From NCBI GenBank assembly GCA_903913215.1, contig CAIWKE010000022.1, positions 1-58,261 of the forward strand: a stretch of DNA of 58,261 nt. The letters run 5' to 3'. The notes beneath the pieces were generated by a model. The model was not told the origin of the DNA. It did no database searches and saw only the letters and a list, made by a program, of their open reading frames with translations. This document shows, in pieces, positions 1 to 58,261 of the stretch; the stretch's first letter is position 1; each line of letters begins with the position of its first letter. This DNA comes from an uncultured Holophagaceae bacterium (GTDB lineage Bacteria; Acidobacteriota; Holophagae; Holophagales; Holophagaceae). A program made the translations under genes and the position numbers.

Positions 1-1
1 C

Positions 2-223
2 GAAAAGGCCTGTCAATTCGCCGGTGATGGCCAAAGGTTGAGTGAGCTCCGGACCGGGATGCGGGAGCGCATGCAGAACTCACCCTTGATGGATGGGCCT
101 GGCTTTGCTCGTGGCTTCGAGGCAGCCTACCGTGCCATGTTTGAGCGCTGGAGGCAGCAGGAGGTCCCTGCTGGTGAAGCAGTCGAGGGCCCACCCACTT
201 TCGCTTCGGGGGATGCATTATGA
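2..223 (+). CDS. C-terminal end of an OGT/SPINDLY-type TPR glycosyltransferase (5'-truncated)
   Basis: The reading frame is open from base 2, so the gene starts before the window. The visible 73 residues contain the pattern RL-x-x-LR-x-x-x-RERM-x-x-SPLMDG followed by FARGFEAAYRAMFERW. This is the usual end of family GT41 (O-GlcNAc-transferase/SPINDLY) proteins, which carry N-terminal TPRs and a C-terminal UDP-sugar transferase domain. The stop overlaps the next start codon (ATGA at 220-223), so it is translationally coupled to the CDP-sugar operon and may use that sugar. The catalytic part lies outside the window, so donor and acceptor cannot be judged. A short protein starting at the TTG at 38 is a less likely reading. 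Confidence 0.75.
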   Translation, partial: EKACQFAGDGQRLSELRTGMRERMQNSPLMDGPGFARGFEAAYRAMFERWRQQEVPAGEAVEGPPTFASGDAL

Positions 224-993
224 AAGCCGTCATTCTCGCGGGAGGGCTTGGGACCAGATTGAGTGAAGAGACTCACCTGAAACCAAAACCAATGATTGAG
301 ATCGGTGGCCGCCCCATTCTCTGGCACATCATGAAGATGTACTCACGCTACGGGATTAATGAATTTGTAGTCTGCCTGGGGTTCAAGGGCTACATGATCA
401 AAGAGTACTTCTCAAACTACTTTCTCCACATGAGCGACGTTACCTTCGATATCCAGGAAAACAGGATGGAAGTGCATGAAAAACACGCCGAACCCTGGCG
501 GGTTACCCTTGTGGATACGGGGGCCGACACGATGACGGGTGGGCGCCTGAAGCGGATCACTCCCTATGTGGAGAACGAGACATCCTTCTGTCTGACCTAC
601 GGCGATGGTGTCTCTGATATCAACATCAAAGCACTGCTGGAATTTCATCAATCCCATGGCAAGAAGGCCACCATCACCGCGGTCCAACCTCCAGGCCGGT
701 ATGGATCTTTGGTGCTCGACCGAGAAAGCGTTCAAGGGTTCATTGAAAAACCACGAGGAGATGGAGGCTGGATCAACGGGGGCTTCTTCGCCCTCTCGCC
801 GGATTGTCTGAAGTACATCGAAGATGACTCCACATCGTGGGAAGGTGAACCTTTGATCGAGTTGGCTTCGGCTGGCGAACTCATGGCCTTCAAACATCAC
901 GGATTCTGGCAACCGATGGATACACTCCGAGACAAGAATCAGCTGGAAGCCCTTTGGCAACAAGGAGTGGCCCCGTGGAAAACTTGGGACTGA
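220..993 (+). CDS. rfbF: Glucose-1-phosphate cytidylyltransferase
   Basis: This 257-residue protein should make CDP-glucose from CTP and glucose 1-phosphate in the cytoplasm, the first step of CDP-6-deoxyhexose synthesis. It begins with the nucleotidyltransferase signature AGGLGTRLSEET followed by KPKPMIEIGGRPILWHIMK, which is specific for RfbF rather than RfbA. Other family blocks are CLGFKGYMIKEYF, VDTGADTMTGGRLKR, LTYGDGVSDI and the C-terminal GFWQPMDTLRDKNQLE. The length is normal for the family. The start codon overlaps the preceding stop, and the stop lies inside the next gene, so these genes form an operon. Confidence 0.95.
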   Translation: MKAVILAGGLGTRLSEETHLKPKPMIEIGGRPILWHIMKMYSRYGINEFVVCLGFKGYMIKEYFSNYFLHMSDVTFDIQENRMEVHEKHAEPWRVTLVDTGADTMTGGRLKRITPYVENETSFCLTYGDGVSDINIKALLEFHQSHGKKATITAVQPPGRYGSLVLDRESVQGFIEKPRGDGGWINGGFFALSPDCLKYIEDDSTSWEGEPLIELASAGELMAFKHHGFWQPMDTLRDKNQLEALWQQGVAPWKTWD

Positions 994-2081
994 GCCCCTC
1001 CTTCTGGAGAGGCAGGCGTGTCTTCGTCTCCGGCCATACCGGGTTCAAGGGGAGCTGGCTGTCACTCTGGTTGGATTCGATGGGGGCCAAGGTCTTCGGT
1101 TATGCCCTTCCCCCACCTACGCAGCCGAGCCTGTTCGATGTCGCGCGAGTCGAACAGAAGCTGGCTGGGCACACACTGGGAGATCTTTCCGATCACGTAG
1201 CACTGGTGGATGCGGTCAGGCGGGCAGAACCCGAGATCGTCTTCCATCTTGCTGCGCAATCCCTGGTCCGCCGTGGATACGCTGAGCCCATCGAGACCTT
1301 CACTACTAACGTACTTGGCACGGTGTACCTCCTGGAGGCAATTCGCGGTTGCCCCACCGTTCGCGCCGTCGTCAATGTCACTACCGACAAGTGCTATGAA
1401 AACCGCGAGTGGCCCTGGAGCTACCGAGAAAATGACCGGCTGGGGGGAAGTGACCCCTATTCATGCAGCAAGGCCTGTTCAGAGCTTGTTACCGACGCCT
1501 ACCGGCAATCCTTTCTCGAATCGGCAGGTGTTGCTGTGGCCACTGCCCGTGCCGGGAATGTGATTGGAGGTGGCGACTGGGCCGCCGACCGGCTCCTTCC
1601 AGATGCGTTCCGGGCGCTGGATGCGAACGCCCCTCTGGAAATACGGGCGCCTAAGTCCATCCGCCCATGGCAGCACGTAATGGAGCCGCTCTCCGGCTAC
1701 CTCTTGCTGGCGGAATGCCTGCATCGTGAAGGCAAGGTCCATTCCGGCCCCTGGAATTTTGGACCCGCCGAGAGCAGCGCGCAGTCCGTGGAGGCCGTCC
1801 TCAATGGTCTTGCCTTACTGGCCCCATCCTTCCAGTGGCGGCCTGATGTCTCCGGGCAGGCCCATCCCCATGAAGCGTCCACCCTTTTGTTGGACAGCAG
1901 TAAAACCCGGCAGCAGCTAGGCTGGCGGTCGCGTTGGGGCCTTGATACGGCGCTTGAGAAAACGCTGGCGTGGCACCTCGCCTGGAGGCAGGGGGTGGAC
2001 ATAACCGACTTCACCTTGAGGCAAATCCAGAGCCATTCCGAATGGCCCCAACCACCCGTGGGCGGCCATGACCTCTCCTAG
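975..2081 (+). CDS. rfbG: CDP-glucose 4,6-dehydratase
   Basis: Extended SDR enzyme of 368 residues that converts CDP-glucose to CDP-4-keto-6-deoxyglucose. The NAD-binding glycine motif GHTGFKGSWLS lies near the N-terminus, and the catalytic Tyr-x-x-x-Lys is in DPYSCSKACSEL. TDKCYENREWPWSYRE and RAGNVIGGGDWA are typical RfbG blocks. I chose the GTG at 975 because AAGGAG lies 7 bases upstream (962-967). This start makes an 19-base overlap with rfbF. An earlier in-frame TTG at 954 lacks a good ribosome site. The end overlaps the epimerase gene by 14 bases. Confidence 0.95.
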   Translation: MENLGLSPSFWRGRRVFVSGHTGFKGSWLSLWLDSMGAKVFGYALPPPTQPSLFDVARVEQKLAGHTLGDLSDHVALVDAVRRAEPEIVFHLAAQSLVRRGYAEPIETFTTNVLGTVYLLEAIRGCPTVRAVVNVTTDKCYENREWPWSYRENDRLGGSDPYSCSKACSELVTDAYRQSFLESAGVAVATARAGNVIGGGDWAADRLLPDAFRALDANAPLEIRAPKSIRPWQHVMEPLSGYLLLAECLHREGKVHSGPWNFGPAESSAQSVEAVLNGLALLAPSFQWRPDVSGQAHPHEASTLLLDSSKTRQQLGWRSRWGLDTALEKTLAWHLAWRQGVDITDFTLRQIQSHSEWPQPPVGGHDLS

Positions 2082-2634
2082 GTTCGACATCAGAGACGGT
2101 GGCCTGCCTGGATTGAAAATCATCCAGAGGTGGATCCTTGAGGACCACCGAGGATCCTTCTCTCGGCTGTTCTGCTCGAATGTGTTCAAGGATGCCGGAT
2201 TTCCACAGCCTGTGAGCCAGATCAACCACACCCACACCCGGCACAAGGGGACTCTCCGGGGGCTCCATTTCCAGCATCCACCGCACGCGGAAATCAAGGT
2301 TGTGACCTGTCTAAAGGGAGAGGTCTACGATGTAGCGGTGGATTTGCGGGAGAATTCCCCCACCTTTTTGTCCTGGAAGGGGGTCGTCCTGTCTGAATCG
2401 AACCTCACCAGCCTCGTCATCCCCCGGGGCTTTGCTCATGGTTTTCAGGCCCTGACGGCTGACTGTGAAATGCTCTACTTGCACTCCGAAGCGCACCATC
2501 CGGAAGCCGAGGGAGGGATTCACCCCGAGGACCCCAGACTGGGAATTTCGTGGCCCTGCATGATCGGCGAAATGTCGGAGAGGGATCAGGCCTGGGCTTT
2601 CATTCCGCAGGATTTCCCAGGGCTCCAAGTATGA
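2068..2634 (+). CDS. rfbC: dTDP-4-dehydrorhamnose 3,5-epimerase family protein
   Basis: A 188-residue cupin-fold NDP-4-keto-6-deoxysugar epimerase. Family signatures include the opening block ILEDHRGSFSRLF, INHTHTRHKGTLRGLHFQ with the catalytic His region, KVVTCLKGEVYDVAVDLR and VIPRGFAHGFQAL. The context (CDP-glucose synthesis and dehydration just upstream) indicates that the substrate here is a CDP-4-keto-6-deoxy sugar, not the dTDP sugar of rhamnose synthesis. Whether it inverts C3, C5 or both cannot be read from the sequence. It overlaps rfbG at the start and the methyltransferase gene at the stop (ATGA at 2631-2634). Confidence 0.85.
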   Translation: MTSPRFDIRDGGLPGLKIIQRWILEDHRGSFSRLFCSNVFKDAGFPQPVSQINHTHTRHKGTLRGLHFQHPPHAEIKVVTCLKGEVYDVAVDLRENSPTFLSWKGVVLSESNLTSLVIPRGFAHGFQALTADCEMLYLHSEAHHPEAEGGIHPEDPRLGISWPCMIGEMSERDQAWAFIPQDFPGLQV

Positions 2635-3857
2635 AATGCCGCCATTGCCGCACTGAGTTGACGATCCCATTCCTCGATCTGGGTTCGGCACCGCACTCCA
2701 ACGCCTACCTGACCGACCTGAGCCTCCATGATCCTGAGCCCTGGTTTCCCCTGAAGGTCCTGGTCTGTAACAAGTGCTGGCTGGTCCAGACGGAGGATGT
2801 GGTTGATGCGGGACAACTGTTCACCGCTGACTATGCCTATTTCAGCTCCTATTCGGAGACGTGGCTGAAGCACGCCGAGGACTACGTTCGAGTCACCGCA
2901 GAACGGTTCAACCTGGGTCATGAGTCTCTGGTGGTCGAACTCGCTGCCAATGATGGCTATCTGCTCCAGTATGTGAAGTCGCGCGGAATTCATTGCCTTG
3001 GAATCGAGCCGACGGCCAACACGGCTCAGGCCGCCCGTGATAAGGGAATTGAGATCATCCAGGCTTTCTTCACTCGGGAGCTGGGCTCAAGACTAGCCGC
3101 ATCCGGAAAACAGGCAGATCTGGTCGTAGCGAACAATGTCCTTGCCCATGTGCCGGACATCAATGATTTCCTCCTCGGCGTCTCAGACCTCCTTAAGCCG
3201 GAGGGCGTAGCCACCTTCGAATTTCCACACTTGCTCGAATTGGTCCGAAACGCCCAATTCGATACGGTATACCACGAGCACTTCTCCTATCTGTCCATGA
3301 CGGCCCTGCACGGGATTTTCGACCAAAATGGCCTGACCCCCTTCGACCTTGAGCACCTGACAACCCACGGCGGGAGCCTCAGGATCTATGCACAGAGGAG
3401 AGAAACCAGCCAGAGGCCGATTTCTTCGCGACTCAAGGCCTGCCTAGATCTGGAAGCCCGCGTAGGGATGGTGGATCAGGCCTACTACGCCACCCTCCAA
3501 CCGAGGGTGGACGAAATCAAGAATGCGTTTCTGGCCTTCCTGTTGGAGGCACGAAAATCGGGGAAGACAGTCGCTGGTTATGGGGCGGCTGCCAAGGGCA
3601 ACACCCTCCTCAACTATGCAGGGATTCGTCCCGATCTCCTCCCCTTCGTGGTGGACCGGAATCCTGCAAAGCAGGGCAAGTACTTGCCGGGAAGCCGCAT
3701 CCCCATCTTTCCAGAAGCAGCCCTTTCGGAGCATCGACCCGACTTTATTGTCATCCTTCCCTGGAACCTCCGCGATGAGGTGACAGATCAATTGGCATAT
3801 GTCAGTGCGTGGGGGGGGCAATTCGTTACAGCCGTTCCCACCCTTCGGATCGGCTAG
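2631..3857 (+). CDS. NDP-sugar C-methyltransferase (zinc-binding, TylC3-like)
   Basis: This 408-residue SAM-dependent methyltransferase has the three-part architecture of deoxysugar C-methyltransferases. An N-terminal zinc-binding domain has CRHC at residues 3-6 and a second CNKC pair near residue 45. The Rossmann methyltransferase domain has VVELAANDGYLLQY as the SAM-binding motif. The C-terminal domain has GKTVAGYGAAAKGNTLLNY. Relatives such as TylC3 add a methyl group to C3 of NDP-4-keto-6-deoxyhexoses, giving branched sugars. The ATG at 2631 overlaps the previous stop. An earlier in-frame start would run far into the epimerase gene and would lack this domain logic. Confidence 0.88.
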   Translation: MKCRHCRTELTIPFLDLGSAPHSNAYLTDLSLHDPEPWFPLKVLVCNKCWLVQTEDVVDAGQLFTADYAYFSSYSETWLKHAEDYVRVTAERFNLGHESLVVELAANDGYLLQYVKSRGIHCLGIEPTANTAQAARDKGIEIIQAFFTRELGSRLAASGKQADLVVANNVLAHVPDINDFLLGVSDLLKPEGVATFEFPHLLELVRNAQFDTVYHEHFSYLSMTALHGIFDQNGLTPFDLEHLTTHGGSLRIYAQRRETSQRPISSRLKACLDLEARVGMVDQAYYATLQPRVDEIKNAFLAFLLEARKSGKTVAGYGAAAKGNTLLNYAGIRPDLLPFVVDRNPAKQGKYLPGSRIPIFPEAALSEHRPDFIVILPWNLRDEVTDQLAYVSAWGGQFVTAVPTLRIG

Positions 3858-3864
3858 GGGCCCC

Positions 3865-4758
3865 ATGAGAGTCGCTCTGACCGGTGCGAATGGGTTTCTG
3901 GGAGGTTATGTCCTGGAAGCCTTGCGCCATCGGGGCATCGATACGGTCCTGCTTGGTAGGACTCGGCCAGCGAACCACTCCTACGGGGCCTTCATTCAGG
4001 TCGACCTTCTTGAGGCGCCAGACTTTCCCCGGCTCATCCAGACTGCATCAGCCACACACCTCCTTCACTTGGCTTGGTTCGCCGAACACGGAGCCTTCTG
4101 GACATCACCCCTTAACCTTCGGTGGGTAGAGGCCACCAATCGGCTGGTAGAGGCATTTTGTGAAGCTGGTGGAAGAGGAGTGGTGGCCGCGGGGACCTGC
4201 GCCGAGTACGATTGGTCCCAGGGCACCTGTCGGGAGGACAGCACTCCCCTAAATCCATCCAGTCTCTATGGCACGGCTAAAGATGCAGCACGGCGCCTAT
4301 CCACAGCAATCTGCCGACTGCATCAGGTGCCATGCGCCTGGGGCCGTGTCTTTCAGCCCTATGGGTTCGGCGAGGACGCAAGACGTTTGATCCCGTCTCT
4401 AATTGAGGCCTTTCTAAATAAACACCCGCCCTTTCCAGTGAATACCCAAACCCTTCGTGATTTCCTTCACGCTTCGGACGTGTCGGAGGGCTTTTTGACC
4501 CTGCTTGAAGCTGGGGCGGATGGGGCCTACAACATCAGCAGTGGCGAGCCTGTGGCGCTGGCACAGGTCATACGGGAAGTGGCACAGCTGCTGGGAACGG
4601 ATCCAGACCTCATGCTGAGGGTTGCCGCTCAGCGGCCAGAGGAACCGCACTTGCTCCTTGGGGAGAACCACAAGCTTCTGTCTTTGGGCTGGCAGCCCCA
4701 GCTAACCCTACGGAAGGGGCTGGAGCAGACCGTGCGTGCAGCCACGGGGGCTCAATGA
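3865..4758 (+). CDS. NAD-dependent epimerase/dehydratase (SDR), probable NDP-sugar 4-ketoreductase
   Basis: A 297-residue extended SDR. It starts MRVALTGANGFLGGYVLE with the TGxxGxxG cofactor motif. The catalytic region has SSLYGTAKDAARR, giving Tyr-x-x-x-Lys. GRVFQPYGFGEDARRLIPS and LRDFLHASDVSEGF are typical of sugar-nucleotide SDRs. Its place after dehydratase, epimerase and C-methyltransferase suggests it reduces the 4-keto group to finish the branched sugar. The exact stereochemistry is unknown. The ATG at 3865 follows the previous stop closely. An upstream in-frame start inside the methyltransferase gene would precede the Rossmann fold by about 22 residues and is unlikely. Confidence 0.8.
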   Translation: MRVALTGANGFLGGYVLEALRHRGIDTVLLGRTRPANHSYGAFIQVDLLEAPDFPRLIQTASATHLLHLAWFAEHGAFWTSPLNLRWVEATNRLVEAFCEAGGRGVVAAGTCAEYDWSQGTCREDSTPLNPSSLYGTAKDAARRLSTAICRLHQVPCAWGRVFQPYGFGEDARRLIPSLIEAFLNKHPPFPVNTQTLRDFLHASDVSEGFLTLLEAGADGAYNISSGEPVALAQVIREVAQLLGTDPDLMLRVAAQRPEEPHLLLGENHKLLSLGWQPQLTLRKGLEQTVRAATGAQ

Positions 4759-4922
4759 TGGAGTGCTGGATACCGCTGAGTAGCTGTTTCGAATCGACGA
4801 TTCGCGAAAAGCTGGCATCGTGGGGCGTGAGAGCCAAGGGGGCCACACTTGCCAATCTCATAGATCCTGCCGCCAGCCTCCTCGGTATTGCTGTTGACCT
4901 GTTGGATTGGAGTGAATCATGA
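4755..4922 (+). CDS. Small ORF of 55 residues, translationally coupled at both ends, function unknown
   Basis: The interval between the SDR and the CmcI-like gene is one uninterrupted frame. Its ATG (4755) overlaps the SDR stop as ATGATG, and its TGA (4920-4922) overlaps the next start as ATGA. The protein starts MMECWIPLSSCFE and ends LLGIAVDLLDWSES. It has two Cys, a mixed helical middle (TIREKLASWG) and no signal peptide or clear membrane helix. Double stop/start overlap matches the rest of this operon and argues that it is translated. I do not recognise the family. It could instead be a degraded remnant of a larger gene that kept its frame. Confidence 0.6.
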   Translation: MMECWIPLSSCFESTIREKLASWGVRAKGATLANLIDPAASLLGIAVDLLDWSES

Positions 4923-5683
4923 GGCTCATCCTAGATACGGAAGCCAGAACCCTCAAGCTGGAAGAGGCCGGACAGACACGCCTTCTGGACCTCTACTGCA
5001 AGGAGGCCTTCGAGGCAATCACGCGACAGTGGGTCCGGGTGGGCTGGGACCAGAAGTATCCATACACCTTTAGCTGGATGGGCCGGCCTGTCATCCAGTT
5101 GCCCGAGGACATGATTCGCATCCAGGAGGTGATTTTCCAGGTGAAACCGGATCTGATCATCGAAACAGGGGTGGCCCATGGCGGTTCTCTGGTGTTTTAC
5201 TCCAGCCTGTGTCGGGCAATGGACCATGGCCGTGTCATTGGGATCGACATCGAGATCCGGCCCCACAATCGCGCCGCCATCGAGGCGCACCCCATGAATG
5301 ATCGCATCACGCTCATTGAGGGCAGCTCGACGGACCCGGACATCGTTGCGCGCGTGAAGGCGCTCGTGAAGCCCGATGAAAAGGTGCTAGTCGTTCTGGA
5401 CTCCAACCATACCTACACACATGTGACCAGTGAGCTTGAGGCCTATGCGCCCCTGGTGACGGCGGGTTCCTACATCGTGGCCACTGATGGAATCATGTGG
5501 GATCTGGCAGATGTGCCTCGCGGCGTTCCCACCTGGGCAACAGACAATCCCACTTTTGCGGCGCGGGATTTTTTAGTGAAGCATCCGGAATTCGTCCTCG
5601 AACAACCGGCCTGGCCCTTCAATGAAAGTTCCCTGGACCAGAACATCACGCACTGGCCGGGGGCCTGGCTTAAACGTACCTAG
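4919..5683 (+). CDS. CmcI/cephalosporin hydroxylase family protein, probable sugar O-methyltransferase
   Basis: A 254-residue protein of the CmcI family, a SAM-dependent methyltransferase fold despite the name hydroxylase. IIETGVAHGGSLVFYSS near residue 80 is the SAM-binding loop, VIGIDIEIRPHNR follows, and VLDSNHTYTHV is the conserved metal/substrate block. Family members in polysaccharide loci include rhamnosyl O-methyltransferases. As the last gene of the CDP-sugar operon it probably O-methylates the branched sugar or the residue next to it. Convergent to the DUF1501 gene, with only 63 bases between the stops and no obvious terminator there. Confidence 0.82.
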   Translation: MRLILDTEARTLKLEEAGQTRLLDLYCKEAFEAITRQWVRVGWDQKYPYTFSWMGRPVIQLPEDMIRIQEVIFQVKPDLIIETGVAHGGSLVFYSSLCRAMDHGRVIGIDIEIRPHNRAAIEAHPMNDRITLIEGSSTDPDIVARVKALVKPDEKVLVVLDSNHTYTHVTSELEAYAPLVTAGSYIVATDGIMWDLADVPRGVPTWATDNPTFAARDFLVKHPEFVLEQPAWPFNESSLDQNITHWPGAWLKRT

Positions 5684-5746
5684 GCAATTCTGTTTGACTC
5701 CAGTTGGACAAAATGGGAATTGGGATGTACAGCTGGTTTTCATCGT

Positions 5747-7114
5747 CTAAAGAAATCCCAACCGCGGATAGGTGCTGCCCAGCAGTGTGTCTGTGGTCGT
5801 GGCGGCCTGGCCGAGCCAGCGTTCGAGGACGGTGGCGTAGAGGCTCCTGAAGTCGGTGGTGAACTTCATGTTGCCGTTTGAGTCCAGGCTGCTCAGATCC
5901 GGGTAGCCACCATAGATCCCGCCCTTGAGGGCCTTGGCCACACAGAAGGAGAGGCCGGCGGTGCCGTGGTCGGTGCCGGCGTTGTTGGAGCCGGACAGGT
6001 TCTCCTGGACCCGGCGGCCGAACTCGCTGTAGCCGAGGATCATCACTCGGTCCTGGGCCACGCCCGAGGTCGTGGTGATAGAAGCCAGATCGTCGTAGAA
6101 GGCCTTGATGGAGCCGCCCAGGGCCCGCTGCAGGTTGGGGTGGTCCACGGCCTGATTGCTGTGGGTGTCCCATCCGCTGAGGCGGGCGAAGTAGACCTGG
6201 CTGGGCAGGCCGGCCGCGATCATCTGGGCGATGAGCTTGAACTGGTTGCTGAGACTGTTGCTGAGGGCCGCGCCGCTAAGTTTGGTGATCGGGTAGGCCG
6301 TATCGCCCGGGTAGGGCACGGTGGGCGTGCGGGCCGTGAGCGTGCCACCCGTGCCGAAAGCCGGATTGTTCTGCGCGTCGTAGAAGAGCTTGCCTGCGGA
6401 CGCGGCGGATAGGTAGCCGGGGTCGGAGCTGCTGGCCGTGAGGGCATTGCCCCAGCCGGTCTCCAGGGTGGTGGCGTCGGTCACGGCGCTGCCGCTCAGT
6501 AGGTAGGCGGGGAATACGTAGCCCCCGCCGCTGGTGATGGACACGAAGCTGCGGGTGGAACCCTTGAGCATCACTGGGAGGTCTGAGGTCACCGTGAGGC
6601 CCCGGAGCACATCACCCGTGGCACTGAAGGCCGTGTCCGCAAAGCGGCCCAGCCAACCGGTGCCTGCGGGGATGGCGGCGCCCTGACCCCAGAGGTCGAT
6701 GGAGGTGAAGTGGGAGAGGTTGGGGTTGGGCATGCCGATGCCCGGAATCCAGGCTACGTGCCCTGCGGCATGGAGGACGTCCATACCTGTGAGGTCCTTG
6801 TTGAGGGCCATGCCACCTCCCAGGTCCGTCAGGAGGGCCCCGTCGGTGATGCCCAGGACAGCGCGCTTGGTCTGGTACACGCTGAGGTTCGTGCCCGCAT
6901 TGGGAGGCATGACATTGAGCCAGTCATAGCCGCCGTCGATGTTCACGATCACCAGGATGGGCGCCATGGGCAGGGGAGTGGGTGTCGGGGTGGGTGTCGG
7001 GGTGGGTGTTGGCGTGGTGCCCGTACTCTTGCCGCCACCACCGCAGGCCGTGAGGCCCGCGAGGGAGGCGCTGGTGGCGCCCAGGGTCTGGATGAATTCG
7101 CGTCGCGTGGTCAT
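5747..7114 (-). CDS. DUF1501 family protein, Tat-exported lipoprotein
   Basis: A 455-residue protein. The N-terminus reads TTRREFIQTLGATSASLAGLTAC: a twin-arginine motif (RREFIQ) followed by a lipobox ending in Cys, then a Gly-rich and Thr-Pro repeat linker. DUF1501 proteins are related to sulfatases/alkaline phosphatases. Visible blocks are VNIDGGYDWLNVMPP near the start, LSGWDTHSNQ, MILGYSEFGRRVQEN and NAGTDHGTAG. These genes nearly always sit next to DUF1800 genes, as here (11 bases downstream of it). The function of the pair is not established; roles in surface or export processes have been suggested. The TP linker is encoded by a simple repeat around 6975-7015. Confidence 0.88.
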   Translation of the reverse strand: MTTRREFIQTLGATSASLAGLTACGGGGKSTGTTPTPTPTPTPTPTPLPMAPILVIVNIDGGYDWLNVMPPNAGTNLSVYQTKRAVLGITDGALLTDLGGGMALNKDLTGMDVLHAAGHVAWIPGIGMPNPNLSHFTSIDLWGQGAAIPAGTGWLGRFADTAFSATGDVLRGLTVTSDLPVMLKGSTRSFVSITSGGGYVFPAYLLSGSAVTDATTLETGWGNALTASSSDPGYLSAASAGKLFYDAQNNPAFGTGGTLTARTPTVPYPGDTAYPITKLSGAALSNSLSNQFKLIAQMIAAGLPSQVYFARLSGWDTHSNQAVDHPNLQRALGGSIKAFYDDLASITTTSGVAQDRVMILGYSEFGRRVQENLSGSNNAGTDHGTAGLSFCVAKALKGGIYGGYPDLSSLDSNGNMKFTTDFRSLYATVLERWLGQAATTTDTLLGSTYPRLGFL

Positions 7115-7125
7115 GGCGTTCCCCG

Positions 7126-8784
7126 TTAGTAGAGCTGGCCGGCGGGCGAGCAGAGGATGAGGAAGGCCAGTTCCCGGGCCTTGGTCTGGGAGGTGGCATC
7201 CCAGGTGAAGGTGGTGGGCCAGAGGGCGGTGAGCCAGGCGGACGATACGGCGGCGGGGAGGGGACCGGGCTGCAGCAGGGCCACGAGGCGGTCGTAGACG
7301 GCCTGGGCAGTGGTGGGCGCCACGGGGAACCAGTCGGTCGTCAGGAAGGTGGGGAAGAGGGGGTAGCTGACGCCGTTGTAGGAGCGGGCTTCAGCCAGGG
7401 CCAGGGCCGCGGCGGCCTTGGTGCGGTAGCGCATGGTGTTGCTGTTCAACCAGGCCGCATGCTCCTTCCAGCCGTTGGGGCCCGTGGGATCCAGCAGCTT
7501 CATACCCATCTGATCGAAGGTGGTGGCGCTGTTCGTCACCAGACGCCAGGCGGGGAAACCCCTGGGGGTCTGGGCAGCGGCGGCAGTCAGCGTGGGACAG
7601 AGCATGCGCGCGGCCCGTACCAGCCAGGAGACGGGTCCCTCCACCAGGGCGTAGCGGTTAGCGGCGCTGAAGAAATAGTTGGATTTCAAAAGGGCCTTCA
7701 GCACCACCCGCAAGTCGAAGGCCGAGGTCTGGATGAAGGTGGCCAGATCCGTCAGATCCTGGGCCGTGTAGGCGGCGGTCACGAAGTGCGTGAGCAGGCG
7801 CTTGGCCAGGAACTGGGCGCAGTTGGGGCCCTTCTGGCTGATGATGCTGCGGATGGCGTTCTCGCCCTTGGCCCAGCCGTTGGTGGTGTCGGTAACTGGG
7901 AGGGTCTGCCCGAAAAGGCTGATGGTGCCTGTCGCGTGCTGGTTGTAGCTGAGGGTGGCGGCGCCGCCCCAGTAAACGCGCGTGTCTGGCGAGATGCTGG
8001 TGCCGTCGTAGACCTTGAAGTGGGCATTCGCAGGGTACTTCTGGCCGGGGTTCGTGGGATTGGTGATGTAGTCGGCCTCGGCGAAGGTGAAGCTCCAGCC
8101 GCTGAGGGCCCGGGCCAACTGGGTGATGTCGGTCTGGTTGTAGCCGTTGTCGGCACCCAGGCTGTAGAGCTCCATGACCTCACGGGCGTAGTTCTCGTTG
8201 GGGATGTTGGTGCCAGAGGCGTAGTTCAGGACCGAATCCAGCCAGATGGCCATGGCTGGATCCTTGCTCACCAGGACCAGGAGGTCATCGAACTTGGCCA
8301 GGCCCTGGCTGCGGAAGAGTTGGATCTGCTTGAGCATGAGGGCCGTGTTGTCGACCTTGTGCCAGCCTGTGGCGAAGAGGTTGTGCCAGAACAGGGCCAG
8401 GCGCTCCTCGAAGGCGTGCGGGTTGTGCTGCATGCGCCAGGCCCAGAGCGCCTGGGCTGTGTTCAGGTTGTTGCGCCAGGTGTCGGCCCCCTGGCAGAGG
8501 AAGGCGTGGGGAGCGGCCACGGCGGGCACGTCCACGCTGCCGGTGACGGCGATGTTGGCGGTTACCAGGGGTTCCAGTACCACGTCCGCGCTGCCCAGGT
8601 CCGCCGTGAAGGCCGTGGCATCATAGGAGGTGCCCGTGCCGTCAATCCAGGCGTCGATGGCGGCCCCAGGGGCCAGTGCCTGGAGGCTGGCGGCGTCCGT
8701 GGGGTTGAGGCCGAAGCCCGCCCGCCGTCCGAAGTGCTGGACGTCGGCCAGAGTCCAGCTGCTGATGGGGCTGAGATCTGCCAT
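7126..8784 (-). CDS. DUF1800 family protein
   Basis: A 552-residue protein. Family features are the N-terminal ADVQHFGRRAGFG with the following helical region, LALFWHNLFATGWHKV, NENYAREVMELYSLG, YNQTDITQLARALSGW, and C-terminal MKLLDPTGPNGWKEHAAW. No classical signal peptide is visible at the chosen ATG, unlike the DUF1501 partner, so export could depend on that partner. It is transcribed between the lipoprotein gene (12 bases upstream) and the DUF1501 gene. Biochemical function of the family is unknown. Confidence 0.85.
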   Translation of the reverse strand: MADLSPISSWTLADVQHFGRRAGFGLNPTDAASLQALAPGAAIDAWIDGTGTSYDATAFTADLGSADVVLEPLVTANIAVTGSVDVPAVAAPHAFLCQGADTWRNNLNTAQALWAWRMQHNPHAFEERLALFWHNLFATGWHKVDNTALMLKQIQLFRSQGLAKFDDLLVLVSKDPAMAIWLDSVLNYASGTNIPNENYAREVMELYSLGADNGYNQTDITQLARALSGWSFTFAEADYITNPTNPGQKYPANAHFKVYDGTSISPDTRVYWGGAATLSYNQHATGTISLFGQTLPVTDTTNGWAKGENAIRSIISQKGPNCAQFLAKRLLTHFVTAAYTAQDLTDLATFIQTSAFDLRVVLKALLKSNYFFSAANRYALVEGPVSWLVRAARMLCPTLTAAAAQTPRGFPAWRLVTNSATTFDQMGMKLLDPTGPNGWKEHAAWLNSNTMRYRTKAAAALALAEARSYNGVSYPLFPTFLTTDWFPVAPTTAQAVYDRLVALLQPGPLPAAVSSAWLTALWPTTFTWDATSQTKARELAFLILCSPAGQLY

Positions 8785-8795
8785 GGTTGGCTCCT

Positions 8796-9284
8796 CTAAT
8801 TGTTCAAAGCCCCGGCGTTGATCCAGGCCGTGAGCGTGTCCACCGTGGGCTGGCAGAGGTTGGGGGCTGCTTGGGGCATGCGGGTTCCGTAGCCCGAACC
8901 GCCGGGCTGATCCTTCGTGACCTTCTCCAGGATCCAGGAATGGGTGGGGTCGCTGGGCTTCACCAGCACCCAGCCCCCGCCCGCAGGCGCGTTGGCGGGC
9001 ACCACGTTCACCAGTTGGGTGTAGATCTGGGCCGGGGTGCCGGAATACATCACGTGCCCGGTGGGGGCGGCGCCGCCGTGGCAGCTGGTGGCCGCAGAAC
9101 CGCAGCTGCTCTGAAGGGCTGGAACGATGTCAACGGCGAAGCTGGGATTGGTCTTGGCAACTGAAATGGGGCAGGTGGTGGTGGGGGTCGGTGTGGGTGT
9201 GGGCGTGGGAGCCGGGGCGGAGGAACCCCCGCCGCCGCAGCCATAGAGAAGGATCAGGAGAACCGGCAGGAAAGTCGGGCGCAT
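8796..9284 (-). CDS. Lipoprotein with a cytochrome-c-like Cys/Cys-His motif
   Basis: Protein of 162 residues. The start at 9284 is preceded by GGAG; an ATG six codons further upstream (9302) is possible. A short signal peptide ends in the lipobox LLYGC, followed by GGGG and a Pro-Thr repeat linker. The mature domain has PSFAVDIVPALQSSCG followed by TSCHGG (a C-x6-CH motif), then YTQLVNVVPA, a GGGWVLVKPSDP block and LTAWINAGA near the end. This layout resembles the short cytochrome-like domains found beside DUF1501/DUF1800 genes in Planctomycetes. The spacing is not the standard CxxCH, so heme binding is uncertain. Confidence 0.7.
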   Translation of the reverse strand: MRPTFLPVLLILLYGCGGGGSSAPAPTPTPTPTPTTTCPISVAKTNPSFAVDIVPALQSSCGSAATSCHGGAAPTGHVMYSGTPAQIYTQLVNVVPANAPAGGGWVLVKPSDPTHSWILEKVTKDQPGGSGYGTRMPQAAPNLCQPTVDTLTAWINAGALNN

Positions 9285-9418
9285 GGTTCTCCAAAGGGGC
9301 ATGGGACCAGGATGGGCGGGGATTTTCTTAGGTCAAGGTCACAACAGGTAAAATCACTGACCCGACATGGGATTCTATGGTTGAAGTCCGTTGCGCTATC
9401 CTCGATGCGGAGGTTGCC

Positions 9419-9766
9419 GTGTCCCTGGATGTCCCGACCCCCCTCTTCGTAGGGGAGCGCCTGCGAGACCTGATCCTCTGCTATGCAGGGCCCTGGGCCT
9501 TCCTGCCCTACATGCGGAACCGCGAGGACACTGAGCTGCTTTGGCATGCCCGCCAGGGTGTCATCCTGGCCTTCGCCGAGTGCGTGGTGACCCTGGCCAT
9601 GATCTTTGTGGGGCTCTTCCCCATCTTCGGCACGCTCTCGACCCGGTTTATTTTGCCGCTTTGGCTGCTCTGGTGCCTGGGCATGTCGGTGACGAGCATC
9701 CTGCAGGCCACCAAGGGCAAGAAGAACCGGATTCCGGTCATCCATCAGTTTGTGGACTATCTCTAG
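9419..9766 (+). CDS. Small inner-membrane protein, DUF4870-like
   Basis: A 115-residue protein. I prefer the GTG at 9419 because GGAGG (9409-9413) lies five bases upstream; the ATG at 9377 in the same frame has no clear ribosome site. The sequence starts SLDVPTPLFVGERLRDLILC. It has RNREDTELLWHARQGVILA, then a hydrophobic segment (VVTLAMIFVGLFPIFG) and a second one (FILPLWLLWCLGMSVTSIL), ending in a short charged tail. The HARQG block before the membrane helices is typical of DUF4870-type proteins of unknown function. It stands alone between two minus-strand blocks and is convergent with queA. Confidence 0.6.
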   Translation: MSLDVPTPLFVGERLRDLILCYAGPWAFLPYMRNREDTELLWHARQGVILAFAECVVTLAMIFVGLFPIFGTLSTRFILPLWLLWCLGMSVTSILQATKGKKNRIPVIHQFVDYL

Positions 9767-9770
9767 CCCG

Positions 9771-9809
9771 CGAGCGGCTTTGCCGCGAGGGCGCGCGGAA
9801 CCCCCGGAC
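9771..9809. repeat. Dispersed palindromic repeat, copy A
   Basis: Begins CGAGCGGCTTTGCCGCGAGG and continues into a CG-rich part ending CCCCCGGAC. The core GCGGC-TTT-GCCGC can form a short hairpin. It matches 15873-15911 at most positions and in the same orientation. It lies in the 48-base gap between the convergent 9419-9766 gene and queA, so it could act as a bidirectional terminator or be a REP-like element. Confidence 0.65.
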
Positions 9810-9814
9810 AGAAG

Positions 9815-10876
<1,062 letters not shown>

Positions 10877-10885
10877 CAGTGGCTA

Positions 10886-12697
10886 TCAGGCTTCGACGAA
10901 CTGCAGCTTGTGCAGCCGCGCATACTCACCGTTGAGGGCCAGCAGCTCCTCGTGGGTGCCCTGCTCGACGATCCGCCCTTGCTTCAGGGCACAGATGCGG
11001 GTGGCGCGCTGGACGGTGCTGAGGCGATGGGCGATGACCAGGGTCGTCCGGTTCTCCATGAGGGTCTCCAGGGCCTGCTGCACGGCCCGCTCACTCTCGG
11101 TGTCCAGAGCGCTGGTGGCCTCGTCCAGGATGAGGATTGGAGGATCGTGGAGCAGGGCCCGGGCGATGGCCAGGCGCTGGCGCTGGCCACCGCTGAGGCT
11201 GGAGCCAGTCTCGGCCAGGGAGGTGTCGTAGCCCTTCGGCAGGCCCATGATGAAATCGTGGGCATGGGCCTTCTTGGCGGCCACGATGACGGCTTCGCGG
11301 CTGGCCTCCATGCCATAGGCAATGTTGTCGTGCACCGTGTCCATGAAGAGCAGGGTCTCCTGGTTGACCATGCCGATGACCCTGCGCAACGCCTGGGGGT
11401 GGAAGTCCCGGAGGTCCGTGCCGTCCAGGGTGAGGCGTCCCGAGGTGGGGTCGAAGAAGCGGGGCACCAGGTTCACGAGGGTGGTCTTGCCACCGCCACT
11501 GCCACCCACCAGGGCCACGGTCTCCCCGGCCTTCACTTCCAGGTCGATGCCGCGCAGCACCAGATGCTCCGCATCGTAGGCGAAGTGGATGCCCTCCAGG
11601 CGCAGCACCATGGGCACTAAGGGTACGGGGGTAGGGTGTTCCGGGATCGCCAGGGTGCTCTTGCGATCGAACATGCTGTAGACGCGGTCCAGGCTGGCGC
11701 TGGCCACCTGCACTTCGTTATTGAGCTTGGTGAGGCGGCGCAGGGGATCGTAGAGCTGGTAGACCGCCAGCAGGTAGGTGAAGAAGTCGGCCCCGGAGAG
11801 GCGGCCCGCCCGGATCTCGTTGGAGGCGTAGGCCACCAGGCTGGCCAGCAGGCAGCCGCCCACCAGTTCCATGATGGGCGTGGAGAGGGCCGAGGCCCGG
11901 GCGCTCTTCATGCCCAAGCGGTACAGCTCGTAGTTCTGGCGCTGGAAGCGGCGAACCTCGAAGTCCTCACGGGCAAAGCCCAGCACCACACGGATGTTGC
12001 TGAAGACCTCCTTGAGGCGCTGCAGCAGCAGGCTGGAGGCCTCCTGGTTGCGGTGGTTCACGGCGCGGATGCGGCGGCTCAGCTTCCGCACGGGGATCAC
12101 CACCAGGGGCCCGGCGATGAAGAGGGTCAGCGACAGCTTCCAATCCATCCACAGCAGCCAGGCCACCATGGAGGTGGCCATGCAGATCTCGCGCACAGCC
12201 TCGGCCAGCTGGTTGCTGGCGATGCCCTGCACGGCGCCCACGTCTGAGATGCAGCGGGTGATCAACTCGCCCACGGGATGCTGCTGGAAGAAGGCCGGCT
12301 CCTGGCTGAGCAAGTGGGCGAAGAGGCGCTCCCGCAGAGCCTGGGTGGCGCGGATGCCCGAGCGCACCATGAGGAGGGTGCCGCTGTACTGGAGCAGGCC
12401 CTTGGTGGCGAAGAGGCCCACCATGAGCAGGGGCACGAAGAGGTGGCTCTGGCGGAGGGTGTCGGGCCGGGGCAGGTGGGCCATGAGCCAGGACTTCAGG
12501 AACTCCAGGGCGGCGAAGGCGCCGGCGGCCTTGGCCCCGGGCGGGGCCATCTGGAGGTTCTCCTTGAAGACGAAGTTGAGGCTGCCGATGAGGAGGCCCT
12601 GGCATAGCCCCGCCGCCAGGAGGAGCAGACTGCCGCCCAGGATGGCGGGAATGAACCGGAGCAGGTGCTCCCGGTAGAAGCGGCGGATGCTGGACAT
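10886..12697 (-). CDS. msbA: MsbA-type ABC exporter (fused membrane and ATPase domains)
   Basis: A 603-residue half-transporter. The N-terminal ~330 residues form a six-helix ABC exporter domain. The ATPase domain has Walker A LVGGSGGGKTT (about residues 393-403), signature LSGGQRQRLAIARALL, Walker B ILILDEATSALD and the H-loop IAHRLSTV. By similarity it flips lipid A-core or another amphipathic lipid across the inner membrane; other lipid or drug exporters share this design. I start at the ATG at 12697 (SSIRRFYREHLL), which has GAGG four bases upstream. The frame continues open upstream, but only as low-complexity antisense of the HEAT/TPR gene. Confidence 0.85.
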   Translation of the reverse strand: MSSIRRFYREHLLRFIPAILGGSLLLLAAGLCQGLLIGSLNFVFKENLQMAPPGAKAAGAFAALEFLKSWLMAHLPRPDTLRQSHLFVPLLMVGLFATKGLLQYSGTLLMVRSGIRATQALRERLFAHLLSQEPAFFQQHPVGELITRCISDVGAVQGIASNQLAEAVREICMATSMVAWLLWMDWKLSLTLFIAGPLVVIPVRKLSRRIRAVNHRNQEASSLLLQRLKEVFSNIRVVLGFAREDFEVRRFQRQNYELYRLGMKSARASALSTPIMELVGGCLLASLVAYASNEIRAGRLSGADFFTYLLAVYQLYDPLRRLTKLNNEVQVASASLDRVYSMFDRKSTLAIPEHPTPVPLVPMVLRLEGIHFAYDAEHLVLRGIDLEVKAGETVALVGGSGGGKTTLVNLVPRFFDPTSGRLTLDGTDLRDFHPQALRRVIGMVNQETLLFMDTVHDNIAYGMEASREAVIVAAKKAHAHDFIMGLPKGYDTSLAETGSSLSGGQRQRLAIARALLHDPPILILDEATSALDTESERAVQQALETLMENRTTLVIAHRLSTVQRATRICALKQGRIVEQGTHEELLALNGEYARLHKLQFVEA

Positions 12698-12729
12698 GAA
12701 ACCTCGAGCTTCCAGCTTAGCGGGTAGTC

Positions 12730-13536
12730 CTACTCCACCGTCACGGTCACCGTGCTCTTGCCGTCGTCGAGGCTGAACAGCTCGCTGCCTTTGGGGGCGT
12801 TGAGGGCCTGGTCCAGGAGATGTTCCAGGTCCACGCCCTTCTTTTTGGCCTGGCGCATCTGCTCGTCCGAGAGGTAGCCACCCACGGCCCGGGCCAGGCC
12901 CACGGCGAAGCGGACCGTGAGGGTTTCGGCCTTGGCCCGTTCCTTCACACGCACCACGAGAAAGCGGCCCTGGGCCGCATCCGCGGTCTTGGGCTGGGCG
13001 CCCATGGCGAGGAGGGCCAGGCGACATGGCTCAGAGCTGGTCCCCAGGCGCAGGCCAGCCTGGAGCACGGGAATGGCGCGGCTGTCGCGGCGCTTGGCCA
13101 ACTGAAGGGCAGCGGCGATGCGGACCTCCTCGCGCTCCTCCTCCAGGGCGCTGGCCAGTCCCGCCTGGGCGGCAGGGCTGTCCCACTGGCGGAGACCCCA
13201 GCAGCGCACCCGATTCAGGCGGGCTTCCTTGCCCAGCAGGCGCTGATCGGGATGGCGGGCCAGGAAATCCGTGTAGGCCTCGGCGGCCTCGTCCCAGCGC
13301 TGGTCTTGCTCCAGGCTGGAGGCCAGCCAGTAGCGGGCATCGGCGCTGCGGGCCGAGGTGGGGAACTCCCGCAGGAGGGTGCGGTAGGCCTGGGTGGCCT
13401 CGAACCAGTGCTGGGCATAGCGCAGATCCCGGGCCTGGCGGAAGAGGCCCTCGGCGGTATTCTCCTGCACGCTAGGCAGCGCCATCGGCGCGGGCAGCAC
13501 CAGGGCGGGGACGACCCACAGGAGGCCGAGGCTCAT
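12730..13536 (-). CDS. TPR/HEAT-repeat exported protein in an ECF sigma operon
   Basis: A 268-residue protein starting MSLGLLWVVPALVLPAPMALP, a likely signal sequence. After it come two TPR-like helices pairs (TAEGLFRQARDLRYAQHWFE and RYWLASSLEQDQRWDEAAE), then HEAT-like helices (REEVRIAAALQLAKRRDSRA). A C-terminal portion includes LSDEQMRQAKKKGVDLEHLL and a short beta end (STVTVTV). The start overlaps the anti-sigma stop (ATGA at 13533-13536). It may be a periplasmic sensor or effector of that system. This is inference from position only. Confidence 0.65.
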   Translation of the reverse strand: MSLGLLWVVPALVLPAPMALPSVQENTAEGLFRQARDLRYAQHWFEATQAYRTLLREFPTSARSADARYWLASSLEQDQRWDEAAEAYTDFLARHPDQRLLGKEARLNRVRCWGLRQWDSPAAQAGLASALEEEREEVRIAAALQLAKRRDSRAIPVLQAGLRLGTSSEPCRLALLAMGAQPKTADAAQGRFLVVRVKERAKAETLTVRFAVGLARAVGGYLSDEQMRQAKKKGVDLEHLLDQALNAPKGSELFSLDDGKSTVTVTVE

Positions 13537-14225
13537 GCGCCTTCTCCGCGAAGCCGGCGTTCCATGCGCTCGGACTGGTTCTCCAGGTTGTGGGCGGCGG
13601 CCCACTGGCGCAGTTCCTGGGCCCGCTCGGTGCTGAGGCAGCTGTCCTCGAAGGCCACTTCCGACAGCCAGGAGTGGAGGCTGGCGCGGATGGCTTCGGC
13701 TTCCTTGAGGGGTGCGCCCTGGGCGGCGAGCTGGTGGCTGGCTTCCAGGAGGGCCATGGCCATGTCCCGCTCCTGGTGGCGGTCCTCTTCACCCTTCTTG
13801 CAAAGGGCGGGGTTCTGGTCGAAGTCCTGGAGGAGGGCGGCGCTCTGGCTGAAGAAGGCGATCCAGGCCCGATCCTGGGTCCGCTTCTGGGCCAACTGCT
13901 CCAGGCGGGCCGTATCCCGGGACATGGCCCGGAGGGTCTGGACACGCTGATAGGTGAAGGCCGCAGGCACCAGGGCCACCAGCAGGACGGCGGCTGCGGC
14001 CAGGGACCAGGAGCTGGACCAGCGCAGGGGTCGGGGGGCGGGCGCCAGCTCGTCGGCCAGGGCCGGGGCGTGGGCACCCAGAGCCAGGTGCAGCTCCAGC
14101 AGGCCCGCCAGCTCCGCCTGGATGGCCGGATCCTCAGGCCAGAGCTCGGGCTGCTCCAACAGGTCGAAGGCCCGGGCATCGTCCTGGAGACGGGGGTCGG
14201 GAAGCTGGGAGTTGGGGGAGGTCAT
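13533..14225 (-). CDS. Membrane protein, probable anti-sigma factor
   Basis: A 230-residue protein with one membrane helix near residues 70-87 (SWSLAAAAVLLVALVPAAFT). The acidic N-terminal cytoplasmic part ends with many Leu and Ala residues (ELAGLLELHLALGAHAPAL). The C-terminal part is helical and periplasmic. It directly follows an ECF sigma gene with ATGA overlap (14222-14225), the usual place for an anti-sigma factor. It lacks the HxxxCxxC zinc motif of ZAS-type anti-sigma proteins, so it would belong to another class. Function assigned from gene order and topology. Confidence 0.55.
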   Translation of the reverse strand: MTSPNSQLPDPRLQDDARAFDLLEQPELWPEDPAIQAELAGLLELHLALGAHAPALADELAPAPRPLRWSSSWSLAAAAVLLVALVPAAFTYQRVQTLRAMSRDTARLEQLAQKRTQDRAWIAFFSQSAALLQDFDQNPALCKKGEEDRHQERDMAMALLEASHQLAAQGAPLKEAEAIRASLHSWLSEVAFEDSCLSTERAQELRQWAAAHNLENQSERMERRLRGEGA

Positions 14226-14803
14226 GGCTGGGGTCCAAGGGTCTTGCGGAGTTTCTGAAGGCTTTGGAACAAGGTCGCTTTCACGGTGCCCTCGGCGCAG
14301 CCCAGGTCCTGGGCGATCCGTTTCACGGGATGCTCCTGGACGTAGTAGGCCAAGACCATGGCCCGCTGCCGGGGGGTCAGCCCTTCCAGGGCCCCTTTGA
14401 GGGCCTGGATGCGCCGACCTTGGTCCACGGACTCCCAGGGTGAAGCTGGATGCGGGTCTGGTGCGTCAAAGGTCTCGGGAGTGGGTACCTCCCGCCCTCT
14501 TCTACGCAGATGGTCCGTCGCCGCATTAGCCGCCAACGTAAAAAGCCAGGCGGCCACGGGCCGACCCTCTTCAAACCGCTGACAATGCTGGAGACATTTG
14601 AGAAAAACCTCCTGGGCCAGTTCCTGCACAACCCCGGCCTCGCCCTGGAGGCGGCGGTGCAGGAAGGCGAACAGGGGCCGCTCGAAGCGGGCCATGAGGT
14701 GAGCCAGGGCCTCCTCGCGGCCGGCCTTCAGCTGCGCCATCCAGTATTCCGGCGTGGGTTCCTCGGCCCCGAGGCCTGGATGGAGGGTCAGGGCCACGCT
14801 CAT
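14222..14803 (-). CDS. ECF-type RNA polymerase sigma factor
   Basis: A 193-residue sigma-70 family protein. Region 2 is visible in EALAHLMARFERPLFAFLHRR, VVQELAQEVFLKCLQ (DQEF-like) and VAAWLFTLAANAATDHLRRR. Region 4 is in ALEGLTPRQRAMVLAYYVQE and VKRIAQDLGCAEGTVKATLF, the helix-turn-helix that reads the -35 element. There is no region 1 or 3, as expected for ECF factors. Its start overlaps the stop... of no other sigma gene, but its ATG shares ATGA with the stop of the downstream lipoprotein gene at 14800-14803, so that gene precedes it in the transcript order. Confidence 0.9.
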   Translation of the reverse strand: MSVALTLHPGLGAEEPTPEYWMAQLKAGREEALAHLMARFERPLFAFLHRRLQGEAGVVQELAQEVFLKCLQHCQRFEEGRPVAAWLFTLAANAATDHLRRRGREVPTPETFDAPDPHPASPWESVDQGRRIQALKGALEGLTPRQRAMVLAYYVQEHPVKRIAQDLGCAEGTVKATLFQSLQKLRKTLGPQP

Positions 14804-15807
14804 GCCTGGGGGGCGCCGCTGGGGCGAAGCGAGAACCCGGGCTGGCCGAGCTTTTCCATGACCAGCTTGAGCTGCTCCACGGTGAGGCTGCAGCGCAGGC
14901 GCACCCGCCGCTTCTCCTGGGTCAGCTCCGGGGCCGGGCCGGTGCCGCTCTGGCTGGCATTGGCGGCGGCCACGAGGCGTTGGAGCCAGGGGGTGACCTG
15001 GTTGATGCCTTCGGGCGAGCCCGCCAGGGCCAGCTCGAAGCGGTAGGGCTGATCCTTGTCAGCGCCGGGGGTAATGCTCCAGAACAGGCTGGTGAGGCCC
15101 CGGGGCAGGTCCTTGAGCAGGCTGCCGTCCAGGTGCGGACGGAGGCTGCCCAGGAGGGACTCGGGCTGGAGGAAACCCTGCAGGGGGGCCTTGGCGTCAA
15201 TCCACTCGGCAGCGAGGGCGGCATCCGGCTGCGTGCCCAGAGGGGCCTGGGAGGCCAGCCGGTTCAGGGCCTCCAGGGAGCCGATCCAGACCTGCCCTTT
15301 CTCGTCGCTGGCGGCCCGGATGTGGGCCTTGGTGCCCTGGGCCTCCACATCGAGGATCACGTAGAGGGGCCAGTCCCGGCCCTGGAGGCGCAGGCTGCCC
15401 TCCTGGGGGAAGGACTCGGAAAGGGCGCCCACCAGGGCCGCGGGATCCTTGAACTGGTTCAGCTGGATGAGGGCGTGCTCCAGGCCCTTCTGCAGGGAGG
15501 TCTCACCGGCCCTGGGCAGGCCCACCAAGTGGAGGCTGAGCCGCCCGGTTTCGGTGCGGGGGTTGATGTGGGCCTTCTGGAGGAAGAGGTCCAGGGCCCG
15601 CTCCACCACGGGGTCGCGGCTGATGAGGGACTGGAGTTCCTTGTGGTTGAGCATCCAGGCGGCTTCGCCCGTGAGGGAGGCCAGGCAGTCACCCGGGGCC
15701 GCCTGCACCCAGCCCGGCACCCGGGGCTTGGGCCGACAGGCCAAGCTGAGAGGGACTGAGGCCAGGGCCGCCGCGGCGAGGATCAGGATGGCTGCGGGGC
15801 GTCGCAT
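14800..15807 (-). CDS. Lipoprotein of unknown function, first gene of the ECF sigma operon
   Basis: A 335-residue protein with a lipoprotein signal: MRRPAAILILAAAALASVPL followed by SLAC as lipobox. GGAG five bases upstream supports the ATG at 15807. The mature part begins RPKPRVPGWVQAAPGDCLAS. It contains no domain I recognise; LSLHLVGLPRAGE, WIGSLEALNRLASQ and a C-terminal helical block (LTVEQLKLVMEKLGQPGF) stand out. Its stop overlaps the sigma gene start, so it is translationally coupled to the regulatory genes. It may report envelope state to the sigma/anti-sigma pair, which is a guess from context. Confidence 0.6.
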   Translation of the reverse strand: MRRPAAILILAAAALASVPLSLACRPKPRVPGWVQAAPGDCLASLTGEAAWMLNHKELQSLISRDPVVERALDLFLQKAHINPRTETGRLSLHLVGLPRAGETSLQKGLEHALIQLNQFKDPAALVGALSESFPQEGSLRLQGRDWPLYVILDVEAQGTKAHIRAASDEKGQVWIGSLEALNRLASQAPLGTQPDAALAAEWIDAKAPLQGFLQPESLLGSLRPHLDGSLLKDLPRGLTSLFWSITPGADKDQPYRFELALAGSPEGINQVTPWLQRLVAAANASQSGTGPAPELTQEKRRVRLRCSLTVEQLKLVMEKLGQPGFSLRPSGAPQA

Positions 15808-15872
15808 GGTGGCTCCTGGCAGGGCTACGGAGGCCGGGTCGAAGTGGTTAGCCCTGGTGCGGAGTAAGCCAA

Positions 15873-15911
15873 CGAGCGGCTTAGCCGCGAGGAGGCGCGG
15901 GGGCCCCGGAC
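15873..15911. repeat. Dispersed palindromic repeat, copy B
   Basis: Begins CGAGCGGCTTAGCCGCGAGG and ends GGGGCCCCGGACT. It aligns with 9771-9809 along its whole length with one gap and a handful of mismatches. It lies in the 103-base interval between the LRV protein stop and the lipoprotein start, downstream of a minus-strand gene as copy A is. GCGGC/GCCGC forms the hairpin stem. Confidence 0.65.
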
Positions 15912-17695
15912 TAACCCAGCGCCCGCAGGGCGGTGGGAAGGTGCGGGCTGCGCAGGAGCTGCCCCTGCTCAGCCTCGGAGAGGAGGCCCCAGATGCGGGC
16001 CGAGGCTTCCCGTGGGGTCTTAGGATTGAGGAGCAATTCCGACATGATGGCCGCGTGGGCCATGAGCACCGGGTGTCCGGCGATCTGCTCCAGGACGCTG
16101 CGGGGGGTGAGCTTGTTCCGGGCCAGGCGCAGCAGGATGCCAGGATCCAGCTGGCGGTCAGCCACCATGCGCTGGAGGGTCTCCTCGTCCTGGAGGATCT
16201 CCTGGGGGAGGTGGCGCAGCAGCTCGCCGCCGGAGGTGCGCAGGGCGGTGATGCGGTCCGGGATATCCATGTCCAGGTAGAGGCGCCGCAGGTGCTCGAG
16301 GGCGCGCCGCTTGACCTCCAGGTGCAGGATGCGGGGATCCCGGAGGATCTCGATGGTGGGCTTCATGCCCTGGAGCAACTCCAGCAGGCGCAGGGCCAGA
16401 CCCTCGGAAAGCTGGGGGTGGTGGACCAGGGCCTCGGCCACCAAGGGATCCCTGGTCCAGGCGGGGTGGGCGCCCAGGAGCTCGGCCCGCTCTTTGTCGA
16501 AGGAAGGCAGGGTGGTGGCCAGCAGGCGGGAGGTGAGGGCGGGATTCTCAAGGGCCAGGAGGAACACTTGGTTGTCCGGGTCCTTGAGGATCTGGCTGAG
16601 CTGCTCATCCTGGGTGGCCTGGGTGGCCAGGAAGACTCGCTCTTCCATGGTGGCCCAGCGGCCCTCGGCGCTGCGGCCCTGCAGGTTGGTGGCCATGCCC
16701 GAGCGCTGGCGCACCAGCCGGTCGTAGAAGTACTTCACCACCCGCAGCAGCTGGGGGTACTGGCGCTTGGCCCAGAAGGTGACGTACTGGTATTCGCTTT
16801 CGTCGAGCTGGGTGAAGAGGCTCACGCAGCGGCAGAGGTCCGGGCGTTCCGTGGACCCCGCATCCAGGGTCGTCACCAGCAGCCTGGACAGGGCCACGCG
16901 GCGGGAGAGGTCGGCGGGGCAGCCGGGGGCTCCGTGCAGGCACTCGCGGACGGTCTCGCGGAAGTACCAGCGGGCCTCGCCGTAGACCTCCTCAAAGAAG
17001 GCCGGCACTTCGCTTTGGGCCAGGGCCCGGCAGATGAGATCCTCGGAGACCATGGGGTTCTGAAGGGCCGCCTGGCGCAATTCGGCATCTGGATCCATCA
17101 GGAGGGTGAGCAGCTCCTCGGGCTGGGCGGTCTGCTGGGCCCGGGCCAGTCGGCTGGCCCGGTCCAGGGCCTGGACCTCGGGCTGCGGCGGGGGCGCGGC
17201 GGGTAGGGCCGTGAGCGCCTCCCAGTCCGGGTGGTCCGTCGGTAACGCGGGCAGCTCCTGAGTGTTGCCTGTCGCGGAGACACTCTTGGCCAGCTGTTTG
17301 GCCAGGAGCTTGGCCACGGGCTTGAGCCCGGCGTTGAGCTGGGAATACAGCGTCTTCACGGACTGGGAGCGCTCGCCCTTTTCGGGGAGGGGGGCCTGGT
17401 CCATCTCCCGCATCTGGTCGAAGAGGGAGACGACCATCTCCAGATCGCGGCGGATGGCCTCGGGTGTGGCTTCGTTTTCGGCCAGGCCGAGCAGGATGGG
17501 CCAGTGGGCCAGCCAGTGGGGCGTACGGGCCATGAGGGTGAGCAGCCGGGGTGAGGCCATGCTGCGGGCCAAGCCCTCCAGCATGTGGATCTGGGACTCC
17601 GTGGGGAGCTGGGGCCGCACCAGCGTCAGGTGGTGGAAATGGGCGCGCTCAGACTCGGTCAGGGTCTCCAGGAACGCGGACTCCCCTACGGCCAT
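15911..17695 (-). CDS. Large helical-repeat protein (leucine-rich variant/HEAT-like)
   Basis: Cytoplasmic protein of about 594 residues. Repeating helical units such as DPDAELRQAALQNPMVSEDL, PDNQVFLLALENPALTSRLL, PLVAEALVHHPQLSEGLALRL and PGILLRLARNKLTPRSVLEQ match the leucine-rich-repeat-variant/HEAT pattern, in which short helical pairs score loss of neighbours. No enzyme motif was found. GTG-ATG-ATG codons follow GGAG; spacing favours the ATG at 17695 over 17698 or 17701. It follows the HisA-like gene by 13 bases. The role is probably a scaffold, and the partner is unknown. Confidence 0.6.
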   Translation of the reverse strand: MAVGESAFLETLTESERAHFHHLTLVRPQLPTESQIHMLEGLARSMASPRLLTLMARTPHWLAHWPILLGLAENEATPEAIRRDLEMVVSLFDQMREMDQAPLPEKGERSQSVKTLYSQLNAGLKPVAKLLAKQLAKSVSATGNTQELPALPTDHPDWEALTALPAAPPPQPEVQALDRASRLARAQQTAQPEELLTLLMDPDAELRQAALQNPMVSEDLICRALAQSEVPAFFEEVYGEARWYFRETVRECLHGAPGCPADLSRRVALSRLLVTTLDAGSTERPDLCRCVSLFTQLDESEYQYVTFWAKRQYPQLLRVVKYFYDRLVRQRSGMATNLQGRSAEGRWATMEERVFLATQATQDEQLSQILKDPDNQVFLLALENPALTSRLLATTLPSFDKERAELLGAHPAWTRDPLVAEALVHHPQLSEGLALRLLELLQGMKPTIEILRDPRILHLEVKRRALEHLRRLYLDMDIPDRITALRTSGGELLRHLPQEILQDEETLQRMVADRQLDPGILLRLARNKLTPRSVLEQIAGHPVLMAHAAIMSELLLNPKTPREASARIWGLLSEAEQGQLLRSPHLPTALRALG

Positions 17696-17708
17696 CATCA
17701 CTCCAGGT

Positions 17709-18431
17709 TCAGGCGCAGGCGGCCTGGAGGAAGGCCAACAGCCTAGGGTTTTGCTGGAACAACACAGCGTCGACGAGGGCCCCCTTCAGGGCTTGGTGAG
17801 TGTGGACGGCTTCGAGGTGGTGGGCTTCCCGCAGGCTTCCCCCCATGACCAGGGGCAGGCCCGTGGCGGCCGTCAGTTCCAGGGCCGTCTTGAAGTCGGG
17901 TGGGGTCTGGACATCCTCCGGGAGGTCCACGAAGAGAAGGCGGCGGAAGCCGTATTCCTTGGCGCGCAGGGCCAGATCCAGGGCGCTGAGGCTGGTGGTG
18001 TCCACCCAACCAGAGCGTTGCACCCGGCCGCCGCGAGCGTCGATGGCGGCAGTCAGGAAGGACTGGAAGCGGGCCATGAGCTGCTCGGAGACCATGGGTG
18101 ACTTATGGAGGATGGTGCCCGCCACCAGCCAGGAGGCACCCAGGTCGATGAAGAACTGGGCCTGGTCTGAACTGCGGATGCCGCCAGCCACCTGGACGCA
18201 GACCTTCCGGTCCCTGGCTCGGCTACCCCGGAGGATCTGGGCGATGAGATCCCGGTTGTTCCCCTTGCCCATGGCCGCATCCACGTCCACCAAGGCCAGA
18301 CGTGTGGCGCCCTCGTCCACTAGGTGTGCAGCCAGGTCCAGTGGGGCTTCGAGGCAAACCTCGCACAGCCCTGCGGTGGAGACCACGCGGCCGTTCTGAA
18401 GGTTCAAGGTTGGGTAGATCTTCAAGCGCAC
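17709..18431 (-). CDS. HisA-like (beta/alpha)8 barrel protein with altered active site
   Basis: A 240-residue protein similar to HisA, the ProFAR isomerase of histidine synthesis. Matching blocks are NGRVV near the start, LVDEGATRLALVDVDAA, VQVAGGIRSSDQAQ, AGTILHKSP, AIDARGGRV and LPLVMGGSLRE. Two things argue against ordinary HisA. The first catalytic Asp of the opening strand (IPA-x-D-L in HisA) reads YPTLNLQNG here, an Asn. The late T-D-x-x-RDG block is replaced by VDLPEDVQ. No other his gene is near; it sits between rnc and the LRV gene. It may bind a phosphorylated ligand without isomerase activity. The GTG start lacks a clear ribosome site. Confidence 0.75.
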   Translation of the reverse strand: MRLKIYPTLNLQNGRVVSTAGLCEVCLEAPLDLAAHLVDEGATRLALVDVDAAMGKGNNRDLIAQILRGSRARDRKVCVQVAGGIRSSDQAQFFIDLGASWLVAGTILHKSPMVSEQLMARFQSFLTAAIDARGGRVQRSGWVDTTSLSALDLALRAKEYGFRRLLFVDLPEDVQTPPDFKTALELTAATGLPLVMGGSLREAHHLEAVHTHQALKGALVDAVLFQQNPRLLAFLQAACA

Positions 18432-18469
18432 ACCGTGAAATAAAGGCCAACAGGAGTGTAGCGCAAGGG

Positions 18470-19177
18470 TTACTTCTTTGTGCGAGTTCCGAGGAGGAGC
18501 AGCAGGCGCTTCGCGGCTTCGCTCTCAGCGCGCTTGCGGCTCAGGCCCTCGGCTTCGGCGGCCTGATCCCCCACGCTCACCTGCACTGTGAAGCGCGGGG
18601 CGTGGCCCGGACCCGCCTGGCCCACCTGGGCGTAGGCCGGGGCCGGCAGGCCCAGGCGCGCGGCGGTCTCCTGCAGGTGGGTCTTGGGATCTTGCTGGGT
18701 GAGGCCCTCGGGCACCGCGGCCTGGATGGTCTTCAGGAAGCGCTGCTCGACTAGGGCCTTCACGGTACCGGCGGCATCCAGGCCCGTAGCCTGGGCATCC
18801 AGGTAGATGGCGGCCAGCAGGGCTTCCAGGGCATCCGCCAGGGGCTTGGAACCCATGGGGGGGGCCTTGCGGGGATGGGTGGCGCTGAGGGCCTGGTCGA
18901 GGCTCAAGTCCAGGGCCCAGGCGTGGAGGGACTCTGTGCGGACCAGGAGGCCCCGCAGCTTGCTCATGGAGCCTTCCTGCCAGTCCGGGTGGGCCTCGAA
19001 GAGCACCTGGGCCACGGTGAAATTGAGCAGAGCATCCCCCAGGAACTCCAGGCGCTGGTTGTCGCGGCCCTTGGCGGCGGAGGCGTGGGTGAGGGCTTCC
19101 TGGAGCAGGGAGCGCTCCTGGAAGCGGTAGGCCAGCCGAACCTCCAGTGCGCCGAGGTGATCCTTGCTCTTCACCAC
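18470..19177 (-). CDS. rnc: Ribonuclease III
   Basis: A 235-residue double-strand-specific endoribonuclease that processes rRNA precursors and other structured RNAs. The catalytic signature is RLEFLGDALLNF (about residues 42-53) and the second acidic cluster is LADALEALLAAIYLDA. A C-terminal double-stranded RNA-binding domain begins near DPKTHLQETAARLGLPAPAY and ends with RKRAESEAAKRLLLLL. The start lies two bases after the kinase stop, so the kinase gene and rnc are cotranscribed. Confidence 0.95.
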   Translation of the reverse strand: MVKSKDHLGALEVRLAYRFQERSLLQEALTHASAAKGRDNQRLEFLGDALLNFTVAQVLFEAHPDWQEGSMSKLRGLLVRTESLHAWALDLSLDQALSATHPRKAPPMGSKPLADALEALLAAIYLDAQATGLDAAGTVKALVEQRFLKTIQAAVPEGLTQQDPKTHLQETAARLGLPAPAYAQVGQAGPGHAPRFTVQVSVGDQAAEAEGLSRKRAESEAAKRLLLLLGTRTKK

Positions 19178-19179
19178 GC

Positions 19180-20814
19180 TCAGTCCGCCCAGTCGGGGGG
19201 GAGCTTCTGGTTCAGCCGGGCGTTGTTGTAGGCCGACCGGAAGCGGGCGTTCTGGCTCATCTGGTTGAGGAGATTCAAGCGTCGGGCCTCGCGCAGCTCC
19301 TGGTGGAACTCGACCATGCGGCGCTGGTTGTAGAGCAGCCAGGCCAACCAGGCATGCGCGTTGGCGTTGTAGGGGTCGGCCTTGATGGCCTGGCGGAAGC
19401 CCACGAGGGCCTTGTCGGGCTGGGTCTCAGAGATCTGAATGGCCTCACTCAGAGACACGAGGCCGAGGTTGGTGCGCTCGTGGGTTTCCAGCTGCTCGAG
19501 CTTCTCGGGCGTGTATTTCTCTGGCTGATCGATGACCCGGGGTTCGGGCCCATTCTTGACCCTGGGTGGCGGCTCCGGCTGGACCGCAGGCTTCCCGGCG
19601 GGGAGCTGGACTGGATTCGACGGAATGGCGCCCTGGGGTGGGCTCGCCTGGCCCTTTGGGGCCGTGGGGCTGGCCTGGGGGGCGGGGGAACCGGCGACGG
19701 GCTTAGTTTCGGCGGGGATCGGGTCCGTGGCCGCAGGAACCGTTGGGGCGTTGGTGCCCCGACCCTTGAGCAGCCACCAGGAGGTGCCCCCCACGCCCAC
19801 CAGGAGCAGGGCGGCCAAGCCCAGCCAGAGACCCTTGCCCCCACCCTTACTGCTGCTCTGGGCACGGGCGGCCGGGGCCAGGGCGGGCGGCGCGGGCTGG
19901 AGGGTGATGGCTGAAGTGGGGATGGCGACGGGGGCTGCCGCCGTGGGGGCCGAGGCCTGCAGCTGGGTGGTGGCCTGTTCGACCTGACCCATGAAGGTGG
20001 GATCCTTGGCGGCGCGCAGGGCCTTGGCCAGGTCCTCGGCAGTCTGGTAACGCTCGTCGGGGTTCTTGCAGAGGGCCCGCTCCAGCACGGCGCGGATGGT
20101 GGGGCTGATGCCCGCCAGTTTTTCGGTCTCGATGGGCTCAGGGGGCTCGTTCACGATCTTGTAGAGCACCGTGGGCGTGGTGTCCCCGGCGAAGGGTTTC
20201 CGGCCACTGAGGGCCTCGTAGAGCATCACGCCCACAGCAAAGAGGTCACTGCGGGGGTCGGGCTTGCCCGTGCGGATGTATTCGGGGGCCATGTAGCTCA
20301 CGGTGCCCATGACCATGCCCGTGGCGGTCATATCCGAGTTGCTGATCTTGGCCACCCCGAAGTCCATGACTTTGGCGTGGAGCCTCTTGCCGTCGCGCTG
20401 GACCCGCACGTTGGTGGGCTTGATGTCGCGGTGGACGATCTGCTGCCGGTGGGCGAAGCCGAGGCCATCGCAGACCTGGGCCAGGAGTTCCAGGGCCTCG
20501 GAGCGGGTGAGGGACTGGTCCCGGAGCAGCTCGTCCAGGTCATGCCCCTTGACGAACTCCATGGCGATATAGAGGACGCCCTGGTCCTCACCGAATTCAT
20601 AGATGGTGACCAGGTTGGGGTGGTTCAAGACGCCGGCGGCGCGGGCCTCCCGGGCGAACCGCTCCTTGGCATCCCCCCCCTGGGCCGCGGAGGGCAGGAT
20701 GGTCTTGATGGCCACCTCGCGACCGATGGAGGGATCCACGCCGAGGTAGACCTCCCCCATGGCGCCGTTACCCAGGACCCGCTTGATTTCAAATTTCCCA
20801 AGCTTTGTGAACAT
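19180..20814 (-). CDS. PASTA-less membrane Ser/Thr protein kinase with C-terminal TPR-like region
   Basis: Hanks-type kinase of 544 residues. Gly-rich loop GNGAMGEVYLG, catalytic lysine in VAIKTI (about residue 36), HRDIKPTNV with the catalytic Asp (about 130), DFGVAKI, and MAPEYI in the P+1 region make it likely active. A Pro/Ala-rich linker surrounds one membrane helix (GLWLGLAALLLVGVGGTSWW, about residues 327-348). The C-terminal outside part has SLSEAIQISETQPDKALVGF and NANAHAWLAWLLYNQRR, a TPR-like pair. The start at 20814 has AGAGGG five bases upstream. Divergent from the DUF4388 gene, with which it may share signalling. Confidence 0.9.
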   Translation of the reverse strand: MFTKLGKFEIKRVLGNGAMGEVYLGVDPSIGREVAIKTILPSAAQGGDAKERFAREARAAGVLNHPNLVTIYEFGEDQGVLYIAMEFVKGHDLDELLRDQSLTRSEALELLAQVCDGLGFAHRQQIVHRDIKPTNVRVQRDGKRLHAKVMDFGVAKISNSDMTATGMVMGTVSYMAPEYIRTGKPDPRSDLFAVGVMLYEALSGRKPFAGDTTPTVLYKIVNEPPEPIETEKLAGISPTIRAVLERALCKNPDERYQTAEDLAKALRAAKDPTFMGQVEQATTQLQASAPTAAAPVAIPTSAITLQPAPPALAPAARAQSSSKGGGKGLWLGLAALLLVGVGGTSWWLLKGRGTNAPTVPAATDPIPAETKPVAGSPAPQASPTAPKGQASPPQGAIPSNPVQLPAGKPAVQPEPPPRVKNGPEPRVIDQPEKYTPEKLEQLETHERTNLGLVSLSEAIQISETQPDKALVGFRQAIKADPYNANAHAWLAWLLYNQRRMVEFHQELREARRLNLLNQMSQNARFRSAYNNARLNQKLPPDWAD

Positions 20815-20971
20815 GGTGGCCCTCTCTGGGCGGCGGTAGGCGCAGGCAGACAGCATAAGTCCTCTTGGTCGCATGGCCAAGGACTGGGGATTTTTCGGCA
20901 CAACCTCCATGGTTTTCCGACTGGCGTCCTGAGCCAGACCATGCAAACTAGGAAGCACCCCCGGAGCCTAA

Positions 20972-22429
20972 GTGCCCGAAGTCCGTACCCGTCATTTCCT
21001 GCCGGCCCTCATGGGATCCCTTCACCAACAGAAGGCTGAGGGCGAACTGGTATTGGAACAGAATGACGGCACGCGGCGCCTCTACTGGGCTGGTGGGGAT
21101 CTGAAGTATTTGCGTAGCGATGCGGTGGGCGAGCAATTCGGGAACTTCCTCATCCGCCGGGGCGTGCTGGACATGGCCTCTCTCAAGGAGCTGCTGGCCG
21201 ACGGCGAGGGCGCCCGGGTGGGTGACCGCGTGGTGCAATGGGGCCTCATGACCCAGGAGGAGTGCGATAGCCGCCTCCACGAGCTGCTGGGCTCGGTGCT
21301 GCTGCATGCCATGGAGCACCCCATCCTCCGCATGACCTGGATCCCCGAGGCCCTGGGGGGCAACCTCAGTGGTGACCTCCAGTTCCGCCTGGACCACCGG
21401 AGACTGGTCTGGGACACCTTCCAGCAGGCCAAGGTGGATCGTGAGCTGGTGGCCATGTTCCACAGCGAGCCGGACTGGCGTTGGCGGGCCCAGCCCAACC
21501 TGCTGGAGTCCCTCAGTGACCTGCCTCTGACGCCCACCCTGGCCTACGCCCTCTCCCTGCTGAGCACGGAACAGCTGGGTTGCGACACCATCGAGTCCCT
21601 GACGGGCCTGCCCACGGAAGACGCGACCAAGCTGGTGGCCACCCTCTGGGCGCTGGGTGGTCTCAGCCTGGTGAGCGGTGCCCTGCCCCTGGTGCCCAAG
21701 GAGGAGCCGCCACCGGTGGTGCCCCCCGAGCCAGAGCCAGACCCTGAGCCGATTACCTTGGCGCAGGAAGACCTGATGCCGACCCCGCCCAGCCCCTTCC
21801 ACCCCGATGCGCTGGAACTGGACCTGTCCGGTCAGATGCCCCTGTCCCTGAACACGCCACCGCCCCTGCAGATGGCTGTGCCGATGCCCATGTCCGCCTC
21901 GACCCCCAGGTCCATCCCGGACCCCACGTCCACTCCGACCCCTGCGCCCCTGCCCCTGCTGCCTGACGAAGATGACCTGCCCTCGCCCACGGAGCGGGCC
22001 CGCCGCCTGGTTGTGAAGGCCAAGTCCTACATGATGCAGGACCGCACCAGTGAGGGCATCCGGGCCCTGGAGCAGGCCATCAAGCTGGACGGCGATTCGC
22101 CCGGTGCCTATGAACCCTGGCTGCTGCTGGGCCGCCTGCGTCTGACCAATCCGGCCTGGTCCACCCGGGCCATCGAGGCCCTGCAGGTGGCCTCGCGTCT
22201 GAATCCGCGGGCCGCTGAGCCTTGGGCCCTCATGGGCGAGCTCTACCGCCGCAAGGGCTTCCAGGCCAACGCCCAGGGCTGCTTCCGCCGCGCTTTGGAG
22301 CTGGACCCCTCCGTGGCCGTGCCCGCCGGCTGGTCCGCCCCCGAAAGTCCCGCCGGAAGCCCGACACGGGATCCCCAGAGCAGCCTTATGGGCAAGTTGC
22401 GGGGGATGTTTGGGCGGGAGAAGGACTGA
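20972..22429 (+). CDS. DUF4388 domain protein with C-terminal TPRs
   Basis: A 485-residue cytoplasmic protein. The N-terminal ~200 residues (FLPALMGSLHQQKAEGELVL, LYWAGGDLKYLRS, LGSVLLHAMEHP) match the DUF4388/PATAN-like domain common in delta-proteobacterial and acidobacterial signalling proteins. A Pro-rich linker (about 245-335) leads to C-terminal TPR units (SEGIRALEQAIKLDGDSPGA, AIEALQVASRLNPRAAEPW, GCFRRALELDPSV). The GTG at 20972 has CGGAG five bases upstream. DUF4388 proteins are often regulatory partners of kinases; the divergent kinase gene supports that, but no direct proof is visible. Confidence 0.75.
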   Translation: MPEVRTRHFLPALMGSLHQQKAEGELVLEQNDGTRRLYWAGGDLKYLRSDAVGEQFGNFLIRRGVLDMASLKELLADGEGARVGDRVVQWGLMTQEECDSRLHELLGSVLLHAMEHPILRMTWIPEALGGNLSGDLQFRLDHRRLVWDTFQQAKVDRELVAMFHSEPDWRWRAQPNLLESLSDLPLTPTLAYALSLLSTEQLGCDTIESLTGLPTEDATKLVATLWALGGLSLVSGALPLVPKEEPPPVVPPEPEPDPEPITLAQEDLMPTPPSPFHPDALELDLSGQMPLSLNTPPPLQMAVPMPMSASTPRSIPDPTSTPTPAPLPLLPDEDDLPSPTERARRLVVKAKSYMMQDRTSEGIRALEQAIKLDGDSPGAYEPWLLLGRLRLTNPAWSTRAIEALQVASRLNPRAAEPWALMGELYRRKGFQANAQGCFRRALELDPSVAVPAGWSAPESPAGSPTRDPQSSLMGKLRGMFGREKD

Positions 22430-22494
22430 AGACGGCAGGCGCAACGGGTTTCTGGCACCATTCGTGACTAGGATGCCTGTTGGCCGGGGTGTGG

Positions 22495-23256
22495 ATGAAG
22501 ACTGACGTTTCAGTGGTTCTGGTGACCATTTGCAGAAAATCCCTGTACCGGGCCGTTCGATCTGTCTTCGGTCAGGACTTTGAAGGGACCATCCACCTTC
22601 TGGTCGGGGCGGATGTCGAGATGTTTGGAGACTTCAACGAAATCATGGGCGAGCTGCTGCCCGAGTGCCCACCGAACATCACGTTGACAGGCATCAGCCT
22701 GGGTTATTCAACGTCCAGCCGGCATGGCGGCGTCCACAGCTCCTGGTATGGAGGATCACTCCGCACGGCCCTGAGTTTTCTGTCCACGTCCGAACTGGTG
22801 GCCTACCTGGATGACGATGACTGGTACGAACCCCAGCACCTCCGTCTGCTCTGCGACGCCATCCAGAACAAGGACTGGGCCTTCAGCCTGTCCAACTACG
22901 CGGACCCCAACACCGATGCCATCCTCGGCGTAGATACCCTGGAGAGCCTAGGGCCCAACAAAGGGGTCTACAAGAATAGCTTTGGGGGCTTCGTCCGGCC
23001 CTCGGCGCTGATGGTCAACAAGATCAAGCTCTCCCACATCCTCCACCTCTGGTCCATCTCACCCTTCCCTTCGGGGGATGGTGAGGACCGCCTCGTGTTC
23101 AAGGAGCTGCTCAAGCACCGGAGATACGGCCAGACCGGGGTGCCCACGGTGAACTGCTCCCTGGATCCCGCTGATGGCCTGCACGCGCGGCGGATGGAAT
23201 CCCTGGCGGGTCAGAGCACCGATTCCGCACCGAAATTCCAGTCCCTGCGAAGGTGA
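22495..23256 (+). CDS. GT2-like glycosyltransferase (GT-A fold)
   Basis: A 253-residue protein that begins TDVSVVLVTICRKSLYRAVR, like family 2 glycosyltransferases. YLDDDDWYEPQHLRLL near residue 105 is the DXD-type metal and nucleotide-sugar site. The C-terminal block PFPSGDGEDRLVFKEL has the ED acid pair often seen before the acceptor site. The ATG at 22495 is preferred over a TTG at 22480. Donor and acceptor are unknown. It is the first gene of the sugar island and the only plus-strand gene in its first 7 kb. It ends convergently, 10 bases from the next stop. Confidence 0.75.
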   Translation: MKTDVSVVLVTICRKSLYRAVRSVFGQDFEGTIHLLVGADVEMFGDFNEIMGELLPECPPNITLTGISLGYSTSSRHGGVHSSWYGGSLRTALSFLSTSELVAYLDDDDWYEPQHLRLLCDAIQNKDWAFSLSNYADPNTDAILGVDTLESLGPNKGVYKNSFGGFVRPSALMVNKIKLSHILHLWSISPFPSGDGEDRLVFKELLKHRRYGQTGVPTVNCSLDPADGLHARRMESLAGQSTDSAPKFQSLRR

Positions 23257-23266
23257 CGGGCCGGCT

Positions 23267-24331
23267 TCAGTCCTCGGGTGTGATCTCCGCAGCCTTGGAC
23301 CCTCCGGGCCTGGCTGCCCAGGCGGCGGAGAAGCGCAAGCCCTGCGGGCCCCTCAATGGGCCAAGACTTTCCGGCGTGGGATGGACCCAACTCGATTGCT
23401 GGTAGGGGGCGAGGAGGGCCAGCAGGTCATCCTGTCCATCCACAAGGAGGAGGGTCGGCATGGCCTCCACCTGGACACAACCCAAAAAGGTACGGACGAG
23501 GCCCTCTACGTCAGCCCGCGAAGGCTGGCCCGGCTGAGGTGAAGCCACCAGGAGGGCCAGAGCGACGGGTTCCTCGGCACCATAGGTCGCCAGGTAGGTG
23601 CTCACCACATCTTTCCAGACCTCCTGATCCCACGCGGGCTCGAATAGAAAGGCTTGGGATCCGACCGGGGCGGCGGCCCGGGAAGTTGCGGGAGCAGTCG
23701 GCTGATCCGCCAGGCTGTCATAGCTCTTCTGAGTGGAGGCCCATTCCTGAAGGGCATAAACGGGTCCACCTCCGGAATAGGTGGCGCCCGTGTGGTGCGT
23801 GGGCATGAAGAAATGGCTGGGCAGGATGCTCAGGTTCCCGTACTTCAGGTCCATCCAGGTCTTGGTGAGGTGCAGGGGGCCGACCGAGACCCACGCTTCA
23901 CGATCGACGACCGTGGGCTTGGCCCGAATCCGCTCGATAAGGGCTGCCAGGAACTCGGTGCCGGGGATGGTGCCGAAATAGCCGGCCGCGATCAGCCCAG
24001 GCCTGATGAGCTCATTCTCCCAGCTGGCGAAGGCCTCGCACTCCAGGAGCCACTCGGGCAGGGGTCGGATGCATTCACTGTCGGCGTCCACCAGGATGCC
24101 GCCCTCCTCGTAGAGGATCTCCCACCGCATCATGTCGGCCACGCCATTCCATTCCCGCTTGGCCATGGCGAGCATGTGCAATTTGTTGATCCACTGCCGC
24201 GACTCCAGGTCATCGTTGCCCCAGAGCTTGATCTCCCAGTCGGGATGATGATCGACCCAGCTCTGGATGTAGCGGTTCGGGCGCTTGGACTCATCGCCGA
24301 CCCAGATGAGGTGGATGATCCTGGGAATCAT
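23267..24331 (-). CDS. OCH1/TcdA-like glycosyltransferase with extra C-terminal module
   Basis: A 354-residue protein. Residues 1-200 form a Gly_transf_sug (DXD) domain: MIPRIIHLIWVG at the start, WNGVADMMRWEILYEEGGIL and VDADSE (DXD, about residue 81-86). Residues ~222-342 form a second domain starting QAFLFEP, with EEPVALALL, PTLLLVDG and a short C-tail. The same module ends the neighbouring 24328-27591 protein. The start overlaps that gene's stop (ATGA at 24328-24331). Donor sugar unknown. Confidence 0.75.
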   Translation of the reverse strand: MIPRIIHLIWVGDESKRPNRYIQSWVDHHPDWEIKLWGNDDLESRQWINKLHMLAMAKREWNGVADMMRWEILYEEGGILVDADSECIRPLPEWLLECEAFASWENELIRPGLIAAGYFGTIPGTEFLAALIERIRAKPTVVDREAWVSVGPLHLTKTWMDLKYGNLSILPSHFFMPTHHTGATYSGGGPVYALQEWASTQKSYDSLADQPTAPATSRAAAPVGSQAFLFEPAWDQEVWKDVVSTYLATYGAEEPVALALLVASPQPGQPSRADVEGLVRTFLGCVQVEAMPTLLLVDGQDDLLALLAPYQQSSWVHPTPESLGPLRGPQGLRFSAAWAARPGGSKAAEITPED

Positions 24332-27300
24332 GAACGGGCCTCCTGCGCGGACGCGCGAAGGGCACGGGTGAACCGTGAGCCGGAAAGTCCGTCGAGGGCT
24401 GAGACCCCAGGATCGGCGGGGAGCCACTGCAGGTGATCGTAGCTTCGGATCAGTTCCGGGAGGTCTGTAGTGTTCTCGATCAGGACCACGGGCGGGAAGG
24501 CTTCCTGGTTGATTTTGGAGAGGAGCTCAAAGAGCACCTCCTGGACCGTCGTAGCCGGAACGGAAGTCCCAGAGTCGCCGCACAGCAAGAGGAGAAGCGC
24601 CACAGGCTCTTCGGGCCGGAAGGTTTCCAGGTAGGTCAGCAGGACTTCAATCCAGGCAGTGTGGCTCCCGTCTGGTTCGTACAGGAAGGCCTCACGGGTC
24701 TCGGCCGTCAAGGTGGTTCGAGCTGACGCCAGGGCCTTGCGGAAGAAAAGCCGGTAGTCCTCCTGCCGCACGGACCAGTCGAAGTGCTGAACGACAGACT
24801 CCCGGGCGCGTTCCCCCAGGCTGCGCCGCAGCGCAGGATCATCTCGAAGGGTGAGGATGGCTTTCTGGATGGCGGTCGCATCCCGGGGCACGATGAGCGC
24901 ACTGACCCCGTCCTGGAGGAACTCGGGCACGGTTCCGACATCCGTGGTCACGATGGCGCGGGCCATGGAAGCGGCTTCCATGAGGGAGTTGTTGTGGCCC
25001 TCGCTGGCCGAGGTGCACACGTAGACATCAATGCCTTCATAGAACCCGTGCATCTCGGCGAGGGTGAGCAGGCGGTCGCTATAGCCGCAGAACACCAGTT
25101 CAACGCCGGGCAGCTGACCAAGCGGGGCGATGAATTCCTCGAAGCCCTTCACGGCGGAAGCCCGGTTTCCGGCCCAGCCCAGACGAAGGCTTCCGACCTG
25201 TTCACTCGGAGGATTGATGGCGGTGAAGAGGGCTGTGTCGAGTCCGTGCGGCAACCACACCGCATCGGGCAGCCCGGACCGGAAGATCTCACGCAGGCGT
25301 TGGGAGACGACGTACATGCCGCCCTGGTACGTCTGCTTCAGGTGGGCGCAGAGCTTGGGCAAGTTGAGGCCGGCCCAGCTGACATGGGACCGGATCCCAG
25401 ACACCCATTTGACTGGGGTGTGGATCATGCCGGGGTCAGCCATGTGCCATTCCAGGGGATGGATGAGGTCGTAATCCTTTTCGTCCACGGGGTCGCCGTG
25501 GTAGGCGATGTCGATGTTAAATTCGTCTGCCAGACGGGCCTGGAGCGTGTGGGCATGGCGATCGAAAATCCAGTTCCGCACATCCGCGATGAAGAGGATT
25601 CTGGGTCGACCCACGGGAAGTCCCGGGGGATTGAGGGCCAACCACCTGGCCGCGTCCAGTCCTTCGGGTGTGCCCGGCCAATTAGCAAGCAGCTGGGTGC
25701 GTCCCTTCCGTGCGGCATCGTGGTCGCCAAGGGCCTCATTGGCACTCACTTGGCGGGCTAGTTCCAGAGGCGACGGCTCGCTCAAGGACTGGGGGGAAAC
25801 TTGAATGTGGCGCAGTGGGTCGGCGACGGTGAGTGGCCTGGCTGCCTGTTGCCGCAACCATTCTTCGAGGAAGAGGAGCAGCCAGAGGGTTGGGGTGGCG
25901 GCGCTCTCCAGGAGGGTCCGCATGGCCTCTGGCTGGAAGTAGGCATGGAGCGCGGACTCACTCCCCAGGAGCTTGTCCATGAGGGCTGCATAGGCCTTGC
26001 CGCCTGGCGCGAGCCACTGGGCCACTGGCATGGCAAAGCCCATCTTGGGCCGGTTCAGGAAGCTGTCGGGGAAGAAGCGCTTGGCCACCTGCTTGAGGAG
26101 CGCCTTTCGGTTCCAGGTTCCGTTTCCGGCCTTAACCATGGAGAAGTGGGACGGGATCTTCGCGGCCTCCTCGACCAGGCGGAGGTCCACAAAGGGGGTC
26201 CTCACCTCAAGGCCATGCATCATGCTGGTCGTATCAACTTTGCTGAGGATGTCAAAAGGCAAGTAGGTGTTGATGTCCATGTGCTGGACGCGATGGAGGT
26301 CCGATAGCCCGGAGGTTTCGGCCCACAGCCTTTCGAACAATTCCTGGCGCGGCTGGCAGGCGGCTTGAAACTCGGGACGCCAGAGGTCGTTGCGAACATC
26401 CCTGCCGGTGTATTGGATGTTCCGAATCCAGTCGTAGACATTGAAGGAGGGGGCCTGCATCCAGGCAGCCTGAGTCCCATAGCCCGCGAAGAGCTCATCG
26501 GCGCCATCGCCCGACAGCACCATGGGCACACTGGCCCGGGCGAGCTGGCAGACATGCCAGGTGGGGAGCGCTGAGCTATCCCCAAAGGGCTCCCCGAAGT
26601 GGCGGACGAGGTCGGGCAGCAAGTCCAGGGCCTGGATCCCCATTTCCCCGCGGGTGTGCAGGGTGCCGCAGGTTCGAGCCGCAAAAGCAGCATAGGTGGT
26701 CTCGTCGAATTCCTTCTCCTGGAACCCGATGCTGAAGGTGCGAACAGGATCTGGGAGGAGCCCGCTCATCTCGGCTACGACCAGGCTGGAATCCACGCCC
26801 CCCGACAGGAAGGCACCGAACGGAACGTCGGAGACCAGGTGGGCGTGGACGGATTCCTTCAGGGCAGCGGAAATCCGTTCCACCCACTCGCCCTCGGACA
26901 CTCCAGGGTCTGGATCGAAGCGAACCGACCAGTACCGCCGCGGGGACTCGACCCGGCCATCGAAGCCAACGCGCATCCGATGGGCGGGGGGCAGCTTGTG
27001 GATCTGCCGATAGGCACTGTGGGGGACGGGGATGTACTGCAGCCAGAGATACTGATCGATGCCCTGCAGGTTGAGTGCCCCGTTAAAGCCGGGGGTATGC
27101 ATCAGGGGCGCGATCTCTGAGCAGAAGGAAAACGCCTCGTCGGTCTCGCACCAGACCAGGGGCTTGATACCGAAGTGGTCACGGGCCAGGAACACGCAGC
27201 CTTCCCGATAGTCGGCGATGGCGAAGGCGAACATGCCGCGCAGGTGGTCCACGCAGCAATCACCCCATTCCTCCCAGGCGTGGATGACCACCTCGGTGTC

Positions 27301-27591
27301 GGAGTGGGTCCTGAACCGGTGGCCGCGGTTCTGGAGTTGGGTCATCAATTCCTTGTAGTTGTAGATCTCTCCATTGAAGGTGATCCAGACGGTCTCATCT
27401 TCGTTGCACATGGGCTGGTGGCCGCCCTCGGGATCGATGATGGAGAGCCGCCGGTGGCCGAGGCCCACTTGGCCCTGGATGCGGACCCCTTCGCCATCTG
27501 GCCCCCGGTGGGCGATTTGGCGAGTCATGCCTCTGAGCACGGCCTCTGGGTAGGCCCCTCGCTTTGAAACTAAGCCGACGATTCCGCACAT
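24328..27591 (-). CDS. Fusion of asparagine synthase-type amidotransferase, GT4-like glycosyltransferase and C-terminal module
   Basis: A 1087-residue protein with three parts. Residues 1-~600 are AsnB-like: catalytic Cys2 in MCGIVGLV for glutaminase activity, HRGPDGEG, and the pyrophosphatase loop LSGGVDSS (about 263-270) for ATP-driven transfer. Residues ~655-960 resemble GT4 glycosyltransferases (RPRILFIADVRNWIFDRHA, GLRLGWAGN-like block, then CTSASEGHNNSLMEAASMAR as the donor-site E-x7-E region). Residues ~970-1087 are the module starting EAFLYEP shared with the next gene. Such a fusion may amidate a uronic sugar and transfer it; this is inference. The frame is continuous, so it is not a sequencing join of two genes. 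Confidence 0.85.
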   Translation of the reverse strand: MCGIVGLVSKRGAYPEAVLRGMTRQIAHRGPDGEGVRIQGQVGLGHRRLSIIDPEGGHQPMCNEDETVWITFNGEIYNYKELMTQLQNRGHRFRTHSDTEVVIHAWEEWGDCCVDHLRGMFAFAIADYREGCVFLARDHFGIKPLVWCETDEAFSFCSEIAPLMHTPGFNGALNLQGIDQYLWLQYIPVPHSAYRQIHKLPPAHRMRVGFDGRVESPRRYWSVRFDPDPGVSEGEWVERISAALKESVHAHLVSDVPFGAFLSGGVDSSLVVAEMSGLLPDPVRTFSIGFQEKEFDETTYAAFAARTCGTLHTRGEMGIQALDLLPDLVRHFGEPFGDSSALPTWHVCQLARASVPMVLSGDGADELFAGYGTQAAWMQAPSFNVYDWIRNIQYTGRDVRNDLWRPEFQAACQPRQELFERLWAETSGLSDLHRVQHMDINTYLPFDILSKVDTTSMMHGLEVRTPFVDLRLVEEAAKIPSHFSMVKAGNGTWNRKALLKQVAKRFFPDSFLNRPKMGFAMPVAQWLAPGGKAYAALMDKLLGSESALHAYFQPEAMRTLLESAATPTLWLLLFLEEWLRQQAARPLTVADPLRHIQVSPQSLSEPSPLELARQVSANEALGDHDAARKGRTQLLANWPGTPEGLDAARWLALNPPGLPVGRPRILFIADVRNWIFDRHAHTLQARLADEFNIDIAYHGDPVDEKDYDLIHPLEWHMADPGMIHTPVKWVSGIRSHVSWAGLNLPKLCAHLKQTYQGGMYVVSQRLREIFRSGLPDAVWLPHGLDTALFTAINPPSEQVGSLRLGWAGNRASAVKGFEEFIAPLGQLPGVELVFCGYSDRLLTLAEMHGFYEGIDVYVCTSASEGHNNSLMEAASMARAIVTTDVGTVPEFLQDGVSALIVPRDATAIQKAILTLRDDPALRRSLGERARESVVQHFDWSVRQEDYRLFFRKALASARTTLTAETREAFLYEPDGSHTAWIEVLLTYLETFRPEEPVALLLLLCGDSGTSVPATTVQEVLFELLSKINQEAFPPVVLIENTTDLPELIRSYDHLQWLPADPGVSALDGLSGSRFTRALRASAQEARS

Positions 27592-27593
27592 GG

Positions 27594-28757
27594 TCAGATC
27601 CGATCTCTTTTGGCCGGGGTGAGGGCTTGCTTCACGGCCCCAATCAGGTCCTGTTTGACGCGCTCTGTGCTATGGCAGGTGGTAGCCCGGGCAGCGGCAC
27701 GCCGGGCCATGTCCTGCAGCCAATCGGCATCTTTCTGGGCCCGTTCCAGCAACCCCAGGAAGGTATCCACATCCCCATGGGCACTGGCGGCACAACCGTG
27801 CTCCAAGGCCCAGCCATCGGGATCGACATTCAGGAAGATGCAGGGGCAGCCCACGGTGGCCCCCTGCAGCATGAGGTTCGGAAAGCCCTCCGCCGGGCTC
27901 GAATTCACGATGGCCCGACAGGATTTCATCAGGTTCCTCAGCTCATCCTGGGATTCAAGGCGGTCGGTGATGACCACGTTGGCGGGCAGGTGGTTGCGCC
28001 AGTAAGCCGGGAGCGCGGCCCGGCCACTGTCGAGGACCATGCGGAACGTAGCTGACTTCAGCCTCCGGGCCACTTCAAGCACGAGTTCGGGATTCTTGTC
28101 GGTGCAAGGGCGACCCACCCAGAGGAAATCAAACTCGGTGTGGCCAGGCTGATCGGCCTGCTTCCCCTCCCAGCCCATGGGGATGGGGTTGGGTACAAGC
28201 ACCCCTCCTTGCCCCGTCTTCCGATAGAGCCAGTCAAGCTGCCACTGCGTCTGGGCCAGGACCACGTTGGCCTGATGCATCGCTTCCCAGGCGTGGAAAT
28301 GGGGCACGCGATACTCATTCAGGACCATGGAACCGTTGAAGACAGAATCGCCCAGGCTCTGGTCTGAGGCGAGGCCCACCATGCTCGGTGTGCCAAGGAG
28401 GCGGGCATATGCCACCAGCTCATGGGACACCTCGTTCGCGCCCAGGGAAATGAAACAGTCCGCCCGAATGCCCTTGTAAAAGTCCCTAACCTCCACGGTC
28501 AGCCTCTGGGGATGGAAGGGATGAGGCGGTATGAGATGCACCTTGATGCCCGTGGGTGTGGTCTTGAGCCGTGTGCCTCCCGTTTCATCCACCACGGCGA
28601 AGGCGACCTCAAACTGGCCCGAGTCCTGAAGCATCCTGGCAAAGGCCCTGGCACGCACTTCGGCCCCACCGAACGGAATGCGCACCTTCGGATCCAGGAG
28701 GCCCAAGGCGTTGATCTGGACGAAGCAGATGGTGGGCTTTGAAGGTCGGGGTTTCAT
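27594..28757 (-). CDS. Glycosyltransferase family 4
   Basis: A 387-residue retaining GT-B transferase. ICFVQINALGLLD opens the N-terminal Rossmann domain and VRIPFGGAEVRARAFAR the GGAE acceptor loop. FLWVGRPCTDKNPELVLEVA and VNSSPAEGFPNLMLQGATVG (the E-x7-E region with nucleotide-sugar contacts) form the C-terminal domain. It probably adds one sugar of the surface glycan. The ATG at 28757 starts the recognisable fold; ribosome-site support is weak. Two bases separate its stop from the next start, so the two are cotranscribed. Confidence 0.82.
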   Translation of the reverse strand: MKPRPSKPTICFVQINALGLLDPKVRIPFGGAEVRARAFARMLQDSGQFEVAFAVVDETGGTRLKTTPTGIKVHLIPPHPFHPQRLTVEVRDFYKGIRADCFISLGANEVSHELVAYARLLGTPSMVGLASDQSLGDSVFNGSMVLNEYRVPHFHAWEAMHQANVVLAQTQWQLDWLYRKTGQGGVLVPNPIPMGWEGKQADQPGHTEFDFLWVGRPCTDKNPELVLEVARRLKSATFRMVLDSGRAALPAYWRNHLPANVVITDRLESQDELRNLMKSCRAIVNSSPAEGFPNLMLQGATVGCPCIFLNVDPDGWALEHGCAASAHGDVDTFLGLLERAQKDADWLQDMARRAAARATTCHSTERVKQDLIGAVKQALTPAKRDRI

Positions 28758-28863
28758 CGAGTGGAACACCTGGAGGTTGGCGGGCAAGTGGACCGCAATG
28801 TGGTCAATGCTGAAACCATCGCGAGGATGGGTCCACCGCTACTTATTTCTTGGGGTGTAGAGG

Positions 28864-29925
28864 TCAGGATACTGAGCGAAGCAGTTCTTTGATCCGGTGC
28901 GCATAGGTATGTGAGTTCATCGCATGGTCATAGGCAGCGTTCGCAATTCCCTCTCGGTATGTGGTGTCATCAAACTTGAAAACAACCTCCAGGATGTTGG
29001 AGAGATCCCGTTTGATTGGGATGTAGTGCACATCTGGAAGCAGGATGCCGTTGTATTCACCCTCCAGTAGCAGCTGGCAAGTTCGAGTGCCCATCGGTTC
29101 GAAATGCCGGGAGGAGATCGCCTTGCCCGAAACAGGGTCGGCCACTGGTGTGAAATAGAGCTCGTGAAGCTCCTGAAACGTGGTGTTCGGATACTGCTTC
29201 ATGTGCTCCTTGGCGCGCCTCAGGAGACCGCCACGCTCGTTGAGATAGTAGGTGCCTGATTCAGCCCCAATAATACCTTTGCTATCGTTAAGGAACCGGC
29301 ACCACTCGTCGCCGTCTACCCGTTTGGTCTGGATGTCGACGTTCATGGCATAAAATTCGGCCTGGCTCGCGAAGTGCTGAATGAGGAGGGTTCGTTCCAC
29401 ATCGCCGACCCAGGGGTAGTAGATATCGCCCTTGAACCCGATGTCGACGGGTCGAGGGTGGTCGGTCATGGTGTAATAGCGACTGGGGTTGAGAGCGTGT
29501 GGAAGCGCCAGCAGCTGCGACGAGAGGCACTCTTCATACAGCCAGCGGGCGGCCTTGATGGGAAGTTGGGTGCAGACAAATTCGGCTTCGGTGTCCCGAA
29601 TGAAGGTGATTTTTTCGTGCATGATGTCGTATTCATTGCCGATGAAGACGGCCATTTTCCCTTTGCGACCATCAAAGGCTGCCCTCGTTTCAAGCAACCG
29701 GGTCATGTCATCACCAGTGGCTGCATGGGAGATGACGATGAGGTCATATTCCTGAATTCGGCGCATGCAGGTGCCGTAGTGATAGGCGTTATGGGGATTG
29801 CAGATCTCCACCTCCAGCCTGGGCTCAGCCTGGAAGGCCTCGCGCCAATCCACGACATAGGACAAGGGTTTCCACCAGTCGACCGCGGGGTTCGCGTCAT
29901 TGGTCTCGATGTACAGGGTCCTCAT
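28864..29925 (-). CDS. CgeB-like glycosyltransferase-family protein
   Basis: A 353-residue protein. RTLYIETNDANPAVDWWKPL opens the sequence; VFIGNEYDIMHEKI, VDIGFKGDIYYPWVGDVERT and DWCRFL-like GDEWCRFLNDSKGIIGAESG follow. ISSRHFEPMGTRTCQLLLEG and YIPIKRDLSNILEV near the end match the C-terminal GT-B half of CgeB/GT1-like proteins. It shares most of these blocks with the divergently transcribed 30282-31448 protein, so the two are paralogues. Substrates unknown. The ATG at 29925 follows GGGAAGGG by about eight bases. Confidence 0.65.
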   Translation of the reverse strand: MRTLYIETNDANPAVDWWKPLSYVVDWREAFQAEPRLEVEICNPHNAYHYGTCMRRIQEYDLIVISHAATGDDMTRLLETRAAFDGRKGKMAVFIGNEYDIMHEKITFIRDTEAEFVCTQLPIKAARWLYEECLSSQLLALPHALNPSRYYTMTDHPRPVDIGFKGDIYYPWVGDVERTLLIQHFASQAEFYAMNVDIQTKRVDGDEWCRFLNDSKGIIGAESGTYYLNERGGLLRRAKEHMKQYPNTTFQELHELYFTPVADPVSGKAISSRHFEPMGTRTCQLLLEGEYNGILLPDVHYIPIKRDLSNILEVVFKFDDTTYREGIANAAYDHAMNSHTYAHRIKELLRSVS

Positions 29926-30281
29926 CCGGGCACCCTTCCCCGTCAGTCTAAGCATGGAGCCTGCTCCTCTGGAAGGGTGGCAGCGCCGGTTGATGCCCTT
30001 TCTGGTGCACTCCTCCCGTTCTGTTCATAAATGGAGTCTCCATTGGGCAGTAAATAATGATCAGGCGCAGTGACGAGTGATTTTTGAATGTGTATTTTAT
30101 GCCCATATTGTAAAGGAAAATGTCTCTGAATCAGGACCTGCTCTCAATTCTGAGCAGGTCTTATGCCAACACCGGCGAACAGGCATGGGTACTGCCAGTC
30201 CAAACTCGCACGCCCGTGGCCTGACCACAGGTTCGCGTCATGTCAAGACTGTGAGTGTACCTCTGAAGGAGAACGGATCGA
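29926..30281. other. AT-rich divergent intergenic region of 356 bases
   Basis: This gap separates two paralogous divergently transcribed genes. The middle (about 30060-30125) is far more AT-rich than anything nearby. It includes TATTTTAT and CATATTGTAAAG, either of which could be part of a -10 element for one direction. No ORF of note was found. Its one clear structure is the perfect inverted repeat at 30133-30162, described separately. Promoters for both flanking genes must lie here. Confidence 0.5.
30133..30162. promoter_or_regulatory. Perfect inverted repeat in divergent region (operator or leader hairpin)
   Basis: GACCTGCTC (30135-30143) and GAGCAGGTC (30152-30160) are exact reverse complements separated by eight bases. 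An outer G-T wobble and an A-T pair lengthen the stem to 11. No run of T follows, so a plain terminator is less likely. It could be an operator dyad or a hairpin in the leader of the 30282 gene. Confidence 0.45.
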
Positions 30282-31448
30282 ATGGACTCTACCCACGATG
30301 TTGTCATTCTCTACCACTCTCTGGGCCAGGGCAGTGCGACGACCATCACCGAACACATTGCAGCCTTTAATGAATCTACCTTCTCCATCAAGGGTATCAA
30401 TGTGGGGGAGGGCTACCCACCTGACCTGGATGGGAAAAGCTTTCCCGTTGTGGTTCTTCATTATTCGCTTTTTGGCATCTGGCCCTACTCGTTGAATGAA
30501 GCGTTCCTGGCCTTCCTGCACCGCTCCGAATCCAGTTTCAAGGTCGCCATGTTTCAGGATGAGTATCGCTATTGTCGGAACCGGTTCGAGTTCATCAATC
30601 GGTACCACATCGATTGCATATACACCTTACTGGAACCCCAACACCAGGGTCTCGTGTATGGCGCCCACACCTCGGTAACCAGAATCATCTACACCCTTCC
30701 GGGCTATGTGAGTCAGAACCTGGTACGGTCAGCTGCCCAATGGGCTCGTCCCGACGACCAGCGTTCCATCGACATCGGATACCGAGGTCGCATCCTAGAT
30801 TTCAGCCTTGGTTTCGGTGGAGTAGAAAAGGCCTATATTGGGGAAATGGCGCAGGCATTTCTTGAAGACAAGGGCCTTATGGTCGATATCGAGGTTGATG
30901 AGGATAAACGATTGTACGGGGAGGATTGGAATCGGTTTATAGGTAACTGCAAGGGAATGCTTGGAACGGAGTCCGGAGTTACCATCTTCGATCTTGACGA
31001 TCGTGTCAGGGAGACCTGCGAAGTGGTACGGGCCTTGGCTCCCGGAACGACCTTCCTGGAGTTGTGGGATCAGTATCTTTGCAAACATTCAAACCAAGTC
31101 TACTACCGGATGATGAGCCCAAGGCACTTCGAGGCCTCAGCCTTCCGGGTTTGCCAGATACTTTTCGAGGGTGACTATTCGGGGTTACTGTTGCCGATGG
31201 AGCACTACCTTCCATTGAAGAAGGATTTCAGCAATCTTGAAGAGGTACTTTGCTTGTTTCAAGACTCGGCCATTCGTAAAAAAATAACTGACAACTGCTA
31301 TGCCGAGTTCATTGATTCGGGACGCTACGACTACACCAAGTTCGTCCAGGAATTCGACCTGGAACTGAGAAAAGCCGGGTTCAATCCGTCACGTGCTTCC
31401 GGGAATGGTAACCAAGTTATCTCCTGGCTACCGGGAACTTCAGCATGA
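30282..31448 (+). CDS. CgeB-like glycosyltransferase-family protein, paralogue of the 28864-29925 gene
   Basis: A 388-residue protein. GEDWNRFIGNCKGMLGTESG, MMSPRHFEASAFRVCQILFEG and HYLPLKKDFSNLEEV align with the equivalent blocks of the divergent neighbour, while the N-terminal ~180 residues are diverged. The opening DVVILYHSLGQGSATTITE resembles a Rossmann start. GAAGGAGAAC upstream of the ATG at 30282 serves as the ribosome site with rather long spacing. Its stop overlaps the formyltransferase start (ATGA at 31445-31448), so they are cotranscribed. Donor and acceptor unknown. Confidence 0.65.
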   Translation: MDSTHDVVILYHSLGQGSATTITEHIAAFNESTFSIKGINVGEGYPPDLDGKSFPVVVLHYSLFGIWPYSLNEAFLAFLHRSESSFKVAMFQDEYRYCRNRFEFINRYHIDCIYTLLEPQHQGLVYGAHTSVTRIIYTLPGYVSQNLVRSAAQWARPDDQRSIDIGYRGRILDFSLGFGGVEKAYIGEMAQAFLEDKGLMVDIEVDEDKRLYGEDWNRFIGNCKGMLGTESGVTIFDLDDRVRETCEVVRALAPGTTFLELWDQYLCKHSNQVYYRMMSPRHFEASAFRVCQILFEGDYSGLLLPMEHYLPLKKDFSNLEEVLCLFQDSAIRKKITDNCYAEFIDSGRYDYTKFVQEFDLELRKAGFNPSRASGNGNQVISWLPGTSA

Positions 31449-32260
31449 GGCCCACCGGTACTCCACAACTTAAAGTGATGTTCTTGGGGGAACGTAAAAT
31501 CGCCTGGCGAGCCCTCTCCTTGATGAGACAGCCAGTATGGGCCCAGGTTTTCGACCTGCGGGTTGTCGTAACCACTCCCGACCTGTTCCTTCGGCTTCAA
31601 CCGCTTACTGGAGAGGCCAATCCCGTGTTCATGAACAACTGCGACCGGAATAAGGAAGCCCTACTGGAGTTGATCAAGTCTGAAAGCATCGATCTGATCT
31701 TTTCAGTTCAGCACAGATGGGTGCTGTCCGGAGAGATGATTGCAGCTGTGGGTGGCCTCGCGTTCAATCTTCACAATGCCCGGCTGCCGGATTACAAGGG
31801 ATACCATTCCATAAGTCATGCCATCATCCGAGGAGAGGCTTCCTATGACTCCACTGTTCATTGGATGGCTGAGGAGGTGGATTGTGGTGACGTTGCATAC
31901 TGCGAAACGACCACTATTGAACCTCAGGACACGGCCGTGTCGTTGTATGGGAAAACAGTGAAGGCAGCTTTACGTGTGTTTGAAAGGACACTGAAGGCGC
32001 TGGCTGATGGGGAACATATTCCTCGCCTCCCCTTGATGGGAAAGGGACGCTTCTTTGGAAGGCACGAACTGGAACCTTACTTCGACGTGACCAATGTCGC
32101 AGACCCAGTGGAATTGGACAGACGGATCCGTGGGTTGTTCTTCCCACCCTACAACACAGCTCAGATCAGGACCTTGTCAGGAATTGTCGCCCTGGTTCCT
32201 CAAGAGACTCTTCCTGGGCTCACTCTGGGTTGGTCCGGGACAAACCAACTAGATAATTAA
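31445..32260 (+). CDS. Sugar N-formyltransferase (methionyl-tRNA formyltransferase fold)
   Basis: A 271-residue protein with a formyltransferase core. Catalytic residues are visible: FNLHNARLPDYKGYHS with Asn and His, and VDCGDV with Asp. A normal Fmt has an RNA-binding C-terminal domain of different sequence and about 310 residues. Its setting in a glycan locus suggests it uses 10-formyl-tetrahydrofolate to formylate an amino group on an NDP-sugar, like VioF or QdtF. Such sugars occur in O-antigens. An aminotransferase to make the amino sugar is not seen in this window. Confidence 0.8.
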   Translation: MRPTGTPQLKVMFLGERKIAWRALSLMRQPVWAQVFDLRVVVTTPDLFLRLQPLTGEANPVFMNNCDRNKEALLELIKSESIDLIFSVQHRWVLSGEMIAAVGGLAFNLHNARLPDYKGYHSISHAIIRGEASYDSTVHWMAEEVDCGDVAYCETTTIEPQDTAVSLYGKTVKAALRVFERTLKALADGEHIPRLPLMGKGRFFGRHELEPYFDVTNVADPVELDRRIRGLFFPPYNTAQIRTLSGIVALVPQETLPGLTLGWSGTNQLDN

Positions 32261-32293
32261 GGCCTCCAAGCAACGGAGGACGATGGGTGTGCC

Positions 32294-32965
32294 CTACAAG
32301 CCAAGCAGCATGCACTCAATCACTCGGCATACTTCTTGAAAATAAACCTCATGCCCTGCTTCACTGAGGTGAAGGCCATCCGGCAGGAGATAGTCCTCCA
32401 GACGCGCTCCATCCGCCAGTCTTGCCTCAAAGGAGCTTTCAATATCATTCAGAGTGACGATATCTTCGTGGAGTGAGGCGACGTCCCGGATTGACTGGTT
32501 ATAGGCCGCATTCCACTGCTGGTAGGGTTTGGAGGTGGGGCCCAGGGGGAGCGTTGTCCTGGTGGTGGGGTGATTGGTATTCAGGGCGATACGCTTGGCA
32601 CCAAAACAGCGGCCTCGAGCGATAATCTCCTCCAGATTTGCAGAGAAGGCCTTTCTACTGACCCGGGGAACGCCTCCGTCCGATTCCCAGAAATTGCAGT
32701 CGTTCATTCCGAACTGTACAAGGAGGAGATCGGGGTGCTGAGATTGAACTTCATAGGGCATTCGTTCGAGGGCGAGCCGGGTGGTGTTGCCATTCACGGA
32801 AGCATTCATTAGTAGAATCTGACACTGATGCTGCTGTCCAAATCGTTCGAGATGCGCGGACAGGCGGGTTACCCACCCCTTATGCAAGGAGACGCCCTGG
32901 CCGAAGCATATTGAATCGCCTAGGATGATAATCTTGATGGGTGGAGGCACGGGGTTTCCTGGCAT
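32294..32965 (-). CDS. SGNH/GDSL hydrolase
   Basis: A 223-residue esterase or deacetylase-type protein. All four SGNH blocks are present: IIILGDSICFGQG (Ser), NASVNGNTT (Gly/Asn region), LVQFGMNDCNFW (GxND) and LLPDGLHLSEAGH (Asp and His). There is no signal peptide, so it acts in the cytoplasm, perhaps trimming acyl groups or acting as an O-acyl-sugar esterase. It is convergent with the formyltransferase gene and is 40 bases downstream of the SDR gene of the minus operon, so it may be part of that operon. Confidence 0.8.
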   Translation of the reverse strand: MPGNPVPPPIKIIILGDSICFGQGVSLHKGWVTRLSAHLERFGQQHQCQILLMNASVNGNTTRLALERMPYEVQSQHPDLLLVQFGMNDCNFWESDGGVPRVSRKAFSANLEEIIARGRCFGAKRIALNTNHPTTRTTLPLGPTSKPYQQWNAAYNQSIRDVASLHEDIVTLNDIESSFEARLADGARLEDYLLPDGLHLSEAGHEVYFQEVCRVIECMLLGL

Positions 32966-33005
32966 CTAAGAGTGCTTTGCAGTGCTCAGGTTGGCGATTC
33001 AGAGG

Positions 33006-34073
33006 TTAGCATTCGTTCAGGCCCTTTATCGCGCTGGCCAAATGATCTGAGTGTTTGGCGATGCAGGATTGAATCAAGGGCATGAAGGCCCGGGTCCACT
33101 GAAGAGTGGCAGCAAGACCGTCCGCGAGGCTCTGCTTGGCCTGGAAACCGAGCGCCAGCGATGCTTTCTCCGTGCTGCCGAAACGGCGGCCAGAGTGGTC
33201 CCAATCTCGAGACCCCAAGGCGACCGGAGGTACCGGATTGCCGGTGAGGGCATCAATAATTCTGGCCAGATCCGCGATGGAGGTTTCGACACCGCTGGCC
33301 AGGTTGTAGACCTCGCCAGGGCCACCATGAAGTGCGCAACGAAGAAGTCCTTCAACGATGTCATCCACATAGATGAAGTCACGTGTCGCTTGCCCGCCTC
33401 CCTCCAAGGGCAGCGCCTCCCGCTGAAGGGAGCGGTAGATGAAGGTCGGAACGACATTTCGCCAAACGGTGGCCGGGGTCCCGCGCCACTGTCCGGCTCC
33501 TAGGACCTCTCCAGGACCATACACGTTCTGGAACCTTGCGCGCACCACTGGAAACTGATGACGTGAGTGGTAGTAGACTGCGTAAAACTCGCCAACTATT
33601 TTGGAAATGGAATACGGACTGTCCATGGCCAGGGTGATCGGAGCGTCCTCGTCGGTCGCGTGGGCCTGATCAAAGGTCTTCTCAGCGACCGCACAACCTG
33701 CGCCTGAATATACAACCTTCCTGATCCCCGTGAACCCTTTAAGCCTTTCGAAGAGCTTCAACGTAGTGATCAGGTTGTTGTCATGATCCGCGATGGGGTC
33801 ATGAATAGATGATTGGTTGCCATGGTAAGTCGCCAGATGGAATACGTAGTCGTAATGGTTGTCTAGGCGGAAGAGAATGGCGTTATCGGCGATGGAACCT
33901 TGCGTAAATTTCAATTTTTGAGACACAGGAAGGTTTGAACGCTCTGAGGAGAGCAGGTTATCGACAACGTGGACGGAGTCGGCCCCTTCCCGGAGGAGGC
34001 GGGCGACCAAGTTGCTGCCTACAAAGCCAGCACCACCTGTGACAAGAACACGACTTCCTTCCAGCGAATCCAT
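33006..34073 (-). CDS. NAD-dependent epimerase/dehydratase (extended SDR)
   Basis: A 355-residue SDR. RVLVTGGAGFVGSNLVARLL is the NAD-binding start. The active-site YSISK lies in DSPYSISKIVGEF, and DFIYVDDIVEGL and YNLASG follow. A normally conserved Ser-Ser before the Tyr reads YSGAGC here, a mild divergence. It follows a second SDR gene by two bases. The pair resembles WbmF/WbmG-type sugar-nucleotide epimerases, which act on UDP-diacetamido-uronic acids in Bordetella. That match is from memory of the families and the neighbouring genes, so it is tentative. Confidence 0.78.
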   Translation of the reverse strand: MDSLEGSRVLVTGGAGFVGSNLVARLLREGADSVHVVDNLLSSERSNLPVSQKLKFTQGSIADNAILFRLDNHYDYVFHLATYHGNQSSIHDPIADHDNNLITTLKLFERLKGFTGIRKVVYSGAGCAVAEKTFDQAHATDEDAPITLAMDSPYSISKIVGEFYAVYYHSRHQFPVVRARFQNVYGPGEVLGAGQWRGTPATVWRNVVPTFIYRSLQREALPLEGGGQATRDFIYVDDIVEGLLRCALHGGPGEVYNLASGVETSIADLARIIDALTGNPVPPVALGSRDWDHSGRRFGSTEKASLALGFQAKQSLADGLAATLQWTRAFMPLIQSCIAKHSDHLASAIKGLNEC

Positions 34074-34075
34074 CG

Positions 34076-35014
34076 TCAGTCCTTCGGGATGTGAAGGTGG
34101 GTGTAGGTCTGGGAGATTCCGAATTGCTGATAGTACTCAACCGTGGTGCGAACTCCAGCTTCCAGGGCAGTACTGATTTTCCAGTCAAAGACCTGCTCGG
34201 TTTTAGTTGGGTCCAAAAGAATGGAATAAACATCGTCCGGGTTTCGTTCCCGGACTTCCACTGGGGTCTCCAGAGTAATGTTCATGGCGGCAGCGGTCGC
34301 ATCAAAGAGTTCTTTGATTGAGAAATCCCGCCCAGAGGAAATATGGTAATAGCCAGGATCACCCATGCCCTGAAGTGCCTTCACGACCACATCTACCAGG
34401 TCCTGGACATAGATGAAGTCGCGACGAGTATTCATGCAGAAGCATTTCTGACTATTGGAGAGCCGCTGATAGAAGGTGGGTAGCGGGCCACTGATGTTCC
34501 GGGGACCATAGGCATTGGCCAAGCGGAAGGAGAGGAACTCTAGGCGGCTGAGCCCGAGGAACTGTTCCGCCGCGGTTTTGGTGATGGCGTAGCTGCTCCC
34601 CTCCGGGCGGATGGGGTGGGCCAAGGTGATGGGCTGCTCACTGGGGTGGAGGCCGTAGCACAAGGATGTTTGGAAATACACCAGACGGCTGACACCGACC
34701 TTTTCGGCTGCCTTAACGACCAGCGCGGTGCCGAGAACATTGGTCAAGGCATCTTCAGCCCAGTTGTTGGGATCCTTGTATGAAGCGGCGGCATGAACCA
34801 CACGCTCCGGTTTGAATCGATTGAAGGTTTGCTCAAGCAGATCGCCATCCGCGATGCTGCCTTCTACGACCTGGAGGGCTGGATGGGGGATCAGGTTATC
34901 CCGTCGCCCGGTGGAATAATTGTCTATGACACAAACCTGGTGGCCCAGGCTCAATAGGCGATCAGCCAGATGGGAACCCAGGAATCCGGATCCTCCAGTG
35001 ATGAGAATTCTCAT
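34076..35014 (-). CDS. NAD-dependent epimerase/dehydratase (extended SDR)
   Basis: A 312-residue SDR. It starts MRILITGGSGFLGSHLADRL. Catalytic SSYAITKTAAEQ gives Tyr-x-x-x-Lys; RRDFIYVQDLVDVV and YYHISSGRDFSIKEL are typical of UDP-sugar epimerases. Its start overlaps the asparagine synthase stop (35011-35014, ATGA), and it is two bases from the next SDR. The pair may interconvert two related UDP-sugars. Which carbon is epimerised cannot be determined here. Confidence 0.78.
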   Translation of the reverse strand: MRILITGGSGFLGSHLADRLLSLGHQVCVIDNYSTGRRDNLIPHPALQVVEGSIADGDLLEQTFNRFKPERVVHAAASYKDPNNWAEDALTNVLGTALVVKAAEKVGVSRLVYFQTSLCYGLHPSEQPITLAHPIRPEGSSYAITKTAAEQFLGLSRLEFLSFRLANAYGPRNISGPLPTFYQRLSNSQKCFCMNTRRDFIYVQDLVDVVVKALQGMGDPGYYHISSGRDFSIKELFDATAAAMNITLETPVEVRERNPDDVYSILLDPTKTEQVFDWKISTALEAGVRTTVEYYQQFGISQTYTHLHIPKD

Positions 35015-36927
35015 AAAGACCCCTTATCAAGCATGGATTTGAAGTGACCGGCCCGGTCGTGAAACTGGCGTTGCCATAGTTCGAGCGAAAGTAGTCCCCA
35101 CACGTTTCGGCCAAAGGTCGGTTCCCGGTGCATCCGTTCCAAAACGGCCTTGTTATCGACGAAGGAACGGTGGGCCGCAGCCTGGGAGGAGAACAGGTCC
35201 CCAATGAAGTCTCGCGCCTCATTCTTGGCCCATGCATTGAACGGCGTCGGGAAGCCCATCTTGTCTTTCCGCTCTAAGATATCGCGAGGCAGAAAAGGGG
35301 AAATGGCGTTCTTGAACACGTGCTTCATGTCTCCATTCTCAAATTTGATATTCGCTGGAATCGTCGCCGCGAATTCCACCATGGCATGATCCAGAAGCGG
35401 CACCCTGGACTCCAAGCCGTGTGCCATGCTGACGCGGTCCTCCACCTGAAGCAGGGCGGGAAGCAGGGTTTTAAAGTCGAAGTGGGTCATGAGGTCGAAG
35501 TAGGATTTTTTTCCGACATTGGCACCGTGGAAGACCGTTCGGAATGTGTCTAGGGGCGAATAGTCACCCAGGATTTCCCATCGGATCTCGCTCCCCAAGT
35601 GGGATGAGCGGTTGATGAGGTTGAAATACCGTTGGTCCATTTCCCCAAACAAGCCGTCTCGCCAGAATTCCTTGAGTAGAGGCTTATAGTTTTTTAGGGC
35701 CACCAGATTGGGAATGATGGATTCATAAGTGACGATGAAATTCCCGCCCTGCATGTTTCCATCAATGGCGGATTTGATGCACTGTTCGAAGTAGGCAATC
35801 AGGTAGCGAGTATATCCACCGAAGATCTCGTCCCCGCCTTGGCCCCCGAGGACAACCTTGCGGTGCTTGGCGGCCAATCCGCAGACCATATACTGGGAGA
35901 AGGATCCGGGTCCAGCGACGGGATAGTCGAGGTGGTAACTCACCCGCTCGATCTGATCAATGAAGTCCTGGGCAGTGATCTCTATTTCGTGGAGAGGGAA
36001 CCCGCTATCGACGGCAAGAGAGCGCGCATAGGCAGACTCATCGTAGTCTGGCCCTGCCGCGAATCGGCCATGGAAGCCCGCGAAACCAGAATGGTCCTGG
36101 CGGTTCGCCAGGGCAGATATGACACCGGAATCCAGGCCACCGCTCACATAGGCGCCTACTGGTACATCGCTGCGAAGGTGGAATTCTACGGACTCGGAGA
36201 GCAGGGCCCGGAGACGTTCCTCGAAGTATTTGCCCGTATGGTCGTAATCGAGGTCGTAATACACCTCCCAGTAGCGACGCATGGACACGACCCCCTTACT
36301 GACCGAAAGTGTGTGTGCGGGAAGCAGTTCCTGGATCCCCTTGAACAGGGTCCGACCCACCAAGCAAAACTGGAACGCGAGGTATTCCTTCAGGCCATCC
36401 AGGTCCGTTTCGATTTCCGTAATGAAGGGTAGTAACGCCTTGATCTCAGAGGCGAAGTAGAGACAGTCGCCAAATTGAGTGTAATAGAAAGGTTTGATCC
36501 CAAAGCGATCACGTGCGCAGAACAGGGTGTGGGTGGCTTCGTCCCAGAGCGCGAAGGAGAACATTCCCCGGAAATGTGAAACGCAATCAGGTCCCCATTT
36601 CCGCCATGCATGCAAGATGACCTCGGTATCAGAGGAGGTCCTGAAGAGTTCCACTCCGAGTTCTCGCCTGAGCTCTCGGTAATTGTAGATCTCGCCGTTA
36701 TAGATGATCCAATTCCCAGCGGAATCCGTCATTGGCTGGTCACCCGTGCTTAGGTCGATGATGGCCAACCGCCGATGAGCGAAGCCACAGCAATTTGTCG
36801 AATGCATCCAAAGCCCGTCCGAGTCCGGCCCACGGTGCTGCTGGAGGTCATTCATGACCTTCAGGCGTTCAGCCAGCCTGGGAATGGTCTGCTGGCTCAG
36901 GGACAAGACACCGGCGATGCCGCACAT
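35011..36927 (-). CDS. asnB: Asparagine synthase (glutamine-hydrolysing) family amidotransferase
   Basis: A 638-residue two-domain protein. N-terminal glutaminase: MCGIAGVLSLS with catalytic Cys2, then HRGPDSDGLW. C-terminal synthetase: VGAYVSGGLDSGVIS (about residues 259-270) binds ATP and pyrophosphate. In glycan loci such AsnB homologues (WbmE in Bordetella, WbpS in Pseudomonas) likely amidate uronic acids to uronamides rather than make asparagine. It is flanked by the WlbD-like epimerase and two SDRs, which supports that. True asparagine synthase remains possible. Confidence 0.85.
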   Translation of the reverse strand: MCGIAGVLSLSQQTIPRLAERLKVMNDLQQHRGPDSDGLWMHSTNCCGFAHRRLAIIDLSTGDQPMTDSAGNWIIYNGEIYNYRELRRELGVELFRTSSDTEVILHAWRKWGPDCVSHFRGMFSFALWDEATHTLFCARDRFGIKPFYYTQFGDCLYFASEIKALLPFITEIETDLDGLKEYLAFQFCLVGRTLFKGIQELLPAHTLSVSKGVVSMRRYWEVYYDLDYDHTGKYFEERLRALLSESVEFHLRSDVPVGAYVSGGLDSGVISALANRQDHSGFAGFHGRFAAGPDYDESAYARSLAVDSGFPLHEIEITAQDFIDQIERVSYHLDYPVAGPGSFSQYMVCGLAAKHRKVVLGGQGGDEIFGGYTRYLIAYFEQCIKSAIDGNMQGGNFIVTYESIIPNLVALKNYKPLLKEFWRDGLFGEMDQRYFNLINRSSHLGSEIRWEILGDYSPLDTFRTVFHGANVGKKSYFDLMTHFDFKTLLPALLQVEDRVSMAHGLESRVPLLDHAMVEFAATIPANIKFENGDMKHVFKNAISPFLPRDILERKDKMGFPTPFNAWAKNEARDFIGDLFSSQAAAHRSFVDNKAVLERMHREPTFGRNVWGLLSLELWQRQFHDRAGHFKSMLDKGSL

Positions 36928-36930
36928 GTG

Positions 36931-38001
36931 CTAGGCCTCCCACTGGGACAGAATGGAGGCGATTCGGACAGCTGTGTGCCCGTCGCCATAGAGGGTCGGA
37001 TGGGGGTGGGTAGGACCCGGCGTGGCCTCGATCGCTTCTCGAATGCGGTCCGGGTCCGCTCCTGCAAGCCTGTTCCAGCCAGTGGCGAGTGTCTCGACCC
37101 ATTCGGTTTCGTCCCTCAGGGTCACACAGGGCACACCCAGATAATAGGACTCTTTCTGGAGCCCGCCGGAATCTGTGAGCACACCTTTGGCGGACTGCAC
37201 CAGGCACATCATGTCCTTGTGGCCAAGCGGGTCAATGGCCACGGCGTTAGGTGGTAATGAAAGGCCATGGCGCTGCAGACTGATTCGCGTCCTCGGATGG
37301 AGCGGCAGCACCACCGGCAGGCTGAGGTTGGAGAGGCCCTCCAGGATACCGGAGAGACGAACTCTGGAATCGGTGTTCTCGGCCCGGTGGACGGTGCAAA
37401 GATGGTAGGCGCCTCTGGTCAGCCTCAAATTGTTCAGCAACACCCCAGAATCGTTGTCTTTGTCATGGGCGGTGGTGAGCCTAAGGGTGTCGAGCATGAT
37501 GTCGCCCACGACATGGATGCCAGAGGTGATGCCCTCCAATTCCAGTTGTCGTGCGGCACCTCTGGAAGGCGCAAAGAGCCAGGTGGAAAGGTGGTCCGTC
37601 AAAACGCGATTGACTTCTTCCGGCATGGATCGATTGAAGCTCCGAAGTCCCGCCTCAACATGGGCTAGGGGAATACAGAGCTTGGCAGCAGCGAGGGCAC
37701 CCGCCAGGGTTGAGTTGGTGTCTCCGTAAACAAGCACGATATCGGGGCCGAAGGCGAGGATTGTCCGCTCGATACCGGCCAACATGGCTCCGGTCTGCTC
37801 ACCGTGGAGTCCAGAACCGACCTCGAGGTTTACATCGGGGTTTGGGATGTTGAACTCATCGAAAAATCGACTGGAAAGTTTTTCGTCATAATGCTGACCC
37901 GTGTGCACCAGGAATTCGGTGTGGTTTTGCCGTAGCAACCGGCTCAGCGGTGCGGCTTTGATAAATTGGGGTCTGGCTCCGAGGACGGTGAGAACCTTCA
38001 T
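36931..38001 (-). CDS. Non-hydrolysing UDP-HexNAc(A) 2-epimerase, WbpI/WlbD type
   Basis: A 356-residue 2-epimerase. The start [20 protein letters not shown] has the GARPQFIK form found in WbpI/WlbD rather than GTRPEAIK of Wec[52 protein letters not shown] and [10 protein letters not shown] follow the family. WbpI epimerises UDP-2,3-diacetamido-glucuronate to the manno form. The start at 38001 overlaps the acetyltransferase stop (ATGA). An earlier in-frame start would run into the acetyltransferase gene and is unlikely. Confidence 0.85.
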
Positions 38002-38612
38002 TGACGCTCCAGGCCACAGTCTTCCGGCCAGTCCAGGCAGCATAGGGTTCCTGACGGTTCCTCTTTATAGCGCCACCCACTTCGAGAGCAGCAACGCAGC
38101 CCATGTGCATCCGGTTCCGGCAGGCGGGCGCCATGGCGGCTCATCCAGCCTACCTGGCGGGCCGGTACACCCAACATCAGGGCGTAGTCAGCCACATCGC
38201 ATGTGACCACTGCGCCTGCGCCGACGAATGCAAAGCGACCAATGGTGATGCCGCAAACCAAGGTCGCATTTGCGCCAATGCTTGCGCCATAACGGACCAG
38301 GGTCCGCAGATTGTGGCTCGACCCTTGTTGTGGAAACTCGCAACGAGGATTCGGGATGTTGGTAAACACCATTGAAGGACCACAGAAGACGAAATCTTCC
38401 AGTTCGACTCCGTTGTATATCGACACATTGTTCTGGATCTTGCAGTGGCTCCCGATCTTGACCCCAGGCCCGACCATGACATTTTGGCCAAGGGTGCAAT
38501 CCTCGCCGATGATGGTGTCACTTAGAATGTGCGAAAAATGCCAAACTTTGGTGCGCCTGCCGATACTGACATTTGCATCGATTACCACTGTGCTATGGAT
38601 GAACTCCGTCAT
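37998..38612 (-). CDS. wlbB: UDP-amino-sugar N-acetyltransferase, WbpD/WlbB type
   Basis: A 204-residue left-handed beta-helix acetyltransferase. Hexapeptide turns such as [41 protein letters not shown] and [18 protein letters not shown] are the WbpD/WlbB signature. [16 protein letters not shown] is the usual family tail. This enzyme acetylates the 3-amino group of UDP-GlcNAc3NA using acetyl-CoA. It lies directly after the WlbA-type dehydrogenase (9 bases) and before the 2-epimerase. The 3-aminotransferase step (WbpE/WlbC) has no gene in the window. Confidence 0.88.
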
Positions 38613-38621
38613 GGCAAGTCC

Positions 38622-39578
38622 TCACTCCGCTGCGGGTCTGAAGGCAGATAGCGCGTGCTCATGGGTTTCGGCCGGCGAGGCATGGCGGATCTGGTGGGCC
38701 AGTTCCACCGAGGGTCGGGCATCCTCAACCCCATACCCACCCCCGGATAGGATGTCCTGGTAGACGGCTGTGTGCAGGTCCGTGAACCCATCAGAGAAGT
38801 CGAAGAACTCGCCGTCCACCTGCATGGACCTGTAGGTGGGTCTGCCGGCCTCCCGCGCCGAGGCGGGAAGGTCCTCTGGCTCCACCGAGAGGAACCAGCG
38901 GACCCGAGCTTGCTTGAGATCAAGGAATCCAGCACTTCGACGGGCGTCCTGATATTGGACTCGCACCTCTTGGACTGGGCCGAAGATCCACTGGAGCATG
39001 TCGAAGAAATGGACCCCGATGTTCATGGCCACTCCTCCGGATTTCGAGGCGTCTCCCTTCCACGACACGTGGTACCACGGTCCACGGGCTGTGAGATAGG
39101 TGAGGTTGACCTCGTGGACGATGTTCGGCCCGGCCTGCTGGATTCGTGCCCGCAGAGCCTGGATCGCGGGGTGCAGGCGGAGTTGCAACACGTTGAAAAT
39201 TCGGTGACCACACTCCTTTTCGAGTGCGCTAAGGGCATCGAGATTCCAGGGATTCAGCACCAGTGGTTTTTCGCAGATGACGTTGGCCCCGATGCGCATG
39301 GCGAACCGGATGTGGGCATCGTGCAGGTAGTTCGGCGAGCAGATGCTCACCCATTGGATGCGGTGCTCGGGGGCGCCGCGCCGGAGCTTTTCGGCATGCC
39401 TGTCAAAGCGCTCAAACTCGACGAAGAATGGGGTAACCATGAAGTAGCGGTCCAGGATGCCGACCGAGTCGTTCCGATCGAGGGCCGCCACTAGGTGGTT
39501 GCCAGAGTCATGGATGGCTTGCAGGTGACGAGGCGCGACAAAGCCGCCGACCCCGATCAGTGCAAAGTTCAGACCCAT
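38622..39578 (-). CDS. wlbA: UDP-GlcNAcA 3-dehydrogenase, WbpB/WlbA type (Gfo/Idh/MocA)
   Basis: A 318-residue oxidoreductase. NFALIGVGGFVAPRHLQAIH is the NAD-binding start, and DSVGILDRYF, DRHAEKLRRG, VSICSPNYLHDAHIRF and ICEKPLVLNPWNLDAL match WbpB/WlbA specifically rather than generic Gfo/Idh proteins. It oxidises C3 of UDP-GlcNAcA for subsequent transamination. I prefer the ATG at 39578, seven bases from GGAG. ATG codons at 39584 and 39611 are alternatives. First gene of a minus operon that runs to 32294. Confidence 0.87.
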   Translation of the reverse strand: MGLNFALIGVGGFVAPRHLQAIHDSGNHLVAALDRNDSVGILDRYFMVTPFFVEFERFDRHAEKLRRGAPEHRIQWVSICSPNYLHDAHIRFAMRIGANVICEKPLVLNPWNLDALSALEKECGHRIFNVLQLRLHPAIQALRARIQQAGPNIVHEVNLTYLTARGPWYHVSWKGDASKSGGVAMNIGVHFFDMLQWIFGPVQEVRVQYQDARRSAGFLDLKQARVRWFLSVEPEDLPASAREAGRPTYRSMQVDGEFFDFSDGFTDLHTAVYQDILSGGGYGVEDARPSVELAHQIRHASPAETHEHALSAFRPAAE

Positions 39579-39823
39579 GCCCATGCTCCAGTCATTCACA
39601 CAAAACCCCACCCTTCATGGAAGGCTGCGGACTGCGTGGTGGTAATTGGCAAGCAGGTTTTGTTCCAGGTGCTTCAGTTGCATTGTCCGCCCCTCCTAGT
39701 ACCGGACTGAAAGCATGAGCAGCCACAAAGCGGCAAAAAATGCTTTTCGGATGTATCCACTCCTGGCTTAACAATTGCCAAGCTCCTTGATTGCTGCCAA
39801 ACGGGAGTATGGAGAGGCTGAGT

Positions 39824-41098
39824 ATGCACATCGCGGTCATCGGTCTGGGATACGTGGGTCTCCCCTTGGCCCTTGGCCTCGCGCGCGCTTTCCCTGGAAC
39901 CATGGGGTTCGACATCAACCAGGAAAAGGTCCGGCAACTGCAGGGGGGCGTCGATAGCACGGGCGAAACTGATGCAGCGGCCCTCTCCGGGTCCACGCTG
40001 CGCATGACCTGGGAGCCTGATCAGCTGCAGGCTTGCACCGTCTTCATCGTGGCGGTGCCCACGCCGGTGGATGCATGGAACCGCCCCGATCTGACCCCCA
40101 TGATCCGGGCCAGTGAGACGGTGGGGCGGATCCTGAAGCCTGGGGATGTGGTTGCCTTTGAGTCCACGGTCTACCCCGGAGTCACTGAGGATGTCTGCGG
40201 ACCGGTGCTGGCCCGGGTTTCGGGGCTGGTGCAGGGACGGGACTTCAAGCTGGGCTACTCGCCGGAGCGCATCAACCCGGGGGATCGGGAGCACGCCTTG
40301 GACCGCATCGTGAAGGTGGTGGCCGGGGAGGATGCCGAGACCTTGGATCTCCTCTGTCAGATTTATGGCGCTGTGACCCAGGCCGGGGTCCACCGGGCGC
40401 CCTCCATCAAGGTGGCCGAAGCGGCCAAGGTGTTGGAGAACACCCAGCGGGACATCAACATCGCCCTCATGAATGAGCTGGCCCTGATCTGTGACCGAAT
40501 GGACCTTCGCACGGAGGACGTTCTGGCTGCGGCGCGCACCAAGTGGAACTTTCTTCCCTTCAAGCCTGGCCTGGTGGGTGGTCACTGCATCGGCGTGGAT
40601 CCCTACTACCTCACGACCAAGGCCCAGGAACTGGGCTACCACTCCGAGGTGATCCTGGCGGGGCGCCGCATCAACGACGGCATGGGCGCTTTCCTGGGGC
40701 AGAAGGTCGTGAAGTTGCTGATCGAGGCTGACCAGCACGTGAAGGGTGCACGGGTGGGGATCCTGGGCCTCCCCTTCAAGGAGAATGTCCGCGACATCCG
40801 GAACAGCAAGGTGCCGGACATCGTGGAGGAGCTGCGCCACTTCGGGATCGAAGCCGAGGTTCATGATCCCTTGGCTGATCCAGAGGAGGTGCGCCATGAG
40901 TACGGCATCACCCTCTGCCCCTGGGAACAACTCCAGGGCCTGGATGCGCTGGTGCTCGCTGTGCCCCATCACGACTACCTCACCATGGGTGTGCAGGCCC
41001 TCCTCTCAGGTCTGCATCCCGGAGGTATCGTCGTAGATGTGAAGTCCGTGCTCAATCCCCGTGAGGTGCCCCCAGGCCTCCGGTACTGGAGCCTTTGA
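39824..41098 (+). CDS. tviB: UDP-N-acetylglucosamine 6-dehydrogenase, TviB/WbpO type
   Basis: A 424-residue UDP-sugar dehydrogenase that makes UDP-GlcNAcA or UDP-GalNAcA with two NAD+. MHIAVIGLGYVGLPLALGLA is the NAD motif; YSPERINPGDREH, IKVAEAAKVLENTQRDINIA, LVGGHCIGVDPYYLT (catalytic Cys) and FKENVRDIRNSKVPDIV identify the TviB/WbpO group. The ATG at 39824 follows GGAGAGG. Its TGA shares a base with the next ATG (TGATG at 41096-41100). Opposite in direction to the WlbA operon, with 245 bases between. Confidence 0.93.
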   Translation: MHIAVIGLGYVGLPLALGLARAFPGTMGFDINQEKVRQLQGGVDSTGETDAAALSGSTLRMTWEPDQLQACTVFIVAVPTPVDAWNRPDLTPMIRASETVGRILKPGDVVAFESTVYPGVTEDVCGPVLARVSGLVQGRDFKLGYSPERINPGDREHALDRIVKVVAGEDAETLDLLCQIYGAVTQAGVHRAPSIKVAEAAKVLENTQRDINIALMNELALICDRMDLRTEDVLAAARTKWNFLPFKPGLVGGHCIGVDPYYLTTKAQELGYHSEVILAGRRINDGMGAFLGQKVVKLLIEADQHVKGARVGILGLPFKENVRDIRNSKVPDIVEELRHFGIEAEVHDPLADPEEVRHEYGITLCPWEQLQGLDALVLAVPHHDYLTMGVQALLSGLHPGGIVVDVKSVLNPREVPPGLRYWSL

Positions 41099-42126
41099 TG
41101 ACGCGCTTCCTGGAGCTCCAGGCCGAGCTGGTCCAGTCCCCGAAGCGCTGGTTGATCACGGGTGTGGCCGGCTTCATCGGCTCCAACCTCCTGGAGGCGC
41201 TCCTGCCCCTGGGACAGGAAGTGGTCGGCGTTGACAATTTTGCTGCGGGCAGCCCAGCCAACCTCGCGGATGTGCAGCGGAGGGTGGGGCCTGCGGCCTG
41301 GTCCCGGTTCACTTTTCTTGAAGGGGATATCCGCAATAGCGAGACCTGCCTCCAGGCCACGAAAGGTGCGCAGATCGTCCTCCATCAGGCAGCCCTGGGT
41401 TCTGTGCCAAAGTCCATCAAGCAGCCGGAGGCCTTTCACGCCACGAACGTGGATGGCTTCGTGAACGTCCTGCTGGCCGCCAGGGATGCTGGCGTAGAGG
41501 CATTTGTGTACGCCTCGTCGAGCTCAGTTTATGGCGACAGCCAAGGACTTCCCAAGGTGGAGGAGAACATCGGCCGACCGCTGTCGCCCTATGCCCTCAC
41601 CAAGGCCATCAACGAGCAGTACGCCGCGCTTTTCGCCCGGGTCTACGGCTTTCGGGGCATCGGCTTGCGGTACTTCAACGTCTTCGGTCCCCGCCAGGAT
41701 CCCAGTGGGGCCTATGCGGCCGTGATTCCCAAGTGGATCGGGCAGTTGAGCCGAGGCGAGGCATGCACCATTTTTGGCGATGGCGAGACCAGCCGGGATT
41801 TCTGTTTCGTGAAGAACGTCGTACAGGCGAACCTGCTCGCTGCGAGGGCGCCGGTGGAGGCCCGAGACCGCATCTATAACGTCGCCTGCGGCCACACGAC
41901 CACCCTCAACGAGCTGTTTCTTGCGCTGCGCGATGGCCTGCTGCCGCGGCACCCGGGGCTCGCGGGAAAGAGCGCACTCCATCTGCCAGAGCGGGAGGGG
42001 GACATCCGGCACTCCCTGGCAGACCTCCAAGCGGCCCAAAGACTGCTCGGCTACAAGCCCAGTCATACCGTGGCGGAAGGGATCGCCGAAATGCTCTCCC
42101 CGCCTCTCGCCCAAGGCTGTTCCTAG
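41098..42126 (+). CDS. tviC: UDP-N-acetylglucosamine/UDP-GlcNAcA 4-epimerase, TviC/WbpP type
   Basis: A 342-residue SDR. WLITGVAGFIGSNLLEALL is the NAD motif, SSVYGDSQGLPKVE then SPYALTKAINEQYA (Tyr-x-x-x-Lys), and GLRYFNVFGPRQDPSGAYAA and YNVACG define WbpP/TviC epimerases. Together with the upstream dehydrogenase it would make UDP-GalNAcA from UDP-GlcNAc. It belongs with tviB in a two-gene operon. The stop is 336 bases before flagellin. Confidence 0.9.
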   Translation: MTRFLELQAELVQSPKRWLITGVAGFIGSNLLEALLPLGQEVVGVDNFAAGSPANLADVQRRVGPAAWSRFTFLEGDIRNSETCLQATKGAQIVLHQAALGSVPKSIKQPEAFHATNVDGFVNVLLAARDAGVEAFVYASSSSVYGDSQGLPKVEENIGRPLSPYALTKAINEQYAALFARVYGFRGIGLRYFNVFGPRQDPSGAYAAVIPKWIGQLSRGEACTIFGDGETSRDFCFVKNVVQANLLAARAPVEARDRIYNVACGHTTTLNELFLALRDGLLPRHPGLAGKSALHLPEREGDIRHSLADLQAAQRLLGYKPSHTVAEGIAEMLSPPLAQGCS

Positions 42127-42462
42127 TCCAAAGTGAAGCCTTAGGCTGATGGGACTGCAGTGCATGGAAGGTGCTTTGGAAACGTCATAGGCCCACGCCT
42201 GCGAACATTCACAGCGCATTGGGAGTTCTGAGCGTCCTTGGCAACTGTGGTTCAGTCGGAGCCGGTCGCGGTACGCCCATTCGGCCAAGAGCAGGCTCAG
42301 GCTGCCTGGTTATGGTAAATATTTGTTGTCAGTTGGGTTTCGTGGAATGTTGAAAAAAAATTAAAGGTTTCTTGGTGTGGGGCCGAAAGAGGAAAGGTCG
42401 GGGATTCCCCAACACAACTTGGTAGCACGGATGCTGCCGAAACCAACATCACGGAGGATGTT
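42127..42462. other. Intergenic region between tviC and flagellin
   Basis: No gene was found here. The last ~150 bases turn AT-rich (poly-A run at 42353-42360). They hold the sigma-28-like promoter at 42362-42389 and the flagellin ribosome site GGAGG at 42453-42457. The first half shows nothing recognisable. Confidence 0.6.
42362..42389 (+). promoter_or_regulatory. Sigma-28 (FliA)-like promoter of flagellin
   Basis: TAAAGGTT is followed after 12 bases by GCCGAAAG, close to the FliA consensus TAAAGTTT-N11-GCCGATAA (one base longer spacing or a shifted -35). The start of transcription would be near 42397, giving a leader of about 65 bases before the GGAGG ribosome site and the ATG at 42463. 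Position before flagellin is as expected. Confidence 0.65.
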
Positions 42463-43065
42463 ATGGTTACTATTCTTAGCAACGTCAACGCGTTGGCTGC
42501 TAGCCGTCAGCTCGGCCTCAGCAAGCTCGGCCTGAACCAGGCCATCACGCGGCTCACCACCGGTCGGCGCGTCAACAGCGCCTACGACGATGCGGCCAGC
42601 CAGGTGGCCGGCAACACCGCCGAGGCCGCCTCGCGGTCCGCCGCTGCTTCTGTCGTGACTGACCAGGCTGCCTACTTCTCGGCAGTGGCTGCGGACGGCA
42701 ACAACGCGAACCTGACCAACCAGGCCTACCGCATGGCCGAATTGGAAGGGTCCGGTAACAGCGCCACGGCGGAATACACTTCCCTCAAGACCGCCACGGG
42801 TGGAACCACCTCTGCAGGTGTCTTGGCCACCGTCGCCAGCAACTCGGCCACCAATGCTGGGAACATGGCCACGGCCCTGGCCAACTCCCAGACTCACGGG
42901 ATCACGTCAGAAACCCAGCAGGGTATTGCTGACGCCTACCTGGGTGCGGACATGGGCGCTGAGATGGCCAACCTCACGAAGTTCCAGATCCTCATGCAGG
43001 CTGGCACCAGCGCTCTGAGTAGCGCGAACCAGTCCGCACAGTCGATCATGGGCCTCTTCCGGTAG
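42463..43065 (+). CDS. fliC: Very short flagellin
   Basis: A 200-residue filament protein. The N-terminal D0/D1 region is clear: ILSNVNALAASRQLGLSKLG, ITRLTTGRRVNSAYDDAASQ. The C-terminal D0/D1 region is also clear: NLTKFQILMQAGTSALSSAN and QSIMGLFR. Between them only ~90 residues remain, rich in Ala, Ser, Thr and Asn, so no outer D2/D3 domain exists. Most flagellins are 250 residues or longer. Many Ser/Thr residues in the middle could be glycan sites. GGAGG is five bases from the ATG. A strong hairpin follows the gene. Confidence 0.92.
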   Translation: MVTILSNVNALAASRQLGLSKLGLNQAITRLTTGRRVNSAYDDAASQVAGNTAEAASRSAAASVVTDQAAYFSAVAADGNNANLTNQAYRMAELEGSGNSATAEYTSLKTATGGTTSAGVLATVASNSATNAGNMATALANSQTHGITSETQQGIADAYLGADMGAEMANLTKFQILMQAGTSALSSANQSAQSIMGLFR

Positions 43066-43081
43066 ATTAGGGATCTAATTT

Positions 43082-43118
43082 CCAGGGGGGGGCGGCGAAT
43101 TTCGCCTCCCCCCTCTGG
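43082..43118 (+). terminator. Very strong hairpin after flagellin
   Basis: Bases 43082-43097 pair with 43103-43118 through 16 positions with one C-T mismatch and one G-T wobble, closing a loop of AATTT. The stem includes a run of six G paired with six C. There is no U-tract after it, so it may be a terminator, a processing or stability hairpin, or both. It would protect or end the highly expressed flagellin mRNA before flaG. Confidence 0.6.
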
Positions 43119-43145
43119 TCATCCGAATTCCGGAGAGGAGGTACC

Positions 43146-43529
43146 ATGGTCGATCAGATTTCATTCGCCAGTGGCGCGTCCATGCTATCAAACGGTGCGC
43201 CCCAGCCGGTCGTCTCGCGTCCGGCCTCTGCACCCACGTCGACCGTCTCGTCGTCACCCCAAACCGCCAGCCATGCTCCAGCGGTCGGATCCGGCTCGCA
43301 GGAGGCGGCCGTGGCCCAGGTCAACCAGCACCTCGCTCAGGCCCAGCCCGACCTGAAGCTCATGGTAGATCACGATTCGGGCCGAACCATCTTCCAGGTC
43401 ATCCAGCAGGGCACAGGACAAGTGCTGTTACAGGTGCCTTCGGCTGAAGTGCTAGGGATGTCCCAGCGGGTACGCGACTTGCAGAACAAGATCATGAGCT
43501 CGGGAGGCTTGGTGGACCGGCAGGGTTAG
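43146..43529 (+). CDS. flaG: FlaG family flagellar protein
   Basis: A 127-residue protein. The N-terminal half is disordered and rich in Ser, Pro and Ala. The C-terminal half LKLMVDHDSGRTIFQVI, GQVLLQVPSAEVLGM and RVRDLQNKIMS is the FlaG domain. FlaG influences filament length and is usually next to fliD, as here. The GGAGAGGAGG block lies just before the ATG at 43146. The motif length is normal. Confidence 0.85.
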   Translation: MVDQISFASGASMLSNGAPQPVVSRPASAPTSTVSSSPQTASHAPAVGSGSQEAAVAQVNQHLAQAQPDLKLMVDHDSGRTIFQVIQQGTGQVLLQVPSAEVLGMSQRVRDLQNKIMSSGGLVDRQG

Positions 43530-43572
43530 CGGTCTAGCCTCGCCCAGGTCCGTTCGAGCTTCGAGGTGCAGT

Positions 43573-45318
43573 ATGGTAACCGTCACGACAAGCACAAATT
43601 CGAGCACGGCGAGCCTGAATGGCCTGAGTACGGGCATTGACACCACGGCCCTGATCAACGCCATCATGGCCCAGAAGTCGACCAACGTTACTCGGCTAAA
43701 AGCGCAGCAGACGCTCCTCACCCAGAAGAGCGCGGCCCTGGTGTCCCTCCAGAATGAGCTGACCGGTCTCACCACCAGCATGGCGGTGCTGCAGGATAAA
43801 TTCAACGCCAGCACCATCTCGAGCACCGATAGCACCAATGCCTATGTCACTGCATCGGCCAATGGGGTGACCTCTGGAAGCTTCGACATCCAGGTCAGCA
43901 CCGTGGCCACCAAGGCCCGGCTCTCGGCGAAGCTCGATGGGAGCGGGAACACCACCAACCTCGCGGTGACCAATCCTTCTGATTCCGCAGGCTCCAGTAT
44001 CTTCACAGCGGGAACCCCGGCCACTTTTGCCCTCCAGGGTACGGATGGGAAGGTCTACACGATTACCCTGGACAGCTCTTCCAACACACTGAATGGCCTG
44101 CGCGACAAGATCAACGCGGTGGCCGGATCCAGCGTTACAGCCTCAGTAGTGAACACAGGCAAGGGCGCCAAGCCCTATCAGTTGGTGCTCACCGCCAAAA
44201 CCACGGGCACGGGCAGCACCAGTGGCAACGTGACCCTGGCCGATGTCACCAGCAACGACGGCACCACGGTGGCCAACAACCTAGGGATCCTGGCGGGGAA
44301 GGTGGACAGCCTCAGCACCCCGACGACGATCACCGGCGGGCTGAGCGCGGCTGCCGGCAATGGCGCTGTGGCTACCAATGCGAACTTCACCGTCAACGGC
44401 GTCAGCCTCACCCGCAGCACCAACACGGTCACGGATGCCGTGGACGGCATGACCTTCAACCTCAAGCAGGGTGGGCAGTCGGGTACCACCACGCTGACCG
44501 TCGGCCAGGACGTGACTGGCACCACGGCGGCCCTGCAGGACTACATCACCAAGTACAACCAGCTACTGAAGGACTACAAGACGGCCTCCACGGCCACCAA
44601 GAATTCAGATGGCAGCATTGCCCAGGCGCCCTTATCCGGCGATCAGACCACCCGCTCCATGATGGCCAGCCTCCAGGCCACGCTGATCGGGGCCTCCGCA
44701 GGTGTCCCCGGCAGTGCCACCTATAAGTCCCTGGCCGGTGTGGGGCTCACCAACCAGGCCGATGGCACCCTGTACTTGAACACCTATGCCTTCCAGAAGG
44801 CCATGAACACTGACCCGGCTTCGGTGGAGAACCTGTTCACCTTCTCGGGCAGTTCCACCAGCCCGGCCGTCACAGTCAAGAGCGGGGGCCCCAGCACCGC
44901 CACAGGCAGTGTGGACTTCGCCATCACCGACAGCGGCGGGGGCAACCTGGTGGGCACCCTCACCCAGAATGGCGTGACCTCGAGCCCCATGGCCGTCACC
45001 AACGGGGTCTTGGTGGGAACGGGCAACTTCACCGGGCTGAACCTGACCGTTACCGGCACAGGCTCCGGCACCCTGACCCTCAGCCGGGGGGTTGGGCAAG
45101 CGGCCTCGGACTTCTTGAATACCTACACAGGAACGAATGGAAACATCGCCAACCTGATGAAAACTGTTGCGACCCAGAACACCAACCTGGCCTCGCAGAT
45201 CAGCCAGGCCCAGACCATCCTTGACAGTGAGTCGGCGAGCCTGAAGAAGAAATTCGCCCAGATGGAAGCGACCGTGGGCCAGCTGAAGGTCACCTCGGGT
45301 TCCCTCTTCAGCACCTAG
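43573..45318 (+). CDS. fliD: Flagellar hook-associated protein 2 (filament cap)
   Basis: A 581-residue cap protein. N-terminal FliD_N is recognised from SLNGLSTGIDTTALINAIMA and the following helical coil (VTRLKAQQTLLTQKSAALVS), and the GSFDIQVSTVA block. The C-terminal FliD_C region has DYITKYNQLLKDYKTAS, ASLQATLIGA and the ending coil SASLKKKFAQMEATVGQL. The middle is long and Gly/Thr-rich. It caps the filament and promotes flagellin folding. GAGGTG is four bases upstream of the ATG. Confidence 0.92.
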   Translation: MVTVTTSTNSSTASLNGLSTGIDTTALINAIMAQKSTNVTRLKAQQTLLTQKSAALVSLQNELTGLTTSMAVLQDKFNASTISSTDSTNAYVTASANGVTSGSFDIQVSTVATKARLSAKLDGSGNTTNLAVTNPSDSAGSSIFTAGTPATFALQGTDGKVYTITLDSSSNTLNGLRDKINAVAGSSVTASVVNTGKGAKPYQLVLTAKTTGTGSTSGNVTLADVTSNDGTTVANNLGILAGKVDSLSTPTTITGGLSAAAGNGAVATNANFTVNGVSLTRSTNTVTDAVDGMTFNLKQGGQSGTTTLTVGQDVTGTTAALQDYITKYNQLLKDYKTASTATKNSDGSIAQAPLSGDQTTRSMMASLQATLIGASAGVPGSATYKSLAGVGLTNQADGTLYLNTYAFQKAMNTDPASVENLFTFSGSSTSPAVTVKSGGPSTATGSVDFAITDSGGGNLVGTLTQNGVTSSPMAVTNGVLVGTGNFTGLNLTVTGTGSGTLTLSRGVGQAASDFLNTYTGTNGNIANLMKTVATQNTNLASQISQAQTILDSESASLKKKFAQMEATVGQLKVTSGSLFST

Positions 45319-45332
45319 TTGTTCATTTGTTC

Positions 45333-45360
45333 TTATGTTTCGGCCGCAGTTCGCCGAAAA
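45333..45360 (+). promoter_or_regulatory. Possible second sigma-28-like promoter / inverted repeat before fliS
   Basis: TTATGTTT, 12 bases, then GCCGAAAA resembles the flagellin promoter. It would start fliS about 15 bases upstream of its leader. The same bases also form an inverted repeat, TTTCGGC (45338-45344) and GCCGAAA (45353-45359), with an eight-base loop, which could be a weak hairpin after fliD. I cannot decide between the two readings. Confidence 0.35.
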
Positions 45361-45382
45361 GATCTCTGTAGGGGAATCAATC

Positions 45383-45805
45383 ATGAACGCTTACGCCAAG
45401 ACAGCCAATGCCTACCTCAGCCAGCGCATCATGGGTGCCAGCCCCGAGCAGCAAGCGGCCCTCATCATGGAAGCGGGCCAGCTGCACCTGGGTCGCGCCA
45501 TCCAGGCCCTGAATCGCAACGATTTTTCGGCTGCCACCACCAGCTACATCCGGGTCGCCGAAGTCATCCAGGAGGCCACGATCCGGCTAGACCTGGAAGG
45601 TGGGGGAGAAGCCGCCCAGAGCCTTGCGAAACTGTACGCACATTGGACCAGCGAGCTCATGGCCGCAAGCCGTGCGAAGAACGCGGCGCGCCTCGAGGCC
45701 ATGGCCAGCAACATGGGTGAGATCCGGCAAGCCTGGGAAGAGCACCACCAGAAGAAGGTTGGTAGCCTGGGCTACGCCTTCCAGTTTGGAGACCGGGTCG
45801 GATGA
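45383..45805 (+). CDS. fliS: Flagellar export chaperone FliS
   Basis: A 140-residue helical chaperone that holds flagellin monomers in the cytoplasm before export. YAKTANAYLSQRIMGASPEQ at the start and QAALIMEAGQLHLGRAIQAL are FliS signatures; AQSLAKLYAHWTSELMAAS follows in the third helix. AGGGGA precedes the ATG at 45383. The stop overlaps the next start (ATGA at 45802-45805). The 47849-48250 protein repeats the C-terminal helices of this one. Confidence 0.9.
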   Translation: MNAYAKTANAYLSQRIMGASPEQQAALIMEAGQLHLGRAIQALNRNDFSAATTSYIRVAEVIQEATIRLDLEGGGEAAQSLAKLYAHWTSELMAASRAKNAARLEAMASNMGEIRQAWEEHHQKKVGSLGYAFQFGDRVG

Positions 45806-46101
45806 GCGATACCAGCGTCCGCGCCGCCATCGAACAGATGGAAGCTTGGCTGGCGGATGCGAATTGGATTCCCAACGTTGAGGTTCTGGCCCAGTGGGAT
45901 GCCGAATTCCAGGCCTCTCTGGCTCGGGCCGAGAAAGGGCCCGGGTGGGTGGACCTGGTGGCCAGAGCCATGGCGGCCGGAAGGCAGGTGGAGGACCGGA
46001 CCGTTTTGTTTGTGGAATTACGGGATCAACTCAGGAAGGAAATCGAGGCCCACGAACGTGGCAGCCGCGCCTTGAAGGGCTACGAAGCCAACTCGCGCTG
46101 A
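45802..46101 (+). CDS. Small helical protein after fliS, FliT-like
   Basis: A 99-residue acidic, Trp-rich helical protein: RAAIEQMEAWLADANWIP, WVDLVARAMAAGRQVEDRT and FVELRDQLRKEIEAHERGS. Coupled to fliS by ATGA overlap, which is where FliT usually lies. FliT chaperones FliD and controls FlhDC or FliI activity. Sequence similarity is too weak for certainty, so the assignment rests on size, helicity and position. Confidence 0.5.
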   Translation: MSDTSVRAAIEQMEAWLADANWIPNVEVLAQWDAEFQASLARAEKGPGWVDLVARAMAAGRQVEDRTVLFVELRDQLRKEIEAHERGSRALKGYEANSR

Positions 46102-46107
46102 ACGCGT

Positions 46108-47730
46108 TCATGTCTGGCTCAGGTCCGCCACGATCTGCTGCAGCACCGCCGCCCAGTCGCCGAAGCGCGGCTGCCGGTAGAGGCGCAGGGTGGGATACCA
46201 GGGACTGTCCTCCCGCTCCAGCAGCCAACGGTAGTCCGGCTGGTGGGTGATGAGCAGCAGGATGGGAATGCCCAGCGCCCCGGCCAGGTGGGCCACGGAG
46301 GTGTCCACGGTGATGAGCAGATCCATCTCGCTCAGGGCGAAGGCTGTGTCCGAGAAGTCCCCCAGGCAGGGGGCCAGGGAGACCAGGTTCGGCAGGGGTG
46401 GCAGCTCCGCCTGATCGAGCTGGAAGCTGAACCAGGCCACGCCCGGCAGGGCCGCCAGGGGCGCCAGGGCCAGGGCGGGAATGGAGCGCTCGGAGTCCCG
46501 GGCATGGGCGGGGTTGCCGGCCCAGACCAGGCCGATCCGCGTGTGCTCCCCGGCCGCTGCCAGGAGTTCCTGGAGGCCCTGTCGGTGGGGCACCTCCGCC
46601 GGCACGCGCAGGTAGGGCACCGAGTCCGGAATGCTCTCCAACTCGGTGTGGAAGATCCATGGCAGGGACAAGATGGAGGCCTGGAGGTCGAAGTCTTGGG
46701 AGGACGCGCCCGCGGGCACCAGACCGTCGAGACCCGGGCAGGTGCCGGCCACGTTCAGCACCGGGCCCTGGGCCTCCAGGAGCACGCGCCCGCCCAGGGC
46801 CTTCACCATGGGCAGGTAGCGCAGGAACATCAGCGTGTCGCCGATGCCCTGCTCAGCCCAGAGCAGCAGGGTGCGGCCTTCGAAGGGCTCCCCCTGCCAG
46901 GCGGGTTCCTCAAAGACCCGGAGCGGCCTCAGATCTTCGGGCACCAGCAGGCGGGCCTCGAAGTGTTCCCAGCCTTGGCGGAGGTCCCCGAAGAGCAGGT
47001 CCACAAAGCTCTGCTCGTAGTCGAGGTAGGGCAGGCCTGGGGCCACGCGGCGATACCTCTCGATCTCGGCGCGGTAATCGTCCCAGCAGCCCAGCGAATA
47101 CAAGGGGCCCATCACGCTCTTGTGGACCAGGAAGCTGGTGGGGGCCTGCTGCAGGATCTGGGCAATCTCGCGACAGGTGCCGGGGCGGTCGCCGCTGCGG
47201 GCCAGGCCGGTGATCAGCAGCAGTCTGGCCCGCTCATCGGCTGGGTGGGCGGCGCAGAGTTCCCGGAACTGGCGGGTGGCTTTCTCTAGGCTATTTTGGG
47301 CCATCCAGACGGAGCCGAGGTTCGCCATGGCCCGGAAGTTGGTGAGATCAATCCTCAGCGCGGTGATGCAGGCGGCCTCGGCGTCCTGGAAGCGGCGAGC
47401 TTCCAACAGGGCCAGGGAGAGGCGGGCCCAGAGTTCCGCGAGGTGGGGGCGCAGGTTGGCGTATTGGCCCTGCAGGGCCCCCGGCCGGGCCAGGGCTTCC
47501 AGCATTTGGCTGGCCTGGTCAAGGGCCGCCTGGCCCAGAAGACATTCCACCAGGTAGAGTTGCACGCCCATGCGCCTTGGGTCCTCAGCCAGCAAGGCGC
47601 GGAACTCTCGCTCGGCAGCCACCCACTGACCCTGGCCCAGGAGGGCGGAACCCAGGTCCAGGCGGGCCGTCAATCGCTGCGGATTTGGAGCCTTGACCTT
47701 CTTGAGCCACTTCAAGGGTTTTGGGTCCAC
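46108..47730 (-). CDS. TPR glycosyltransferase, FlmG-like, near flagellar genes
   Basis: A 540-residue protein. About residues 15-250 are TPR units (ALLGQGQWVAAEREFRALLA, LLEARRFQDAEAACITALRI, MAQNSLEKATRQFRELCAAH). Residues ~270-540 are GT-B-like: WQGEPFEGRTLLLWAEQGIG, IGLVWAGNPAHA, SEMDLLITVDTSVAHLAGAL and the ending RYQPDYRWLL-like block LLEREDSPWYPTLRLYRQPR. This TPR plus GT9-like design matches FlmG, which glycosylates flagellin in Caulobacter, and it lies between fliS and a second fliS-like gene. GTG at 47730 follows GGAG by six bases. Convergent with the FliT-like gene. Confidence 0.75.
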   Translation of the reverse strand: MDPKPLKWLKKVKAPNPQRLTARLDLGSALLGQGQWVAAEREFRALLAEDPRRMGVQLYLVECLLGQAALDQASQMLEALARPGALQGQYANLRPHLAELWARLSLALLEARRFQDAEAACITALRIDLTNFRAMANLGSVWMAQNSLEKATRQFRELCAAHPADERARLLLITGLARSGDRPGTCREIAQILQQAPTSFLVHKSVMGPLYSLGCWDDYRAEIERYRRVAPGLPYLDYEQSFVDLLFGDLRQGWEHFEARLLVPEDLRPLRVFEEPAWQGEPFEGRTLLLWAEQGIGDTLMFLRYLPMVKALGGRVLLEAQGPVLNVAGTCPGLDGLVPAGASSQDFDLQASILSLPWIFHTELESIPDSVPYLRVPAEVPHRQGLQELLAAAGEHTRIGLVWAGNPAHARDSERSIPALALAPLAALPGVAWFSFQLDQAELPPLPNLVSLAPCLGDFSDTAFALSEMDLLITVDTSVAHLAGALGIPILLLITHQPDYRWLLEREDSPWYPTLRLYRQPRFGDWAAVLQQIVADLSQT

Positions 47731-47848
47731 GCCACGCTCCGGGCACTTCAGGGATGGCCCCTTTTTCTCACGAAACGCCGTCCCACGGGAGCGAAGTAAA
47801 TCACGAACCCGCCTTGACTGGCCGATACAGGGGGAGGATACCCGCGCC

Positions 47849-48250
47849 ATGACCATTCCCTCCGATCCTTCCGAACTGCCCCTGCCCAGCGAACCGGCCG
47901 AAATCCCGGAGCACATTGTCGTCATCCTGCTGGAGGCCGCCGAGCGGCTCACGACCAAGGTCGAGGAGGCCTTCGCCGTCAAGGATCCCAGGCCACGGGT
48001 GCACTTCGTCCAGAAGATCGAGGCTGTCCTTGAGGATCTGGATGGACGCCTCAACCACGAAGATGGCGGCGATCTGGTCGACCAGCTGGCGCGTACCTAC
48101 GCCTGGTGGCGCAGCGAGGTCGGCGAGGCCAGCCGCGAGGGCGACGCCGAGCGCCTGGGCCGCGTCCGCACCCAGATGGGCGACATCCGCCGGGCCTGGG
48201 AACACGTGCTGTTCGAAGGCGAGGGCATGTCCGGGAATCCCGAGTTCTAG
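47849..48250 (+). CDS. Divergent FliS-like protein
   Basis: A 133-residue helical protein. Its C-terminal half aligns with FliS of this window: LVDQLARTYAWWRSEVGEAS and RLGRVRTQMGDIRRAWEHVL versus AQSLAKLYAHWTSELMAASR and ARLEAMASNMGEIRQAWEEH. The N-terminal half is acidic and lacks the FliS start, although EHIVVILLEAAERLTTKVEE could be a replaced helix. The stop overlaps the aldo/keto reductase stop through CTAG (48247-48250). It may be a specialised chaperone for another exported protein. Ribosome site GGGGGAGGA is about 11 bases from the ATG. Confidence 0.6.
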   Translation: MTIPSDPSELPLPSEPAEIPEHIVVILLEAAERLTTKVEEAFAVKDPRPRVHFVQKIEAVLEDLDGRLNHEDGGDLVDQLARTYAWWRSEVGEASREGDAERLGRVRTQMGDIRRAWEHVLFEGEGMSGNPEF

Positions 48251-49299
48251 GTCTTTATTGGCACGAAGGGCTTGGGCAGGCGGGCGCTGCCCTGGCGTTC
48301 GAACATCCAGCCGGGGTATTCCGAGGGCAGGGCGCTCACCACGTCGAGGCGGGCGAGTTCCTCGGCGCTCAGGCTGAGTTCCGCCGCCGCCAGGTTGTCC
48401 TCCAGCTGGGCCAGGGTCTTGGCGCCGATGATGATGCTCATGACATGGGGCTTGGCCAGCAACCAGGCCAGGGCCACGCGGGCCACGGAGCTGTCATGGG
48501 CCGCGGCCACCTCGCGCATGGCCGCCACGCAGGCCCAGGCTCGGTCGGTGTTCACGGGGGGGAAGTCGAAGGTGGTGCGGCGTGAGCCCTCGGGTGTGGC
48601 CGCGCCGGGGCCAAACTTGCCCGAGAGCAGGCCACCGGCCAGGGGGGACCAGACCATGAGGCCCAACTTCTCCTCGCTCAGCATGGGCACCAGTTCCCGC
48701 TCCAGGTCCCGCCCGGCGATGGAATAGTAGGCCTGCAGGGTCTCGAAGCGGGCATAGCCTTTGGCCTCGCTCAGTCCCAGGGCCTTGGCGATCCGCCAGG
48801 CGGACCAGTTGGACACGCCCACGTAGCGCACCAGGCCTTCGCTCACGAGATCGTCCAGGGCGCGGAGGGTCTCGTCGATGGGGGTCACGGCATCATGGCC
48901 ATGGATCTGGTAGAGGTCGATGTGGTCCGCCTGCAGGCGCTCCAGGCTGGCCTTCACCGAGTCCATGATGTGGCCCCGGGAGGCGCCGCGGTCATTGGGG
49001 CCGGGGCCCATCTCGCCGAAGGTCTTGGTGGCGATGACTACATCCTTGCGGGCCACACCCAGGTTCTTGAAGGCCTGGCCCAGCAGGCGCTCAGAGTGGC
49101 CGAAGGAATACACATCGGCCGTGTCGAAGAAATTCACGCCGCCCGCCAGGGCGCGGCCCACCAGGGCATCCACCTCGGACTGCCCCAGCTGCCCGATGGC
49201 CTTCCAGAATCCTGCGTCCGCATTGCCGCCGAAGGTCATGGCCCCCAGGCAGATTTCCGAAACAAAGAGTCCCGTCCGGCCCAGCTGCTTGTATCTCAT
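48247..49299 (-). CDS. Aldo/keto reductase
   Basis: A 350-residue NADPH-dependent oxidoreductase. MRYKQLGRTGLFVSEICLGAM, GVNFFDTADVYSFGHSERLL (Asp and Tyr of the catalytic tetrad), DVVIATKTFGEM (Lys), IDLYQIHGHDAVTPIDETL (His) and YVGVSNWSAWRIA follow family 12/YghZ-like proteins. Substrate unknown. GGGAGG lies five bases upstream of the ATG at 49299. No clear link to its flanking genes. Confidence 0.9.
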   Translation of the reverse strand: MRYKQLGRTGLFVSEICLGAMTFGGNADAGFWKAIGQLGQSEVDALVGRALAGGVNFFDTADVYSFGHSERLLGQAFKNLGVARKDVVIATKTFGEMGPGPNDRGASRGHIMDSVKASLERLQADHIDLYQIHGHDAVTPIDETLRALDDLVSEGLVRYVGVSNWSAWRIAKALGLSEAKGYARFETLQAYYSIAGRDLERELVPMLSEEKLGLMVWSPLAGGLLSGKFGPGAATPEGSRRTTFDFPPVNTDRAWACVAAMREVAAAHDSSVARVALAWLLAKPHVMSIIIGAKTLAQLEDNLAAAELSLSAEELARLDVVSALPSEYPGWMFERQGSARLPKPFVPIKT

Positions 49300-49387
49300 G
49301 GCTGCCTCCCATGGGGACACCGGGGGCGGCCCCGCCCAAGGTTGCCACAAATTCCGGTGGCCCAGTCAGCCTGGAGCTTGGAAAGAT

Positions 49388-49396
49388 TGGTATAAT
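49388..49396 (+). promoter_or_regulatory. Extended -10 promoter for the PAS gene
   Basis: TGGTATAAT is a perfect TATAAT with the TGn extension, rare in such GC-rich DNA. No good -35 hexamer is found 17 bases upstream, as expected when an extended -10 is used. Transcription would start near 49403 and the gene begins at 49435. Confidence 0.55.
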
Positions 49397-49434
49397 TTGG
49401 GCGATCCTAAGCTTTTCCAACCCGTGCGGCCGCC

Positions 49435-50085
49435 ATGAATCCTGCGCTTCCTCTAGCTTCGCCTGAAGCGGCCCTCGCCGGAGAGAAGGTCACGGAACTG
49501 CGGCGCCGACTGGAGGTGCTGGAGCTGGTCCTGGGCGAGTCCACGGATCCCATTTTCAACATCCTGGAAGACGGCACCTATCGCTACGTGAACCAGGCCT
49601 TCTCGGGCCCCTTCGGCCGTAGCCCGGAGGAGGTTGTCGGGCGCCAGATCTGGGATCTGTTCTCCGCTGAGGAAGCGGAAAAGCGCATGCGGGTCGTGCG
49701 TCAGGCCATCGCCACCAAGGAAGCCATCGTCTTCGATGTGCGGGTGCCCACGGCTGCCGGAGACACCTTCTACATCACCTCCGTGAAGCCCATCCTGGAC
49801 ACCACGGGCAAGGTCTCCTCTGTGGTCTGCATCTCCAAGAACATCACCGAGCGGAAGCGGGAGGAGCAGGAGCGCATGGCGCTCCTCCAGCACCTCCAGC
49901 TCGCCCATCACCAAGTCCACTCGCTCTCGGGCCTGCTGCCGGTCTGCGCCCACTGCCGGAAGATCCGGGAGGGTGACGGCTCCTGGACCCAACTCGAGGT
50001 CTTCATCCAGGCCCGTTCCCAGGCGGAATTCACCCACGGGGTCTGCCCCGACTGCGCCCGGGAGCACTTCCCCGAATCCCTGTGA
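49435..50085 (+). CDS. PAS-domain protein with C-terminal Cys-rich motif
   Basis: A 216-residue protein. PAS domain about residues 22-135: LVLGESTDPIFNILEDGTYR, YVNQAFSGPFGRSPEEVVGR and VSSVVCISKNITERKREEQE. The C-terminal LSGLLPVCAHCRKIREGDG and CPDCAREHFPESL form a known tail found after PAS or receiver domains in many bacteria. Its Cys pairs (CAHC and CPDC) may bind metal. It carries no kinase, cyclase or HTH domain, so it is a sensor lacking an output of its own. Confidence 0.8.
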   Translation: MNPALPLASPEAALAGEKVTELRRRLEVLELVLGESTDPIFNILEDGTYRYVNQAFSGPFGRSPEEVVGRQIWDLFSAEEAEKRMRVVRQAIATKEAIVFDVRVPTAAGDTFYITSVKPILDTTGKVSSVVCISKNITERKREEQERMALLQHLQLAHHQVHSLSGLLPVCAHCRKIREGDGSWTQLEVFIQARSQAEFTHGVCPDCAREHFPESL

Positions 50086-50106
50086 ATCGCCCCTCCAGGA
50101 GCTGAC

Positions 50107-50697
50107 ATGGCCGCCACACCCTTTGCCGCCGAGTGGGTCCAGCAGGGGGCCGATATCTTCCAGTGGGGTCGCAAGGCCGCCTACTGGAAGGGGCGGAAGG
50201 GCTGGTGGGCCTCCCGTCAGGACGTGGAGGGCATCAAGGGCCCCTTCCGCACCCCGGGCGCCGCTCAGAAGTGGGCCGAGGAGCCCTTTCGTGAGCAGTA
50301 CCGCCTGGCTCAGCAGAAGCTGCGCGAGGCCACGCAGAAGGCCCTGGAGGACCGGAAGGCCAAGCGGGCGAACCAGAAGGCCGCAGCGGCGGAGCAGGCC
50401 CAGGAACGGGAGGCCCGGGATCGCGTGACCTGGAATGGGCTGGGCCCCGAGGAGCGCCGGGTGCAGCCGGGCCAGGTCTGGGCCATGAAGGATCCCCGCT
50501 TCGAGCAGCATCAGGTGCTCGTGATCGAGGTGAAGAAGACCCTCGCCATCGTCCTGGCGCGGCAGGCTCGCGCCACGCCCTGGAAGGGCCTGGAGCCGGA
50601 GTCCCGGACGCTCAGCCACCTCCCTCGGACCTACCACCTGGTGGGCATGGCCAAGGTGCCGGGCCCCGCGGCGCGGAGCCGGGTGACCCCAGCCTGA
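50107..50697 (+). CDS. Unknown basic helical protein
   Basis: A 196-residue protein; the ATG at 50107 has AGGAG five bases upstream. The N-terminal part is rich in Trp, Lys and Gly (FQWGRKAAYWKGRKGWWASR). The middle is a charged helix (REATQKALEDRKAKRANQKA), likely coiled coil, and the C-terminal part has RVQPGQVWAMKDPRFEQHQV and LVIEVKKTLAIVL, perhaps a small beta domain. No family recognised. It is 21 bases downstream of the PAS gene and probably cotranscribed. Confidence 0.65.
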   Translation: MAATPFAAEWVQQGADIFQWGRKAAYWKGRKGWWASRQDVEGIKGPFRTPGAAQKWAEEPFREQYRLAQQKLREATQKALEDRKAKRANQKAAAAEQAQEREARDRVTWNGLGPEERRVQPGQVWAMKDPRFEQHQVLVIEVKKTLAIVLARQARATPWKGLEPESRTLSHLPRTYHLVGMAKVPGPAARSRVTPA

Positions 50698-50725
50698 TCA
50701 GGGCCGGGGCCACGGGGCAATTCGC

Positions 50726-53700
50726 TTAGTTGGCCAGTTCCACCCGCTGGGTGTGGCCCCGGACGCCGTCGCTGAACACCAGATCAAAGCGGTGGGCTCC
50801 GGATGGGATGATCTGCCGCCCCTCTTTCAGGATCGCCACCACCTCGCCCGTGTCGGCATCCCTGACCATGACGGTGGGATGGACCGAGGCGTCCCAGCTC
50901 ACCAGCACCTCTTCCTGGGAGACCCGGAGCAGCTCCGGCTCGAAGGACACAAGGCGGGCCTGGGCGTGGGTGGAGGTTTGCTCGGCCACGGGGAGTCCCG
51001 CCTTGCGCACCCGGAGGCCCATGACGGAATCCAGGACCGCAGTCTCCAGCGGCAGGGCCATGACGAAATGGCGCTCGGAGCTGTCCAGCCCGCAGCCGAG
51101 TTCCATCAGTTCCAGAGGACTGGTGAAGGCTGTCTGGCCATTGGCATCCAGGCCTTCCAGGGTGTACTCCGCCGTGGCCACGGGCACCGATGGCAGGGCG
51201 CGAGTCCGGAAGGCGGGCAGGAACTCCACCCGGCCGTCTCCGTGGACGATGCCCCGCACCAGCAGGCACTCCCTGGGCTCGTTCTGGGCCGGGGGAGTGT
51301 CCTCGGCGCCGACGACCAGGAAGCCTCCGGAGCCGGCGCGGAAGTTTAGGATCTTCGTGTAGACGTAGTCGCTGACCCAGTTGGGAGTGCAGTAGCCCAT
51401 GATGTCGAAGGTGGTGGTCGGATCCTCCAGCAGGTTCAGGACGCTGTCATAGCCAGGCACGCCGATGATGCCGCCCGGGTAGGGATAGTTCGCGTCCGCA
51501 GAGGCGACACCGCCGCAGGGGCTGTGGGGCCGCCCCATGTTGTGGCCCGTCTCATGGGCGAAGACTTCCGGGAACTGGCCGCCATCAGCGTAGCCGACGG
51601 TCTTGTCCCAGCCGATGCCTGTGCGGTACTTGTAGGCGGTTGCCGAAGTGCCCGGCACCCAGCCCAACCCTGCTACGCCGGAACCGTAGGAGACATTCAG
51701 GGCGCCGTAATAGTACCGGTCGCTGACGGCATCCGCGAGGTGCTTTGCCGTGAGGTCGTTCAGGAGGGTGCTCCAGCCAGTGCCGTCCGAGAGGAGAGTG
51801 GCCACTGATCCGGTGAAGGACACGCCCACGACCACATCGGTGCTGGCGATGGGGTACATCTTGGCCAGTCGGGCGATCCAGGCATCTTTGTTCGCGGCGG
51901 AAATGTTGCCCGTGCCGCTGGAGAGTACCACCGGGAAGATGGTGGACTTGAAGGTGGGCACCGTGGTCCCCGCCAGGGTCTGGGAGAGTGTGTTGTTGGT
52001 TTCGTCAGCCTCGGCGATGAGGCCCGCAGGATCCACCACGGCCTGGACGCTGTAGCCCGTCCCCGTGGGTGTGGTGAGGTCGGTTCCGGGGACAGCCAGG
52101 TTCCAGCTCTTGGTCAGGGACGAATCATCCACGACCGTGGGGACGCTGGTGCCAGGGGCGCCGAGGGTCTTGGGGTAGCCGGGGACTGTCACACCGTTGT
52201 TCATGAGCGTGACCTGCACGGCGGGCTGCGCCGTGTTGGCCTGGTTGGCCAGTACGAAGACCCGGATGAGCCCGGGCTTGCCCGCCACGATGGGCACGGT
52301 GTTCGTGAGGGTCTGGCTGCTTTGGGTGAGCTGGATGGCTTCCACGTGCAGATCCAGGGTGGTGCTGCCCGTGCTGACCGTGAAGGGCTTTGACACCACA
52401 CCACCTAGCGCGGTGAGCACCAGGTTGCCGCTGAGGGCGCCGGAAGGCACCACGAAGGTGATCTGGGTGGCTGACTGGGAGGTGGGGACCAGGGTCGTCC
52501 CTTGCAGGGCAAGGGTGGTTCCAGCGAAGCCCAGGTTGATTCCGGTGATCACGACCGGGGTACCCACCGGGCCCTGGCTGGGGTTGAGTCCGGTGATGTT
52601 CGGCGGCAGGGTGGCGGGGTCGATGACCGTGAGGTTCAGGGACACGGAAGTACTGCCGCTGGGGTTCGAGGCGCTGACCAGGAACGAGGTGCTCACCAGG
52701 CCGCTGGTCGGGGTGCCGCTAATGATGCCCGTGGTTGAGGACAGGCTCAGGCCGGCGGGGAGTGCGGGGCTCACCGAATAGCCCGTGGGGTTGCCGCCCA
52801 GGTGTGAGGGCTGGTTGGCGGTGATGGCGCTGCCCTTGACGTAGGTTGCCGGATTGGCGCTGTAGGTCAGGTTCGTGGGGGCGATGTCATTGATGGTGAT
52901 GGCCAGTCCCACGGAGGCCGTACCACCGGTGTTGGTCGCCGTCACCGTGTAGGTGGCCGTGGCCGTGATGGTTGTGGGTGTCCCGCTGATCATGCCCGTG
53001 ACCGTGCTCAGGCTGAGCCCAGCGGGAAGGGCAGGGCTCACGGCATAGGACACCACCGTCCCTCCCAAATTGGAGGGGAAGTTTGGAACAATGGCCGTAC
53101 CCTTGGTGTACTGCGCGGTGCTGGTCGTATAGAGGAGGTTGGTGGGGGCCACATCCTTCACTGTGATGGCCAAGTTCGCCGTGGTGCTGCCCCCGGAATT
53201 CGTGGCGGTCACGATGTAGGTAGCCTGAGCCACCGGGGTGGACGGCGTGCCGCTCAGCACGCCCGTGGTCGTGTTCAGGTTGAGCCCTGCCGGAAGGGTC
53301 GGGCTGACGCTGTAGGAGACGACCGTGCCCCCGGCACTGCTGGGTGTGTTGGCCGCGATGGGGGTTCCCTTGGTGTAGGTGGCCGTCATGGCGCCGTAAA
53401 GAAGGTTGCTGGGCGGAGTGTCATTCACTGTGAGGCTGAGGTTCGCCTGCGTGCTGCCCAGGGTGTTTGAGGCCGTCACGGTATAGGTGGCGGTGGCGGT
53501 CATGGCCGTGGGGGTCCCTGTGATCAGGCCCGTGCTGGTGTTTTGGCTCAACCCCGCGGGCAGGGCTGGGTTCACCGCGTAGGCGGTGGCTGTGCCACCC
53601 AGGTTCGAGGGACTGTTCGCCGTGATGGGCACGGCCTTCAGGTAGACCGCGGGGTTGGAGGCATAGGTCAGGCTGGAGGGAGCCGCATCGTTCACCGTGA

Positions 53701-54856
53701 TGCTGAGGCTCACTGTGGTGGTGCCGCTGGTGTTGGTGGCGGTCACCGTGTACGAGGTCAAGGGGCTGGTTCCGCTGGGCTGGCCGGTGATCACTCCCGT
53801 GGCAGCGTTCAGGGCCAGGCCTGCGGGCAGGGACGGCGTGATCGAATAGCTCACGGGGGTCCCCCCGGAGTTGGACGGGGTGTTGCTCGGGATGGGTGTT
53901 CCCTTGAGGTACGAGGCCGGATTGGTGCTGTAGACCAGGCCCGACGGCGCCACATCCTTGACTGTGAGGTTCAGGGTCGCCGAGGCGGCCCCGCCGCTGT
54001 TGGTGGCCACCACCGTGTAGGTAGTCGCTGGCGAAACCACGGTCGGCGTTCCGGAAATCACTCCGGAACTGGGGTCGAGGTTCAAGCCTGCCGGGAGGGC
54101 GGGAGTCACGGCATAGCCGAGCACCGCGCCGCCACCATGGGTGGGCGTGTTGGCGGCGATGGCGGTGCTCTTGGTGTAGATCGCGGTGCTGGTGCTGTAG
54201 ACGAGGGCCACAGGCGGGGCATCGTTCACTGTGAGGCTCAGGGTCGTCGAGGCGGCCCCGCCGCTGTTGGTGGCCACCACGGTGTAGATGGTCGTTGGCG
54301 AAAGGACCGTCGGGGTCCCTGAGATCACCCCTGAATTCGAATCCAGGCTCAGGCCAGCTGCCAGGGCCGGGCTCACGGTGTAGCCGATGACAGCGCCGCC
54401 GCCATGGGTGGGGGCGCTGGCGGCGATGGGCATGTCCTTGGAGTAGATGGCGGGATTGGCGGGGTAGGCGAGGCCGCTGGGAGCCGCGTCATTGATGGTG
54501 ATGTTAAGAGCTGCCGAGGTGCTGCCGCCCACGTTGGAGGCCGTGACGGAATAGGTGGCTGCGGGCGCGATGGCCGTGGGAGTGCCGCTGATGCCGCCGG
54601 TAGCTGCATTCATCGCCAGGCCCGCTGGCAGGGCGGGGCTGACGCTGTAGGCCGTCACGGCGCCGCCTCCGCTGGAGGGGCTGTTTGTCGAGATGGGCAC
54701 GCCCTTGGTGTAAGTGGCCGTGGGGGTGAGGTACACCAGGGCAGAAGGGGCCTGCACCACGGGGGCTGGGGTCGAACCACCACCGCCGCCACCGCACCCA
54801 CTGAGCGCCAAACCTAGGAGGCAGAGCAGGGCCATGCACCAACGTGACCTAAGCAT
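50726..54856 (-). CDS. Large secreted lipoprotein: putative Ig repeats, IPT, CARDB, metzincin-type protease
   Basis: A 1376-residue protein with a lipobox (LALSGC) then Gly-rich and Pro-rich linker. Residues ~34-730 hold eight putative Ig (He_PIG) repeats, each opening with a PSxLxY-like block and containing ALPAGL and SGTPT. An IPT/TIG-like domain (LNPSQGPVGTPVVITG) and a CARDB-like domain (LVVAGKPGLIRVFV region) follow. The metzincin zinc motif HETGHNMGRPH (about residues 1099-1110) is complete. It is likely an extracellular protease. GGAGG precedes the ATG at 54856. Confidence 0.85.
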   Translation of the reverse strand: MLRSRWCMALLCLLGLALSGCGGGGGGSTPAPVVQAPSALVYLTPTATYTKGVPISTNSPSSGGGAVTAYSVSPALPAGLAMNAATGGISGTPTAIAPAATYSVTASNVGGSTSAALNITINDAAPSGLAYPANPAIYSKDMPIAASAPTHGGGAVIGYTVSPALAAGLSLDSNSGVISGTPTVLSPTTIYTVVATNSGGAASTTLSLTVNDAPPVALVYSTSTAIYTKSTAIAANTPTHGGGAVLGYAVTPALPAGLNLDPSSGVISGTPTVVSPATTYTVVATNSGGAASATLNLTVKDVAPSGLVYSTNPASYLKGTPIPSNTPSNSGGTPVSYSITPSLPAGLALNAATGVITGQPSGTSPLTSYTVTATNTSGTTTVSLSITVNDAAPSSLTYASNPAVYLKAVPITANSPSNLGGTATAYAVNPALPAGLSQNTSTGLITGTPTAMTATATYTVTASNTLGSTQANLSLTVNDTPPSNLLYGAMTATYTKGTPIAANTPSSAGGTVVSYSVSPTLPAGLNLNTTTGVLSGTPSTPVAQATYIVTATNSGGSTTANLAITVKDVAPTNLLYTTSTAQYTKGTAIVPNFPSNLGGTVVSYAVSPALPAGLSLSTVTGMISGTPTTITATATYTVTATNTGGTASVGLAITINDIAPTNLTYSANPATYVKGSAITANQPSHLGGNPTGYSVSPALPAGLSLSSTTGIISGTPTSGLVSTSFLVSASNPSGSTSVSLNLTVIDPATLPPNITGLNPSQGPVGTPVVITGINLGFAGTTLALQGTTLVPTSQSATQITFVVPSGALSGNLVLTALGGVVSKPFTVSTGSTTLDLHVEAIQLTQSSQTLTNTVPIVAGKPGLIRVFVLANQANTAQPAVQVTLMNNGVTVPGYPKTLGAPGTSVPTVVDDSSLTKSWNLAVPGTDLTTPTGTGYSVQAVVDPAGLIAEADETNNTLSQTLAGTTVPTFKSTIFPVVLSSGTGNISAANKDAWIARLAKMYPIASTDVVVGVSFTGSVATLLSDGTGWSTLLNDLTAKHLADAVSDRYYYGALNVSYGSGVAGLGWVPGTSATAYKYRTGIGWDKTVGYADGGQFPEVFAHETGHNMGRPHSPCGGVASADANYPYPGGIIGVPGYDSVLNLLEDPTTTFDIMGYCTPNWVSDYVYTKILNFRAGSGGFLVVGAEDTPPAQNEPRECLLVRGIVHGDGRVEFLPAFRTRALPSVPVATAEYTLEGLDANGQTAFTSPLELMELGCGLDSSERHFVMALPLETAVLDSVMGLRVRKAGLPVAEQTSTHAQARLVSFEPELLRVSQEEVLVSWDASVHPTVMVRDADTGEVVAILKEGRQIIPSGAHRFDLVFSDGVRGHTQRVELAN
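52620..54780 (-). repeat. Tandem He_PIG coding repeats (eight units)
   Basis: DNA coding for the eight putative Ig units of the protease gene. Units are about 260 bases and show moderate divergence, with recurring blocks that encode ALPAGL and SGTPT. Limits are approximate. Similarity between units is high enough to allow unequal recombination. Confidence 0.7.
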
Positions 54857-54967
54857 TGAAACCTCCGTTTAACGACTCATGGATAGTCTGTTTTTTACGA
54901 TGTAACCCGGGTCACACTCTGGTGTTAGCTGGACTCCCCCGGGTGACCAGGTATTCGCGATCCGGAA

Positions 54968-54986
54968 CCCGGTCACTTGGACCGGG
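54968..54986 (-). terminator. Probable terminator hairpin after the 54990 lipoprotein gene
   Basis: CCCGGTC (54968-54974) and GACCGGG (54980-54986) pair perfectly around a five-base loop, just beyond the minus-strand stop at 54990. On the minus strand only two T follow, so termination may be weak or need other factors. It separates the two upstream genes from the protease gene. Confidence 0.4.
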
Positions 54987-54989
54987 GGC

Positions 54990-55568
54990 CTACTGAGCCA
55001 CACAGGTTCCCATGGCCACCGTGAGGCTGGCCACGCTGCCCGTGTCTGAGAGCAGGTTGCCCCCGGTGCAGAGCAGGCTGATGCTGGAGTTGACGGCCAC
55101 CGCGCCGGGCTTCAGGTCCAGGCAGACCCGCAGCAGTGGCTGACCCAGGGGCTGGCTGCCGGCCTTCTGGAAGGCGGCTCCCTGTAGGATGCCGCCCCCC
55201 ATGTCCTTACCTACCAGCGCCGGGGTGCTGGTGCCCAGGCTGAAGGCTAGGCTCTGCACCAGTCCCGAGGCCGAGGGGGGCGTGGTCCACTGCACCTTGG
55301 TGGCATCCGCCGCGAGGATGAAGGAGAGACCTTGAGCGTTCTGCCCGCTGGGGCCAGTCAGGTCCAGTACCAGCCGACTGGGGGTCGAGAGACTGGTGTT
55401 CTTCACGAGGCGGAAGCCTGCGGCGGGTGGATCCGTGTAGGCCAGGCCGGTGGCCCAGGTCGGGGTCGGCACAGGGGTAGGCGCGGGGGCACTGCTTCCA
55501 CCGCCGCCACCACAGGCGGTCAGCAAGAGCAGGAACAACAGACTGGAGGCGCTCAGGATCCGGTTCAT
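54990..55568 (-). CDS. Lipoprotein with possible cohesin-like domain
   Basis: A 192-residue protein. Lipoprotein signal FLLLLTAC, then GGGGG and Ser/Ala/Pro linker. The mature domain runs from about residue 45 with VLDLTGPSGQNAQGLSFILA, LVQSLAFSLGTSTPALVGKD and LLRVCLDLKPGAVAVNS, an all-beta pattern. The LxGLxFxLxxDATKVQ-like block resembles the start of cohesin domains. It is 11 bases from the gene of a dockerin protein. Cohesin is a suggestion, not a firm assignment. Confidence 0.55.
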   Translation of the reverse strand: MNRILSASSLLFLLLLTACGGGGGSSAPAPTPVPTPTWATGLAYTDPPAAGFRLVKNTSLSTPSRLVLDLTGPSGQNAQGLSFILAADATKVQWTTPPSASGLVQSLAFSLGTSTPALVGKDMGGGILQGAAFQKAGSQPLGQPLLRVCLDLKPGAVAVNSSISLLCTGGNLLSDTGSVASLTVAMGTCVAQ

Positions 55569-55579
55569 GGCTCCCCTTC

Positions 55580-58261
55580 TCAGATGCCCGCAAGGAGGAG
55601 GGCGAGGTCCGCATCATCCACGAAGCCATCCCCGTTCAGGTCCGCCGGGGAATTCGACACGGCCACCCCCGGCGCGTAGAGCTTGAAGAACCAGGCCAGA
55701 TCCAGGACGTTGACCGTCCCGTCCGAGTTGAGGTCGATGGATTTGCGCGTCACCACCAGGGTCGCGGCGAGGCTGGTGGCCTGGCCGCCGGAATTGCTCA
55801 CCGTGGCTGAGAAAAGAGCCCCCTGGTCTGCCTGGGAGGCCACGAAGCTGTAGGAGGGTGAGGTCTGGCCCGGCAGGTCCGTGCCGTTGCGGCGCCACTG
55901 GTAGGTCAGGGGTGCACTCCCGCTGGCCGTCACCGTGAAGGTCACCAGGTCGCCGACCACCACCGTCTGGCTCAGTGGTTGAGTTGTGATGAGCGGCGCC
56001 ACCGCCAGGACTGTGAGCGTGGCCGCCGTTGAGATGATAGGCGGTGCCACCGTCCCAGAGACCACCACCTGGTAAAGCGCCCCGCTGAGCCCTGCGCCGA
56101 CATTGCTGAGCGTCAGTGTGGCCGTGGTGGCGTCGCTGTAGGTGGCGTTGTTCACCACGTTGACGTAACCCGAGCCGGGGTTCACCTGCCACTGGTAGCT
56201 GAGGCCCGTGCCGCTGGCCCCCACCGTGAAGCTGGTGCCACTGCCGGCGCTGATGGTGGCATTCGCGGGCTGGGTGCCGATGCTGGGCGGGGTGTTCACC
56301 ATGAGCGAGGCGGGCGAGGACGTGACCGCTGGTGCCACGATCCCCGAGACCACCACCTGATAGAGCGCTCCGCTGAGCCCTGCGCCAACGTTGCTGAGCG
56401 TCAGCGTGGCCGTGGTGGCACCGCTATAGGTGGCGTTGTTCACCACGTTGACGTAGCCCGAGCCTGGATTGACCTGCCACTGGTAGCTGAGGCCCGTGCC
56501 GCTGGCGACGACCGTGAAGCTGGTGCCGCTGCCTGCGCTGATGGTGGAATTGGCGGGCTGGGTGCCAATGCTGGGCGGGGTGTTCACTGTGAGCGTGGCG
56601 GCCAAGGAAGTGACGGCTGGCGCCACCGTCCCCGAGACCACCACCTGGTAGAGCGCTCCGCTGAGCCCCGCACCCACGTTGCTGAGCGTCAGCGTGGCCG
56701 TGGTGGCGCCGCTGTAGGTGGCGCTGTTCACCAGGTTCACGTAGCCCGTGCCCGGATTGACCTGCCACTGAAAACCGAGACCCGTGCCGTTGGCGACGAC
56801 GGTGAAGCTCGTGCCGCTGCCGGCACTGATGGTGGAATTGGCGGGTTGGGTGCCAATGCTGGGGGGTGTGTTCACCGTGAGCGTGGCGGGTGAGGAGGTG
56901 ACGGACGGCGCCACGGTTCCCGAGACCACCACCTGATAGAGCGCCCCGCTGAGCCCTGAGCCGACATTGCTGAGCGTCAGCGTGGCTGTGGTGGTGCCGC
57001 TGTAGGTGGCGTTGTTGACGAGGTTCACGTAGCCCGAGCCGGGGTTCACCTGCCACTGGTAGCTGAGGTCCGTGCCGCTGGCGACGACGGTGAAGCTGGT
57101 GCCGCTGGCGGCGCTGATGGTGGCGCTGGCGGGTTGAGTGCTGATGCTGGGCGGTGTGTTGACCGTGAGCGTGGTGGGCGAGGACGTGACCGCCGGCGCC
57201 ACCGTGCCCGAGACCACCACCTGGTAGAGGGCTCCGCTGAGCCCCGTACCCACGTTGCTGAGCGTCAGCGTGGCCGAGGTGGCGCCGCCGTAGGTGGCGT
57301 TGTTCGCCACGTTGACAAAGCCCGAGCCAGTGTTCACCTGCCACTGGTAACTGAGGCCCGTCCCGCTGGCCCCCACCGTGAAGCTGGTGCCGCTGCCGGC
57401 GCTGATAGTGGCATTCGCGGGCTGAGTACCGATGCTGGGCGGGGTGTTCACTGTGAGCGTGGCGGGTGATGAGGTGACGGAGGGTGCCACGGTGCCCGAG
57501 ACCACCACCTGGTAGAGGGCCCCGCTGAGCCCTGCTCCCACATTGCTGAGCGTCAAGGTGGCCGAGGTGGTGCCTGCATAGGTGGCGTTGTTGACCACGT
57601 TCACGTAGCCCGAGCCGGTGTTCACCTGCCACTGGTAGCTGAGGCCCGTGCCGCTGGCTGCCACAGTGAAGCTGGTGCCATTGCCTGCGCTGATGGTCGC
57701 ATTCGCGGGTTGGGTGCCGATGCTGGGCGGGGTATTCACCGTGAGCGTGGCGGGCGAGGAGGTGACGGAGGGTGCCACGGTTCCCGAGACCACCACCTGG
57801 TAGAGCGCTCCGCTGAGCCCTGCGCCGACATTACTGAGCGTCAGCGTGGCCGTGGTGGCGCCGCTGTAGGTGGCGTTGTTGACCACGTTGACGTAGCCCG
57901 AGCCTGGATTGACCTGCCACTGGTAGCTGAGGCCCGTGCCGCTGGCGACGACCGTGAAGGCGGTGCCGCTGCCTGCGCTGATGGTGGAATTCGCGGGCTG
58001 GGTGCCGATGCTGGGCGGAGTGTTCACTGTGAGCGTGGCGGCCAAGGAAGTGACGGCTGGCGCCACGGTGCCCGTGACCACCACCTGGTAGACTGCTCCG
58101 CTGAGTCCTGCGCCGACATTGCTAAGCGTCAAGGTGGCCGAGGTGGTGCCGCTGTAGGTGGTGTTGTTGACCACGTTGACGTAGCCCGAGCCTGGATTGA
58201 CCTGCCACTGGTAGCTGAGGCCCGTGCCGCTGGCGACGACCGTGAAGGCGGTGCCGCTGCC
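55580..58261 (-). CDS. Secreted protein with tandem Ig-like repeats and C-terminal dockerin (5' end outside window)
   Basis: The frame is open to the end of the window, so the N-terminus is missing. It holds eight 96-residue Ig-like units (one partial), each with a PPSIGTQPAN-like start, SYQWQVNPGSGY and TLTLSNVGAGLSGALYQ. One diverged Ig domain follows (PLITTQPLSQTVVVGD). The C-terminal ~55 residues are a type I dockerin: DLNSDGTVNVLDLAWFFKLY and DLNGDGFVDDADLALLLAG, two Ca2+-binding repeats. It is the first gene of an operon with the cohesin-like lipoprotein. Likely surface or extracellular. Confidence 0.85.
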   Translation of the reverse strand, partial: GSGTAFTVVASGTGLSYQWQVNPGSGYVNVVNNTTYSGTTSATLTLSNVGAGLSGAVYQVVVTGTVAPAVTSLAATLTVNTPPSIGTQPANSTISAGSGTAFTVVASGTGLSYQWQVNPGSGYVNVVNNATYSGATTATLTLSNVGAGLSGALYQVVVSGTVAPSVTSSPATLTVNTPPSIGTQPANATISAGNGTSFTVAASGTGLSYQWQVNTGSGYVNVVNNATYAGTTSATLTLSNVGAGLSGALYQVVVSGTVAPSVTSSPATLTVNTPPSIGTQPANATISAGSGTSFTVGASGTGLSYQWQVNTGSGFVNVANNATYGGATSATLTLSNVGTGLSGALYQVVVSGTVAPAVTSSPTTLTVNTPPSISTQPASATISAASGTSFTVVASGTDLSYQWQVNPGSGYVNLVNNATYSGTTTATLTLSNVGSGLSGALYQVVVSGTVAPSVTSSPATLTVNTPPSIGTQPANSTISAGSGTSFTVVANGTGLGFQWQVNPGTGYVNLVNSATYSGATTATLTLSNVGAGLSGALYQVVVSGTVAPAVTSLAATLTVNTPPSIGTQPANSTISAGSGTSFTVVASGTGLSYQWQVNPGSGYVNVVNNATYSGATTATLTLSNVGAGLSGALYQVVVSGIVAPAVTSSPASLMVNTPPSIGTQPANATISAGSGTSFTVGASGTGLSYQWQVNPGSGYVNVVNNATYSDATTATLTLSNVGAGLSGALYQVVVSGTVAPPIISTAATLTVLAVAPLITTQPLSQTVVVGDLVTFTVTASGSAPLTYQWRRNGTDLPGQTSPSYSFVASQADQGALFSATVSNSGGQATSLAATLVVTRKSIDLNSDGTVNVLDLAWFFKLYAPGVAVSNSPADLNGDGFVDDADLALLLAGI
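56004..58261 (-). repeat. Tandem array of 288-bp units coding Ig domains
   Basis: Boundaries at 56004, 56292, 56580, 56868, 57156, 57444, 57732 and 58020 are exactly 288 bases apart with no insertion or deletion. Seven units are complete and the eighth continues past the window. The sequences differ at scattered sites only, indicating recent duplication and homogenisation. Each encodes one 96-residue Ig domain. Confidence 0.9.

Follow-up and report, generated by a model that had tools for sequence, protein, structure and literature searches.

The third HisA-fold gene of a Geothrix-type member of the Holophagaceae (Acidobacteriota), bacteria of soil and sediment, encodes a protein of ordinary fold and unusual fate, a family-wide pseudo-HisA (here, HisA′) set in a fixed gene order. 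On balance, we favor the view that HisA′ is a catalytically dead HisA paralog retained as a nonenzymatic barrel, probably as a partner of the helical-repeat protein encoded directly downstream. The window, i.e., the whole stretch of DNA analyzed (58,261 nucleotides), is contig C22 of a 3.9-Mb genome that is 95% complete, and its nearest relatives, judged by the HisA′ protein, are Geothrix and Holophagaceae (Acidobacteriota). The features on which the argument draws are the following.

17709..18425, minus strand: HisA′, HisA-derived pseudo-isomerase, likely 238 amino acids from the TTG at 18425
17709-18431, minus strand: HisA′ open reading frame (ORF) as first read, starting with the GTG at 18431
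18402..18404, minus strand: codon of Asn10, which stands where PriA has Asp11, the catalytic Asp of strand 1; Asp in 0/59 orthologs
18165..18188, minus strand: AGGIRSSD block (residues 82 to 89), part of the stretch with the highest conservation; Arg86 corresponds to Arg85 of the distal-phosphate gripper
17769..17771, minus strand: codon of Asp221, where strand 8 of HisA has its phosphate-binding Gly; of 59 orthologs, 58 have Asp and 1 has Glu
18455..18466, minus strand: TTGCGCTACACT, an extended -10-like element 3 bases past the rnc stop codon
15911..17701, minus strand: LRV/HEAT-like helical-repeat protein (596 amino acids), directly downstream of HisA′, with GGAG 4 bases after the HisA′ stop
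18470..19177, minus strand: rnc (RNase III), the constant upstream neighbor of HisA′
19180..20958, minus strand: Ser/Thr protein kinase with weak TPR matches, a neighbor in many, not all, genera

The ORF is a member of PF00977 (116.9 bits against a cutoff of 23.6), with a match spanning residues 4 to 227, and it misses the HisA equivalog cutoffs (99.3 versus 228.95 bits for TIGR00007 and 100 versus 243 for PRK13585). The AF2 model of HisA′ (pLDDT, 89.1; pTM, 0.88) matched PriA/HisA structures by Foldseek and VIA-align, the best being 4x9s (Z score of 29.0, 232 aligned residues, and RMSD of 2.4). The values for 2y88, PriA D11N with bound PRFAR, were 27.8, 230, and 2.5. Three genes of the genome matched PF00977, namely, HisA′ on C22 and an adjacent pair on contig C3, which consists of hisF and a canonical hisA with the strand-1 Asp and TDVSRDGT. 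The C3 his cluster also contains hisD (PF00815) and frames resembling hisC, hisB, and hisG (named from their protein starts). Since a canonical hisA lies in the his cluster of the same genome, HisA′ is an extra copy. The preliminary description of this DNA had proposed looking for such a second gene and had named its absence as part of the outcome that would speak against a repurposed barrel; the gene was found beside hisF. That description also placed HisA′ away from his genes and, indeed, none was found around its locus. A trpF-family gene (PF00697, 35.3 bits) is present in the genome as well.

In order to compare HisA′ with HisA residue by residue, we tallied 59 orthologs of the 64 genomes carrying the gene (that of G017 is in pieces, and those of G023, G037, G038, and G039 are not included) against 37 HisA rows, with L212 dropped. 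Identical proteins, L001 to L003, and L061 were dropped from one of the other sequence sets. According to excerpts of two papers (PMC13055916 and PMC9088769; PMC7591586, also in excerpt, is a further background paper), Asp11 and Asp175 are the catalytic residues, Trp145 stacks on ProFAR, and Arg85 and Thr105 grip the second, distal phosphate. At the position of Asp11, the orthologs have Asn (51), Leu (3), Tyr (2), Gln (2), or Lys (1), compared with Asp in 35 of the 37 HisA rows, where the exceptions (L195 and L214) are odd HisA-like rows. Asn10 of the window protein, reported earlier as replacing the first catalytic Asp, does align with Asp11 of PriA, and the substitution goes beyond chance, being family-wide. 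The Asn mutant of the strand-1 Asp is, according to the preliminary description, inactive in the HisA enzymes studied; the excerpts name this Asp as catalytic and contain no activity value for the mutant. By their structure titles, D7N HisA and D11N PriA are forms that were crystallized with bound ligand. L195 (Candidatus Spongiihabitans) and L214, with Glu and His for this Asp, are separate cases of an altered HisA; in L195, the loop-6 Asp is likewise replaced, by Tyr.

Equally uniform was the change at the strand-8 Gly (GKALY in HisA), which we take to be a phosphate-binding residue of the proximal loop; it is Asp in 58 orthologs and Glu in 1, compared with Gly in 37/37 HisA rows. The loop-1 Arg19 is replaced by Pro (38) or Ser (21) in all orthologs, compared with Arg in 26/37 rows of ordinary HisA. 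At the loop-6 Asp175/176 position, we found Asp in 21 orthologs (including the window protein, as Asp173), Glu in 8, and another residue or a gap in 30, while the comparison rows had Asp (26), Glu (10), or Tyr (1). Because both positions vary in ordinary HisA, these two losses weigh less than those of Asp11 and the strand-8 Gly. Thr170 is kept in 2/59 orthologs versus 36/37 comparison rows, Arg143 of PriA has an equivalent in 0/59, and TDI-RDG of strand 6 is gone, in agreement with the earlier statement that the D-RDG block had been lost.

At the distal end, the gripper residues are kept in the window protein and in most orthologs: the equivalent of Arg85 (Arg86) in 57/59 and that of Thr105 (Thr106) in 55/59, compared with 37/37 and 36/37 comparison rows, respectively. 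The strand-5 Asp130 (Asp131 in HisA′; 56/59) and the Trp at position 145 (53/59) are invariant in the comparison rows (37/37 each). In the numbering of HisA′, the orthologs conserve Asp49 (59/59), Asp51 and Asp169 (58/59 each), and Trp142 (53/59). Thus, of the phosphate loops GGIR and MGGS that the preliminary description considered kept, both are present, but the distal site (GGIR/GT) stands and the proximal site is lost with its strand-8 Gly. Judged from the alignment, HisA′ has lost the reacting end of the site and largely kept the distal one, corresponding to the AICAR-ribotide portion of ProFAR. Having neither the loop-1 Arg nor the proximal phosphate loop, HisA′ is unlikely to bind ProFAR or another bisphosphate. 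Furthermore, three divergent orthologs (L052, L053, and L071) have lost Thr105, Asp130, and Trp145, with the gene and its order still there, so that ligand binding at the half-site cannot be universal.

HisA′ evolves under constraint. The median dN/dS ratio was 0.207 (231 pairs from 22 loci), compared with 0.251 for rnc and 0.203 for that part of the repeat gene which the same loci cover, indicating that HisA′ is maintained by selection. There were no in-frame stops inside the listed HisA′ matches, and 24 columns were invariant in 26 sequences. The most conserved stretch is QVxGGIRSSDQAQ, and strands 2 and 3 carry an invariant set made up of Asn59, Arg60, Ser88, and Asp89. The conservation of strand faces was compared between 22 HisA and 20 HisA′ sequences (L195, L214, and rows at least 75% alike were dropped), using face limits of our own choice. 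Expressed relative to each alignment's mean, the ratios for HisA′ versus HisA were tighter on strands 2 (0.53 versus 0.75) and 3 (0.24 versus 0.45) and looser on strands 6 (1.03 versus 0.79) and 8 (1.00 versus 0.60); those of the other strands were 0.59 versus 0.69 (strand 1), 0.67 versus 0.54 (strand 4), 0.92 versus 0.87 (strand 5), and 0.51 versus 0.50 (strand 7). Within HisA′, the faces of strands 1 (long loop), 5, 6, 7, and 8 were less conserved than those of strands 2, 3, and 4.

In a tree of 93 proteins (both L212 rows were dropped beforehand because of unknown letters), the 26 HisA′ sequences formed one clade (100/100) on a stem of 1.99. HisF was a separate clade (100/100) with which HisA′ did not group, and the family's own HisA, with six rows, was another (100/100). 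The parent of HisA′ falls on the HisA side, where the forks reach only 66/83 and long branches meet. The canonical HisA of the Holophagaceae sits on a long stem as well (1.75, six rows), and the copy of the window genome (L002, G000:C3:134805-135458) keeps the catalytic residues.

HisA′ was present in 64/77 Holophagaceae genomes, that is, 42/47 in the window's genus, 22/23 across eight further genera, and 0/7 in genera g2 and g11 (the raw tally of 69/77 takes in five genomes matching only via ordinary hisA/hisF). The six genomes without it outside g2 and g11 (G010, G022, G031, G035, G046, and G058) also lacked rnc and a strong repeat-gene match; queA was missing in five of them (G058 has it), and the TPR gene gave a weak match at most. 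This joint loss of rnc, the repeat gene, and mostly queA points to a block that dropped out during assembly or binning; the genomes may also have truly deleted it. In a sample of 297 genomes of the phylum, matches outside the family were at most 35% identical (E values of up to 1e-16), and the six examined proved to be ordinary HisA, carrying both Asp and TDV-RDG. We obtained 77 loci from a pattern-based scan of 84,980 species genomes. The 54 with at least 39% identity were titled Holophagaceae, Geothrix, Holophaga, or plain Acidobacteria, except for two whose match places fit the family genomes G060 and G061, namely, L182 (Deltaproteobacteria by title) and L190 (Bacillota by title). Identity was <37% in the remaining 23, of which 22 contained a HisA-type protein (L211 had only HisF), and 20 of these 22 had the strand-1 Asp (L212 by its printed start only), all except L195 and L214. 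In the genome sets searched, HisA′ was seen only in Holophagaceae. The genomes of families f2 and f3 of the class that were examined had no HisA′; a PF00977 search gave just short marginal matches in six f2 genomes (best, 24.1 bits) and, in five f3 genomes, hisA/hisF in four and a third copy in none. Literature searches on HisA paralogs or pseudoenzymes in Holophagae and on Holophagaceae histidine biosynthesis found nothing, those on PriA, D7N, and LRV gave only background, and among the matches listed, by title and the start of the abstract, there was no paper on HisA′.

The order rnc-HisA′-repeat gene, described previously for the window, was found there and in every family locus reaching both sides. 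The Ser/Thr kinase described upstream is likewise present in the window, but eight loci from the genera g9 and g3 have no kinase match between the TPR gene and rnc (L043, L045, L047, L049, L050, L052, L053, and L055; the 2.4-kb gap of L050 could accommodate a diverged kinase). L048 and L051 lack the genes that elsewhere separate the repeat gene from queA, and L050 lacks some of them. Given that the kinase and the repeat-queA genes vary among loci, rnc, HisA′, and the repeat gene are the core block. A strong repeat-gene match occurs in 62 of the 64 HisA′-bearing genomes, and in the two exceptions (G025 and G027), HisA′ lies at a contig end. HisA′ and the repeat gene covaried in evolutionary rate, with a partial r of 0.84 (66 pairs), as did the repeat gene with queA (0.84; 28 pairs) and with g335 (0.79; 66 pairs). 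Since another pair within the block covaries at least as strongly, the linkage may be passive.

The repeat protein is at least 54% identical to that of the window among aligned family members and has no Pfam match over the cutoff. Family f2 has a diverged repeat protein (21 to 29% identical by piece) with other neighbors and without HisA′. By sequence, the best hit among solved structures was a short phenylalanine hydroxylase stretch (E value of 0.0067), and a PHROGs search gave no match for either the repeat protein or HisA′. With its model (pLDDT, 85.6; pTM, 0.44), Foldseek retrieved mostly armadillo/HEAT-type repeats. In the fold comparison, PUF RNA-binding domains filled the first six rows (Z scores of 8.4 to 9.1, residues 339 to 596). 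We do not claim RNA binding from this, since helical repeats under a Z score of about 13 may show a mere common arrangement.

With regard to translation, codon 3 of the ORF as first read is TTG or GTG in 56/56 distinct upstream regions, and codon 1 is start-like in 8/56, so that the HisA′ start is most likely the TTG at 18425. The codon preceding the invariant Lys was TTG in 46 regions, GTG in 10, and ATG in none, possibly a conserved weak start. Just past the rnc stop, a -10-like element (TGNGTTANNNT and variants), a pattern chosen by eye after viewing the ortholog sequences, occurred in 60/61 loci (some genomes being represented twice), compared with a mean of 2.4 and a maximum of 8 in shuffled sequences. 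The figures were 15/16 versus 0.7 in other genera and 10/10 versus 0.5 with about one locus per genus. A simple promoter scan of the HisA′ region found no sigma-70 site. HisA′ and the repeat gene may form a transcription unit of their own. The gap from the HisA′ stop to the repeat gene start is 7 to 11 bases in 16/22 loci; the others are 31, 2, and 0 bases and three apparent overlaps that hang on the start choice. In the window, this junction reads TGA (stop), ACCT, GGAG, and TGATGATG, from which we infer translational coupling of the repeat gene to HisA′.

The following scenario would accommodate these observations. HisA′ would have arisen once, before the HisA′-bearing genera of Holophagaceae split, and would have been kept as a nonenzymatic (beta-alpha)8 barrel. 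With the acid/base Asp pair unconserved and both the proximal phosphate loop and the Arg of loop 1 lost, isomerase activity would be gone; judging from its residues, HisA′ is very probably dead as a ProFAR isomerase. The largely kept distal-phosphate gripper (Arg86, Thr106, and GG) would remain as a half-site, which might bind a small monophosphate (either the AICAR-ribotide end of ProFAR or a nucleotide resembling it) or act as a docking surface. The barrel would then work alongside the repeat protein, whose gene follows tightly on the same strand, in a regulatory or structural role. This partnership is our best guess, with about even chances of being right, and ligand gating of HisA′ is doubtful. 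More specifically, the distal half-site might have turned into a receptor that binds a nucleotide-like monophosphate (AICAR ribotide), with the barrel gating the repeat protein. We consider this unlikely; if true, nature would have its own equivalent of the ligand-holding D11N and D7N laboratory variants of PriA and HisA. The earlier proposal of a repurposed barrel that is no longer HisA is well supported by the other hisA, the lack of conservation of both catalytic Asp residues, the replaced proximal loop, purifying selection, and the single clade. Its further suggestion, a sensor or binding protein, is a hypothesis.

As a counterpoint, Asp173 in the window protein and Asp130, kept in 56/59 orthologs, would make other chemistry possible. 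In an alternative reading, HisA′ would still be catalytic and carry out a new reaction, acting on a smaller phosphorylated substrate with Asp131, Asp49/Asp51, or Asp169 as acid/base. The conservation of these residues and of Trp142 (53/59 at the lowest) and the largely kept gripper favor this, but Asp131 is lost in 3/59 orthologs with the gene still in place, the proximal phosphate Gly has become Asp or Glu throughout, and the faces of strands 1 (long loop) and 5 to 8 are less conserved than those of strands 2 to 4, with 6 and 8 relaxed compared with HisA. We therefore rate a new enzyme as unlikely. It is far less probable that HisA′ serves as an additional, slightly diverged ProFAR isomerase or as a PriA-like TrpF, with the changes tolerated. 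Its nearest solved structures are PriA, and it shares with Streptomyces PriA the NR that follows strand 2. However, Asp11, Arg19, and the proximal phosphate Gly are missing in 59/59 orthologs, the genome already has a canonical hisA and a trpF-family gene, and D7N HisA and D11N PriA serve as ligand-bound crystal forms. Least credible of all is a passive relic, i.e., a dead duplicate riding in a conserved operon. Pocket erosion in several lineages (L052, L053, and L071) would fit, but the relic is disfavored by purifying selection on HisA′, at a dN/dS ratio near those of the repeat gene and rnc; the lack of internal stops in the listed matches, the 24 invariant columns, and its own -10-like element also stand against it.

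A regulator of histidine synthesis, which would bind ProFAR, PRFAR, or AICAR ribotide and report flux, is quite unlikely, although its HisA ancestry, the kept gripper, and the natural Asn in 51/59 orthologs, like the D11N form that holds PRFAR in the crystal, are in its favor. So is the co-occurrence of losses in small-genome g2/g11 members (G001 to G003 and G073 to G076), probable histidine auxotrophs, where HisA′ and hisD are each found in 0/7 and the repeat gene in none; a PF00977 search of four of these genomes found no whole hisA/hisF, with one short fragment with stops in G001. Against the regulator, G061 (96% complete) has HisA′ with no hisA, hisF, or hisD match over the cutoff. G026 (87% complete) and G028 (77%) lack these his genes too, and the incomplete genomes G044 and G060 have hisD without hisA/hisF. 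Among the 26 HisA′ sequences of the tree, that of G061 (L071) has the longest terminal branch (0.92). The presence of HisA′ without his genes in G061 weakly argues that it is not tied to histidine synthesis, these being draft genomes. The missing his genes nearby and the lost proximal phosphate Gly also weigh against a regulator.

HisA and HisF are a textbook case of barrel evolution from half-barrels. A naturally dead HisA, with one site half lost and the other largely kept, would make the role of a barrel after catalysis testable, and HisA′ is upheld across the family down to about 37% protein identity. A homology-based hisA label for HisA′ would mislead in Holophagaceae genomes.

Several known systems can be set beside HisA′. 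WbuZ, AglZ/HisF2, and hisAF_rel (TIGR00734) are nonhistidine members of the superfamily of the PF00977 type, and HisA′ scores far below their cutoffs (38.7 versus 299.7, 28.1 versus 310, and 16 versus 179.85 bits, respectively). HisA itself (TIGR00007, PF00977) shares with HisA′ the whole-length fold, the GG-R and G-T distal-phosphate site, the strand-5 Asp, and the loop-5 Trp (the last two in most HisA′). Unlike HisA, HisA′ has no strand-1 catalytic Asp or loop-1 Arg (both in 59/59), its loop-6 Asp is unconserved, Asp or Glu takes the place of the proximal phosphate Gly, and it is a second copy off the his cluster. PriA, the bifunctional HisA/TrpF of Actinomycetota, is the best structural match and, in Streptomyces, also has Asn-Arg after strand 2, but HisA′ lacks equivalents of Asp11, Arg19, and Arg143 (0/59 each) and a conserved Asp175, and its host already has hisA and a trpF-family gene beyond HisA′. 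AdeK and SubTrpF2, PriA-derived paralogs, are, according to an excerpt of PMC13055916, HisA-fold duplicates with shifted roles, as HisA′ would be, although they occur in Actinomycetota and HisA′ in Holophagaceae. The binding-site changes given there for the two paralogs concern Arg143 and Ser81 as well as Arg19, Arg85, Thr105, Trp145, and Thr170, and the excerpt states no loss of Asp11 for either; HisA′ itself has lost Asp11 and keeps Arg85 and Thr105.
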